From an uncultured Candidatus Melainabacteria bacterium (GTDB lineage: Bacteria > Cyanobacteriota > Vampirovibrionia > Gastranaerophilales > Gastranaerophilaceae), in contig CATLEG010000008.1 of the NCBI GenBank assembly GCA_949915775.1, positions 1-37,977 of the forward strand: a stretch of 37,977 nucleotides of DNA. The letters are read 5' to 3'. This document shows positions 1 to 37,977 of the stretch, piece after piece. The position numbers were made by a program, and so were the translations under genes. The notes beneath the pieces were generated by a model that searched no databases, had not been told where the DNA came from, and saw only the letters and a program-made list of their open reading frames with translations. How positions within the stretch are numbered: the stretch's first letter is position 1; every line of letters starts with the position of its first letter.

Positions 1-70
1 CACCTTTTTCGTTTATTATTGCGGAATAAATCTTAGTTCCGCCTACATCTATTGCCAGAGCTTTTTGCAT
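1..70 (-). CDS. ROK-family sugar kinase, N-terminus only (probable N-acetylmannosamine kinase or glucokinase)
   Basis: Only the first 23 codons are inside the window; the gene runs off the left edge. The minus-strand ATG at 70 opens a frame with IDVGGTKI near residues 7-14, the DxGxTK phosphate-binding motif at the N-terminus of ROK kinases. It lies directly downstream of nanE on the same strand. In sialic acid and amino-sugar catabolism a ROK kinase (NanK) makes ManNAc-6-phosphate, the NanE substrate. The NanK assignment therefore rests on context; glucokinase is equally possible from sequence alone. A palindromic repeat fills the gap to nanE. Confidence 0.7.
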   Translation of the reverse strand, partial: MQKALAIDVGGTKIYSAIINEKG

Positions 71-103
71 ATTGTGTGAGCCTTTCTTTATTGTTAAGTC
101 TAC

Positions 104-200
104 AAGACGTTAAGACTATAAGGCTATAAGTTCGTATCGTTAAGTGATCTTGTAATATCTCTTCTGAAATGAACTTAATGACTTATCGTCCTAACGACTT
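104..200. repeat. palindromic repeat, family A copy 1
   Basis: The arm at 104-133 (core GTTAAGACTATAAG) matches, imperfectly, the reverse complement of 171-200 (core CTTATCGTCCTAACGACTT). The arms are about 30 bases with a loop of about 37. They are made of degenerate 7-8 base units of the type GTTAAGA/CGATAAG. The right arm reaches the nanE stop codon. A related element lies on the other side of nanE at 927-1053, and a single arm occurs at about 37611-37645. It may act as a transcript stabiliser or terminator between nanE and the kinase; that is inference. Confidence 0.7.
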
Positions 201-882
201 ATTTCCTTTGCACAAATCTCCTTGTAATCAATTGTGGTCTTGTGATTGCCGAACCTATTACAACGCAATGCGCGCCTAGTTCAAACGCTTTTGTAACTTC
301 TTCGGGTTCCCAAATCCTGCCCTCTAAAACTACAGGAAGATTTGTGTTTTGAACTAACTCTTTTAATAATTCAAAATCGGGACCGTCGCCGCGGTTTTGT
401 GAGAATTGAGTGTAGCCTGAAAGTGTTGTTGATAAAATATCCGCTCCAAGTTTTTCGGCATTTTGAGCCTCTTCAAGTGTTGAAATATCTGCCATAGAAA
501 CTCGTTTATTAATCTTTATATATTTAATCAAATCTTCAAGTTTTTCATCTTGCGGTCTAGGGCGCATTGTTCCATCTAAGGCAATAATATCAGCTCCTGC
601 TTCAACCAGTTCAATAACCTCTTTTATTGTAGGTGTGATATAAACTATTTCCTGCCAGTTTTTTGGAATTACATCGGGTTTTGTAAGTCCGATTACAGGA
701 ACTTCAAATAAACGCTTTGCATTCCTTACATCTCTTGCACCGGCAACTCTCAAAGCACCTGCTCCGCCTTTTATAACGGATTTCATCATTGCGACCATAC
801 ACTTTTCTAAATACAACGGTTCTGATGGCATTGCCTGAACCGAAACCACTACTTTACCCTTTAAACGATTAATTATATTCAT
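199..882 (-). CDS. nanE: N-acetylmannosamine-6-phosphate 2-epimerase
   Basis: This 227-residue TIM-barrel protein converts ManNAc-6-P to GlcNAc-6-P in sialic acid and mannosamine catabolism in the cytoplasm. Family marks are the N-terminal SVQAMPSEPL segment (about 14-23), GGAGALRV (39-46), VIGLTKPD with Lys68, ALDGTMRPRP (101-110), and VVLEGRI with Glu187. The Lys and the Glu correspond to the catalytic pair known in the family. The length is normal. Next downstream is the start of a ROK kinase, which fits a nan-type operon. The gene lies between two palindromic family A repeats, which is unusual. The start is the ATG at 882; no longer frame with a good ribosome site was seen. Confidence 0.93.
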   Translation of the reverse strand: MNIINRLKGKVVVSVQAMPSEPLYLEKCMVAMMKSVIKGGAGALRVAGARDVRNAKRLFEVPVIGLTKPDVIPKNWQEIVYITPTIKEVIELVEAGADIIALDGTMRPRPQDEKLEDLIKYIKINKRVSMADISTLEEAQNAEKLGADILSTTLSGYTQFSQNRGDGPDFELLKELVQNTNLPVVLEGRIWEPEEVTKAFELGAHCVVIGSAITRPQLITRRFVQRK

Positions 883-926
883 ATGTTTATTATAGCGTAA
901 ATAAAAATTTTAGGTTATAATATGTT

Positions 927-1053
927 AAGTAGTTAAGACGATAAGTCATTAAGTCAGTAAGTTCGTTACAAAAAACTATATTGATGAAATTTTACCAAGT
1001 CAACTATATGAAATAAACTTAATTTCTTATTGTCCTATCGTCTTAACAACTTC
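927..1053. repeat. palindromic repeat, family A copy 2, with a possible promoter in the loop
   Basis: The arm at about 927-967 (core GTTAAGACGATAAGTCATTA) pairs with about 1011-1052 (core TCTTATTGTCCTATCGTC read on the plus strand), giving an imperfect stem of about 40 bases around a 43-base loop. The units are degenerate 7-8-mers as in copy 1. The loop holds TTGATG (981-986), an 18-base spacer and TATATG (1005-1010), a plausible but weak promoter for the peptidase gene. The right arm ends about 20 bases before that gene's start codon. Confidence 0.6.
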
Positions 1054-1074
1054 AAATAAAGAAAGGTTTAGATA

Positions 1075-2403
1075 ATGAAAAAAAGTATAGTTAAATATCC
1101 ATACTTAACAGAAGATGTAGAAATTTACGAAAGAGAAAACGGGCATAAAATTGTTCTTGCGCATAAAGAAGGCGAATTGGTAAATGTCAGCACCTGGGTT
1201 AAAACAGGTTCAATTAATGAGGATGACAATAATAACGGCATTTCACATTTTCTGGAACACTTGATGTTTAAAGGAACTCATAAACATAAAGCAGGAGAGT
1301 TTGATAGAATTCTTGAAGCAAAAGGCGCAATTGTTAACGCCGCAACATGGAAAGATTATACTTTCTATTATGTAACTTTACCGAAAGGTGAAAATTGCAA
1401 AGACTTAAATCTGGCAATAGAACTTCATGCTGACATGATGCTTGATCCGATATTACCGGAAGAAGAAATTGGCGCGCCGTTTGATTTGAATGATCCAGAA
1501 GTTACTGATAAACGCGAACGTCATGTTGTAATTGAAGAAATAAGAATGCGCAAAGACCAGAATTGGACAAAGGTTTATAATGCTTGCAACTATAATATGT
1601 ATACAAAACACCCTTACAAGCGTGATGTTATAGGTACTCCCGAAATTATTTCACGAGTTACGCAGGCTGAAATAATGAATTATTACAAAACTTTTTATTC
1701 ACCGGAAAACATGACAACAATTATTGTCGGTGATTTTGACAAACAAGAAATTTTAACAAAAGTTGAAAAAGAATTTGATTTTAAAGGTCGTTTGAATGCT
1801 CAAAAACGTATTAATGAAATTGATAAACCGGCTGAAAAAACAAAAATTATAGAAAATACATCAAAAGTTAATACTTCATACATTATGTTTGGCTGGCTCG
1901 GACCAAAAGCAAGCGAACTTAAAGAGAATATTGAACTTGATATAATAAGTATTATTTTAGGTGAAAGCACAAGCTCAAGACTTTATCAAAATTTGATTGA
2001 GAAACAGCCAGATCCGATTTTCTCATTGGCTAATGCTGAACATTACCAGTTTAAGGATGGTAATAACTTCTTTGTACAGGCTAATTTCAAGCCTGAGAAA
2101 AAAGATATTGCATTAGAACTTATTAAAAAAGAAATATCAGGACTTTTGGAAAACAGAATAAGCGAAGAAGAACTTCTTAAGGCTAAAAAGAAAATTAAGT
2201 CACGTTTTGCATACGCTGCTGAAACTGTATCTGAAATAGGCGAAACAATAGGTTATTATATGACAGTATGCGAAGATTTGAAACTTGTCGAAGATTATTT
2301 GAAAGATTTGAATGAAATCACAATTGATGATTTGGAAACCACAATTCGCAAGTATCTAAGCCTTGATAATGCAGTGATATCGATATTAGAACCAGAAAAG
2401 TAA
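1075..2403 (+). CDS. M16 family zinc metallopeptidase (processing-peptidase-like)
   Basis: The 442-residue protein carries the inverted zinc motif HFLEH at residues 58-62 and the downstream acidic ligand region VVIEEIRM at 151-158. These define the active half of M16 (pitrilysin / mitochondrial processing peptidase) enzymes. A second M16 C-terminal domain follows (about 210-390), with LGESTSSRLYQNL typical of the family. About 16 extra residues (around 133-148) sit between HxxEH and the third ligand. There is no signal peptide, so a cytoplasmic role in peptide degradation is likely. AAAGG precedes the ATG by 8 bases. A palindromic repeat immediately follows the stop. Confidence 0.9.
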   Translation: MKKSIVKYPYLTEDVEIYERENGHKIVLAHKEGELVNVSTWVKTGSINEDDNNNGISHFLEHLMFKGTHKHKAGEFDRILEAKGAIVNAATWKDYTFYYVTLPKGENCKDLNLAIELHADMMLDPILPEEEIGAPFDLNDPEVTDKRERHVVIEEIRMRKDQNWTKVYNACNYNMYTKHPYKRDVIGTPEIISRVTQAEIMNYYKTFYSPENMTTIIVGDFDKQEILTKVEKEFDFKGRLNAQKRINEIDKPAEKTKIIENTSKVNTSYIMFGWLGPKASELKENIELDIISIILGESTSSRLYQNLIEKQPDPIFSLANAEHYQFKDGNNFFVQANFKPEKKDIALELIKKEISGLLENRISEEELLKAKKKIKSRFAYAAETVSEIGETIGYYMTVCEDLKLVEDYLKDLNEITIDDLETTIRKYLSLDNAVISILEPEK

Positions 2404-2405
2404 TT

Positions 2406-2489
2406 CTGGATTGCCGCGCTCACTATGTTCGCTCGCAATGACAAACGACTCGTCATTGCGAAGGAGGTGTAGCTGACGAAGCAATCCAG
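2406..2489. repeat. palindromic repeat, family B copy 1
   Basis: The element begins CTGGATTGC and ends GCAATCCAG, so its ends are exact reverse complements. The interior also carries CGCAATGAC and GTCATTGCG in inverted orientation. It lies directly after the M16 gene stop and 15 bases before the GIY-YIG gene. Such ATTGC/AATGAC elements are a widespread class of interspersed bacterial repeat. Two more copies follow the GIY-YIG gene. Confidence 0.85.
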
Positions 2490-2504
2490 TTTAAGGAAAA
2501 ATAA

Positions 2505-2789
2505 ATGAGTGGTTATGTTTATATATTATTTAATAAAAGAAATGGAACTTTGTATGTTGGAGTTACATCAGATTTAGTTAAAAGAGTATATGAACATAAA
2601 AATAAATTTATTGAAGGTTTTACCAAAAAATACGCCGTAGATAAACTCGGTTATTATGAAATTTTTGCTGATATTCAAACAGCTATTGAAAGAGAAAAAC
2701 AATTAAAATCTAGTAATAGAAAAAGAAAAATTGAATTAATTGAAAAAAATAATTCTGAATGGAAAGATTTATATTATGAGATAATATAG
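2505..2789 (+). CDS. small GIY-YIG domain nuclease (UPF0213-like)
   Basis: This 94-residue protein is one GIY-YIG domain: YVYIL at residues 4-8, GTLYVGVTSDL at about 14-24 with the YVG half of the motif, Arg27 and EH at 30-31, and a later Glu in YYEIF. This single-domain family is related to UvrC N-terminal and homing endonucleases. Its cellular job is not well established; DNA cleavage or structure-specific nicking is inferred from the fold. AAGGAAAAATAA precedes the ATG. The gene is bracketed by palindromic family B repeats, one before and two after, with little spare sequence, so gene plus repeats may form one unit. Confidence 0.88.
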   Translation: MSGYVYILFNKRNGTLYVGVTSDLVKRVYEHKNKFIEGFTKKYAVDKLGYYEIFADIQTAIEREKQLKSSNRKRKIELIEKNNSEWKDLYYEII

Positions 2790-2792
2790 AAA

Positions 2793-2870
2793 CTGGATTG
2801 CCACGCTCACTACGTTCGCTCGCAATGACGAATACTGGTTATAGCGAAGGTAGCTGACGAAGCAATTCAG
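2793..2870. repeat. palindromic repeat, family B copy 2
   Basis: It starts CTGGATTGCC and ends GAAGCAATTCAG, in the same orientation as copy 1. The central part differs, with the GTCATTGCG half replaced by a diverged stretch. It begins 3 bases after the GIY-YIG stop codon. Confidence 0.8.
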
Positions 2871-2889
2871 AAAAATTATATAATAGAAA

Positions 2890-2966
2890 CAGAATTCGTT
2901 TTGTTCGCTCGCAATGACAAACGACTTGTCATTGCGAAGGAGCTGAAAGCGACTGAAGCAATCCAG
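2890..2966. repeat. palindromic repeat, family B copy 3
   Basis: This copy shares TTCGCTCGCAATGACAAACG and TGTCATTGCGAAGGAG with copy 1 and ends GAAGCAATCCAG. The left end is diverged (CAGAATTCG). It ends 7 bases before the stop codon of the small minus-strand gene at 2974. Confidence 0.8.
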
Positions 2967-2973
2967 AAAAATA

Positions 2974-3189
2974 TTATTGACTGATAATAATCTGTCCGAT
3001 TTTTTGATTGTATGTTTCAAGATTATCAATAATGTTGTCCAATTTCTGTTCAATTATTTCTATAAATTGAAGCAGATAGCATGAATTGTCGTTTTGCTCA
3101 ACAGCATCTTTTAGGATTGTTATGAAATTTTGGAGTTCATTACCATCTGCCATCAAGTCAAACCCTTCGGATATAATATTATTATCCAA
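2974..3189 (-). CDS. small helical protein of unknown function
   Basis: Not recognised. It has 71 residues if translation begins at the TTG at 3189, or 59 if it begins at the internal ATG (MADGNELQNF), which has GAAGGG about 8 bases upstream. The sequence is rich in I, L, N and Q with heptad-like spacing (FIEIIEQKLDNIIDNLETY), suggesting helices or a short coiled coil, and there is no signal peptide. It is divergently arranged with the XRE regulator at 3263, sharing a 73-base intergenic region with inverted repeats. A role as partner or target of that regulator is possible but unproven. Confidence 0.5.
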   Translation of the reverse strand: MDNNIISEGFDLMADGNELQNFITILKDAVEQNDNSCYLLQFIEIIEQKLDNIIDNLETYNQKIGQIIISQ

Positions 3190-3207
3190 AATTAACCTAC
3201 TTTCTTA

Positions 3208-3258
3208 TTGCTTGTGTGTATAATTATCTACTATAACTAGATAACACTCGATTGTGTT
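3208..3258 (+). promoter_or_regulatory. promoter and double operator upstream of the XRE regulator
   Basis: TTGCTT (3208-3213), an 18-base spacer and TATAAC (3232-3237) form a good promoter reading into the regulator gene. A perfect inverted repeat TTATCTA-N7-TAGATAA (3224-3244) is centred on the -10 box. A second, AACAC-N6-GTGTT (3243-3258), lies over the expected transcription start. This placement is what autorepression would need. The same region must also serve the divergent gene ending at 2974. Confidence 0.6.
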
Positions 3259-3262
3259 CTGA

Positions 3263-3511
3263 ATGTCAATACCATATAATAAACATATGAGAGATGAAAG
3301 ATTACCTATACTTGGCAATAATATAAGAGCAGAAAGAATGAGAAAAAGATTGTCTCAAGAAAAACTTTCTGAACTAACTAATATAAGTAAAGATTCTTTA
3401 TTAAAAATAGAGAATGGTCGTCAGACACCGTCCGCTTTTATTGTATTTGATATTGCTAATGCTCTCGAAATTCCAATGGAAGAATTATTTAAAAATGTAC
3501 CAAATCTGTAA
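3263..3511 (+). CDS. XRE-type helix-turn-helix regulator
   Basis: This 82-residue protein is almost entirely a Cro/CI-type HTH domain. The first helix is GNNIRAERMRKRLSQEKLSE (about 18-37), the recognition segment is TNISKDSLLKIENGRQTPSA (about 40-59), and IVFDIANALEIPMEELF closes the domain. It probably binds DNA as a dimer. The two inverted repeats just upstream, one over the -10 box, suggest it controls its own promoter and perhaps the divergent small gene. The first ATG has a weak ribosome site; an internal Met at residue 9 is an alternative that would not affect the domain. A repeat separates it from the glycosylase gene. Confidence 0.85.
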   Translation: MSIPYNKHMRDERLPILGNNIRAERMRKRLSQEKLSELTNISKDSLLKIENGRQTPSAFIVFDIANALEIPMEELFKNVPNL

Positions 3512-3515
3512 AAAA

Positions 3516-3549
3516 TTCCCTCTCTTGGGAGAGGGTTAGGGAGAGGGTA
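3516..3549 (+). repeat. GC-rich repeat (family C) supplying a ribosome binding site
   Basis: A perfect hairpin, CCCTCTC (3518-3524), loop TTGG, GAGAGGG (3529-3535), is followed by TTAGGGAGAGGGTA ending right at the glycosylase ATG. The purine-rich GGGAGAGG is the only Shine-Dalgarno-like sequence for that gene, so the repeat appears to provide its translation signal. Related sequences occur at 32516-32556 and about 37556-37600 and 37670-37702. Confidence 0.7.
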
Positions 3550-4149
3550 ATGCAAGAAGCAACTACACAAGAAATTGAACAACTAAACACAATCCGCGAA
3601 AAATGTCTGGCATGTCAAAAATGTCCGCTTGGTAAAACTCGTACAAATACGGTGTTTTCAGGCGGTATTCCTAATCATAAACTTATGCTTATCGGTGAAG
3701 CTCCAGGATATTATGAAGATCAGAAAGGTGAACCTTTTGTCGGTAAAGCAGGGCAGCTTTTGGACAGAATTTTTGCATCTGTCGGTTTGTCTCGTCAAAA
3801 AGATGTTTATATATGCAATACTCTAAAATGTCGTCCGCCTGATAACCGAGACCCGCTTCCCGAAGAAAAAGAGGCTTGTAGAGAATATTTGGATGCACAA
3901 ATTGAAATTTTAAAACCCCGTATAATTCTTCTTTGCGGGCGTGTTGCTGTACAATCTATGCTTGATACAAATCAGGGTATTACAAGAATTCGCGGAAAAT
4001 GGTTTGCTGGTCCAAACAATTCTAAGATGATGCCGATTTTTCATCCGTCCTATTTACTCAGAAATGACAGCCGCGAAAAAGGTAGTCCGAAATGGCTTAT
4101 GTGGCAAGATATTCAGGAAATCAAAAAAGTCTACAGCCAGATGGATTGA
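3550..4149 (+). CDS. family 4 uracil-DNA glycosylase, Fe-S type
   Basis: This 199-residue enzyme removes uracil from DNA as the first step of base excision repair. Four cysteines at 22, 25, 94 and 110 (CQKC, LKCRPP and EACREYL) match the 4Fe-4S ligands of family 4 glycosylases. GEAPG (49-53) with downstream ED is the active-site loop, and HPSYLL (165-170) is the second conserved motif with its His. Length is typical. The start ATG follows a GC-rich repeat whose GGGAGAGG serves as ribosome site. It is likely a single-gene unit or cotranscribed with the XRE regulator 38 bases upstream. Confidence 0.93.
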   Translation: MQEATTQEIEQLNTIREKCLACQKCPLGKTRTNTVFSGGIPNHKLMLIGEAPGYYEDQKGEPFVGKAGQLLDRIFASVGLSRQKDVYICNTLKCRPPDNRDPLPEEKEACREYLDAQIEILKPRIILLCGRVAVQSMLDTNQGITRIRGKWFAGPNNSKMMPIFHPSYLLRNDSREKGSPKWLMWQDIQEIKKVYSQMD

Positions 4150-4163
4150 GAAGTTTATGTATC

Positions 4164-4192
4164 TTGACAAAGTTGGAAAATAATGTTACTCT
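4164..4192 (+). promoter_or_regulatory. putative promoter for the first prepilin-like gene
   Basis: A perfect TTGACA (4164-4169), 17-base spacer and TACTCT (4187-4192) preceded by TG form an extended -10 type promoter. Transcription would start near 4199, about 16 bases before the ATG at 4215. That ATG has AGAGAGG five bases upstream. This supports 4215 as the intended start. Confidence 0.5.
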
Positions 4193-4243
4193 TTTCTCTG
4201 AAAGAGAGGTTTTTATGTTAAATTTTATGTTTAAATCCCTTTC

Positions 4244-4253
4244 GGGGGGGGGG
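4244..4253 (+). repeat. G10 homopolymer tract, possible phase-variation switch
   Basis: Ten consecutive G lie 29 bases inside the frame opened by the ATG at 4215. With ten G the frame ends at TAA 4257-4259. With eleven (or eight) G it runs without a stop into the prepilin frame. The preceding CTTTC is also found, inverted, at the tract of the second prepilin gene. Confidence 0.8.
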
Positions 4254-4303
4254 CACTAACCGCCATTTCGCAAGGGCTTCAGGGTTATAATTCTGGAAGA
4301 CTT

Positions 4304-4972
4304 TTGTGTAAAAAAGCATTTACGCTGGCTGAAGTTTTGGTTACTCTCGGAATTATAGGGGTTGTTGCATCTCTAACCATGCCAACGCTTATTCAAAATC
4401 ACAAAAAGAAAGTTACGGCTGTTAAGTTAGAAAAATTTTATTCTATTATGACTCAGGCGATTGAAAGTTATGAATCAGAAAGAAACTTGCTACCTGAAGA
4501 TATGCGTATTCCGGCGGATACTGTTCAAAATGGTAAAAATCTTCAAGTTTGGTATAATAACACATTTGGAAAGTATTTAAAATCGGTTTCTCAGAAATCT
4601 TCAGATCTTGGTTTTCTTGTTCTTCTTGCGGATGGTTCAGGATTTAATGCTTATGTATCCGATCATTCTCAGATGCATATTTTCTATTGTACTGAGGCAA
4701 AATATTGTAATAATAAATTAGATGGTTCTGAGGGAAATTTCAATGGACAAACTGGATTTTTATTTGGTTTATATAAAGGAGAATTTATTACATCAGGTCC
4801 AGATTTCCAAAACATGACAAGAGAAGAATTATTAAAACAGTGTTCATACGGAAATACTGAAGATGCAAATGTTTCTGCTGCCGGAAGACGTCATGCTTGT
4901 ACTCGCTTAATTCAAGTTGATGGTTGGGAATTTAAGGATGATTATCCATGGAAGCAAACTATACTTAAATAA
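4304..4972 (+). CDS. prepilin-like protein with type IV pilin/T2SS N-terminal signal; probably phase-variable
   Basis: FTLAEVLVTLGIIGVVASLT is the class III signal peptide and hydrophobic N-terminal helix of type IV pilins and pseudopilins, with Glu at position 5 of the mature form. The residue before the cleavage point is Ala, not the usual Gly. A globular domain follows with six or seven Cys and the C-terminal motif GWEFKDDYPW, shared with the gene at 36852. Only a TTG (4304), with a weak GGAAG upstream, starts the frame as assembled. The ATG at 4215 has a better promoter and ribosome site but is joined in frame only if the G10 tract is 11. That version would have a 35-residue leader. The product is probably an exported pilus or secretion-system subunit. 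Confidence 0.8.
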   Translation: MCKKAFTLAEVLVTLGIIGVVASLTMPTLIQNHKKKVTAVKLEKFYSIMTQAIESYESERNLLPEDMRIPADTVQNGKNLQVWYNNTFGKYLKSVSQKSSDLGFLVLLADGSGFNAYVSDHSQMHIFYCTEAKYCNNKLDGSEGNFNGQTGFLFGLYKGEFITSGPDFQNMTREELLKQCSYGNTEDANVSAAGRRHACTRLIQVDGWEFKDDYPWKQTILK

Positions 4973-4974
4973 TA

Positions 4975-6555
4975 TTATAAAATTTCTTCAGGTTCAATTA
5001 CAAAATCTACAATTACGGCACTGTCAATTGATAGTGCTTTTTCAATTGCCGGCTTAATATCTTGAGGTTTTTCTACTCTCAAACCTGTTGCTCCGTAGCT
5101 TTCGGCAAGTTTTACAAAGTCTGGATTAGAAATTTTAGTTGCAAAATATCTTTTGTCACAAGATTTTTCCTGAAACTGTCTAACCATACCAAGATAGCCA
5201 TTATTCATTATAAAGACTTTTACTGGCAAATTGTAATCCATACATGTAGCTATTTCCTGCATATTCATCTGAAAAGACCCATCACCGGCAATACAAATCA
5301 CAGGTTTTCTGTTATTTGCAATACTTGCACCGATTGCTGCTGGAAATCCAAATCCCATAGTACCTAAACCGCCGGAAGTTATAAACTTTCTGGGATGATT
5401 AAATCTTAAGTATCTTGCCGTCCAAACTTGATGTTGTCCGACTTCTGTTGTTATAACAAGGTTTTTGTCAGAAATACAGTTTTGAATTTCTTGCATAACT
5501 TCAAAAGAATGCATTCTTTGAGTTCGTTTTTGCTGGAATACCGGCAGTAGTGTGCGTTTCTCAAAAGGTTTTGGACTGCATTTAGCAATCATTTTAGATA
5601 AAATTTCTTTTGAATCTCCCAAAAGTTCTATATCTGTACTCGAATTTTTAGCAAGTTCCTTTGGATTGATGTCTAGTCTTATGAATTTTTGAGATATTTC
5701 TCCCAGTTTACACATAATTCTATCGTTTAATTTTGTGCCGATTGCAAAAATTAAATCACTTTCGCGAACAAATTCATTAGCTGAACCAAAAATTCCAATC
5801 ATTCCTGCATAATTTTTCCCGTTTGCCGGATAAATTCCTAATCCCATCATGGTTGATACTACAGGAATTCCCATTATATCAGCAAATTTTTGCAGTTCAT
5901 CTGATGCATTAATTGCGCCGCCGCCTGCGATTATTACCGGTTTTTTTGAATTATTAATCAGATTTAATGCACTATCAATATCTGCACAGGAAATACTTTT
6001 ATGCGTAAAATCGGCTGAAATATTTTCCAATTCACAGTTTTGAGAAAATACGTTTTTTGTAATATCAACAAGTACGGGGCCTTGTTTGACAGAAAGCGCA
6101 ATTTTAAATGCCGCATTAAGCGTTGATTGTAGGTCATTAATATCTTTAACCTGAAAATTTTTCTTTGTGCAGGCTTTTGTCATACTTATAATATCGACTT
6201 CTTGGAACGCATTTTGATGAAGAAGTTTTGCCGGAACCTGACCTGTTATTACTACAAGCGGAAACCCATCATGGTATGCGTTTGCAATGCCGGTAATAGT
6301 ATTTGTTGCACCCGGGCCGGAAGTTACAAGGACAACACCGCATTTTCCGGTTACTCTTGCATAACCTTCAGCCGCATGGACTGCTGCTTGCTCATGGCGT
6401 ACGAGGTAATGTTTTATGTCGGATTGTTTTGAGAGTTCGTCATAAATTTCCAAAACAACTCCGCCGGGGTATCCGAATACGGTATCTACTCCCATTTGTT
6501 TCAGGGTTTGTATAATAATTTTAGCACCTGTGAGGGTTTTTGTTAGTGTTTGCAT
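4975..6555 (-). CDS. ilvB: acetolactate synthase large subunit
   Basis: This 526-residue ThDP enzyme condenses pyruvate with pyruvate or 2-oxobutyrate, the first shared step of branched-chain amino acid synthesis. The N-terminal PYR domain has GYPGG (about 29-33) and RHEQAAVHAAEGYARV with catalytic Glu55. The middle domain binds FAD in this family. The C-terminal PP domain has GDGSFQMNMQEIAT and the downstream MNNGYLGMVRQ, the Mg-ThDP motif. The C-terminus stops at EPEEIL, about 15-25 residues short of usual anabolic enzymes, which end in a PMVPPG-like tail. No regulatory subunit gene (ilvH/ilvN) is adjacent. It converges with the prepilin gene, two bases away. Confidence 0.93.
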   Translation of the reverse strand: MQTLTKTLTGAKIIIQTLKQMGVDTVFGYPGGVVLEIYDELSKQSDIKHYLVRHEQAAVHAAEGYARVTGKCGVVLVTSGPGATNTITGIANAYHDGFPLVVITGQVPAKLLHQNAFQEVDIISMTKACTKKNFQVKDINDLQSTLNAAFKIALSVKQGPVLVDITKNVFSQNCELENISADFTHKSISCADIDSALNLINNSKKPVIIAGGGAINASDELQKFADIMGIPVVSTMMGLGIYPANGKNYAGMIGIFGSANEFVRESDLIFAIGTKLNDRIMCKLGEISQKFIRLDINPKELAKNSSTDIELLGDSKEILSKMIAKCSPKPFEKRTLLPVFQQKRTQRMHSFEVMQEIQNCISDKNLVITTEVGQHQVWTARYLRFNHPRKFITSGGLGTMGFGFPAAIGASIANNRKPVICIAGDGSFQMNMQEIATCMDYNLPVKVFIMNNGYLGMVRQFQEKSCDKRYFATKISNPDFVKLAESYGATGLRVEKPQDIKPAIEKALSIDSAVIVDFVIEPEEIL

Positions 6556-6587
6556 AAGTTTATTTTAGCATGAAAATGTAAAAAAAA

Positions 6588-6612
6588 TTTCCCTCACAAG
6601 GGGCGAGGGAAA
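6588..6612 (-). terminator. intrinsic terminator after the repeat-helix gene
   Basis: TTTCCCTC (6588-6595) and GAGGGAAA (6605-6612) form a perfect 8-base stem with a 9-base loop. On the minus strand it is followed by a run of T (complement of 6580-6587). It resembles the GC-rich family C repeats and may be derived from one. Confidence 0.75.
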
Positions 6613-6622
6613 TTAAATAATT

Positions 6623-7030
6623 TTAATTTTTAATTAAATCATTCCATTGTTTTTTCTTTTGTTCAAACTTTTGTTGTCTTGCTTTAGAAGCATCTTGTCT
6701 AGCTTTTTTATCAGCTTCTACTTTTTTTTGAAAGTCTGCTTTTTGTTTAGCTTGAGCATCTTTTTTAGCCTGAATTTGTTTGTTAAATTCTTGTTGTTTT
6801 TTAGCGTTAGCATCTTTTTGTGCTTGGATTTTTTTCTGATATTCAGCTTGTTGTTTTGCTCTTGCATCTTGACGAGCTTTTTGCTGTTGTTGTAATTGTT
6901 TTTCTTTGTCAGTAACTTTTTGAGTGTATTTGTTTACAAACTGACCTGTGTAAGTTGAATTGTCAGCTGCTTTTACAGCAGTTGTACCGGCCATAACCAA
7001 AACTAAAGTTGCAATTAATAATTTTTTCAT
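6623..7030 (-). CDS. exported Lys/Gln-rich helical repeat protein
   Basis: No family recognised. The 135-residue product starts with a Sec signal peptide (MKKLLIATLVLVMAGTTA, cleavage probably after AVKA near residue 21). The mature part is almost wholly A, K, Q, D, E and R. Three 18-residue repeats run from about 56 to 109, beginning ARAKQQAEY, ANAKKQQEF and AQAKQKADF, each with one aromatic residue at position 9; a partial fourth unit follows. Eighteen residues is five turns of an alpha helix, so a long, charged single helix or coiled coil is expected in the periplasm or on the surface. A clear terminator follows. Function unknown. Confidence 0.8.
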   Translation of the reverse strand: MKKLLIATLVLVMAGTTAVKAADNSTYTGQFVNKYTQKVTDKEKQLQQQQKARQDARAKQQAEYQKKIQAQKDANAKKQQEFNKQIQAKKDAQAKQKADFQKKVEADKKARQDASKARQQKFEQKKKQWNDLIKN

Positions 7031-7095
7031 TTTCTACCCTTTCTGATGACTTTCGTCAATCACTAAATCCTTCTGATATTATAACGATTATTATA

Positions 7096-7797
7096 CTAAA
7101 TTTGTTCATACATTGCAATAATTTTTTTAATACCTTCTTTTGCGGTGTTAAAAATTTGCAGCATTTGTTCTTGTTCAAAAGGTTCACCTTCCGCGGTTGT
7201 TTGAAATTCAATGATTTTACCGCTTTTAGTAAGAACAATATTGCTGTCTACTTGAGCATGAGAGTCTTCAATATAATTTAAATCCAGCCTGATGTCACCA
7301 TCGACAATACCGGCTGAAATCGCACCGATTGGTTCAATAATAGGACTTTCTTTGAGTGTACCGTTTGCAATAAGTTTTTCTATTGCAATTTTTAGAGCCA
7401 AAAAGCCGCCGCAAATACTTGCAGTTCTAGTTCCTCCGTCTGCTTGAATTACATCGGCATCAATTGTAATTGTTAAATCAGGCATTTTTTCTAGATCTAT
7501 ACACGCTCTTAAACTTCTGCCGATTAGACGCTGAATTTCTTGAGTTCTGCCTGAAATTTTTGTTCTTTCTCTTTGGCATCTTGTATTTGTTGCAGATGGC
7601 AGTAATGAATATTCAGCAGTCAGCCAGCCTTTTTTTTCTTCTTTATCCATCCATTTTGGTTTTCCTTCTTCAACAGAGGCGGTAGTAATAACTCTTGTGT
7701 CGCCAAATTCTACAAGAACAGAGCCAAGCGCGTGTTTTGTAAAATCTTTTGTAAATTTAATTTCTCTTGTTTCGTTGTTTTTTCTGTCTACTCTCAT
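7096..7797 (-). CDS. rph: ribonuclease PH
   Basis: This 233-residue enzyme trims tRNA 3' ends by phosphorolysis, forming a hexameric ring in the cytoplasm. Family motifs are RVDRKNNETREI at the N-terminus, VLVEFGDTRVI (about 28-38), GWLTAEYSLLPSATNTR (about 57-73), RTQEIQRLIGRSLRA with the conserved RxxxxxRLIGR pattern, and DADVIQADGGTRTASI (about 113-128). The length is near the usual 238. It overlaps by 4 bases the upstream zinc-ribbon gene, implying translational coupling, and ends a three-gene minus-strand unit that also holds a membrane protein. Confidence 0.96.
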   Translation of the reverse strand: MRVDRKNNETREIKFTKDFTKHALGSVLVEFGDTRVITTASVEEGKPKWMDKEEKKGWLTAEYSLLPSATNTRCQRERTKISGRTQEIQRLIGRSLRACIDLEKMPDLTITIDADVIQADGGTRTASICGGFLALKIAIEKLIANGTLKESPIIEPIGAISAGIVDGDIRLDLNYIEDSHAQVDSNIVLTKSGKIIEFQTTAEGEPFEQEQMLQIFNTAKEGIKKIIAMYEQI

Positions 7798-8021
7798 GAT
7801 TTTTTACCCTCATAATCCCACATATAAATCTGACCGCAATATTTACATACTGCATGTTCATTCATAAATTGTAAATCCGGAATAAATTTATATCCATCTA
7901 CGGTTATTTCAATGTCTCCGTCTTTATTGTATTCTTGCAAAAATCTCTTTTCACCGTTGTAATCAGGTGAAAACATTAATTCAAATTTATCGATAGATTT
8001 ACAATTTTTGCATATAAACAT
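7794..8021 (-). CDS. small zinc-ribbon protein of unknown function
   Basis: The 75-residue protein has two CxxC knuckles, C4/C7 and C59/C62, spaced as in a zinc ribbon, with a hydrophilic beta-rich middle (DGDIEITVDGYKFIP). No known family was recognised. It is sandwiched between rph, which it overlaps by 4 bases, and the membrane protein gene, whose stop codon it overlaps. The three are almost certainly cotranscribed. An RNA-linked role next to rph is only a guess. Confidence 0.75.
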   Translation of the reverse strand: MFICKNCKSIDKFELMFSPDYNGEKRFLQEYNKDGDIEITVDGYKFIPDLQFMNEHAVCKYCGQIYMWDYEGKKS

Positions 8022-9031
8022 TAATATTCGTCATCCTCCAGTCTTGCGCGGCGAATGATTTCCGGATCTATTCCTCTTTTTTCTATTTTAAAGTTTTCCG
8101 GTAATTTTTTTGTTTTAGTTGATTTTTTAGGCTTTCTAACAATTTTTTTAGATTTTTCTACTGGTTCTGCAAAATTTCTATACCATAAAGTCCAGCAAAT
8201 ACTTCTTATTGGAAGAGAATATCCTACAATAATAAATAAAACCATTTGCTTTATTATATTTGAAGCGATAATTGCCGGTGTTATGCCAAATTTCTCTACG
8301 GTTTCCAATGGTAATGTAAATGCCCATGTCTCAAAAATTTTTGATAATACATTTGTAAGATTTAAATAATCAAAAATAACTGATAATCCTGCCGGCAGCA
8401 AGTAGTATGTAAATATAAAAAGTATTAACATCAATAAAAATGTTTTTGTAAAATTGCCTTTGATAAGTTCAAAACTTCTTCTGAAATATCCTACAGGCGA
8501 AAGACCATTTTCAAATGTAAATACTTGGAATATTAAAATGAAATATATAAAGAACACAAATCCTAAAATCCAGAATACGGGAATTATTGCGAGAAATGTA
8601 AAAATTCCGAACAAAAACCATAAAATTATATATGAGAATGTTTTGTTTGTAATAACTTGATTGTGAGCTTTAAAATCGTATACTCTACCGGTGTTTAGAT
8701 AGCCGTCAGTCATAGAGTTTAATGCTCCGTAAGCTACAAGGTAATCCCAAAATGCTTTCGTAAATATTATAAGTCCCGGTATTACAAGAGCTATACTTGT
8801 TATAAGCATTGTGGACATATCATTTAAAACCGGATATTTTACAACTAAATTCTGATAATTATGACTAAACCAATATGTCATTCCGAATATCATAAAAAGA
8901 CCGGCAATCTGACCTAAAACAGGGAATGTCATATATAATAAAAATTTATGTATATTTAGGCAATATATTTTTAAACCTTCAAAAAATATTGTAAGAACAC
9001 TTTTTTTGCCCTCTTTGTAAGATGTGCTCAT
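8021..9031 (-). CDS. polytopic membrane protein of unknown function
   Basis: The 336-residue product is counted from the ATG at 9031, which has AGAGG five bases upstream; an in-frame codon 14 triplets earlier lacks a ribosome site. Hydrophobic stretches suggest about six membrane segments: FLLYMTFPVLGQIAGLFMIF, a long one around MLITSIALVIPGLII, two around FSYIILWFLFGIFTFLAII and ILGFVFFIYFILIF, one at TFLLMLILFIFTYYLLP, and one near MVLFIIVGYSLP. The C-terminal 60 residues are very basic (KKIVRKPKKSTKTKK) and probably cytoplasmic. No transporter signature or catalytic motif was seen. It is the first gene of the rph unit. Confidence 0.7.
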   Translation of the reverse strand: MSTSYKEGKKSVLTIFFEGLKIYCLNIHKFLLYMTFPVLGQIAGLFMIFGMTYWFSHNYQNLVVKYPVLNDMSTMLITSIALVIPGLIIFTKAFWDYLVAYGALNSMTDGYLNTGRVYDFKAHNQVITNKTFSYIILWFLFGIFTFLAIIPVFWILGFVFFIYFILIFQVFTFENGLSPVGYFRRSFELIKGNFTKTFLLMLILFIFTYYLLPAGLSVIFDYLNLTNVLSKIFETWAFTLPLETVEKFGITPAIIASNIIKQMVLFIIVGYSLPIRSICWTLWYRNFAEPVEKSKKIVRKPKKSTKTKKLPENFKIEKRGIDPEIIRRARLEDDEY

Positions 9032-9049
9032 TTTTCCTCTTTTGCTTTT

Positions 9050-9074
9050 AATGATTATTTGACATATAATCATT
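9050..9074. promoter_or_regulatory. perfect inverted repeat in a divergent promoter region
   Basis: AATGATTAT (9050-9058) and ATAATCATT (9066-9074) are exact reverse complements around a 7-base spacer. The spacer and left arm include TTGACA at 9059-9064, and TATAAT occupies 9065-9070. A -35 of TTGCTT (9042-9047) lies 17 bases before that TATAAT. The element lies between the divergent membrane protein and PHP genes, so it is a candidate operator for both. Confidence 0.5.
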
Positions 9075-9085
9075 TTATAACAAAT

Positions 9086-9694
9086 ATGGAAAATTTTACA
9101 AAAGAAGATTTTATAAATAACAAAGTTAACTTACATATACATACAACATTTTCGGATGGAAAAGCTGAGGCTTGTGATATTTTAAAACAGGCAAAAGAAA
9201 AAGGGTATAAAAAGATTGCGATATGTGATCATAATACTATTGAGGCGCATAAAGCAATTCAGGATGAAATCCTTATTCCAGCTGTAGAATTTGATGTTTG
9301 GTGCGGATATGTGTTTATGCATCTCTTGGCATACGGAATTGATGTAAATAATCAAGAATTACAGTCTTTTTGTGCAAAAAATAAAAAAGAAACTGAACTT
9401 GATATTATTAGATTTTTTTCAAAACGCGATATTAAAAAACTTATTAAAGCTATTCATAATGCCGGAGGAGTTGCGGTTCTTGCACATCCTTGCTGCTGCT
9501 GGGCGTTAAATCTTGAGAAATTTGTAAAAAAGCTTATTTCTTATGGTTTGGACGGAATCGAAGTTTATTATCCTTATCCAAGATGGCGAAAATATGTAAA
9601 ATTTTCTCATCCTGATCAAGTCGAAAAAATCGCAGACAAATACGGTTTAATAAAAACCGGCGGAACAGATTTACACAGGAAATATTTGTTTTAA
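9086..9694 (+). CDS. PHP-domain metal-dependent phosphoesterase
   Basis: This 202-residue protein has the four PHP metal-ligand motifs in order: HIHTTFSDG, ICDHN, an AVEFDV acidic site, AHPCCCW, and GTDLH near the C-terminus. Stand-alone PHP enzymes of this type (YciV/RNase AM-like) hydrolyse nucleotide or oligonucleotide phosphoesters; the exact substrate cannot be read from sequence. I place the start at the ATG at 9086 because the in-frame TTG at 9059 belongs to a TTGACA box. No Shine-Dalgarno is visible, so a near-leaderless mRNA is possible. It is transcribed divergently from the membrane protein gene. Confidence 0.85.
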   Translation: MENFTKEDFINNKVNLHIHTTFSDGKAEACDILKQAKEKGYKKIAICDHNTIEAHKAIQDEILIPAVEFDVWCGYVFMHLLAYGIDVNNQELQSFCAKNKKETELDIIRFFSKRDIKKLIKAIHNAGGVAVLAHPCCCWALNLEKFVKKLISYGLDGIEVYYPYPRWRKYVKFSHPDQVEKIADKYGLIKTGGTDLHRKYLF

Positions 9695-9738
9695 TAAAAA
9701 AATATAAATTGGTATATGTAACAATAACTTAATAAAAT

Positions 9739-9766
9739 TTTACAAAGCTGGAAACCCTTGTATAAT
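9739..9766 (+). promoter_or_regulatory. promoter for the unknown protein gene at 9865
   Basis: TTTACA (9739-9744), a 16-base spacer and a perfect TATAAT (9761-9766). The predicted leader is about 90 bases and contains the self-complementary AAAATTTTGAAATTTT (near 9798-9813) and GCATAG/TATGC segments, so it can fold. The leader ends in AAAGGAGAGG before the ATG. Confidence 0.6.
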
Positions 9767-9864
9767 TGCTCATAGCATAGCATTTTTGTGCTCTTACAAA
9801 ATTTTGAAATTTTATGCTGCGATTTGTTTTTATATAAATAGAGATATTAAGCAAAGGAGAGGCT

Positions 9865-10938
9865 ATGGTTCAAATTAATGTTGGCAGCACGAACGGAATT
9901 ACTTATGCAATTAAAGCAGAAATTGAAAAACGTGGTGAGAAAATTACAAATAATAACTTATCCATTTGGCAAAGTGTTATGAGTGAAATTAAATCTTCAC
10001 AAAATACTACCAAAAATCTTTATACAGGGGGAGACGATATTGATAATTTAAATAATAAAAAAAATTGGAAATCAGATTTTCAAGTTAATAAAAATCAAAT
10101 AATGGAACTTGCAGAAGAAAGCTGGAATAAAATTGTTAATCTGTTAACAGGAAAAACAACTGAAACAAAGCCTAAAACATCAGTTTTACCTGAATCAAAC
10201 GGAAATAAACCTGCTGCTGACATTCCTAAGGATGTGACAGTAAAAAAAGATTTGGGAAATAACCCAACTCCGATTTCAATAACAGATTATGCTATTAATA
10301 AAGGCTTACAAGATCCAATAAGTATGGAATTAAAAGCAAATTCAACGCCTTTGACAAATATGACAGGACCGTCGCCGGCTGAAAACCCGAAATATGATGC
10401 TATAGCCAGAGGCTCTTTAGACAAAAGTTCTGCACCTTTAAAAACTTCTTCTGAAAATGAGCAATTAGAAGCTTATTTGGAAAAAGATTCTACATTTCAA
10501 AAATATAATAATATACTGTTAAATATGAAAGATGAAATAGATGCTTTAAAACAACAGTATGGCATTATAGATAATACAATAGATAGAGATACTAACTGGA
10601 AAGAACATCTTGATATTGAAGCGGATAATCTTAGAAAATATATAGGTATGTCTGATGAGGACAGAAGTAAATATGATTATTATAAAGAATTAAAGGCAGA
10701 TTTATCAAGTTACAAAAACCTGATGAAAAATTGGCAAAATGGCAGAAAAGCAAATAAATTTGATTGTACTAAATCTGTAAATGGCTATATTTTAAAAGAT
10801 GTACATTATACAAATGTAACTTTGATAACTTTAAAGAATGGTGAAAGAGCATATAAAGCAGACCAAGGAACATTTTATCCAGACAGAGATGGTTATCCCA
10901 GCAAAAAAAGTGTTCCCGCTGACCTTATTTCGGATTAA
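9865..10938 (+). CDS. hydrophilic protein of unknown function
   Basis: Not recognised. The 357-residue product has no signal peptide or membrane segment. The N-terminal ~95 residues look folded and helical (GITYAIKAEIEKRGEKITN; IMELAEESWNKIVNLL). Residues about 100-205 are rich in T, P, N, K and S and probably disordered. The C-terminal part (about 205-357) contains a helical region (LNMKDEIDALKQQYGIID) and a possible beta-rich end (VTLITLKNGERAYKAD). A strong promoter and AAAGGAGAGG ribosome site support expression. It has no close functional neighbours: PHP gene upstream, convergent dapB downstream. It may be a lineage-specific protein. Confidence 0.75.
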   Translation: MVQINVGSTNGITYAIKAEIEKRGEKITNNNLSIWQSVMSEIKSSQNTTKNLYTGGDDIDNLNNKKNWKSDFQVNKNQIMELAEESWNKIVNLLTGKTTETKPKTSVLPESNGNKPAADIPKDVTVKKDLGNNPTPISITDYAINKGLQDPISMELKANSTPLTNMTGPSPAENPKYDAIARGSLDKSSAPLKTSSENEQLEAYLEKDSTFQKYNNILLNMKDEIDALKQQYGIIDNTIDRDTNWKEHLDIEADNLRKYIGMSDEDRSKYDYYKELKADLSSYKNLMKNWQNGRKANKFDCTKSVNGYILKDVHYTNVTLITLKNGERAYKADQGTFYPDRDGYPSKKSVPADLISD

Positions 10939-10949
10939 TTAAGTCTATC

Positions 10950-11699
10950 TTAAAGTATATTTTCCAAACCATATGTGAAATCATTATTTTCACAAACATG
11001 CTTAACAGCTAATAAAACACCCTGCATATAACATTTTCTGTCCATAGAATCATGTCTTATAGTCATGATTTGACCGGAAGAACCAAAAATAACTTCTTGA
11101 GATGCTATATAACCGGGCATTCTAACAGAATGAATATGAATATTTGCATAAGATGTGCCTCCGCGAGAACCTTCTATTGTTTCAACTTCTGCACAATTCC
11201 CTTTTGCAAAATCTGATTTTGCTTCTGCCATTAAGTTTGCTGTTTTTATTGCAGTACCGGATGGAGCATCTTTTTTCTGATTATGGTGAAGTTCAATGAT
11301 TTCCGCATTATCGAAATATTTTGCTGCAAGTTTTGAAAACATCATCATCAAAACTGCTCCTGTAGAAAAATTTGGTGCAATCAAGCAACCGGTATTTTTT
11401 TCTTGAGAAAGATTTTTTAATTCTTCAATTTGAACATCTGTCAAACCAGTTGTGCCGATTACGATTTTTATACCGTTGTTCAAGCAGTATAATGCATTCT
11501 CATAAATTGATTTTGGCTGTGTAAAATCAATTAAAACATCAATATCTTCAACTCTATTTGCTTCTTCAATTGTGTGATACATACCCTCAGATGCTATATC
11601 AATTTTTGCTGTTAGTTCTGTGTATTCACAATCTGTAACAGCCTGGCAAACTTCTTGCCCCATTTTACCTAACGCACCGCATACTGCTATTTTAATCAT
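10950..11699 (-). CDS. dapB: 4-hydroxy-tetrahydrodipicolinate reductase
   Basis: The 249-residue enzyme reduces HTPA with NAD(P)H in the diaminopimelate/lysine pathway. It shows the Rossmann motif VCGALGKMG (about 6-14), IDFTQP, GTTGL, APNFSTGAVLMM, the catalytic ELHHNQKKDAPSGTA with its His pair and Lys, and GGTSYANIHIHSVRMPGY. I set the start at the ATG at 11699, which has AAGGAGAG eight bases upstream; a longer in-frame N-terminus would cross the promoter region. It is transcribed divergently from the PC4-like gene and shares a short control region with it. No other lysine pathway gene is nearby. Confidence 0.95.
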   Translation of the reverse strand: MIKIAVCGALGKMGQEVCQAVTDCEYTELTAKIDIASEGMYHTIEEANRVEDIDVLIDFTQPKSIYENALYCLNNGIKIVIGTTGLTDVQIEELKNLSQEKNTGCLIAPNFSTGAVLMMMFSKLAAKYFDNAEIIELHHNQKKDAPSGTAIKTANLMAEAKSDFAKGNCAEVETIEGSRGGTSYANIHIHSVRMPGYIASQEVIFGSSGQIMTIRHDSMDRKCYMQGVLLAVKHVCENNDFTYGLENIL

Positions 11700-11713
11700 A
11701 ATTTTTCTCTCCT

Positions 11714-11732
11714 TGTTATTTTTATGATAACA
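11714..11732. promoter_or_regulatory. inverted repeat between divergent dapB and PC4-like gene
   Basis: TGTTAT (11714-11719) and ATAACA (11727-11732) are perfect reverse complements with a 7-base spacer, in the 65-base intergenic region. Both flanking genes have near-identical AAGGAGAG ribosome sites. It could be an operator or simply overlapping -10 elements. Confidence 0.35.
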
Positions 11733-11764
11733 TAAAAAAGTAAAATTTATAAGGAGAGAATAAC

Positions 11765-11995
11765 ATGGCAGATGCAAAAATTTTAGCTACTATTGAAAGA
11801 AGTGATACTGAACAATTACAAATTTCTGTAAGTGAATACAAAGGCAGAAGTTATTTGAATATGAGAATATTCTATACAACAGATGAAGGTTCAACTTGGC
11901 TTCCGACTAAAAAAGGTGTTACTTTTGCACCGGATCAATTGGATTTGTTGGAAGAAGCTATTCAGGCAGCAAGACAAGAATTTATGGCAGAGTAG
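11765..11995 (+). CDS. PC4/YdbC-like ssDNA-binding protein
   Basis: The 76-residue protein matches the transcriptional coactivator PC4 fold seen in bacterial YdbC-type proteins: KGRSYLNMRIFYTTDEGSTW (about 25-44) followed by LPTKKGVTFAPDQLDLLEEAI, where the PTKKGV segment and the C-terminal helix are characteristic. Such proteins dimerise and bind single-stranded DNA or RNA without strong sequence preference. AAGGAGAG precedes the ATG by 7 bases. It is followed 33 bases later by priA, the replication restart helicase that also acts at single-stranded DNA, and the two are probably cotranscribed; a joint role is inference. Confidence 0.8.
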   Translation: MADAKILATIERSDTEQLQISVSEYKGRSYLNMRIFYTTDEGSTWLPTKKGVTFAPDQLDLLEEAIQAARQEFMAE

Positions 11996-12028
11996 GCCTA
12001 CTCACATAATAATTTTGAAGGAGAATTT

Positions 12029-14341
12029 TTGAGTAAATATGCATCAGCACTTGTTAATATCAAAGGTCTCGGGGTTAAGACATTCAGTTATCTTATACCT
12101 GACGAGATGAAAGATAAAATCCAAATTGGACAGGCAATTCTTGTCCCATTTGGACGACAGGGGCTTGTTAATGCTTTTTGTGTGGGGTTTTCGGATTATT
12201 TGCCGGGGGATTTTAAGGTAAAAAAAATATCTAAAATCCTTGATGAAACCCCGCTTTTTTCAATTGATTATCTCAAACTTTTGGAATGGGTTGCAAATTA
12301 TTATTGTTGTGATTTAGTAACCGTTTTGAATGCTGCAATTCCATTGAAATTAATAGAAAAAGCCTCAAAAACAGAACAGCTTGTGGAATTTATTTGTTAT
12401 GACGGAGCAAGTAAACGACAGATAGAAATACTTCAACTTCTTGAAAAATCAGGCAAGATGCCTTTAATTTTGTTTGAGAAATACGCAAAAACAACACGCG
12501 CAACGATGAAAAAACTTGAACAAATCGGATGTGTAAGATTTATTCAAGAAGAGTTGTACAGAAATCCTTTAGATATTTTAAATATAACAGAGCGAGAACC
12601 GCTTTTTGAACTTTCCGGCGAGCAGAAAGAAGTTTATGAGGGAATTAAAGAAAAAATAGAAGTTCAGAAGACAAGAGGACAAGAGGACAAGCCTGTATCA
12701 GATTTAAAAAGCTTGCCATCCTGCCATCCTACCTTCCTGTCATCCACTATTTTACTCCATGGGGTTACGGCATCAGGAAAAACAGAAGTTTATTTTAAAC
12801 TTATTAATGACACCATAAAAGCTGGTAAAAATGTACTTTTTCTTGCTCCTGAAATTGCTTTAGCGTCACAGCTTACAAAACGTTTGGCAAGAAAATTTGG
12901 AACAGAAGATGTTGCAATCTGGCACAGCAGTATTTCAGACGGTGAACGTTATGATGTTTGGCAAAAACTCTATAAAAACGAAATTAAAATTCTTGCTGGA
13001 GCGCGTTCTGCTGTTTTTGCGCCATTAAAGAATATTGGACTTATAATAATTGATGAGGAGCACGAAAGTGCTTACAAACAGACAACTCCTGCCCCAAGAT
13101 ACGATGCAAGAAAAGTCGCTCAAAAACTTTCAGAATTTCATAAATGCCCGTTATTATTAGGTTCAGCGACTCCGGACATTTCATCTTATTATAGAGCGCT
13201 AAATGAAGGAAATTTATTTGAATTAAAACATCGTTATAATAACGCAAAAGTCCCGCCTGTTACTGTTATAAATATGCAGGAGCATGGTCGTGCGGCTTAT
13301 AAAAATGTTATTTCTATTCCAATGCAGACAGAGATTAGAGAAACACTTGAAAAAGGACAGCAGGTAATTCTGTTGATAAACCGCCGCGGATTTTCAACAT
13401 TTACACAATGCAAAGCCTGCGGACATGTTGTTGAATGCCCTAATTGTGCAATTCCAATGATATGGCATTCAAAAGACCAAATGCTTAAATGTCATTATTG
13501 TAATCATGTTGACTATTTTCCTGAATTCTGTCCCGAATGCGGCTCTGATGCTTTGAAAAACAGTGGAACCGGAACTCAAAAAATCGAACAATATGTAAAG
13601 GATATTTTTCCCGAATACAATATAGAACGTATAGATAGTGATATTTTGACAAGAAAAGGGGAACATATAAGGCTTTTAGAGAAATTTCAGCGTAAAGAAA
13701 TTGATATTTTGGTCGGAACTCAAATGATTGCAAAGGGATTAGATAACCCAAATGTTACGCTTGTCGGGGTAATTTCTGCTGATGCAAGTTTTAATCTTCC
13801 TGATTTTAGAGCATCGGAACGCGGTTTTCAACTTTTGACACAGGTTGCGGGACGTGCCGGAAGAGGTGAATTTGCTGGAAAAGTTTTATTTCAAACTTAT
13901 AATCCGGACTTTTATGCTTTAGAAAGTGCAAAATCTCAAAATTATAACGAATTTTATCAAACAGAAATAGCTGCACGTGCAGAATTTGACTATCCTCCCT
14001 TTAGCCAAATTGTAAGATTAGTTTTGAGTTCGGTTAATAATTTTCGCGCTGAAAAATCAGCTCAAGAAATTGCTATGCGCCTGTGTATAATGATAGAAAA
14101 ATACGGCATATCTGAAAGGTTAGAAGTTCTTGGCCCTACGCCATGCGTAATTGAGCGTATTAACAGCCAATATCGTTTTCAAATTTTAATCAAAAATAAA
14201 AATAATAAGGAGATTCCGGATCTAGTCCGGAATGACGAATATAAAAAAGGGCATCAATTTATCTCGAGTTTCTTAAATAAAATCACTCTGCCCAAAGACA
14301 TAAAAATGGTTATTGATGTTGATCCGTTGGATATTTTATGA
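12029..14341 (+). CDS. priA: primosomal protein N', replication restart helicase PriA
   Basis: The 770-residue protein reloads the replisome at stalled forks. Order of parts: N-terminal 3' DNA-binding domain (1-105), winged-helix region, helicase with Walker A GVTASGKT (about 245-252), DEEH near 341-344, the zinc region with four CxxC-type pairs (CKACG, CPNC, CHYC, CPECG, about 461-508), and helicase C motifs (IGTQMIAKGLD; GRAGRGEF). The start is TTG, supported by AAGGAG 6-9 bases upstream. Two stretches look foreign: residues about 213-239, just before Walker A, and about 728-737, encoded by palindromic repeats that keep the frame. This explains part of the extra length over E. coli PriA (about 730). 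The 3' end overlaps the convergent HD-GYP gene by 6 bases. Confidence 0.95.
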   Translation: MSKYASALVNIKGLGVKTFSYLIPDEMKDKIQIGQAILVPFGRQGLVNAFCVGFSDYLPGDFKVKKISKILDETPLFSIDYLKLLEWVANYYCCDLVTVLNAAIPLKLIEKASKTEQLVEFICYDGASKRQIEILQLLEKSGKMPLILFEKYAKTTRATMKKLEQIGCVRFIQEELYRNPLDILNITEREPLFELSGEQKEVYEGIKEKIEVQKTRGQEDKPVSDLKSLPSCHPTFLSSTILLHGVTASGKTEVYFKLINDTIKAGKNVLFLAPEIALASQLTKRLARKFGTEDVAIWHSSISDGERYDVWQKLYKNEIKILAGARSAVFAPLKNIGLIIIDEEHESAYKQTTPAPRYDARKVAQKLSEFHKCPLLLGSATPDISSYYRALNEGNLFELKHRYNNAKVPPVTVINMQEHGRAAYKNVISIPMQTEIRETLEKGQQVILLINRRGFSTFTQCKACGHVVECPNCAIPMIWHSKDQMLKCHYCNHVDYFPEFCPECGSDALKNSGTGTQKIEQYVKDIFPEYNIERIDSDILTRKGEHIRLLEKFQRKEIDILVGTQMIAKGLDNPNVTLVGVISADASFNLPDFRASERGFQLLTQVAGRAGRGEFAGKVLFQTYNPDFYALESAKSQNYNEFYQTEIAARAEFDYPPFSQIVRLVLSSVNNFRAEKSAQEIAMRLCIMIEKYGISERLEVLGPTPCVIERINSQYRFQILIKNKNNKEIPDLVRNDEYKKGHQFISSFLNKITLPKDIKMVIDVDPLDIL
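12665..12745. repeat. palindromic repeat inside priA (family D)
   Basis: The left arm is made of GAAGACAAG/GAGGACAAG units (12665-12692). The right arm, TTGCCATCCTGCCATCC with CTTCCTGTCATCC (about 12713-12745), is its imperfect reverse complement, around a loop of about 20 bases. Its length and phase leave priA open. Related arms occur at 35213-35238 and 37848-37926. Confidence 0.7.
14210..14238. repeat. short ATTCCGGA/TCCGGAAT palindrome inside priA
   Basis: ATTCCGGA-TCTAG-TCCGGAAT followed by GACGAA is a perfect small palindrome of the class of repeats that ends in AATGACGA, like family B. It encodes EIPDLVRNDE at about 728-737, in a loop near the PriA C-terminus. Confidence 0.7.
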
Positions 14342-15109
14342 AACCTTAGTTAAAGCCTCATTATTAACATAGTTTATAAGTGCTTTAAAAACAATCGGAT
14401 GAAGTTTTTCTTCTTTTACATCCTGATAAATTATTGTTAATGCCTGTTTTGGACTCATTGGCTCTTTATAAGCCCGTTTTTCGGTTAATGCAGAATACTT
14501 GTCGGCAACAGAAAGTATTTGCAAATTTAAATCAGCACTAAAATCGTTTCCAACCCAGGGATAGCCGGTCTTTTTAGCATTCTGGTGATGATTTCGAATA
14601 AGTTTAAGAGTTTTGTCATTAATTTTGCTATTTTTCAATAATTCATAACTTAATTCTGAATGTGTATGCATAATTTTTGTTTCGTTAGAATCAAGTTTTC
14701 CGGGTTTATTCAAAACTTCAGGAGGAATTAAAACTTTTCCTAAATCATGTAAATATGCCGCATCACTAATTGCTTTTGAATCAACACGATTTTGCAATGA
14801 AAACGGTAAATGTTCAATAATACCCATTGCAATATTTCCAGTATCAGCAGCATGAGTAGATAAAAGCTCTCTCAACTCGTTCATGTTAAGGTTAAGGTTA
14901 GGGTTATATTTTTTGGTTATGTTTTTAATTTTTGGATTACTCGCAATCATTCTTTTAATTGCAGCTTCTGTTGTGTAGCGGTCTATTGATGTTCTTTCAA
15001 ACGTATCAACAGGATAACTGCTGCCTGCATATTTTTTAGGTTCAATATAAATATTTGGGGTAATTCCGCTCACACCAAGCGGTCTGCTGATTTCCAATCC
15101 CATACGCAC
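14336..15109 (-). CDS. HD-GYP-like phosphohydrolase domain protein
   Basis: In this 257-residue protein, residues about 80-235 form an HD domain of the HD-GYP type: His86, AAYLHDLGK with HD at 121-122, HTH at about 148-150, HHQNAKKTGYP (174-184), and ILSVADKYSALTEKR with the last Asp. The HHxxxxxxTGYP segment fits the family that degrades cyclic di-GMP, although the usual HHExxDGxGYP glutamate is replaced. The N-terminal 75 residues match nothing I know; there is no receiver domain. A dozen residues (NPNLNLNMNE) are coded by a small TTAAGG tandem. Its 3' end overlaps the end of priA. Confidence 0.8.
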   Translation of the reverse strand: MRMGLEISRPLGVSGITPNIYIEPKKYAGSSYPVDTFERTSIDRYTTEAAIKRMIASNPKIKNITKKYNPNLNLNMNELRELLSTHAADTGNIAMGIIEHLPFSLQNRVDSKAISDAAYLHDLGKVLIPPEVLNKPGKLDSNETKIMHTHSELSYELLKNSKINDKTLKLIRNHHQNAKKTGYPWVGNDFSADLNLQILSVADKYSALTEKRAYKEPMSPKQALTIIYQDVKEEKLHPIVFKALINYVNNEALTKVS

Positions 15110-15194
15110 ACTAATATTTACTACACTACTCTTATATAAAGTATTTTTTTTCTATAAAATTGCTTTTTTATTTACGAAATGTTAAAATTAATTT

Positions 15195-16061
15195 ATGAAA
15201 AATATTAATAAGGTATTAATTTGCGGACTTGGCGCAATAGGCTGTATATATGCTGATAAAATTAAAGACGCGAAAATTCTTGTAGATAAACAGAGACTAA
15301 AAAAATATCAAGATAATCCGACAACTTTTAATGGTAGAGTTATGGAATTAGATTATATTTTGCCTGAATGTAAGGATTTTAAAGCAGATTTGATTATTAT
15401 TGCGACAAAATATGATGGTCTTAGCGATGCAATAAAAAATATTGAAAACTTTGTAACTGAAAATACTCTTATAATTTCGCTTTTAAATGGGGTTACAAGT
15501 GAAAAACTAATTGCCGAAAAATATGGAAAAGAAAAACTTGTTTACTCGTATTTTATCGGACACAGTGCCGTAAGAACAGGTCGAAACATTACTCAAGACG
15601 GAATTAATACTATTGTATTTGACGGTAATAAAAGTGTTAAAGAATTTTTTGACAGAGTTGGAATTAATTATGAAATACCCGATGATATTATTCGTTCAAT
15701 GTGGTTAAAATTTATGTTAAACGTATCTTCAAATCAAACTTCTGCTGTTTTACGTAAAACATTCGGACAAATGACAGAAAATACAAAATGTATGGAATTT
15801 ATTGTTAATGTAATGAAAGAGGTTCAAGCGGCTGCAAAAGCAGAAGGGGTTAAAAATACAGAAACAATGATTGATGATGCATTAGTTAATTTAGGAAAAA
15901 TGACACCTGATGGTAAAACCTCAATGCTTCAAGATGTGCTTGCCGGACGTAAAACTGAAGTGGATATGTTTGCCGGTGTAATGATAGAGCTTGGTAAAAA
16001 ACATAATATTCCGACTCCGTATAATAGTGTATTGAAAGGCTTGCTGGAGGCTTTGTCGTAA
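15195..16061 (+). CDS. panE: 2-dehydropantoate 2-reductase (ketopantoate reductase)
   Basis: The 288-residue protein has the N-terminal Rossmann motif ICGLGAIG (9-16), the conserved SLLNGVTSE segment, and the C-terminal helical domain with WLKFMLNVSSNQ, containing the catalytic Lys and the Asn of the family, then the late conserved DVLAGRKTEVD region. It reduces ketopantoate to pantoate with NADPH for coenzyme A synthesis. Paralogues with other 2-keto substrates exist, so panE is likely rather than certain. It stands alone between divergent and convergent neighbours. Confidence 0.88.
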   Translation: MKNINKVLICGLGAIGCIYADKIKDAKILVDKQRLKKYQDNPTTFNGRVMELDYILPECKDFKADLIIIATKYDGLSDAIKNIENFVTENTLIISLLNGVTSEKLIAEKYGKEKLVYSYFIGHSAVRTGRNITQDGINTIVFDGNKSVKEFFDRVGINYEIPDDIIRSMWLKFMLNVSSNQTSAVLRKTFGQMTENTKCMEFIVNVMKEVQAAAKAEGVKNTETMIDDALVNLGKMTPDGKTSMLQDVLAGRKTEVDMFAGVMIELGKKHNIPTPYNSVLKGLLEALS

Positions 16062-16065
16062 TATA

Positions 16066-17001
16066 TTATTCATAAAGAAAACATTTTACCATATGGCTTG
16101 AACCTTTTTCTTGCGGAATACATTTTTTACATTTTTCCATAACATAAGGACATCTGGTATGGAATTTACAACCGGAAGGCAAGTCTGCCGGAGATGGTAA
16201 ATCTCCTTTTAATATAATTTTTTTATCAGTTTTGTTAAGCTGCGGTACAGAATTTAATAAAGCTTTTGTATATGGATGAAGCGGATTTGCAAATACATCT
16301 TCACATTTGCCAATTTCTATAATTTCACCCAGATACATTATAGCAATTCTATCTGCCAAATATTTTATAACACTCATATCATGAGTAATAAGTAAAAATG
16401 TAAGTTTATATTTTTCTTTAAGTTCTTTTAAAAGATTAATTATTTGAGCCTGAATACTTACATCAAGCGCGCTTACAGGCTCATCTGCAAGAATGAATTC
16501 CGGTGAAAGCATTAATGCTCTCGCAATTGCGATTCTTTGTCTTTGACCGCCGGAAAATTCATGCGGATATAAATCAAGACAGTTCTCATCCAGTCCTGTT
16601 AGTTTAATTTTCTCTTTAACAATTTTTGAAATTTCTTGTTTTGAATATTTGGTATTAATTTCAAGCGGCTCTTTTAAAATTTCTCCGATTTTCATTTTGG
16701 GGTTTAAACTTGCATAAGGATTTTGAAAAACCATTTGTGCAAATTTATAAAAATCATTTGTATCAACTGAATCGGAAAATTTTATATGTCCTGATTTAAT
16801 AGGTTCCAATTGCAAAATTGCTCTGGCAAGAGTTGATTTTCCGCATCCGGATTCACCGGCAAGTGCAAGTATTTCACCTTTTCTTATTTGTATAGAAACT
16901 CCGTTAACAGCATGGATAGTCTGTTTGCCGCCTAATATGCCTTTGTTTACGTTATATTCTACATATAAGTCATTAATTTCAACAATATTTTTTGTCTGCA
17001 T
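16066..17001 (-). CDS. oligopeptide/dipeptide ABC transporter ATP-binding protein (OppF/DppF type)
   Basis: The 311-residue ATPase has Walker A GESGCGKST (49-57), the Q-loop MVFQNPYASLNPKM, signature SGGQRQRIAIARAL, Walker B FILADEPVSALD and H-loop LLITHDMS. The C-terminal extension with HPYTKALLNSVP and FHTRCPYVMEKC is the oligopeptide transporter C-terminal domain typical of OppD/OppF. Neither permease genes nor a binding protein gene lie in the window on either side, so it appears detached from its transporter operon. An AT-rich 57-base gap separates it from the kinase pair upstream. Confidence 0.9.
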   Translation of the reverse strand: MQTKNIVEINDLYVEYNVNKGILGGKQTIHAVNGVSIQIRKGEILALAGESGCGKSTLARAILQLEPIKSGHIKFSDSVDTNDFYKFAQMVFQNPYASLNPKMKIGEILKEPLEINTKYSKQEISKIVKEKIKLTGLDENCLDLYPHEFSGGQRQRIAIARALMLSPEFILADEPVSALDVSIQAQIINLLKELKEKYKLTFLLITHDMSVIKYLADRIAIMYLGEIIEIGKCEDVFANPLHPYTKALLNSVPQLNKTDKKIILKGDLPSPADLPSGCKFHTRCPYVMEKCKKCIPQEKGSSHMVKCFLYE

Positions 17002-17058
17002 ACAAAAATTTTAGCCTATTTTTTATATAAAAGCAATTATGCATCGGGAGAGTTTTTT

Positions 17059-17733
17059 TTATTTTAAAACTCCGGAACTCAAAATCTCTTGAACTTCTTC
17101 GTCCATTATAGAATGAATTTTGTTTATGGGCAAAGTTCCGTCAATACTTTTAAAATGATATTCTGATTTCATATTATTATATTGTTCAAGACATTTTTTT
17201 TGATAAATTTCAAAACTTTTGTAGAAATCTGTTGAAAATCCTACATCTCTGCCGCTTTCATAAAAATCCAAACCGGTAGTTCCAATAATTCGTTTTAAAA
17301 GAACGTCAACCGGCATGTCGAGATAAAATACCAAATCTGGTTCCGGAGCATAATCATACAGATTTTTTACCCATTCAATATCTTGTCCTCTTACAACATC
17401 ACGCGCAAGTGCTGTATAATAATATCTATCTAAAAGAACGATAAAGCCTGATTTTAAAGCAGGAATAATCTGGTTTTCAAGTCTGTCAGCAAAATCTGCT
17501 GCATATAAAAGACTGTATGTTGTTGCATTAAGCAAGTTTCTATCTTTAGCATCGTCAATAACATTAGCTATTAAACGTGATGTTTTCCATTCTGATACCA
17601 TTACACCGTATGACTGTGCTTGAATTGATTTTTTTAAAAGTTCAAGTTGAGTGGATTTTCCGGAACCATCTGTACCTTCAATTACAATGAGCAAACCTTC
17701 ATAACCATGTTTAGTTTTGAATTGTGCTGTCAT
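17059..17733 (-). CDS. thymidylate-kinase-like P-loop kinase, second of a tandem pair
   Basis: This 224-residue protein has P-loop EGTDGSGKSTQ (about 19-29) and DRYYYTALARDVVRG, equivalent to the DRY motif of dTMP kinase, followed by PDLVFYLDMPVDVLLKRI. The canonical REPGG dTMP-binding motif of bacterial Tmk is absent, replaced by VSEWKTSRLI. It could be a dTMP kinase variant or a kinase for another small phosphoacceptor. It overlaps its paralogue by 4 bases (17730-17733) and has AAGGAG before the ATG, so the two are made together and may form a heterodimer. That last point is inference. Confidence 0.75.
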   Translation of the reverse strand: MTAQFKTKHGYEGLLIVIEGTDGSGKSTQLELLKKSIQAQSYGVMVSEWKTSRLIANVIDDAKDRNLLNATTYSLLYAADFADRLENQIIPALKSGFIVLLDRYYYTALARDVVRGQDIEWVKNLYDYAPEPDLVFYLDMPVDVLLKRIIGTTGLDFYESGRDVGFSTDFYKSFEIYQKKCLEQYNNMKSEYHFKSIDGTLPINKIHSIMDEEVQEILSSGVLK

Positions 17734-18398
17734 AAGTTTACTCCTTTTGCTGTTAAAACTTCTTTCAACATTTCTCTGATTGCAACTTGTTTTGAATGGA
17801 TTGAATCCATTGCATCAAGTTTTACAAGTCCAAATTCATCGACCATTTTTTGGTATTCTTTAATAACACGTCCTTGAAAAATCATGTAACTTTCATAAGG
17901 GTCATTGCTAAGTTTTAAATCCATACCTGCTTCATAGAATTTTGGTGCTCTGTTTGCACAAATTCTTTCCATTGAATCTTTTGGATTAATATCAAAATAT
18001 ATTGCTAAATCTGGTTTTATAGCAAAATCATATACTTTTCTTACCCAATTTGAATCAACACCTCTTGCCACATCTCTTGCAAAAGCTGTGTAAGCATATC
18101 TGTCAGCAAGTACAATAAATCCGGCTTTTAGTGCTGGATCAATTACCTGTTTTAGTCTGTCTGCGAAGTCAACTGCATGTAAAAGGGAAAAAGTTCTTGG
18201 TGAAAGCATATTTTTCTTTTTTGCAAGTTTAGTGGTCTGGCTGATTAGTTCAGATGAATTCCATTCAGTAAAAATTACATCCTGTCCTGTAGATTTCAGC
18301 CAGTCTCTTAAAAGTGCAAGTTGAGTGGATTTTCCGGAACCATCAATCCCTTCTACACATATAAGAGTTCCTTTATAATTGTGTTTTTCCTTAAGCAA
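17730..18398 (-). CDS. thymidylate-kinase-like P-loop kinase, first of a tandem pair
   Basis: This 222-residue paralogue of the following gene has P-loop EGIDGSGKSTQ (about 17-27), DRYAYTAFARDVARG in the middle, and PDLAIYFDINPKDSMERI. As in its partner, the REPGG motif is replaced (FTEWNSSELI). The start is a TTG with AAGGAG nine bases upstream. It begins 3 bases after the YhaM-like gene ends and overlaps the next kinase by 4 bases, giving a tight three-gene operon. Which of the two, if either, supplies essential dTMP kinase activity cannot be decided here. Confidence 0.75.
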   Translation of the reverse strand: MLKEKHNYKGTLICVEGIDGSGKSTQLALLRDWLKSTGQDVIFTEWNSSELISQTTKLAKKKNMLSPRTFSLLHAVDFADRLKQVIDPALKAGFIVLADRYAYTAFARDVARGVDSNWVRKVYDFAIKPDLAIYFDINPKDSMERICANRAPKFYEAGMDLKLSNDPYESYMIFQGRVIKEYQKMVDEFGLVKLDAMDSIHSKQVAIREMLKEVLTAKGVNL

Positions 18399-18401
18399 TA
18401 T

Positions 18402-19238
18402 TTATACTCCTTCTAAAAGATGTACGTTTATTTTCCCGAATTTAGCAGACAAATTGTCTACAATATGTATAAAATAAAGTTCCGGTTCCAAATCTTTCTG
18501 ATCCAAATCTACTATTGCTCCCCAGTCGTTTCTTCCATGGTGAGCTGCAATCATTTTGGCAATCTCTTTAAAACCGTTAGCCATACATAGTGTAAAACCA
18601 TATTGAGAATGCGTAAGCCATACTTTTCTAAAGTTTTCATCATAATCAATTAAACCGGTTTCGGTATTAATTGTATACTCAAAAATTTTACCAATGTCAT
18701 GTAAAATGCACGCCCCAAGAATATCGTCACGATTGAATTTATAATCAGAACAATCCATATTCTTTTCTGCATATTTTAAACACTCAAGAGTATGAACCAT
18801 TAAACCACCGATATAGTTGTGGTGCATAAGTTTTGCTGCCGGCATAATTTTTATTTTTTCTTTGTGTTCTATAAAATATGTAGTTAAAAATTTGTTTAGT
18901 TTTTCATTTTGAATTTTATCAATATATGACATTAGTTCAGAATACACTTTTTCGCGTTCTTTTTCATCCAGTCCCATTTTCGCTTCTTTTACTAAAGCAA
19001 GTGTAGAAACAAGACAATTATTAAATTTTTCATTAAATGATGCTGAAACTATTCTTACAATATTTCCCGTTCTAAAAATCTTATTATCAAAACGATTTAA
19101 TGTTTCTTCCCATAAAATACAGTTTAATGTTGAATCATCTTCCAGATTCTTTAACTGTAATTTACCCATTTTTGTGCCGGCTTTTGTGTCGCCTATTGAA
19201 AATACTACTACTTCATAATCTACATCTGTGCTAAACAT
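18402..19238 (-). CDS. YhaM-like 3'-5' exonuclease (OB fold plus HD domain)
   Basis: The 278-residue protein has an N-terminal OB-type nucleic-acid binding region (about 1-90; LQLKNLEDDSTLNCILW) and a C-terminal HD domain: HHNYIGGLMVHTLECLKYA, ACILHDIGKIFEY with the HD pair, THSQYGF, MIAAHHGRNDWGA, and a final Asp in IHIVDNLSAK. This order and these motifs match YhaM, a 3'-5' exoribonuclease that also acts on ssDNA. The gene opens the operon with the two Tmk-like kinases, linking nucleic acid breakdown to nucleotide phosphorylation. AAGGA precedes the ATG. Confidence 0.88.
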   Translation of the reverse strand: MFSTDVDYEVVVFSIGDTKAGTKMGKLQLKNLEDDSTLNCILWEETLNRFDNKIFRTGNIVRIVSASFNEKFNNCLVSTLALVKEAKMGLDEKEREKVYSELMSYIDKIQNEKLNKFLTTYFIEHKEKIKIMPAAKLMHHNYIGGLMVHTLECLKYAEKNMDCSDYKFNRDDILGACILHDIGKIFEYTINTETGLIDYDENFRKVWLTHSQYGFTLCMANGFKEIAKMIAAHHGRNDWGAIVDLDQKDLEPELYFIHIVDNLSAKFGKINVHLLEGV

Positions 19239-19347
19239 TTTTTTAAATCCTTTTTCTGATGGTATAATTTTAACACAAACTTTTAAAAGAATATATTTCT
19301 TGAAAAAATATGGTAAAAATGTTAATCTTAAGCAGGAGGCTTTAAGT

Positions 19348-19902
19348 ATGACAGAGAAAGAAAAAATGCTTGACGGGCAATTATATGATGCAAATTATGA
19401 TAATGAACTTGTAAATGAAAGACAAAAATGCAAAAATCTCTGTCATGAATATAATTCTCTTTCTCCGGACAAAATAGAAGATAGAAAAAATTTATTAAAA
19501 CAAATTTTAGGCAAAACTGGTGAAGATTTTTGGATTGAACAAAATTTTTGGTGTGATTACGGCTATAATATTGAAATTGGAGAGAATTTTTATGCTAATC
19601 ACAACTGTGTAATGCTGGATCCTGCAAAAATTACATTTGGAGATAACGTTTTTATTGCTCCGAATTGCGGGTTTTACACAGCCGGTCATCCTCTTGACTT
19701 TGAAAAAAGAAATAAAGGTTTAGAATACGCATATCCAATAAAAGTAGGTAATAATGTTTGGATAGGCGGTAACGTCTGTGTAATGCCGGGAATTACAATC
19801 GGCAATAATGTTGTAATTGGAGCAGGAAGTGTCGTCACAAAAGATATTCCATCAAATTCTGTTGCTGTCGGTAATCCTTGTAAAGTTATAAAGAAATTAT
19901 AA
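19348..19902 (+). CDS. sugar O-acetyltransferase, maltose/galactoside type
   Basis: This 184-residue left-handed beta-helix enzyme starts with the typical MTEKEKMLDGQLYDANYDNEL-like N-terminal helix region of maltose/galactoside acetyltransferases. It then shows hexapeptide repeats (IGENFYANHNCVMLD; VGNNVWIGGNVCVMPGITIG), the catalytic His in YTAGHPLD, and GAGSVVTKDIPSNSVAVGNP near the C-terminus. It moves acetyl from acetyl-CoA to a sugar hydroxyl. The true start is the ATG at 19348 with AGGAGG nine bases upstream. The stop abuts the convergent CDP-alcohol phosphotransferase gene with no gap. Confidence 0.92.
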   Translation: MTEKEKMLDGQLYDANYDNELVNERQKCKNLCHEYNSLSPDKIEDRKNLLKQILGKTGEDFWIEQNFWCDYGYNIEIGENFYANHNCVMLDPAKITFGDNVFIAPNCGFYTAGHPLDFEKRNKGLEYAYPIKVGNNVWIGGNVCVMPGITIGNNVVIGAGSVVTKDIPSNSVAVGNPCKVIKKL

Positions 19903-20514
19903 CTATTTAAATAATTTACCGCTTTCAGCAACAACAGGAATTGCGCGAACAACACAGAATATAATAGCAATCCATGCTAGTGCCATGGTTATTGTATGCA
20001 AAACCGGCAAACCTTTCCACAACTCAATACCCGGAGTATATACAACTATTAAAAGCATAAATGCTGCAACTTTTGCAACGGCATAACTAATTCTCATAAA
20101 TCTTGATGCGCAAATAAATTTACCCCAAGCTGTTGACTGCATTGATTTTTCGCCAAAAGCTGTCATACCCTTTGATAATGCGACACTTCTTATACCGTCT
20201 GTTGTAAAAGCTCTTGCTACACAAATTAGAGGAAATATAATACTAATCCATCCTAATACAGCAAATACTGTCCAATAAGAAACTTCGACAATTCTATCGC
20301 CTAAAATATCAAGTACAGAACCCCATTCAGAAGATTGATTAAATTTTCTTGCAAGATACCCATCTAATCCATCCATCGCAAATGCAATAGCTGTCAATAC
20401 AAATGCTAACAAATAAGCCCAGGTTGTATGCACAAACAAAAGAGCAATAGCTGCATAAGCAACAAAAATTCTTGCTATTGAAACTATATTTGCTAAATTA
20501 TCTTTTACGTTCAT
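19903..20514 (-). CDS. CDP-alcohol phosphatidyltransferase family membrane protein
   Basis: The 203-residue integral membrane enzyme carries the complete family motif in MDGLDGYLARKFNQSS...GSVLDILGD: D48, D51, G52, A55, R56, G65, D69 and D73. Hydrophobic segments at about 9-28, 32-48, 75-95, 145-160 and 175-195 suggest five or six membrane helices. Members join a CDP-linked lipid or polyol to an alcohol (PgsA, PssA or inositol-type). The acceptor cannot be inferred from sequence. It is the last gene of a probable GT2, Gfo/Idh, CDP-transferase set, suggesting a glyco- or phospholipid product. AGGAG precedes the ATG. Confidence 0.9.
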   Translation of the reverse strand: MNVKDNLANIVSIARIFVAYAAIALLFVHTTWAYLLAFVLTAIAFAMDGLDGYLARKFNQSSEWGSVLDILGDRIVEVSYWTVFAVLGWISIIFPLICVARAFTTDGIRSVALSKGMTAFGEKSMQSTAWGKFICASRFMRISYAVAKVAAFMLLIVVYTPGIELWKGLPVLHTITMALAWIAIIFCVVRAIPVVAESGKLFK

Positions 20515-20531
20515 TTTAATCTCCTCTGCTA

Positions 20532-21530
20532 TTATCGTTTAGTACGAGATAACGCAAAATCTACTTTATCTAATTCTTTAACTTTATCTCCAAGCATCAT
20601 TTTTTCAGCTTCTTCAAGAATTTGCGTTACCATAAATCCGTTATCACCATCTGAACGTGCTTTTTTACCATTTGCACAACAGCTTATAAAATGCTGGCAT
20701 TCAAGTTTTAACGGTTCAATTTCGAGGTAATCAAGTTTAATATTTTGAGTATTGTCTTTAACAAAATTATCAAAAATAACAAGTTTATTTTCGGCAACAG
20801 TATCATCTAAAATAGCAGTCGCTTTAGTACCTCTGACAAGAAGTTGAACATGCTTTCTAGGAGTAATCCAGCTATCTGAAATTTGGCCGATAACGCCATC
20901 TTCAAACTGAATTCCGATATGAGTAATATCCATAATATCGTTTTTATCAGATGAACAGCCAACAGCAGAAATTACATGAAGAGGTTCTTTACCTGTTACA
21001 TAACTAATCATAGAAACATCATGCGGTGCTAAATCCCACATTACGCTGCGATCGTTTTTAAAATAATTAACATTTAATCTGTCACTTTGTGCATAAACAA
21101 TATCACCTAAAGCGCCTTCTTCAATAAGCATTTTTAATCTATTTACAGCAGGATGATAAAGTAATAAATGCCCTACCATCAACACTAACCCTTTTTCATG
21201 AGCCAGTTGAGATAAATCTCGTGCCTCATCTGCTACAGTTGAAATCGGTTTTTCAACATAAACATTTTTCCCGGCTTCAAGCATAGCTTTCACCATCTTA
21301 TAATGTGTATGACTTGGTGTAACCACACACACAGACGTAATTTCTTTATTATTAATTATGTCTTTAAAATCTCTTGTAATTTTTACACCGGGATATTGTT
21401 CGGTAACTTTTTGAAGATTACTTTCATCTAAATCACAAACGATTTCAAGTACATTTAAATTATAAAAGTTGCGGACTATATTTCTGCCCCACACTCCGCA
21501 TCCTATTACTGCTACTTTTTGTTCTGTCAT
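20532..21530 (-). CDS. Gfo/Idh/MocA family NAD(P)-dependent sugar oxidoreductase
   Basis: The 332-residue enzyme has N-terminal dinucleotide-binding motif VIGCGVWGRNIVRNF (8-22), VVTPSHTHY, EKPISTVADEA with the conserved EKP motif, and VMWDLAPHDVSMI with the catalytic-type DxxxHD arrangement. It resembles WlbA/UDP-GlcNAc 3-dehydrogenase-like members acting on nucleotide sugars, but subclass is uncertain. It lies between a GT2 glycosyltransferase and a CDP-alcohol phosphotransferase on the same strand (17-base gap downstream), which supports a role in envelope sugar modification. AGAGGA precedes the ATG. Confidence 0.9.
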   Translation of the reverse strand: MTEQKVAVIGCGVWGRNIVRNFYNLNVLEIVCDLDESNLQKVTEQYPGVKITRDFKDIINNKEITSVCVVTPSHTHYKMVKAMLEAGKNVYVEKPISTVADEARDLSQLAHEKGLVLMVGHLLLYHPAVNRLKMLIEEGALGDIVYAQSDRLNVNYFKNDRSVMWDLAPHDVSMISYVTGKEPLHVISAVGCSSDKNDIMDITHIGIQFEDGVIGQISDSWITPRKHVQLLVRGTKATAILDDTVAENKLVIFDNFVKDNTQNIKLDYLEIEPLKLECQHFISCCANGKKARSDGDNGFMVTQILEEAEKMMLGDKVKELDKVDFALSRTKR

Positions 21531-21581
21531 ATTCTTAAATCCTCTGTTTTTAATTTATCATGTTCAAATCTTTTTTGCAAA

Positions 21582-22460
21582 TTATTCTTTTGCCGCCTGT
21601 TCTGCTTCTTGTTTAACTTTCAAGGCCTTAACTCTTATTTCATGCATTTTTTCACATCTGTCATAAAAAAGTTCTCTGTCAGCTTCTGGAAAATAATTAG
21701 CCAATTTATCAAGAAGAGGTTTTGGAAAGTCTGAATAAACAGCCATTTTATTTAAAACCTCCTGATTTAACGGATAAAGATTCCTGTAATTTTTATTATA
21801 AATAGCTTTACCTTCTTCTTCAGCCCTTTTTTCATGCTGCTGTGCTTTCATACTGTATTTATAAGTTACGTAATTTGTATTGAAATAAATTGGTGTATAT
21901 CCTTTCATTATAATTCTTATAATCAGATCAAAATCAGCTAATAATTTAAATCTTTCGTCGAAATAATTTTCTTTTTCAATCATTGATTTTCTAAAAAACA
22001 TAGCCTGTCTTGCACATGGTAAAACTTGAAATGCGTTATGCATTGAAGGCTCAAATAAGAATGTAAACCCTTCAGGATGTCTGCAGTATGCCGGAGCAAA
22101 AGAAAAATCACCGTTATTTGCTTCCATTAAATTTACAATATCATAAATTGCGGTAATATCATGAATAAAATCATCACAGCTTAAAAATGTAACATATTTA
22201 CCTTTTGCATGCATAACACCTTTATTAAAAGCATTAAATGTTCCATTATCTTTTTCTGAGAAAAATGTTAAATAACCTTGATTTTTATAATCTTTCAAAA
22301 ATTCAATTGTGCCATCAGTTGAGGCATTGTCAATAATCAAGTGCTCAATATTAGGATATGTCTGCATATCTAAAAGCTGTACAAGCAGATTAAAGCTGTC
22401 AGCCATATTGTTTTCCAACAAATTGTATGTCGGAGTAATTATTGTAACAAAAGGTTCCAT
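21582..22460 (-). CDS. family 2 glycosyltransferase
   Basis: The 292-residue GT-A enzyme starts VTIITPTYNL (about 5-14), then HLIIDNASTDGTIEFL, NAFNKGVMHAKGKYVTFLSCDD with the DD of the metal-binding motif, and a conserved FDERFKLLADFDLIIRI segment typical of GT2 enzymes acting on sugar-nucleotide donors. The C-terminal ~50 residues are charged and helical. No membrane segment was seen, so it probably works at the cytoplasmic face. The start is the ATG at 22460, with GGAGG seven bases upstream; the in-frame extension lacks such a site. Next on the strand are the Gfo/Idh and CDP-alcohol genes. Confidence 0.9.
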   Translation of the reverse strand: MEPFVTIITPTYNLLENNMADSFNLLVQLLDMQTYPNIEHLIIDNASTDGTIEFLKDYKNQGYLTFFSEKDNGTFNAFNKGVMHAKGKYVTFLSCDDFIHDITAIYDIVNLMEANNGDFSFAPAYCRHPEGFTFLFEPSMHNAFQVLPCARQAMFFRKSMIEKENYFDERFKLLADFDLIIRIIMKGYTPIYFNTNYVTYKYSMKAQQHEKRAEEEGKAIYNKNYRNLYPLNQEVLNKMAVYSDFPKPLLDKLANYFPEADRELFYDRCEKMHEIRVKALKVKQEAEQAAKE

Positions 22461-22604
22461 TATATATCCTCCAACCCTAATATAACACAATAGTTAGCCT
22501 TTTTCTAATTATTAAGAGATGTAAATTATATTGTAAAATTTTAACAAAAGTTTCAAAAAAAGTTTAAAATAATAATGTAGTGTTTATTTATATTGGAGGT
22601 TATT

Positions 22605-23024
22605 ATGAGTCAAAGTGTATCTGCTGTCACGCCGGTTGAATTAGGTCTTGCGTCCGGTTTTTTGGCAGCCGGCATTGGTTATGGTATTGCGCCCAGAAAA
22701 TATAATCTTGAACAGTTATTAACTCAAGATTCTGATATTTTCAAAAAATCTATTCCGCAAAATTTTATTAAAAATGCATCCGGTCAACAAAAAGCGGCTC
22801 ATAATAAATTAATAGAAACACGTAAAATTTTAAACAATATTGTAAACGCTGATTTATTTGATAAAAAGCTTTCAGAGTGTATAAAAAAGACAGAACTTCA
22901 AAATGCATACACTTCAATCAAAAAATTTATACCCAGAGCACGTATTGAAACTGCTTTAGTGTCAGGCATTTTAACTGCAATTCTGGTTACTGCTTGCAAA
23001 GCTTTATTTGGCTCTAAAAATTAG
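22605..23024 (+). CDS. small membrane protein of unknown function
   Basis: Not recognised. The 139 residues are counted from the ATG at 22605, which has GGAGG six bases upstream. A Gly/Ala-rich hydrophobic segment (LGLASGFLAAGIGYGIA, about 13-29) and a C-terminal one (TALVSGILTAILVTACKALF, about 113-132) flank a hydrophilic helical core rich in K, N and Q. Two membrane passes with the core on one side are likely. The 3' end overlaps the convergent dacB by 11 bases. The upstream 100 bases are very AT-rich and may hold its promoter, but no clear pair of boxes was found. Confidence 0.65.
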   Translation: MSQSVSAVTPVELGLASGFLAAGIGYGIAPRKYNLEQLLTQDSDIFKKSIPQNFIKNASGQQKAAHNKLIETRKILNNIVNADLFDKKLSECIKKTELQNAYTSIKKFIPRARIETALVSGILTAILVTACKALFGSKN

Positions 23025-24348
23025 TATAAATGTCTCTTATAATGTATTCTTCAAGAGATTTTTTCTCTGCTGATTTGCTTTTTGGATCATTTATCATAAT
23101 ATCAAAAACGTATGTTTTTCCGCTTCTTGATGTTATAAAGCCTGCAATTGCACTTTCTGTACAATGTGTTCCTGTTTTAGCGCGCAAATTATCTTTAAAA
23201 TAAAGCATTCTGGATTTTAAAGTACCCTCACCCGGAGTTGGAAGATATGTTTTCAAATCTTCAGGCATTTTCAATAAAAATTCCGTCATAAAGTCTGCTG
23301 TAAGCATATTATTTTTGGAAACGCCGCTGCCATCCACAATTCTTATATCATCATGAATTAAACCTAATTTTTCAAAATATTCAAAAAGCATATTTTGAGA
23401 ATTTTCAAAAGAACCGGTATTGTTAGCGAATTTTGCACCGGCTGTTTTAAATACAGATTCTGCAACTAAATTATTGCTGTTTTTAAGTATTTCTTTTAAT
23501 GCCGTATCTATAGGGTGATTAATTTCATCTACAAGATAAATATTATTTTGTGGAGTTTTTTTCTGAGGGAAAGCGGCATAATATTCAATTTTAGCATTTT
23601 TTATCGCATCTTCAAGTCTTAATACAAAATATCTTTTCAGATAATTTATAGGGATTTGTTTTGTAATTTGTTTTCTTATTGTGCCTTCTACTGAAATAAT
23701 ATCAGGAGATATATTATTTCTGCGTGTAATTGTTATATTATTTTCACTACCTGTTACAACCTGATTCAAAAAAGAAGTCGGATAAAATTTTGTTGTATAA
23801 ATATTCGCCGGCGCATCTTTTGTTGTTGGAGAAATTACAATATTTAAAAGATTTTTATCAATATTATATGAACTGAATTTAGGCATTAACGGATTTAAAT
23901 CGTCATCCCACTGCCAGCCTTCACCCCATTCCATACTATCAAAAATATAGTCATCAATATAAATTAATTTAGGTTCTAATATTTTCTTATTTTTTGCTGT
24001 TTCGAATAACTTATTTAAATCAGATGATGTCAAAAACGGATCGCCGGCAAGTTTTAAAAACAATTCGTTATTTGTATTTTTATATAATTTTGTCGAAAAT
24101 TCAAAATCTTTTCCTAATTTGTCATAAGCAGCACTTGTTGTAACAACTTTCAATGTAGAAGCGGGTACAGACGGTTTTTTATCGTTTAATTTATAAACTG
24201 TTTTACCTGTTTCTAAATCTTTAACAGATACTGCTACAGCCCCTTTATTTATACCTGATTGAAAAATAGTTTTGTCAATAGAATCAGCATAAACTTTAGG
24301 CTGTATAAGTAACATTAAACAAAATATAATATTAAACAAGTGTTTCAT
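23014..24348 (-). CDS. dacB: D-alanyl-D-alanine carboxypeptidase/endopeptidase (S13, PBP4 type)
   Basis: The 444-residue protein has a Sec signal peptide (MKHLFNIIFCLMLLIQPKVYA, cleavage near 21). The penicillin-binding serine motifs are PASTLK with Ser64 and Lys67, SNN in ILKNSNNLVAES, and KTG in LRAKTGTH. The long insertion between SxxK and SxN is the PBP4/S13 layout. It trims or cleaves peptidoglycan cross-bridges in the periplasm. It is the last gene of a long minus-strand operon that includes ftsEX, which activates cell wall hydrolysis at division, so the grouping makes sense. Its start overlaps the end of the nitrilase gene by 17 bases. Confidence 0.93.
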   Translation of the reverse strand: MKHLFNIIFCLMLLIQPKVYADSIDKTIFQSGINKGAVAVSVKDLETGKTVYKLNDKKPSVPASTLKVVTTSAAYDKLGKDFEFSTKLYKNTNNELFLKLAGDPFLTSSDLNKLFETAKNKKILEPKLIYIDDYIFDSMEWGEGWQWDDDLNPLMPKFSSYNIDKNLLNIVISPTTKDAPANIYTTKFYPTSFLNQVVTGSENNITITRRNNISPDIISVEGTIRKQITKQIPINYLKRYFVLRLEDAIKNAKIEYYAAFPQKKTPQNNIYLVDEINHPIDTALKEILKNSNNLVAESVFKTAGAKFANNTGSFENSQNMLFEYFEKLGLIHDDIRIVDGSGVSKNNMLTADFMTEFLLKMPEDLKTYLPTPGEGTLKSRMLYFKDNLRAKTGTHCTESAIAGFITSRSGKTYVFDIMINDPKSKSAEKKSLEEYIIRDIYTNF

Positions 24349-25125
24349 AAACTACCTCGTAACTTTCTCTTATGTCGTTAAGACACATACATTTATCTCT
24401 AAATTCATACATTAGTTGAAAATCTATAATAGCACTCATAGCACCTTCATTCTGATCTTTAATTTCTGAAATAGTTTCACCTTTATAATCAATAATTCGC
24501 GAATGCCCGATATTCCATTCATCATCTTTAATATATCCAGATTGCGTCAGGGCTACCATGTAAGTTTGATTTTCAACAGCTCTGGAACGTGTCATACATT
24601 CCCATGGTACAGGCTTTTTAAGCCCCCATGCTGCACAATTAATAAATAAATCAGCGCCCGCTTTTCGATAAGCTCTGTAAATTTCAGGAAATCTAATATC
24701 ATAACAAATAGTTAAACCGACGTTTATACCTTCAATATTAACCATAACTGGAGATTTACCGATTTCAACATATTTTCCCTCATCACACCCGTAATATGAA
24801 AAAAGATGATTTTTTGAGTATGTAGTAATCAATTTGCCGTCTCTATTTAACACCGGACAGGTATTATAAAAATGTCCATTATGCTTTGTAATAAAGCTTC
24901 CGCCAATAATCCATGAATTATGTTTTTTCGCAATTTCAGCTAAAAACTCAATTGTTTCACTATTTGTTAAATCTTCCGCATCATCTTGAAAAATCTCCGG
25001 AGCCCAGCCGCATGTCCAAACTTCCGGCAGTACGATAATATCTGCATTATCGATATCTCTATCTGCTAAATTTTTAACTTTTTTTCCCCAATCGCTGAAT
25101 TCATTTGAATAGCAGCAATCTTCAT
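24332..25125 (-). CDS. carbon-nitrogen hydrolase (nitrilase/omega-amidase type) with an internal frameshift
   Basis: The body has the nitrilase triad: Glu in IIVLPEVWTCGW, Lys in YSKNHLFSYYG, and Cys in LTICYDIRFPE. Its true N-terminus, MKIAAIQMNSAIGEKK, is in another frame starting at the ATG at 25125, which overlaps the acyltransferase stop as ATGA. The two frames meet at A7 then G on the coding strand (25085-25078). A -1 shift at the classic slippery heptamer A AAA AAG would give a 264-residue protein of normal length. However, the helix between GEKK and the Glu motif looks about 6 residues short, so an indel mutation (pseudogene) or an assembly error remains possible. It overlaps dacB downstream. 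Confidence 0.75.
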
Positions 25126-25808
25126 AGATTTTTTTTCTTTTCCCATAATTTATTTTTAACTGCCTCTTTATAAAGTTCAGGTGCATTTTCTTCCATATCA
25201 AACAACTGTTTTTGGATATTATTTCTTGCACTCTCAATTTCTTCATCTGATGAATCAGGTTTTATATATATAGGTTCTCCATATATATTTAAAATATTAC
25301 AATGTCCTAAAGGAGTCTTCATTTTATCCCATGACGGAAGACTTATAAAAGTTTTTTGCGGAGAATACCAATGTACTGGCACTATCGGAGCCCCGGTTTT
25401 TTGAGCCAATTTTATAACACCGTTTTTTACTTTGTGTAAAGGTCCATGCGGTCCGTCAATCATTATTCCTACACATTCACCTTCTTTTAAACGAGTTATC
25501 ATTTGCATTGTAGATTCAATAGCTCCTTTTCTTGCTGCTGAACCTCTTACTACTTTAAATCCCCATTTTTCGACGGCTCTGGCTATAATTTCCCCATCTA
25601 TAGAATTGCTTATTTGAATACTCAAATGAGCTTTATCCTCAATACCATGAACAAGAAATTGGTTTTTATGCCACATTGCATAAATACAAGGAGCCAAATT
25701 GGGATTATTGTATTCTACAATATGAGTAAAAATTTCTTGTAAACGCATCAAAGAATATGCTGTATTTGCAAATATATCTAAATTTTTGTCATTAATTAAT
25801 CTAACCAT
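25122..25808 (-). CDS. DUF374-type lysophospholipid acyltransferase-like protein
   Basis: The 228-residue protein shows the DUF374 pattern: AMWHKNQFL (acceptor His), ISNSIDGEIIARAVEKWGF, VVRGSAARKGAIESTM and VGIMIDGPHGPLHKVKNGVI, then GAPIVPVHWY. It is related to the LPLAT acyltransferases used in lipid A or phospholipid assembly at the inner membrane; the substrate is not known. It sits in the ftsEX-dacB operon, 19 bases after the isochorismatase-like gene. The ATGA overlap with the nitrilase start at 25122-25125 implies translational coupling. Confidence 0.88.
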   Translation of the reverse strand: MVRLINDKNLDIFANTAYSLMRLQEIFTHIVEYNNPNLAPCIYAMWHKNQFLVHGIEDKAHLSIQISNSIDGEIIARAVEKWGFKVVRGSAARKGAIESTMQMITRLKEGECVGIMIDGPHGPLHKVKNGVIKLAQKTGAPIVPVHWYSPQKTFISLPSWDKMKTPLGHCNILNIYGEPIYIKPDSSDEEIESARNNIQKQLFDMEENAPELYKEAVKNKLWEKKKNL

Positions 25809-25827
25809 AATCCGATTATATCATAAA

Positions 25828-26361
25828 CTATTTAATCAAGGCTTGTATTTCTTTAAATTTAGGATGTTTAGCTCCTTTTAGCCACTCAAAAAGAACAATT
25901 TCTACACAGGTAATTTTTGCACCCTCAGCCTGCATAGCATTAATACCCTGTTTAAATTCATATTTATTTCTACTTGCGCATGCATCTTTAACAACATAAA
26001 CTTCAAAACCTTCATCCAGCAAAGCTAAAGCTGTTTGATAAATGCAAATATGAGTTTCAATTCCCATAATAACAATTTGTTTTCTTTCATAAGATTTAAT
26101 TTTATCCAAAAATCCTTCTTCTAATAACGCATTAAAATAAGTCTTTTCAAACGCAGGTTCATTAATTATATTTTGTAAAGAATCAACAGTATTTCCAAGC
26201 CCTTTTGGATATTGTTCGGTAACAAGGACAGGTATATCCAAAATTTTTGCGGCATTTAAAACTTTTTCAGCTTTTGAAACAATTGTTGTTTTGTTCAATG
26301 AATTAACTAATTTTTCTTGAATATCTATCATTAAAACCAGAGTATCATTTTGATTTAGCAT
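25828..26361 (-). CDS. isochorismatase-family cysteine hydrolase
   Basis: This 177-residue alpha/beta hydrolase has the family triad: Asp in VLMIDIQEKL (about 10-19), Lys in AFEKTYFNALL, and Cys in GIETHICIYQTALALL. It resembles the YcaC/nicotinamidase-related group; the substrate cannot be named from sequence. It lies in the long minus-strand operon, overlapping the receiver/GGDEF-like gene by 7 bases (26355-26361). Confidence 0.9.
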   Translation of the reverse strand: MLNQNDTLVLMIDIQEKLVNSLNKTTIVSKAEKVLNAAKILDIPVLVTEQYPKGLGNTVDSLQNIINEPAFEKTYFNALLEEGFLDKIKSYERKQIVIMGIETHICIYQTALALLDEGFEVYVVKDACASRNKYEFKQGINAMQAEGAKITCVEIVLFEWLKGAKHPKFKEIQALIK

Positions 26362-27530
26362 ATCTCTCCTTTAAATTCTTTTATAAAATCTTCAATTATA
26401 TTATAAAGTTTATCTTTAGTGATTTTTGAAAGCGGAATCTTTATTTCTCGATTTTCAGGTCTATCCAAGCCTTCATGTTTAATATATATGACTATGTGCG
26501 CAAAACCATTGTAAACAATTTTCAAAGAACTTTCAAAATCGTTATTTCGTAAATTCAACACACAATTTTCTTCTTGCTCAAATTGATTAATTTTTATACC
26601 TGTTAATTTTGACTCATATATTTCTGAAATTGAATTAAAAACCGGAATAATAATATTTTTAAATTTTTTATTAAATACTTGTCTGAAAAATTTATAAGAT
26701 TTTACAGAATTGTCTTCCAGCAAATCATTCTGTTCTACTTGTTCTTTATATATAAATTCCGATTCTGTAGCTTTTGCCTCTGCGAGTGCTTTTAAAGTCT
26801 CTTTTTCAAATTCATCAAATTCCTTATTTGAAATATTAGAAATTCCTGCAAAAATATCAAAATCCAAATTAGATTTAATTCTGTTTAAAAGCACAATAGC
26901 CCCGTTAATATTCGTATCAGGCATGAATATGTAAAAATTTGAATCAGCAATTACAATATCTTCGGATCTTTTCATATTTTTTATTATTCCGGCTAAAGTT
27001 TCTGATGTAGATTCATTACAGCCGGTTAAAGCCATATAAATTCCAGTTTTTGTTAAATTTACAGAAATATAATTTTCTATAATTTGCTTTCGATAATCAT
27101 AAGAATAAAAACCTGTTAACTCATCAATCACTTTAATTTGTTCAAGAAGTTTAATATTTCTGTTTGATTCTATTATTACATTATTATGTTTGATATTTTT
27201 TACTATGCGTATAACATATTCAAAGTCCTCAGCTTCAGGTGATATAAAGTCATTTACGCCAATATCTGCTGCTGCCATAATGGTTTCAGCATTATTGCTT
27301 AAAAGAATTAGGCATAATTCAGGATTTTTATGCAAATTCGATAATAACTCAATTGTTTTGTCAGCATATTCATGCACAAGAATTATATTTGATTTAGTAC
27401 ATTCTGCTTCAAATAAGGCATCACTATATTTTGAAACATTTACCGAATCTTCTTTTCTCAAAAAAACGAGTTTTGATTTTAATTTTTCTGCAAAATTTTC
27501 ATCTTCACTAACAAGTAAAATTCTATTCAT
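26355..27530 (-). CDS. degenerate receiver plus GGDEF-like regulatory protein
   Basis: Of 391 residues, 1-115 resemble a response-regulator receiver (ILLVSEDENFAEKL; LCLILLSNN; AADIGVNDFI) but without an obvious phosphoacceptor Asp. Residues about 130-265 have the outline of a GGDEF domain (VIDELTGFYSYDYRKQIIE; then RSEDIVIADSNFYIFMPDTN) in which the GGDEF active loop is replaced, so cyclase activity is unlikely. The C-terminal ~120 residues are unassigned. It may be a c-di-GMP- or protein-binding sensor. It sits 3 bases after ftsX and overlaps the next gene by 7, so it is tied to the division operon. Confidence 0.7.
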   Translation of the reverse strand: MNRILLVSEDENFAEKLKSKLVFLRKEDSVNVSKYSDALFEAECTKSNIILVHEYADKTIELLSNLHKNPELCLILLSNNAETIMAAADIGVNDFISPEAEDFEYVIRIVKNIKHNNVIIESNRNIKLLEQIKVIDELTGFYSYDYRKQIIENYISVNLTKTGIYMALTGCNESTSETLAGIIKNMKRSEDIVIADSNFYIFMPDTNINGAIVLLNRIKSNLDFDIFAGISNISNKEFDEFEKETLKALAEAKATESEFIYKEQVEQNDLLEDNSVKSYKFFRQVFNKKFKNIIIPVFNSISEIYESKLTGIKINQFEQEENCVLNLRNNDFESSLKIVYNGFAHIVIYIKHEGLDRPENREIKIPLSKITKDKLYNIIEDFIKEFKGEIC

Positions 27531-27533
27531 GAT

Positions 27534-28442
27534 TTATACCTGCAAGTGTTTTTTAATACATAAAAAGCTTCCGCCGGCACCAAAAGATATTGCCATTGCA
27601 AACATTACAGCTATAACAAAATTTTGCGCATACAAAGGAGTCGGCACCATGAAAAATTGATGCATATGTGTTAATCCGTTCTGAACGAAATTTAAAGGCA
27701 ATAATGCAATTACAGCCCCTGAAAATCCGTAAAATGCCCCCTGCATAATAAGAGGAAAACGAATATACCAGTTTGAAACACCCATGAGACGCATAATCTC
27801 AATTTCTTCTTTTCTGGACTGAATTACAAGTTGAATTGTGTTATTAATAATTGTCATGGTCAAAATTGCCATAATTATTACAACAAATATAGTTATCATG
27901 TTAACGACATGGTTTAATGCCTCAATTTTTTTTGCTAAATCCTGCGCATAACTCATATCTTCAACAGATGTAAGTTGTTTTACATTTTTAAATACATTTT
28001 CTATATTTTCAGGTTTATCAACCTTAACATGCAAAGTATCAGGAAGCGGGTTATCAATATCCGGCAAATCCATTTCTCTTTTTAAATTAGTCCAGGATGA
28101 CGCTTTTGGAATAATTGTAACGTTTTCAACATGTTCAAATTGTTTAACTCTGTTTTTAACGGCATTAGCATCAGTGTTTTCTTTTAGATATACAGAAATC
28201 TCTAAAACATTACCGAGTTCATGTGCAAAAGATGAAATTGATAATTCGGATCTGAAAAACGATCCGAATATAGTCAAAATAGCAGCCATAGTCGTAATGA
28301 TTACAAGATTAACAATACCTGTTCTGTGAACATCATGAATGGTTTCTTTTGTTAATCTGTATAAAATCCTCAATTCGCACAACCAATCTTTTGGAATGTG
28401 TTTTTTGACTTTTTTCTTTATAATTGCTTTTTGACTACTCAT
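27534..28442 (-). CDS. ftsX: cell division protein FtsX
   Basis: The 302-residue membrane subunit of FtsEX has an N-terminal cytoplasmic basic region, TM1 at about 44-66 (LVIITTMAAILTIFGSFF), an extracytoplasmic loop with the family ELGNVLEISVYLKENTD and QLTSVEDMSYAQDLA segments, and three C-terminal TM helices (MITIFVVIIMAILTMTIINN; FSGAVIALLPLNF; FVIAVMFAMAISFGAG). The TIINNTIQL...RKEEIEIMRLMG sequence is the FtsX/permease signature. FtsEX signals to peptidoglycan hydrolases at the septum. Its ATG overlaps the end of ftsE by 8 bases. Confidence 0.95.
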   Translation of the reverse strand: MSSQKAIIKKKVKKHIPKDWLCELRILYRLTKETIHDVHRTGIVNLVIITTMAAILTIFGSFFRSELSISSFAHELGNVLEISVYLKENTDANAVKNRVKQFEHVENVTIIPKASSWTNLKREMDLPDIDNPLPDTLHVKVDKPENIENVFKNVKQLTSVEDMSYAQDLAKKIEALNHVVNMITIFVVIIMAILTMTIINNTIQLVIQSRKEEIEIMRLMGVSNWYIRFPLIMQGAFYGFSGAVIALLPLNFVQNGLTHMHQFFMVPTPLYAQNFVIAVMFAMAISFGAGGSFLCIKKHLQV

Positions 28443-29112
28443 ATGTACCTGCTTGTATATCTCTTACAACTTCACCTTTGTCGAGTGTTATAACCCGTTT
28501 TCTAAAATAATCAACCATTGCATTGTCATGGGTTGAAACTATTACTGTGATACCTCTTTGGTTAATTTGATCCAAAATTTGCATAATTTCCATTGAATTT
28601 TTAGGGTCTAAATTTCCTGTCGGTTCATCGGCTATCAGTAATGGCGGTCCATTTACTATAGCACGTGCAATCCCTACTCTTTGTTGTTCACCGCCGGATA
28701 ATTCAGATGGCAGCGCGTTTTTTTTGTCAAATAATCCAACAATTTTCAATGCGCCGGAAACTCTTGCATTAATTTCTTTAGAACTAATACCTAAAGTTCT
28801 AATAACATAAGCGACATTATCATATACGCTCTTATTTTGGAGTAATTTATAATCCTGAAAAACAATTCCCATGCATCTTCTCAAATTCGGAACTTTGTCA
28901 CTCGGCAAGTTTGCAACATTAATTCCGCCAATTGTAACAGTTCCGCTTGAAGGGCGTTCTTCATTATATAAAAGTTTCATCAAAGTCGATTTTCCTGCAC
29001 CTGAAGCGCCTACAATAAATACAAATTCTCCGGACATGATATCCAAATTGACATTACGTAATGCGTAATTGTCATTTTTGTATTTTTTTGTAACAGCTCT
29101 GAATTGAATCAT
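28435..29112 (-). CDS. ftsE: cell division ATP-binding protein FtsE
   Basis: The 225-residue ABC ATPase has Walker A VGASGAGKSTLMKLL, Q-loop MGIVFQDYKLL, signature LSGGEQQRVGIARAI, Walker B PLLIADEPTGNLD and H-loop VSTHDNAMV. The FQDYKLL and EQQRVGIARAIV segments are FtsE-like. It pairs with FtsX, encoded immediately downstream with an 8-base overlap. AAGGG precedes the ATG. It follows the transketolase half gene by 15 bases, probably in one operon. Confidence 0.96.
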   Translation of the reverse strand: MIQFRAVTKKYKNDNYALRNVNLDIMSGEFVFIVGASGAGKSTLMKLLYNEERPSSGTVTIGGINVANLPSDKVPNLRRCMGIVFQDYKLLQNKSVYDNVAYVIRTLGISSKEINARVSGALKIVGLFDKKNALPSELSGGEQQRVGIARAIVNGPPLLIADEPTGNLDPKNSMEIMQILDQINQRGITVIVSTHDNAMVDYFRKRVITLDKGEVVRDIQAGTYE

Positions 29113-29127
29113 AAAAATTTCCCTTTT

Positions 29128-30090
29128 TTATTTCACAAGACGGTATTTGTCTATATATTTTTTAATACTAATTTCTAGTTTATCAGAATTTAAACCGTAG
29201 TAATCTAATAATTCCTGCCATTTACCGCTTTGACCAAATGTATCATTTACACCGATTCTGTGGACAGGAAGCGGATAGTACTCTGCTAAAAGCTCACAAA
29301 CAGCACTACCTAAACCTCCTGTAATAGAATGATTTTCAACTGTAATTACAAAACGGGTTTTCTTAACATGTTCAATTATTGTTGCCCCGTCAAGAGGTTT
29401 TACAACAGGAACATGAATTACCTGAACAGAATACCCCAGTTTTTTAAGATTTTCTGATGCAACTATAACTTCAGCAAGAGTTTCACCGTTAGTAATAACA
29501 GTAACATCTGTACCATCTTCAATAACTTTTGCTTTACAGAAATCAAATTCGTAATTATCGTCAAAGATATCACAGACATTTGTTCTTGGAATTCTTATAT
29601 ACATAGGGCCGTAGTTTTCAGCTGCAAATTTTATAACCTGTTCACATTCCTTGCAATCAGCCGGAACAATAACAGCCATATTCGGAATACCACGCATCAA
29701 TGAAACATCTTCCAAAGCCTGATGGCTTGCCCCGTCTTCTCCAACAGTAACACCGCCATGCGTTCCTATAACTTTTACATTAAATTCCGGATAACATACA
29801 GAATTTCTTATTTGATCGTATGTACGTCCTGTCGCAAACATTGCAAAACTCGCCGCAAATGGTATTTTACCGATAGAAGCAAGCCCTGCTGCCGTTGCAA
29901 TCATATCCTGTTCTGCAATTCCACAGTTAAAAAATCTTTCAGGAAACTCTTTTGCAAATATTTGAGTTTGAGTTGAACATGATAAATCTGCATCAAGTAC
30001 AACTATATCTTTGTTTGTTTTGCCAAGTTCAGCAAGAGTTTTCCCAAAAACTGTTCTAATAGATTTTCTTTCATTTTTGTTAATAATCAT
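29128..30090 (-). CDS. transketolase, C-terminal subunit
   Basis: This 320-residue protein matches the C-terminal half of split transketolases. A PYR domain carries IVVLDADLSCSTQT, FPERFFNCGIAEQDMIATAAGLA (with the catalytic Glu of the ThDP site), THGGVTVGEDGASHQALEDV and MYIRIPR; a C-terminal domain carries VTVITNGETLAEV and FGQSGKWQELLDYYG. I start at the ATG at 30090, with AGGA just upstream; a 38-residue extension would run through AT-rich intergenic sequence. The N-terminal (PP domain) half normally sits directly upstream, but there the strand switches to another gene. So the partner must be encoded elsewhere, if present. Confidence 0.9.
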   Translation of the reverse strand: MIINKNERKSIRTVFGKTLAELGKTNKDIVVLDADLSCSTQTQIFAKEFPERFFNCGIAEQDMIATAAGLASIGKIPFAASFAMFATGRTYDQIRNSVCYPEFNVKVIGTHGGVTVGEDGASHQALEDVSLMRGIPNMAVIVPADCKECEQVIKFAAENYGPMYIRIPRTNVCDIFDDNYEFDFCKAKVIEDGTDVTVITNGETLAEVIVASENLKKLGYSVQVIHVPVVKPLDGATIIEHVKKTRFVITVENHSITGGLGSAVCELLAEYYPLPVHRIGVNDTFGQSGKWQELLDYYGLNSDKLEISIKKYIDKYRLVK

Positions 30091-30277
30091 AAAATATCCT
30101 AAATACCCTACTTCTACATTATAGCATAAATAAATTTTATTCAAAATTGTAAACAAATTATCGTTTTTGTTAAGATTTATTAAAATTTTTCGAAATTTTA
30201 GCAATTTTTAATCTTGAGGGATATTTAAACAGTAGAATAAAAATATAGAAAATATTTTATTGAAAGGAAGAAATTAA

Positions 30278-31390
30278 ATGATTCAAGCTCCAAATTACTT
30301 AAATCCTTACATGCAGCAGCCGGTCATTCCACAACAAACAACACCGGCACCAAATTACAATGCAGTAAAGATTGATGTTCACAATCCTTCAGTTAGTGCT
30401 CCGGGCGTTGGACAAGTTGCAATGAATGTACCTCAATATGCACAGCCGACAGCTCCATATTACAATTACCCGCAAGCACAATTATACAATTACCCGCAAG
30501 CTCCGGTTCAACCATATTATCAACCGGTCAGCATGCCGCAAATGCCTGAACAACAAATTGCTCAGCAGGCAGCTCCTCAAGTTGCTCCTCAAGTAGCACC
30601 ACAACAAGTTCAACAGCAAAATATAAATGTTCCGCCTCCGGTTGTAACTCAAGAACCGGCAGCTCAACCTCAACAGCAGGCTCCGGCGGTTGAAGTAGTT
30701 CCACCTCAGCCAATGGCTCCACAAGTTGACTTAAACTCATTTATTGCTAAATTAACAAATCCTGATTATGAAGTTCAGGCAAATGCAATGGAAGAAATTG
30801 CAAATATGGTAAAAGATAATCCACAAAAAGCTACAGAATTACTTGATGAAAAAGTTGTTAATGCATTAAATACAATTATTAACGCAGATTCAAGCAAATT
30901 AGCCGGCCCGACTCCAGAACAGGTAGCAGCAAGACAAAAGCTAATGAAAGGTGAAAAACTTTCTGATGCTGACCAAAAATTAGCTAATACAATTACTCCG
31001 ATGGAACAGGCTGAAAGAAACAAAAGCTATGCAATGTTTACATCTGCAATAATGCAAAAACTATTCGGTGAAGAAGTTGCGAAATTAACCGGTGCAACAG
31101 TTCCATTGACAGAACTTCCGGGAGCAGTAGCAGTTGTTGAACAATTGAAAAACAATCCTAACCCGATGGTTAGAACTTCCGCAATAGAAGCCTTAAGCTA
31201 TATTCAACAACCTGCATACAAACAAGACTTGACAACATTATTTACAATAGCTAAAAATGATAAAGATAAAAATGTTCAAGAAGTCGCAGCAGCAGCATTA
31301 GCAAAACTTGAACAAGTTCCAGCTGACGTAAAAGCTCCTCAAGCTGAAACTCCAAAAGAACAGCAACCACAACAAACAAAAGCTGCATAA
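30278..31390 (+). CDS. Pro/Gln-rich protein with a HEAT-like C-terminal domain
   Basis: Function not known. Of 370 residues, 1-150 are a disordered P/Q/A/Y-rich region with a repeated YNYPQA (residues ~67-80) and QVAPQVAPQQVQQQ runs. Residues about 150-350 are helical with two HEAT-like pairs: FIAKLTNPDYEVQANAMEEI and, later, VRTSAIEALSYIQ and VQEVAAAALAKLEQ. The tail is again P/Q-rich. There is no signal peptide. AAAGGAAG precedes the ATG. A scaffold or adaptor role is plausible from HEAT repeats but unproven. A strong bidirectional terminator separates it from rmlA. Confidence 0.75.
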   Translation: MIQAPNYLNPYMQQPVIPQQTTPAPNYNAVKIDVHNPSVSAPGVGQVAMNVPQYAQPTAPYYNYPQAQLYNYPQAPVQPYYQPVSMPQMPEQQIAQQAAPQVAPQVAPQQVQQQNINVPPPVVTQEPAAQPQQQAPAVEVVPPQPMAPQVDLNSFIAKLTNPDYEVQANAMEEIANMVKDNPQKATELLDEKVVNALNTIINADSSKLAGPTPEQVAARQKLMKGEKLSDADQKLANTITPMEQAERNKSYAMFTSAIMQKLFGEEVAKLTGATVPLTELPGAVAVVEQLKNNPNPMVRTSAIEALSYIQQPAYKQDLTTLFTIAKNDKDKNVQEVAAAALAKLEQVPADVKAPQAETPKEQQPQQTKAA

Positions 31391-31418
31391 TAATTTCTTT
31401 TTTTTAACTACATAACAA

Positions 31419-31446
31419 AAAACACACCTTGAAAAAGGTGTGTTTT
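31419..31446. terminator. bidirectional intrinsic terminator
   Basis: AAAACACACCTT (31419-31430), loop GAAA, AAGGTGTGTTTT (31435-31446) is a perfect 12-base stem, flanked by T-rich sequence on each strand. It serves both the HEAT-like gene and the convergent rmlA, whose stop codon it overlaps by two bases. Confidence 0.9.
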
Positions 31447-32317
31447 ATTTTAAAATTTCTTTTATATAGTTAAAATAATCATTATTTGAATAATTTTTTA
31501 TTGTTTTAAGTAATTCTTCTTTTGTAATGAACCCCATTCTATAAGCAACTTCTTCAAGACACGCAATTTTTATCCCTTGATTTTCTTCAATTGTATGAAC
31601 ATATTGAGATGCCTGCAAAAGTGAATGATGAGTTCCTGTGTCAAGCCAAGCAAACCCGCGTCCTAAAAGTTCAACATTCAATTTGTTGTTTTTTAGATAA
31701 ATATTATTCAAATCAGTAATTTCTAATTCGCCTCTAGCAGATGGTTTTAAGTTTTTTGCATACTCTACAACTTTATTATCGTAGAAATAAAGTCCTGTGA
31801 CTGCATAATTGGATTTCGGTGTTTCTGGTTTTTCCTCAATAGAAACAGCTTTTCCTGAATTATCAAAGTCGACCACCCCAAACCTTTGCGGATCTTTTAC
31901 ATAATATCCGAATACAGTTGCGCCGCCATTTTGGTGAGTATTGTTTACAACACGTTTTAAAGTTCCGGAAAAACCATCACCATAAAAAATATTGTCACCT
32001 AAAACAAGTGCAACATTATCATCACCAATAAAATCTTCCCCAAGTATAAATGCTTGAGCAAGTCCATCAGGTGAAGGCTGTTCTTTATATGAAAATTTAA
32101 CACCAAACTGGCTGCCATCACCTAAAAGCCGCTGGAAATTAGGCAAATCACCAGGAGTAGAGATTATCAATATATCTCTAATTCCGGCAAGCATTAAAAC
32201 AGAAATCGGGTGATAAATCATCGGTTTATCATAAATTGGAAGCAGTTGTTTAGAAACCGCAATTGTACTTGGATGTAATCTTGTACCGGCACCGCCTGCT
32301 AATACTATACCTTTCAT
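31445..32317 (-). CDS. rmlA: glucose-1-phosphate thymidylyltransferase
   Basis: The 290-residue enzyme makes dTDP-glucose, the first step of dTDP-L-rhamnose synthesis. Marks are [16 protein letters not shown] (nucleotide-binding), [25 protein letters not shown] with the metal Asp, [37 protein letters not shown] and AWLDTGTH. The start is the ATG at 32317 with AGGAGAG upstream, right after a consensus promoter at 32339-32367. It is the last gene of the rml operon but has its own promoter, so it may be expressed beyond the operon's level. Confidence 0.96.
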
Positions 32318-32338
32318 AAAATCTCTCCTTTTAGAGCT

Positions 32339-32367
32339 ATTATACAATTTAAAGCCTCCCTTGTCAA
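32339..32367 (-). promoter_or_regulatory. consensus sigma-70-type promoter for rmlA
   Basis: On the minus strand TTGACA (32367-32362), exactly 17 bases, then TATAAT (32344-32339): both boxes are perfect. The -35 box sits in the loop and inner stem of the hairpin at 32353-32376. The start of transcription would fall about 15 bases before the rmlA ATG. Confidence 0.85.
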
Positions 32368-32376
32368 AGGGAGGCT
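32353..32376. repeat. perfect hairpin between rmlD and rmlA
   Basis: AGCCTCCCTT (32353-32362), 4-base loop GTCA, AAGGGAGGCT (32367-32376). It resembles the GC-rich family C elements. It may act as a partial terminator of the upstream rml transcript while its loop carries the rmlA -35 box. Confidence 0.8.
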
Positions 32377-32385
32377 ATGTTAATA

Positions 32386-33237
32386 TTATATATTTCTCAA
32401 CTCCAGATAATCATGCAATGCGACCTGCCAATTTCTACATAAACCGCCATTATCCATTACGCTAAATTTTGGACGTTTTGCTGGGCGGGGAAATCCTTCT
32501 GTTGTACAAGGTTTTAACCCCTCTCCCCAGCCCTCTCCCTCAAGGGGCGAGGGAGCTTGCCGATTATATTGTGCAAAAATCTCTTTGGCAAACCCATACC
32601 AGGTCGTAAATCCAGACCCGCAAACATGATATGTTCCATATGGTTTTGATAATAATTTTAAAATTCCGTTTGCAAGCTCAACTGTCCAAGTTGGACATCC
32701 AACTTGATCATCTACAACATTAATCTCATTTCTATCTGCTAATGCGAGCATTGTCTCAACAAAGTTTTTTCCATGATGACCATATAACCAGCTTGTTCTA
32801 ACTACGTAATATTTTTCACAAAGACTTCTAACAGCTTCTTCACCTTCATATTTTGTTGCTCCGTAATTATTTATAGGATTTGGTAAATCTTCTGGAGTAT
32901 ATGGTTCAATACTTTCTCCATCAAAAACATAATCCGTAGAAATATAAACAAGTGTTATGCCGAGTTTTCCGCATGTTTCAGCGATATTTTCAGTACCTGT
33001 AACATTTATCAGTTCGGCTGTTTTCAAATCTTCTTCTGCTTTATCCACATTTGTATAAGCTGCGCAGTGAATAACCATATCCGGTCTAATATCATTTAAA
33101 ACTTGATTAACTTGTTCTGCATTTGTTATATCCAATGTATCGACATCTGTTTCAATAACAAAAGCTCCAACATCTTCCAAAATCGGGCATAAATCTTGAC
33201 CGAGCATTCCTTTTGCACCGGTTACTAATATTTTCAT
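32386..33237 (-). CDS. rmlD: dTDP-4-dehydrorhamnose reductase
   Basis: This 283-residue SDR enzyme completes dTDP-L-rhamnose. The GxxGxxG motif is VTGAKGMLG (5-13); then IHCAAYTNVDKAE (57-69), the ISTDYVF segment (99-105), YGATKYEGE (125-133) with catalytic Tyr and Lys, and VVRTSWLYG (145-153). The C-terminal substrate region FPRPAKRPKFSVMDN is conserved. Residues 229-240 (PSPLEGEGWGEG) are encoded by a GC-rich repeat at 32516-32556 inserted in frame; other RmlD enzymes lack this stretch. It overlaps the GT92 gene by one base and precedes rmlA. Confidence 0.95.
   Translation of the reverse strand: MKILVTGAKGMLGQDLCPILEDVGAFVIETDVDTLDITNAEQVNQVLNDIRPDMVIHCAAYTNVDKAEEDLKTAELINVTGTENIAETCGKLGITLVYISTDYVFDGESIEPYTPEDLPNPINNYGATKYEGEEAVRSLCEKYYVVRTSWLYGHHGKNFVETMLALADRNEINVVDDQVGCPTWTVELANGILKLLSKPYGTYHVCGSGFTTWYGFAKEIFAQYNRQAPSPLEGEGWGEGLKPCTTEGFPRPAKRPKFSVMDNGGLCRNWQVALHDYLELRNI
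32516..32556. repeat. GC-rich repeat (family C) inside rmlD
   Basis: The element contains CCCTCTCCCC, AGCCCTCTCCCTC and GGGGCGAGGG and can form a CCCTC/GAGGG stem. It belongs to the same family as 3516-3549 and the pilin leader elements at about 37556-37600. It leaves the rmlD frame open. Confidence 0.75.
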
Positions 33238-34208
33238 TATTTAATCTCCAATCTTCTTTTTAATTCAGGTAAAAATTTTTGCATTCCATAATCAAATTTT
33301 GAATCTAGAATATTTAAGGTTTCTTCTGTAAATGGTCTTTTCCTTTTAACATCGGCACACCATTTATTAACTTTTACCATATATTCTTCTCTTGATTTAC
33401 AATGATAGTGTTTAATTTTAATTTTATTTGAAGTATTTACTTCAGTAAAAGGTCCTTCAACCTTTTTGAAATTTTCGTCAACAGCGCAGGCAAAATTTTT
33501 ATAATAACAAAAATGAGGATTGTTAATAGAACGAACTTTTTTGGGATTAACAATAGATTTTACATGCCTGTTAATTGGAGTATTATCATCAGTATAAGTT
33601 CTAAAATAATTTGCTGTAATAAGCCCTCCATTTGCAGCCGGCGGAACTTCAAACCCGTTAGAGTCAAAAACCTGCCAATTAATCACGACAGCGGGATGTT
33701 TTTCATAATTTTTTAAAAATTCAGAAATAGAATTATTTTCCACCGGAAAAATAAATTCATCTAAATCAATAAATGCCATCCAGCGAGTTTGGTTTTTATA
33801 CTTACAAATTGCATCACGGTATGCTTTATTTTGCATCTCAAACCCTGGTAAATAATGATAACAAACAATTCTTTTATCAATATATGGTTTCAGAATTTCT
33901 TTAACATTATCATCAGAACCGTTATCATAAATATAAAAACGTTCAACTCCAAGCATTCTATGGTATTCTATCCATTCTTTAATATATGGAGCCTCATTAT
34001 ATAAAATTGCCGTAACAGATAAATATACTTTAGGATTTTTATAGAATGTATCAATAATTTTTTGACACTTAGGCAATCTGGTATAGTTAAAACAATAATT
34101 AAATATTTTAAATTGTTTTAAAACTCTTTCGCCGCCTAAATAATCCTCATTGATAATTTTGTGTATTAAATCTTTAGTTCTGTTCCGCAATTTATTTAGA
34201 TAGAACAT
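33237..34208 (-). CDS. GT92/DUF23-type glycosyltransferase
   Basis: The 323-residue GT-A-like protein has VYLSVTAILYNEAPYIKEWI (about 73-92), YHRMLGVERFYIYDNGSDDN with the donor-binding acidic run, then WMAFIDLDEFIFP, the DxD motif of this family, and VVINWQVFDSNGF. It is related to family 92 and DUF23 transferases, whose acceptors vary. Placement inside the rml operon, overlapping rmlD by one base and rmlB by 13, strongly suggests it uses dTDP-rhamnose or adds to a rhamnose-containing glycan. No membrane segment is evident. Confidence 0.85.
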   Translation of the reverse strand: MFYLNKLRNRTKDLIHKIINEDYLGGERVLKQFKIFNYCFNYTRLPKCQKIIDTFYKNPKVYLSVTAILYNEAPYIKEWIEYHRMLGVERFYIYDNGSDDNVKEILKPYIDKRIVCYHYLPGFEMQNKAYRDAICKYKNQTRWMAFIDLDEFIFPVENNSISEFLKNYEKHPAVVINWQVFDSNGFEVPPAANGGLITANYFRTYTDDNTPINRHVKSIVNPKKVRSINNPHFCYYKNFACAVDENFKKVEGPFTEVNTSNKIKIKHYHCKSREEYMVKVNKWCADVKRKRPFTEETLNILDSKFDYGMQKFLPELKRRLEIK

Positions 34209-35176
34209 TGTTTAGCCTCAATACTTTTCATCCAATCTTTATTATTCAAATACCAATCTATGGTAAGTTTTATGCCTTCTTCAAAAGTAACAGACGGCAT
34301 CCAGCCAAGTTCGGATTGAACTTTGTCATTACAAATCGCATAACGTTTGTCATGCCCTAATCTGTCTTCAACATATTTTATAGATGTTTCATCCTTACCC
34401 ATTGCATTAAGGATAAGATGGGTAATTTCCATATTTGTTTTTTCATTATGACCGCCAATATTATAGACTTGCCCTACTCTGCCTTTGTGCAAAACTGTAT
34501 CAATTGCGGCACAATGGTCATAAACATATAACCAATCTCGAACATTCATTCCGTCTCCATACACTGGAACTTTTTTATCTTTCAACAGTTGGGAAATAAA
34601 ATATGGTATTAATTTTTCAGGATATTGATAAGGTCCGTAATTATTTGAACATCTGGTTGTCAAAACAGGAGTTTTATAGGTTTCATAATATGCTCTAACC
34701 AACATATCGGCACTTGCTTTTGATGCTGAATATGGACTGTTTGGAGCAAGTGGTGTCGTTTCTGTAAAATAACCGGTTTTACCTAAAGTTCCATAGACTT
34801 CATCTGTTGAAACTTGTAAATATCTTTCTATTTTAAATCGTTTTGCGGCTTGTAAAAGATTTAATGTACCCTGAACATTTGTTTCTATAAAAATTTCCGG
34901 ATGTTTAATGGAATTATCTACATGAGATTCTGCTGCGAAATTAACAATTGCATCAACCTGTTCTACAATTTGCGGAACAAGATTTTTATCACAAATATTT
35001 CCATGAATAAATGTATAATTAGGATTGTCTTTAACATCATTAAGGTTTTCAATATTACCACAATATGTTAAAGCATCAAGGTTTATAATTTTATAATCAG
35101 GATGCTCTTTCAGCATTCTTCTTACAAAACAACTTCCAATAAAGCCTGCGCCGCCTGTGACTAAAATTGTTAACAT
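34196..35176 (-). CDS. rmlB: dTDP-glucose 4,6-dehydratase
   Basis: This 326-residue SDR enzyme is the second step of dTDP-rhamnose synthesis. It shows MLTILVTGGAGFIGS at the start, NFAAESHVDNS (conserved), LQVSTDEVYGTL with the catalytic TDE, SPYSASKASAD with catalytic Tyr and Lys, TTRCSNNYGPYQ and NIGGHNEKTN. The ATG at 35176 follows AAAGGAAAA; in-frame codons 15 triplets upstream lack a ribosome site and would run into the repeat at 35213. It overlaps the GT92 gene by 13 bases. Confidence 0.95.
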   Translation of the reverse strand: MLTILVTGGAGFIGSCFVRRMLKEHPDYKIINLDALTYCGNIENLNDVKDNPNYTFIHGNICDKNLVPQIVEQVDAIVNFAAESHVDNSIKHPEIFIETNVQGTLNLLQAAKRFKIERYLQVSTDEVYGTLGKTGYFTETTPLAPNSPYSASKASADMLVRAYYETYKTPVLTTRCSNNYGPYQYPEKLIPYFISQLLKDKKVPVYGDGMNVRDWLYVYDHCAAIDTVLHKGRVGQVYNIGGHNEKTNMEITHLILNAMGKDETSIKYVEDRLGHDKRYAICNDKVQSELGWMPSVTFEEGIKLTIDWYLNNKDWMKSIEAKQCSI

Positions 35177-35212
35177 TTTAATTTTCCTTTCTCTGTTTAC
35201 CAAATGAAGAAC

Positions 35213-35640
35213 AGATGACAAGAAGACAAGATGACAAGCTATTTACATTGAAATTACTCATCTGCATTCTCCATAAGTTTATTCCTCAAAGAATTTATCC
35301 TTTTTGTTAATACTTTATTTCTTTCATGAATTTTATTCAAATTCTCTAAAAACTTTAATTCTTCACATATAGTCAATATTACATCAACTTCATCTAAAGA
35401 TGCAGCAGCTATATTTAAAAAATGAGAAAAATCTTTTGCAGATGATCTGCATTTACCTTCTGCAATATTTAACGGAACCGACACCATAGCTCTTTTTAAT
35501 TGACTTTTTAAATTATATTCTTCTGATTTTGGCAAATTATCGGCAAGATTATAAATATCTTTTAATATATCAATACTTTCTTTCCAAATCTCAAGTTTTT
35601 TATACATTAAATAGCCTGACCTCCTGCCTTCCTGACTTCT
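35213..35640. mobile_element. IVS-like cassette: four-helix-bundle gene between inverted repeats, inside the rml operon
   Basis: The segment at 35213-35245 (GATGACAAG units ending CTATTTA) is the inverted counterpart of 35608-35640 (GAAGTCAGGAAGGCAGGAGG read on the minus strand, also ending CTATTTA). Over 33 positions I count 25 identities, and 4 of the mismatches become G-U pairs in the transcript. The arms enclose exactly the four-helix-bundle gene. One end forms the rmlC tail. No transposase is present. Similar arms with short loops occur in priA and at 37848-37926. Confidence 0.6.
35254..35607 (-). CDS. four-helix-bundle protein (23S rRNA intervening-sequence S23 family)
   Basis: The 117-residue protein is counted from the ATG at 35607. 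It has the family pattern: LEIWKESIDILKDIYNLADN, then LPKSEEYNLKSQLKRAMVSVPLNIAEG, the conserved SxxxDFSHFLNIAAASLDEVDV, and a final helical RINSLRNKLMEN. These proteins assemble as pentameric four-helix bundles; their function is unknown. In many bacteria they are encoded inside intervening sequences of 23S rRNA. Here the gene lies between rmlC and rmlB. Its ATG overlaps the rmlC stop (TAATG), and its AGGAGG ribosome site comes from the inverted repeat. Confidence 0.9.
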   Translation of the reverse strand: MYKKLEIWKESIDILKDIYNLADNLPKSEEYNLKSQLKRAMVSVPLNIAEGKCRSSAKDFSHFLNIAAASLDEVDVILTICEELKFLENLNKIHERNKVLTKRINSLRNKLMENADE

Positions 35641-36182
35641 AAACAAAAGTCTTTTAAAGACTTTTGTGTTTTATCTTTTTCTGACAAAATCGGCTCAAAA
35701 TCAATTTCCCAATCTATATTTATATCTTTATCACACCAGAGTATTCCTCTGTCTGCATGCGGATTATATTCACCGCTTGCTTTGTAAAGAAGTTCTGCCT
35801 TATCAGAAAGAACAACAAATCCATGTGCAAAACCTTCAGGAATATATAACATTTGTTTATTATCTTCTGAAAGTTCAACTTTAACATACTGCCCGAAAGT
35901 TTCGGATTTTGGACGAATATCAACCGCAACATCATAAATTCTTCCGCGCCCGCATCTTACAAGTTTTGCCTGTCCGTATGGTGCTTCTTGGTAATGCAAA
36001 CCTCTTAATACATGTGCTGTTGATTTTGAATGATTATCCTGATTAAATTCAACATCAATTCCGTTTGCAAAAAACTCAGATTTCTTATAAGTTTCCATAA
36101 AAAATCCGCGATTATCACCGAAAACTTTTGGTTTAACTAAAATAACATCTTTTATTCTTTGTCTTTCAAATTCAAATGGCAT
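35607..36182 (-). CDS. rmlC: dTDP-4-dehydrorhamnose 3,5-epimerase
   Basis: This 191-residue cupin catalyses the third step of dTDP-rhamnose synthesis. Motifs are GDNRGFFMETY (about 22-32), FNQDNHSKSTAHVLRGLHYQ with catalytic His, KLVRCGRGRIYDVAVDIR, MLYIPEGFAHGFVVL and YNPHADRGILW. The last ten residues (EVRKAGGQAI) are encoded by the inverted repeat at 35608-35640, so the original C-terminus was probably replaced. A perfect 9-base inverted repeat ACAAAAGTC/GACTTTTGT (35643-35667) lies just inside. It is the first gene of the rml operon, with AGGAGAG before the ATG. Confidence 0.95.
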   Translation of the reverse strand: MPFEFERQRIKDVILVKPKVFGDNRGFFMETYKKSEFFANGIDVEFNQDNHSKSTAHVLRGLHYQEAPYGQAKLVRCGRGRIYDVAVDIRPKSETFGQYVKVELSEDNKQMLYIPEGFAHGFVVLSDKAELLYKASGEYNPHADRGILWCDKDINIDWEIDFEPILSEKDKTQKSLKDFCLEVRKAGGQAI

Positions 36183-36199
36183 AGTTCTCTCCTATATTG

Positions 36200-36228
36200 A
36201 TTATATAATAAAAAACATACTTTAGCCA
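36200..36228 (-). promoter_or_regulatory. putative promoter of the rml operon
   Basis: On the minus strand a perfect TATAAT (36205-36200) is preceded after 17 bases by TGGCTA (36228-36223), a weak -35. Transcription would start near 36193, about 11 bases before the rmlC ATG, whose AGGAGAG site is adjacent. Confidence 0.5.
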
Positions 36229-36288
36229 GAGTGGTAATGGATTTATTTTAAAAGATGGTTTAAATAATTTTGTAGAGAGGATATTTAC

Positions 36289-36798
36289 ATGAAAAAATTG
36301 TTAACATTACTAATATTAATGATACCGCTAACAGGAGCTGCTATGGAAAACAAAATTAAATTTGACGGAGAAAATTATAATTTATCTGTGAACACCGAAA
36401 ATGGATATAATTATTATCCCAACGGCGAAAATTCTGACAATTGGCATTCTAAAATAAGTATAAATAATCTCCCAACAGAAACCAATCCGACAGAAGCATC
36501 CGCTGAATTTGCACATACTATTCAATCAGAGCATCCAGGAGCTTCAGTTCTTGTGTATCCTGAAGCCGGAATGGTCGGATATATTACACCTTCAAAAGAT
36601 TTTTTTGAATATAACACTGTCTCTTTTAAAAAAGGCAAAAAAGGAATTGACAAATTTATTTACTCAAAAAGATTTTATTCAGAAGAAAATGGTGGTTTGG
36701 AAGGAGCACGAAAAGCCGCAATAGATTTTGCAGAGAAAAATAACAAAAAATATATGGAACTTGTTGATAAAACAGCACCGAAATATAAATTTGATTAA
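36289..36798 (+). CDS. exported protein of unknown function
   Basis: Not recognised. The 169 residues begin with a signal peptide (MKKLLTLLILMIPLTGAAM, cleavage near 17-19). The mature part is hydrophilic and probably a single alpha/beta domain. It opens with a beta-rich NKIKFDGENYNLSVNTENGYN segment, has a middle strand ASVLVYPEAGMVGYI, and ends in a helix EGARKAAIDFAEKNNKKYME. There are no cysteines and no catalytic signature. AGAGAGG precedes the ATG by about 9 bases. It is divergent from the rml operon and followed by a perfect palindrome. Confidence 0.75.
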   Translation: MKKLLTLLILMIPLTGAAMENKIKFDGENYNLSVNTENGYNYYPNGENSDNWHSKISINNLPTETNPTEASAEFAHTIQSEHPGASVLVYPEAGMVGYITPSKDFFEYNTVSFKKGKKGIDKFIYSKRFYSEENGGLEGARKAAIDFAEKNNKKYMELVDKTAPKYKFD

Positions 36799-36800
36799 TA

Positions 36801-36816
36801 TCTGATAATTATCAGA
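36801..36816. terminator. perfect palindrome after the exported protein gene
   Basis: TCTGATAATTATCAGA is an exact 16-base palindrome followed on the plus strand by T-rich sequence (36820-36837). With no loop it is a weak terminator at best; it lies between two convergent genes. Confidence 0.4.
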
Positions 36817-36851
36817 ATAATCATTTTATTCTATTTTGACATCATGAAAAT

Positions 36852-37763
36852 TTACCAAGGATAATCATCCTTAATTTCCCATCCATCCATCATAATAACG
36901 GCAGCACAGCTATCCCCCGGTGCATAATGATCAGGAGCCGGAGAATCTTTATAACAACCGCCGGTACGTATAGGTCCTTTTAATAAATTGTCTCTTGTTA
37001 TTTTGTTAGAAAAAGGAACAGTGCCATCAGCTCCAAAAGGCAAAAATCTGGGTTTACTTTTATCTTGTAATGTAAAAGTAAAAACATCTTTACCCAGTAT
37101 TGGAATATCCGGATTATTAACATAAATTTTAACATCTATATAACCATATGGATGCCAATAAAACCACCATGCAGTTGCAGAACCCGGATTTATAAGCACA
37201 TAACCGGAGGTTTTACTGGGTTCAGATTTTGGATTACCTAATAACCTAGATCTCTGTATACCAGAACATTTGGCAATAGAATTATGAGGACAAGATGCAG
37301 CTTTATTAAATTTAACATAAGGTTCAATATATTGTTGAACCCACAAAGTAACACCATCTATTCCTGAATAATCCCAATTGGCACCATTTTCGGCAACTCC
37401 CATTTGGAGAGCCTGATTAAGCTCAGAATAAGATTTTTTCAATGTAATTGCAACCCGTTTTTTCTGATGGCTCTCAACCCAACCTGGAATAACAAGCACC
37501 GCCACAATACCGATAATGCCAAGGGTGATTAGGACTTCCGCTAGAGTGAAGGCACATTTCCCCCTCCCTATTTGAGGGGAGGGGGTTAGGGGGTGGGTTT
37601 TATCAGTCTTTAAGCCGTTAAGACGATAGGTCGATAAGTTCTTATCGTGTGCTACGCACACAAAACATGTTCCCTCTCCTGTGGGGAGGGCTAGGGAGGG
37701 GGCTGGTTTGAGATCCTTCGCTTTGCTCAGTATGACGAAAATTTTACACCATAACCAGTTCAA
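36852..37763 (-). CDS. second prepilin-like protein; reading frame extended through repeats, probably phase-variable or decayed
   Basis: FTLAEVLITLGIIGIVAVLV is a type IV prepilin/pseudopilin signal helix, again with Ala before the cleavage site. The globular part contains WVESHQKKR, several Cys, and the C-terminal DGWEIKDDYPW shared with the gene at 4304. No start codon lies near the pilin motif. The frame runs back through four repeat elements to a TTG at 37763, or to the ATG at 37819 with a perfect AGGAGG (seven bases upstream) if the C10 tract at 37785-37794 is 11 long. The leader would then be 90 residues, far longer than normal prepilins. This is either a switchable gene with an unusual leader or one damaged by repeat insertion. 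Confidence 0.7.
   Translation of the reverse strand: MNWLWCKIFVILSKAKDLKPAPSLALPTGEGTCFVCVAHDKNLSTYRLNGLKTDKTHPLTPSPQIGRGKCAFTLAEVLITLGIIGIVAVLVIPGWVESHQKKRVAITLKKSYSELNQALQMGVAENGANWDYSGIDGVTLWVQQYIEPYVKFNKAASCPHNSIAKCSGIQRSRLLGNPKSEPSKTSGYVLINPGSATAWWFYWHPYGYIDVKIYVNNPDIPILGKDVFTFTLQDKSKPRFLPFGADGTVPFSNKITRDNLLKGPIRTGGCYKDSPAPDHYAPGDSCAAVIMMDGWEIKDDYPW
37556..37740. repeat. stack of four repeat elements in the second prepilin leader
   Basis: From the pilin motif outward: a GC-rich family C element (37556-37600, CCCCTCCC and GGGGAGGGGG); one arm of family A (37611-37645, GTTAAGACGATAGG); a second family C element (37670-37702); and a TCAGTATGACGA-type element (about 37703-37740, GATCCTTCGCTTTGCTCAG). 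All are free of stops in the pilin frame. Confidence 0.7.
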
Positions 37764-37784
37764 AATCCTTGCTAAATGGCTTTC

Positions 37785-37794
37785 GGGGGGGGGG
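37785..37794 (-). repeat. C10 (G10 on the plus strand) homopolymer tract near the second prepilin start
   Basis: On the coding strand the tract begins 24 bases after the ATG at 37819 and is followed by GAAAG. At 10 C the frame stops at TAG (37774-37772). At 11 it joins the prepilin frame. The first prepilin gene has the same length and the same in-frame requirement. Confidence 0.8.
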
Positions 37795-37847
37795 CGATGT
37801 GTGAAGTTTTATTAAACATATATTTACCTCCTTAGTTGCTCAGATGG

Positions 37848-37926
37848 GAAGAAGATGACAAGCCAGAAACTTATTTTTGTGCGAAGCACCTTTAATAGCC
37901 TGACCTCTTGACTTCCGTTCTTCCAA
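37848..37926. repeat. palindromic repeat, family D, upstream of the second prepilin gene
   Basis: GGAAGAAGATGACAAGCC (about 37848-37865) is the imperfect inverted counterpart of AATAGCCTGACCTCTTGAC with CGTTCTTCC (about 37894-37926), around a loop of about 28 bases. The right arm is nearly identical to 35608-35640 beside the four-helix-bundle gene. The element lies in the presumed untranslated leader. Confidence 0.7.
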
Positions 37927-37948
37927 GCATCAATTCTTCTTCTAACCC

Positions 37949-37977
37949 ATTATTTACTATTTTTCGCAGTTTGTCAA
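37949..37977 (-). promoter_or_regulatory. putative promoter for the second prepilin gene
   Basis: On the minus strand TTGACA (37977-37972), exactly 17 bases, AATAAT (37954-37949). It would give a leader of about 120 bases containing the family D palindrome before the AGGAGG and ATG at 37819. The sequence ends at the window edge, so nothing upstream can be judged. Confidence 0.55.

Follow-up and report, generated by a model that had tools for sequence, protein, structure and literature searches.

Poly-G and poly-C tracts in the prepilin leaders of a Gastranaerophilales genome: a candidate phase-variable repertoire

Several described systems bear comparison with the tracts analysed here. One group is formed by the poly-G and poly-C loci of Neisseria, among them pilC, in which the homopolymer run lies in the signal-peptide region. 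These loci share with ours a homopolymer of at least nine bases in the 5' part of the gene, an ON or OFF state that depends on the reading frame, and targets related to the pilus. In Neisseria the modal tract length is 9-10, and a genome has about 15-19 poly-G tracts (PMC5953494). The present genome, unlike those of Neisseria, has 60 tracts, and congeners have up to 176; many separate prepilin structural genes would be switched here rather than one pilus-associated factor, and the tracts have a common core that is found on either strand. The phasome of Campylobacter jejuni is similar in that it comprises tens of poly-G/C tracts in coding regions, with lengths near 8-11. C. jejuni NCTC11168 has 29 loci of 7 or more, and flanking sequence is reported to have no influence on slippage (PMC4965091). 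Unlike in C. jejuni, the flanks are conserved here, and most targets are prepilins. Switches based on an invertible promoter or leader also place a short element in two orientations beside surface genes, but the two loci described below have no common inverted-repeat bracket and no site was seen in both orientations. The Rickettsia palindromic element belongs to a kind of dispersed repeat that is inserted in frame in coding sequence. Our repeats are likewise dispersed and in frame, but in the leaders examined they precede the prepilin cleavage motif. No system like the one described below appeared among the titles listed for phase variation, pilins and homopolymer tracts in Gastranaerophilales, Melainabacteria and cyanobacteria.

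The window analysed here is a stretch of 37,977 nucleotides that makes up an entire contig (G000:C8) of a draft assembly with 143 contigs and 2.04 Mb. It contains two prepilin genes with a homopolymer of ten in the leader. We regard these genes as probable members of a large prepilin family subject to slipped-strand phase variation and OFF by default. The family looks like a very large repertoire that switches at random, not one that flips DNA. Poly-G phase variation is a switch ordinary in principle, and what is unusual here is the place and number of the tracts, together with a strand-independent core. If this reading is right, non-photosynthetic gut relatives of cyanobacteria carry one of the larger known poly-G switching repertoires, aimed mainly at pilus-like surface proteins, and rapid surface variation against immunity or phages is predicted in a common gut lineage.

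Two prepilin genes with tracts in their leaders

Locus 1 adjoins an acetolactate-synthase-like gene that is 57-66% identical to its top seven relatives. The top relatives come from MAGs mostly labelled Candidatus Gastranaerophilales or Melainabacteria; two others are filed under Fusobacterium sp. CAG:439 and as an uncultured bacterium. In the ON phase (tract of 11 or 8), prepilin gene 1 occupies 4215..4972 on the forward strand and encodes 252 aa beginning MLNFMFKSLSGGGALTAISQGLQGYNSGRLLCKKAFTLAEVLVTLG. The product matches PF07963 (N_methyl) with an E-value of 9.7e-5, above the cut-off, and with 25.1 bits in a second scan; the class III (prepilin) signal and N-terminal hydrophobic segment are encoded at 4310..4375. 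The G10 tract lies in the leader at 4244..4253, within the core CTTTC-G10-CACTA (4239..4258), which is of the TC-G10-CR type and has G on the coding strand. Translation from the ATG at 4215 ends with G10 at the TAA at 4257-4259 (read by eye) and with 11 Gs enters the prepilin frame, and the leader from the tract to the prepilin motif (4254..4318) is open in the ON phase only. This leader contains the 14-mer GCCATTTCGCAAGG (4262..4275), and GTGTAAAA codes for its end (LCKKAFT). A weak 11-nt inverted pair (91%), at 4122-4132 and 4298-4308, flanks the tract at this locus only.

Locus 2 lies at the other end of the window on the reverse strand. Prepilin gene 2 (36852..37819, ON phase with a tract of 11 or 8) encodes 322 aa, with a long leader that contains dispersed repeats. 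Its PF07963 score was 21.1 against a cut-off of 21.2 in the first scan and 24.9 bits, above the cut-off, in the second; the class III signal and N-terminal hydrophobic segment are encoded at 37491..37565. The coding strand carries a C10 tract at 37785..37794, and the G strand of the core (37780..37796) reads CTTTC-G10-CG, again of the TC-G10-CR type. From the ATG at 37819 the frame stops with C10 at a TAG at 37774-37772 (by eye), while with 11 Cs it runs through a 78-codon leader into the prepilin to give 322 aa. This leader (37551..37784), with its CGTCAT..GAGCAAAGCGAAGGATCT and CCCTC..GGG repeats, is open in the ON phase only. Its 37600-37745 part contains in-frame dispersed repeats of the GTCATMCTGAGCAAAGCGAAGGATCT and CCCTC..GAGGG types, as do many other leaders. 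GTGTAAAA forms the start of a dispersed repeat here, at a distance that differs from that at locus 1. The 5' UTR, the start codon (37819-37817), the C10 tract and the first leader codons belong to a cassette of family A (37740..37960), one feature of which is the 14-mer GCCATTTAGCAAGG (37767..37780). A promoter-like TTGACA-N17-AATAAT was read by eye at the contig end (37949..37977, reverse strand), and homologues with the C-coding tract carry similar promoter-like sites upstream. An Rfam scan of the window found zero known RNA elements upstream of the tracts.

Both genes have the class III signal and N-terminal hydrophobic helix (PF07963) of type IV prepilins. Like contingency loci, they combine an in-frame homopolymer of at least nine bases with a reading frame that depends on its length; in family B (below), the length also differs between close copies.

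Reading-frame arithmetic across the prepilin family

The genome contains 60 runs of nine or more Gs, with C next on the G strand in 52; no run of nine Gs arose in 100 dinucleotide shuffles of the window. It also has 82 matches to the PF07963 prepilin N-terminal motif, 70 of them individually above the cut-off. A tract lies upstream within 1.1 kb of 25 of these matches and is absent from 18; the remainder are near a contig end on the upstream side (23) or on contigs without known extent (16). Peptidase_A24 (PF01478) was found at E 1e-5 in 31 of 32 congeners and was not found in this draft (G000). Congener G010 is the other genome with no match at that threshold. In the present genome, with its 82 prepilin-motif matches, the lack of a match may reflect a gap or divergence. 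MutS1 is encoded here and in nearly all other genomes examined, which gives no hint of a MutS-deficient background. Loss of mismatch repair was rejected as the cause of the tracts on this ground.

Further counts draw on 59 distinct tract contexts from this genome (one of the 60 was dropped as identical) and on a set of 188 tracts that adds stretches from G004, G013, G032, G029 and G034, homologous loci and named loci. A prepilin motif follows within 1 kb downstream, on one strand or the other, in 112 tracts (not counting leaders with N). In 99 of them the reading frame stays open all the way to the motif, where shuffled leaders would give 23.2; when only leaders of at least 40 codons are taken, 39 of 50 are open and 0.57 would be expected. 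Eight of the 13 closed leaders are in this genome, where leaders built from in-frame dispersed repeats extend up to 299 codons. The frame arithmetic was done on 93 prepilins, with three dropped for N. ATG, GTG and TTG are all absent between tract and motif in 42 of the 93 leaders, and ATG alone is absent in 66, so many prepilins need an upstream start and are read through the tract.

The ON length is 11 in 80 of the 93 prepilins, and the assembled length is 10 in 76. As assembled, 10 are ON, 67 lack one base for ON and 16 have one too many (modulo 3); because draft homopolymer lengths may be off by one, these calls are uncertain. The excess at exactly one short is unlike free random slippage alone (chi-square p ~2e-14, a value that is too small because related leaders are not independent). 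The tract genes that do not encode prepilins differ. From 42 loci of the 'orf' class, 14 were retained once family B, short, masked, TLAEI-type and other-genome loci had been excluded. In this small set, with ON length taken from the longest reading frame, the ON length is 10 in 9 of 14, and 7 of 14 are ON as assembled against 10 of 93 prepilins (Fisher p 0.001, computed over related leaders that are not independent). Prepilins thus look set OFF at the modal length and other genes set ON. Pfam searches of six non-prepilin products gave an OmpA domain in one, a weak NodZ (fucosyltransferase-like) match in another and none in four.

These data suggest how the system may work. The tract sits within the first 5-25 codons of the leader, and replication slippage in living cells would alter its length. 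With 11 (or 8, 14) bases, translation from the upstream start would run into the prepilin frame; with 10 or 9 it would meet an early stop. Prepilin peptidase would then be expected to remove the leader, whose content would be nearly free, so that long in-frame repeats could be tolerated and the tract could lie on one strand or the other. Loci 1 and 2 would be members of a repertoire with tens of such genes per genome across the genus. Since most prepilins would be OFF at the modal length of 10, each cell would express and display a random small subset, and the surface would vary from cell to cell.

The main competitor, which we consider unlikely, is programmed slippage, in which the tract is fixed at ten and RNA polymerase adds a base or the ribosome slips back by one to give a low constant level of prepilin. 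The one-base deficit of 67 of the 93 prepilins fits this model, and so does the length itself, which is exactly 10 in 135 of the 188 tracts and in 90 of the 109 with a TC..CR flank. However, near-identical copies of one cassette family (family B, below) span 9 to 12, and the 16 prepilins at ON plus one and the 10 at ON do not fit a fixed offset. The non-prepilin genes are mostly in frame at 10, which makes a general +1 shift unneeded, and G runs and C runs are both used. The tracts, the open leaders, the frame arithmetic, the size of the family and the length differences among copies are all seen in the sequence.

A strand-independent core across the genus

The 33 genomes of this Gastranaerophilales genus contain 2022 tracts of nine or more Gs, from 0 to 176 per genome (one genome has 0 and two have 1). 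Two genomes from other genera of the same family have 35 and 13, and 23 more distant genomes have 0-6 each. The exact sequence TC-G10-CR on the G strand accounts for 1115 of the 2022 tracts and is present in 29 of the 33 genus genomes and in none of the 25 outside genomes; a reversed-pattern control gave 6 occurrences in the genus. Flanks were compared among 49 G-coding prepilin tracts (redundancy-reduced), 29 C-coding ones and a remainder of 41 from outside this genome. On the G strand, all three groups have T and C before the tract and C and A/G after it. C stands at -1 in 96%, 76% and 78%, respectively, and at +1 in 96%, 83% and 85%. In the non-prepilin genes, C is found at -1 in 13 of 14, and C at +1 and a purine at +2 in 14 of 14. 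Where C is not present on both sides, the length is exactly 10 in 23 of 40 tracts, compared with the 90 of 109 given above for those with the TC..CR flank.

The similarity of G-coding and C-coding flanks in the G-strand sense is 0.318 against 0.277 in shuffles (position permutation 3/300), and at a lag of +1 it is 0.325, slightly above lag 0. It appears modest once shared descent is allowed for, so the case for the core rests mainly on the flanks of unrelated genes and on the genus counts. In congeners G002 and G006 (L265, L266, L348-L375), the tracts of prepilin leaders are almost without the TC..CR core and have lengths of 9-15. The core is therefore lineage-bound and dispensable for having tracts.

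Conservation of the flanks whatever the coding strand or gene, together with a length held tightly at 10, would be expected if a factor bound TC-G10-CR as an operator and controlled a regulon, with the frame arithmetic incidental. This seems very unlikely. The sites are within reading frames, close behind the start, and one phase of the leaders is open much more often than chance allows. In G002 and G006, tracts that lack the core occupy the same position. Under slipped-strand phase variation, the occurrence of TC-G10-CR in both orientations would reflect tract-plus-flank sequence copied or selected at the DNA level. Flanks are reported as neutral for slippage in C. jejuni (PMC4965091), so selection on slippage rate is no obvious cause of the core. 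Its origin may lie in copying of short tract-plus-flank pieces or in selection on a bound or processed site. The strand-independent core raises the question by what route a homopolymer, together with its flanks, reached unrelated genes. One tentative extension, for which we see some but rather less than even chance and which should be taken as improbable on balance, is that TC-G10-CR is a dedicated strand-independent DNA switch element of about 14 bp that is copied in both orientations into new genes and kept at exactly ten Gs. Such an element would keep the prepilin repertoire one base from expression, as a coordinated, genome-wide, default-OFF form of bet-hedging.

A search of a viral collection gave 12 contigs with GTC-G10-CA. 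One of these, L396 (an IMG/VR contig), has 35% G+C, a C-coding tract, an FTLAEV prepilin and the same promoter-like site as C-coding leaders; its G+C content and its C-coding FTLAEV prepilin make it probably bacterial chromosome. The FTLAEV-type motif was not found in the examined stretches of the other 11, and three further core or cassette patterns had no matches in the collection. Carriage of the core by phages was rejected on these results.

Cassette families and the orientation of the tract

The original prediction concerned the relation between the two loci. It had noticed that the tract pieces stand in opposite orientation, and this is correct: CTTTC-G10 at 4239-4253 on the forward strand and C10-GAAAG at 37794-37780 on the reverse strand are exact reverse complements over 15 nt. 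The downstream words that it listed are also present, namely the two 14-mers (4262-4275 and 37780-37767) and, later at both loci, GGTTAT and GTGTAAAA. The common downstream sequence that it saw in them consists of one shared 14-mer with 1 mismatch, and the match ends there with no extension. The local score of this coding-sense match was reached by 6 of 2000 dinucleotide shuffles (p ~0.003). Genome-wide the 14-mer occurs 4 times, at locus 1 and in three family A copies. After redundancy reduction of the prepilin leaders, a single one of the 47 G-coding and a single one of the 29 C-coding leaders contain it, and these are loci 1 and 2 themselves. Across leaders, the coding-sense downstream flanks of the two classes have a similarity of 0.225 against 0.238 in shuffles. 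The 15-nt identity is, on the sequence comparison, one case of the genus-wide core.

A transferable leader cassette had been proposed for both loci and holds for locus 2, so that this part of the proposal is partly supported. The family A module of about 220 nt comprises the promoter-like site, the start and C10. With a 221-nt query from locus 2, at least 24 matches of 74-100% identity were found in this genome, ranging from short pieces to the full length; this number is a lower bound, with 24 of 68 candidates scored. Fourteen copies have a readable tract and 5' part, and all are C-coding. Among the 32 congeners searched with the same query, 17 gave matches, in pieces of about 90 nt or less only. 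Full copies here and only pieces in congeners indicate that the cassette multiplied in this species. One copy, L054, is ON at 10 and lacks the CG pair that precedes the tract in most others. Locus 1 does not have the upstream part of family A, and the cassette is not common to the two loci. Their similarity is limited to short words, while that of locus 2 to its family is not. Direct inversion of a family A segment was considered as the source of locus 1 and rejected; beyond the tract, only TTTC-G10-C matches (by eye).

A second module, family B, has 25 copies, all G-coding and most with ..AATCCCGTC-G10. The word ATCCCGTC precedes the tract, the 8 bases before which are identical in all 25, and tract length is 9 in 6 copies, 10 in 15, 11 in 3 and 12 in 1, a spread among copies inside one genome and not among isolates. 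In family B loci such as L066, L071 and L088, TTGAAA..TGTTAAACT/TATACT lies upstream and ends about 7 nt before the ATG (by eye). It looks like a promoter for a leaderless mRNA.

A tract inverted relative to its flank had been taken as a hint of an invertible leader, in which a recombinase would flip the tract piece from G-coding to C-coding. The 15-nt reverse complement, the presence of the same short core in both coding orientations across the genus and the G-strand likeness of the flanks (0.318 against 0.277) would suit such a switch. Active inversion nonetheless finds no support and is highly improbable. Orientation is constant in 14 of 14 family A and 25 of 25 family B copies, inverted repeats bracketing both tracts and common to loci 1 and 2 were not found, and promoters and starts differ between G- and C-coding leaders. 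Homologous sites agree. Homologues of locus 1 in congeners fall into two recurring neighbourhoods (by eye), with others located elsewhere. In the first, both tract-bearing members are C-coding and a third has no tract; in the second, 4 of 4 are G-coding. No flipped orientation was seen at these sites (2 C, 4 G, one without a tract). We give as little credence to an assembly artefact, with collapsed repeats or wrong homopolymer lengths producing the pattern in a draft of 143 contigs: 29 of the 60 tracts have a contig end within 400 nt, which is expected if the neighbouring sequence is repeated, but tracts also occur mid-contig and in 31 of 32 congeners, some of them assembled into 5-30 contigs, and the reversed-pattern control is near zero.

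Two minor observations concern the prepilins themselves. Often, two copies of the word FTLAE(V) enclose a short insert (such as FTLAEVFSPCRKVKLNFGFTLAEVLIT or FTLAEGATHV...AFTLAEVLIT), as seen in 11 prepilins: L042, L046, L066 and L083 in this genome and L309, L311, L313, L327, L330, L344 and L161 in relatives. It looks as though the word served as an insertion target for repeats and was duplicated in the process. At L044 (G000:C4:26887), the ON frame joins a prepilin N-terminus to repeats that resemble those in the heads of trimeric autotransporters.

Follow-up and report, generated by a model that had tools for sequence, protein, structure and literature searches.

Homopolymeric C/G tracts of mostly ten bases precede prepilin-like genes and appear to hold them out of frame in uncultured Gastranaerophilales

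Results

Two prepilin-like genes of the window lie behind ten-base tracts

The window (the whole stretch of DNA analysed, 37,977 nucleotides) contained only two C/G runs of 7 or more bases, the C10 and G10 tracts of Table 1, and both were located upstream of the only two prepilin motifs of the window. Approximately 0.001 runs of 10 or more bases were expected by chance in a stretch of this size, which agreed with the sequence-only reading that the two tracts argue against chance; that reading, too, had noticed no further tract of the kind in the 38 kb. That reading also regarded the tract as the same at both loci; the length (10) and the frame logic were indeed shared, but the sequence was not, the coding strand carrying C at the second locus and G at the first. 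The positions it gave for the start codon, the Shine-Dalgarno sequence seven bases upstream, the stop reached with ten C and the prepilin frame joined with eleven were all correct; its overall range (37556-37831) ended one base within the Shine-Dalgarno sequence.

With eleven C, the frame of the second locus continued through MFNKTSHIAPPPESHLARILNWLWCK...GKCA directly into FTLAEVLITLGIIG, giving a leader of approximately 90 residues. The leader consisted of dispersed repeats (GTCATACTGAGCAAAGCGAAGGATCTC, CCCTCCCTA...TAGGGAGGGGG and others) common to other prepilin leaders and to intergenic places; inverted repeats were present in it, and the repeat families were not delimited. An element similar to the putative promoter was also found 5' of C-type cassettes in other species. 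Plain open reading frame calling starts such proteins within the leader, past the tract (at TTG 37763 in the second locus).

Table 1. Features of the two tract loci in the window (n, number of bases in the tract)
Feature	Position	Strand	Remarks
First locus, Shine-Dalgarno GAGAGG	4204-4209	+	
First locus, ATG start	4215-4217	+	
First locus, G10 switch tract	4244-4253	+	OFF at n=10, ON at n=11
First locus, TAA terminating translation at n=10	4257-4259	+	
First locus, mature prepilin-like protein FTLAEVLVTLGIIG...	4319-4972	+	Nine relatives aligned
Second locus, putative promoter TTGACA-17-AATAAT	37949-37977	-	About 130 nt 5' of the ATG; 11/12 consensus matches in a scan; consensus match only
Second locus, Shine-Dalgarno AGGAGG	37827-37832	-	Read directly; kept in cassette A copies; spacer to ATG 7
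Second locus, ATG of the tract frame, MFNKTSHIAPPP...	37817-37819	-	Identical start in cassette A copies of this genome
Second locus, C10 switch tract	37785-37794	-	OFF at n=10, ON at n=11
Second locus, TAG terminating translation at n=10	37772-37774	-	Product MFNKTSHIAPPPKAI, then stop
Second locus, leader, read only with the tract in frame	37551-37784	-	Open in the pilin frame
Second locus, mature prepilin-like protein FTLAEVLITLGIIG..., C-terminal DGWEIKDDYPW	36852-37550	-	PF07963, TIGR02532, AlphaFold

The protein of the second locus matched PF07963 in the genome search (E = 4.9e-5) and TIGR02532 with 20.3 bits against a cut-off of 16.3; the cleavage/methylation motif with Glu at +5 was present at the N-terminus. 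The AlphaFold model of the mature protein had a helix at residues 4-56 followed by a beta domain (pLDDT 85), and a Foldseek search with the mature domain returned no significant PDB match. Peptidase_A24 (PF01478) was absent at E ≤ 0.001 from the assembly (98% complete, 143 contigs) despite about 80 prepilin motifs, with 12 of 14 controls matching. The prepilin peptidase of this genome is divergent or missing. Because no Peptidase_A24 match was obtained, we call the proteins prepilin-like on the basis of signal sequence and helix; a type IV pilus is not proven.

Tracts are enriched upstream of prepilin motifs in this genome

The profile search with PF07963 gave 82 prepilin-motif matches in the 2.04 Mb genome. 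C/G runs of at least 8 bases numbered 61, where base composition predicted 1.8. Of the runs no more than 1.3 kb away from a prepilin motif, 26 were upstream of it and one was downstream. The contingency-locus system proposed from the window alone, with tracts enriched at other prepilin genes, was thus supported in the genome, and likewise in the genus (see below), while switching in cells remains inferred. Length 10 was the most frequent (39 runs), followed by 9 (11), 11 (5), 13-15 (3), 12 (2) and 8 (1). Most of the runs without a prepilin motif nearby were only some hundreds of bases from a contig end, where repetitive leaders break the assembly; the switchable gene set may also explain the assembly breaks at pilin genes of this genome.

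Start codons were picked by rule (an ATG with a Shine-Dalgarno sequence within about 100 nt). Grouped by structure, 15 prepilins, including that of the second locus, depended on the tract and had no Shine-Dalgarno ATG after it, and two had a tract plus such a later ATG. A long leader with an in-frame Shine-Dalgarno ATG, for which no tract is needed, was present in 24 and a short leader in 14; 21 reached contig ends and five fitted none of these classes. The path from tract to pilin was blocked by an extra stop or frameshift at 10 of the 27 tract loci. All ten paths were long, and decay or other starts thus also exist in this genome.

Tract number follows prepilin number across the genus

The survey covered 33 species genomes, mostly MAGs; the genus name of the window is inferred, and tract loci matched records named Candidatus Gastranaerophilales bacterium and Candidatus Scatousia. 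These genomes contained 148 runs of 9, 1,621 of 10 and 150 of 11 bases, so that 84% were exactly 10; in genome G042 this length accounted for 169 of 175. Homopolymer lengths are consensus calls, and related loci are not independent. The number of prepilin matches varied from 9 to at least 150 per genome, and tract number grew with it (Spearman 0.71). A single genome had up to 175 runs of 9-11 bases, and roughly two thirds or more of these preceded pilin-like genes. Genomes from other families of the order had 0-10 runs of 8 or more bases. Two species, G021 (134 prepilin matches) and G039 (98), were almost without tracts; the switch is lost or never acquired in some species. The tracts of G002 were 12-13 bases long and belonged to another cassette, MKKITISALNPS-G12/13 (loci L310, L312, L314, L327 and L336), in which every tract was one base too long.

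Tracts were also found inside non-pilin genes: glycosyltransferase-like L226 and L241, the large adhesin-like L247, and OmpA/MotB-like L238 and L249. Ten was the ON length in some of these genes, and others were one base short or long. The non-pilin genes were named by reading only, the prepilins by HMM.

One length class opens the pilin frame and most loci are OFF

One length modulo 3 gave the full reading frame, and other lengths stopped early. The ON length was 2 mod 3 (11) in 83 of 97 loci; among prepilin loci selected by length, this held for 30/34 (n=10), 33/44 (n=11) and 14/17 (n=9), and the thirty-three n=11 loci were ON. Length 11 (mod 3) is therefore the ON state at approximately 80-85% of loci. 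Lengths that differ while the phase is kept are what slippage would leave behind; this comparison is between loci and species, with no two strains of the same species available, so that a change of length at a single locus was not observed. In a sample drawn without regard to length, only 4 of 67 loci were ON; among the cassette copies of this genome the ON count was 6 of 40, and weighting of the length-selected samples gave about 16% of loci. The overall value was approximately 6-16%, compared with one third by chance. With ten by far the most frequent length and eleven as a rule the one that is ON, the majority of pilins are OFF, and a single cell probably shows few of the repertoire. In one sample, n=11 loci appeared to have 10 as the ON length (P = 3e-6), a coupling of length and phase that would have spoken for programmed slippage or for an out-of-frame state being maintained; it was not reproduced in the larger length-selected sample.

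Single colonies of Campylobacter jejuni yielded G8 257, G9 214, G10 431, G11 77 and G12 9 (PMC4965091), a distribution broader than the one found here. The narrow peak at 10 could result from a mutational bias, by which 9 grows and 11 shrinks, together with a majority assembly call from a mixed population.

Shared start-plus-tract cassettes precede unrelated pilin bodies

Two cassettes recurred in this genome. Cassette A, aggaggtaaatatATGtttaacaaaacttcacacatcg-Cn, was present in about 14 copies and cassette B, ttaaactaaatatATGaaaagattttcgagtgag...cccgtc-Gn, in 26 copies without a clear Shine-Dalgarno sequence; further loci had unrelated 5' ends with a tract. The simplest locus (C90:1412) read MFSIFNCPPPLKA followed directly by FTLAEV at n=11, with the tract inside a leader of 13 residues. 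The 78 pilin bodies fell into 59 families at ≥40% identity. Cassettes A and B each preceded many unrelated bodies, indicating that cassettes and bodies have been shuffled. Close pairs of near-identical cassette copies were too few for a slippage rate.

The nearest homologous bodies of the window gene were 44-55% identical to it. The sequence-only reading would have been refuted by homologues with a simple short leader and no tract. Some homologues of this kind exist (L164, 49% identical, has an ordinary ATG and a short leader and lacks a tract), but the majority of the closest ones carry a tract (L163, L165, L185 and L186, each with G10 and in need of +1). The same type of body is thus joined to differing 5' ends across species.

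Leaders built from repeats stay open between tract and pilin

The longest leaders had approximately 330 residues, and long leaders were mosaics of dispersed repeats. These repeats also occurred intergenically and at no fewer than seven further sites in the window, with one copy inside rfbD. The rfbD-like gene (32386-33237, minus strand) carried the in-frame repeat APSPLEGEGWGEGLKP at 32514-32554, of the same family as in prepilin leaders. Repeats resembling leader modules were located at 89-140, 164-201, 933-970, 2451-2504, 2928-2975 and 3516-3552, mostly between likely genes.

In other species the pilin frame was open from tract to pilin at 106 of 109 loci, with no stop in about 5,400 codons against about 450 expected from the other frames; the remaining two frames over all 109 loci contained 561 and 401 stops. 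In the three stretches that were not open, tract and pilin may not belong together. The openness of the frame indicates that the leader is translated. A leader of about 90 residues built from repeats had been named as the weak point of the frame argument; this objection no longer holds, such leaders being common in this genome and the tract-to-pilin frame being open elsewhere. The codon-position test gave a weak third-position excess in two leader modules and none in a third, and leader peptide sequence was weakly conserved. From the weak codon-position signal, the leader seems free in sequence while open, and the open frame itself seems to be the selected property.

The translated leaders of L165, L171, L180, L206 and L209 contained a promoter-like TGTTATAAT and then a palindrome GTGATATGAAACATCAC, possibly a former promoter/operator of the pilin gene. 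The FTLAEV signal was duplicated in many leaders (GFTLAEVFSPCRKVKLNFGFTLAEVLITLG; contigs C65, C82, C120 and others of this genome), as though a repeat had inserted into the signal itself. In locus C3:16155 (L013), also of this genome, a C15 tract was followed by three near-tandem FTLAEVF(S/L)P..KVK copies before the pilin, and the ON length was 1 mod 3, unlike at most loci.

Discussion

We regard slipped-strand phase variation as the probable explanation, acting on a large set of pilins that are OFF by default, with switching in cells inferred from the tracts rather than observed. Mispairing during replication would add or remove a single C (or G) and so bring the start codon into or out of the prepilin frame. 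At n=10 the ribosome would halt a few codons past the tract and the pilin would be OFF; at n=11 (or 8 or 14) it would continue through the leader to reach the FTLAEV signal, and the pilin would be ON. The same switch would act before many pilin-like genes in the genome and the genus, carried on start-plus-tract cassettes common to unrelated bodies. Removal of the long leaders at the FTLAEV site is likewise an inference, as are a bet-hedging role and a role in adhesion or evasion. The tracts themselves, their position and enrichment, the frame logic, the open leaders and the statistics of length and phase are direct observations. Counting against this explanation are the narrow distribution of lengths, an ON fraction below the one third of chance, the ten blocked paths and the 24 long-leader prepilins with an in-frame Shine-Dalgarno ATG in this genome, the two prepilin-rich species almost without tracts, and the lack of a Peptidase_A24 match.

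The strongest rival, unlikely in our judgement, is that the DNA is fixed at ten and that RNA polymerase slippage or ribosomal frameshifting yields a little full-length pilin in every cell. It stays alive because the peak at 10 is narrower than in C. jejuni single colonies, and 10 predominates for C and G tracts alike although 11 is the usual ON length. However, tracts of 9, 11 and 12-15 bases also occurred at loci with an intact frame, most of them sharing one phase, and in this genome intact paths were equally common at lengths other than 10 (6/10) and at 10 (11/17). The 12-13 base tracts of G002 need -1 and not +1, and the coupling of length and phase that one sample had suggested failed in the larger one. 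Transcriptional slippage is also reported to favour A/T runs (PMC5084427).

Alternatively, most tract genes might never be expressed and serve as donors, the shared cassettes and leader repeats providing the homology by which they recombine into a small number of expressed loci. The occurrence of cassettes A and B before so many unrelated bodies and the mosaic structure of the leaders would suit such a silent reservoir. A mere donor, however, has no need of the tract, start and leader frame that are kept open in other species, and no single expressed acceptor locus was identified, so that we hold this possibility to be quite improbable.

Two further explanations carry very little weight. A frame break from real decay or a homopolymer sequencing artefact, to which error-prone homopolymers and the ten blocked paths of this genome would lend themselves, is hardly compatible with the same outcome across genomes of several projects and assemblers, with reported lengths of up to 15 and with a tract-to-pilin frame free of decay in other species. 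Translation from a start downstream of the tract, making the tract irrelevant for pilin expression, is conceivable where a leader holds an in-frame Shine-Dalgarno ATG (the 24 prepilins above) or an embedded promoter-like element, or at TTG 4304 of the first locus, yet it is just as poorly supported overall, since the 15 tract-dependent loci here and 27 of 33 in a further sample lack a Shine-Dalgarno ATG on the way from tract to FTLAEV and an open leader from the tract onward would be needless.

On the reading of slipped-strand phase variation, a more tentative extension is that the promoter-start-tract cassette is a movable switch, spread by recombination between unrelated pilin genes. The repeat-built leaders would help in this and later be removed, and each bacterium would hold about 100 default-off pilins that are re-dealt as well as switched. 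This extension is possible rather than likely. If the tract slips in RNA too, a trace of each pilin would be present on every cell.

Homopolymer phase variation has been described chiefly in a handful of pathogens whose switchable genes number in the tens. The set described here, mostly pilin-like and found in uncultured non-photosynthetic gut relatives of cyanobacteria, is among the largest switchable gene sets known to us. In the open-licence literature, no report was found of such tracts or of switched pilins in Melainabacteria, Gastranaerophilales or Scatousia.

In Neisseria, pilE/pilS pilin variation and pilC phase variation give a variable pilus surface, with a homopolymeric switch in a pilus-related gene. 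Here, unlike in pilE/pilS/pilC, the switch lies on the pilin-like genes themselves, at many dispersed loci, and no pilE-like acceptor was identified. The proteins resemble type IV prepilins and pseudopilins (PF07963, TIGR02532) in the signal FTLAEV(L/T)ITLGIIG with Glu at +5 and in the long N-terminal helix; they differ from type IV prepilins in number (tens to at least 150 per genome), in leaders that are built from repeats and reach about 330 residues, in a globular domain without significant PDB match and in the absence of a detected Peptidase_A24 in this genome. Rickettsia palindromic elements are in-frame repeat insertions (review PMC10969869), and the repeats described here are similarly dispersed and open inside coding genes, also in rfbD; however, they are concentrated before the pilin signal, several per leader, and form mosaics between loci. 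As in the contingency loci of Campylobacter jejuni, Helicobacter and Neisseria, a C/G run of about 8-12 bases in the coding region is ON at one length modulo 3 and affects surface or glycan genes (PMC4965091), and as in known phasomes, tracts are also present in genes resembling those of glycosyltransferases and adhesins, of which some are ON and others OFF at the present length. C. jejuni NCTC11168 has 29 such loci, whereas up to 175 runs of 9-11 bases per genome were found here, mostly before pilin-like genes; and, unlike in Campylobacter, Helicobacter and Neisseria, the usual length is the OFF length, with about 6-16% rather than one third of loci ON. The class of mechanism is already known; what is new is its scale, the default-off phase, the shared cassettes and the length of the repeat-built leaders.
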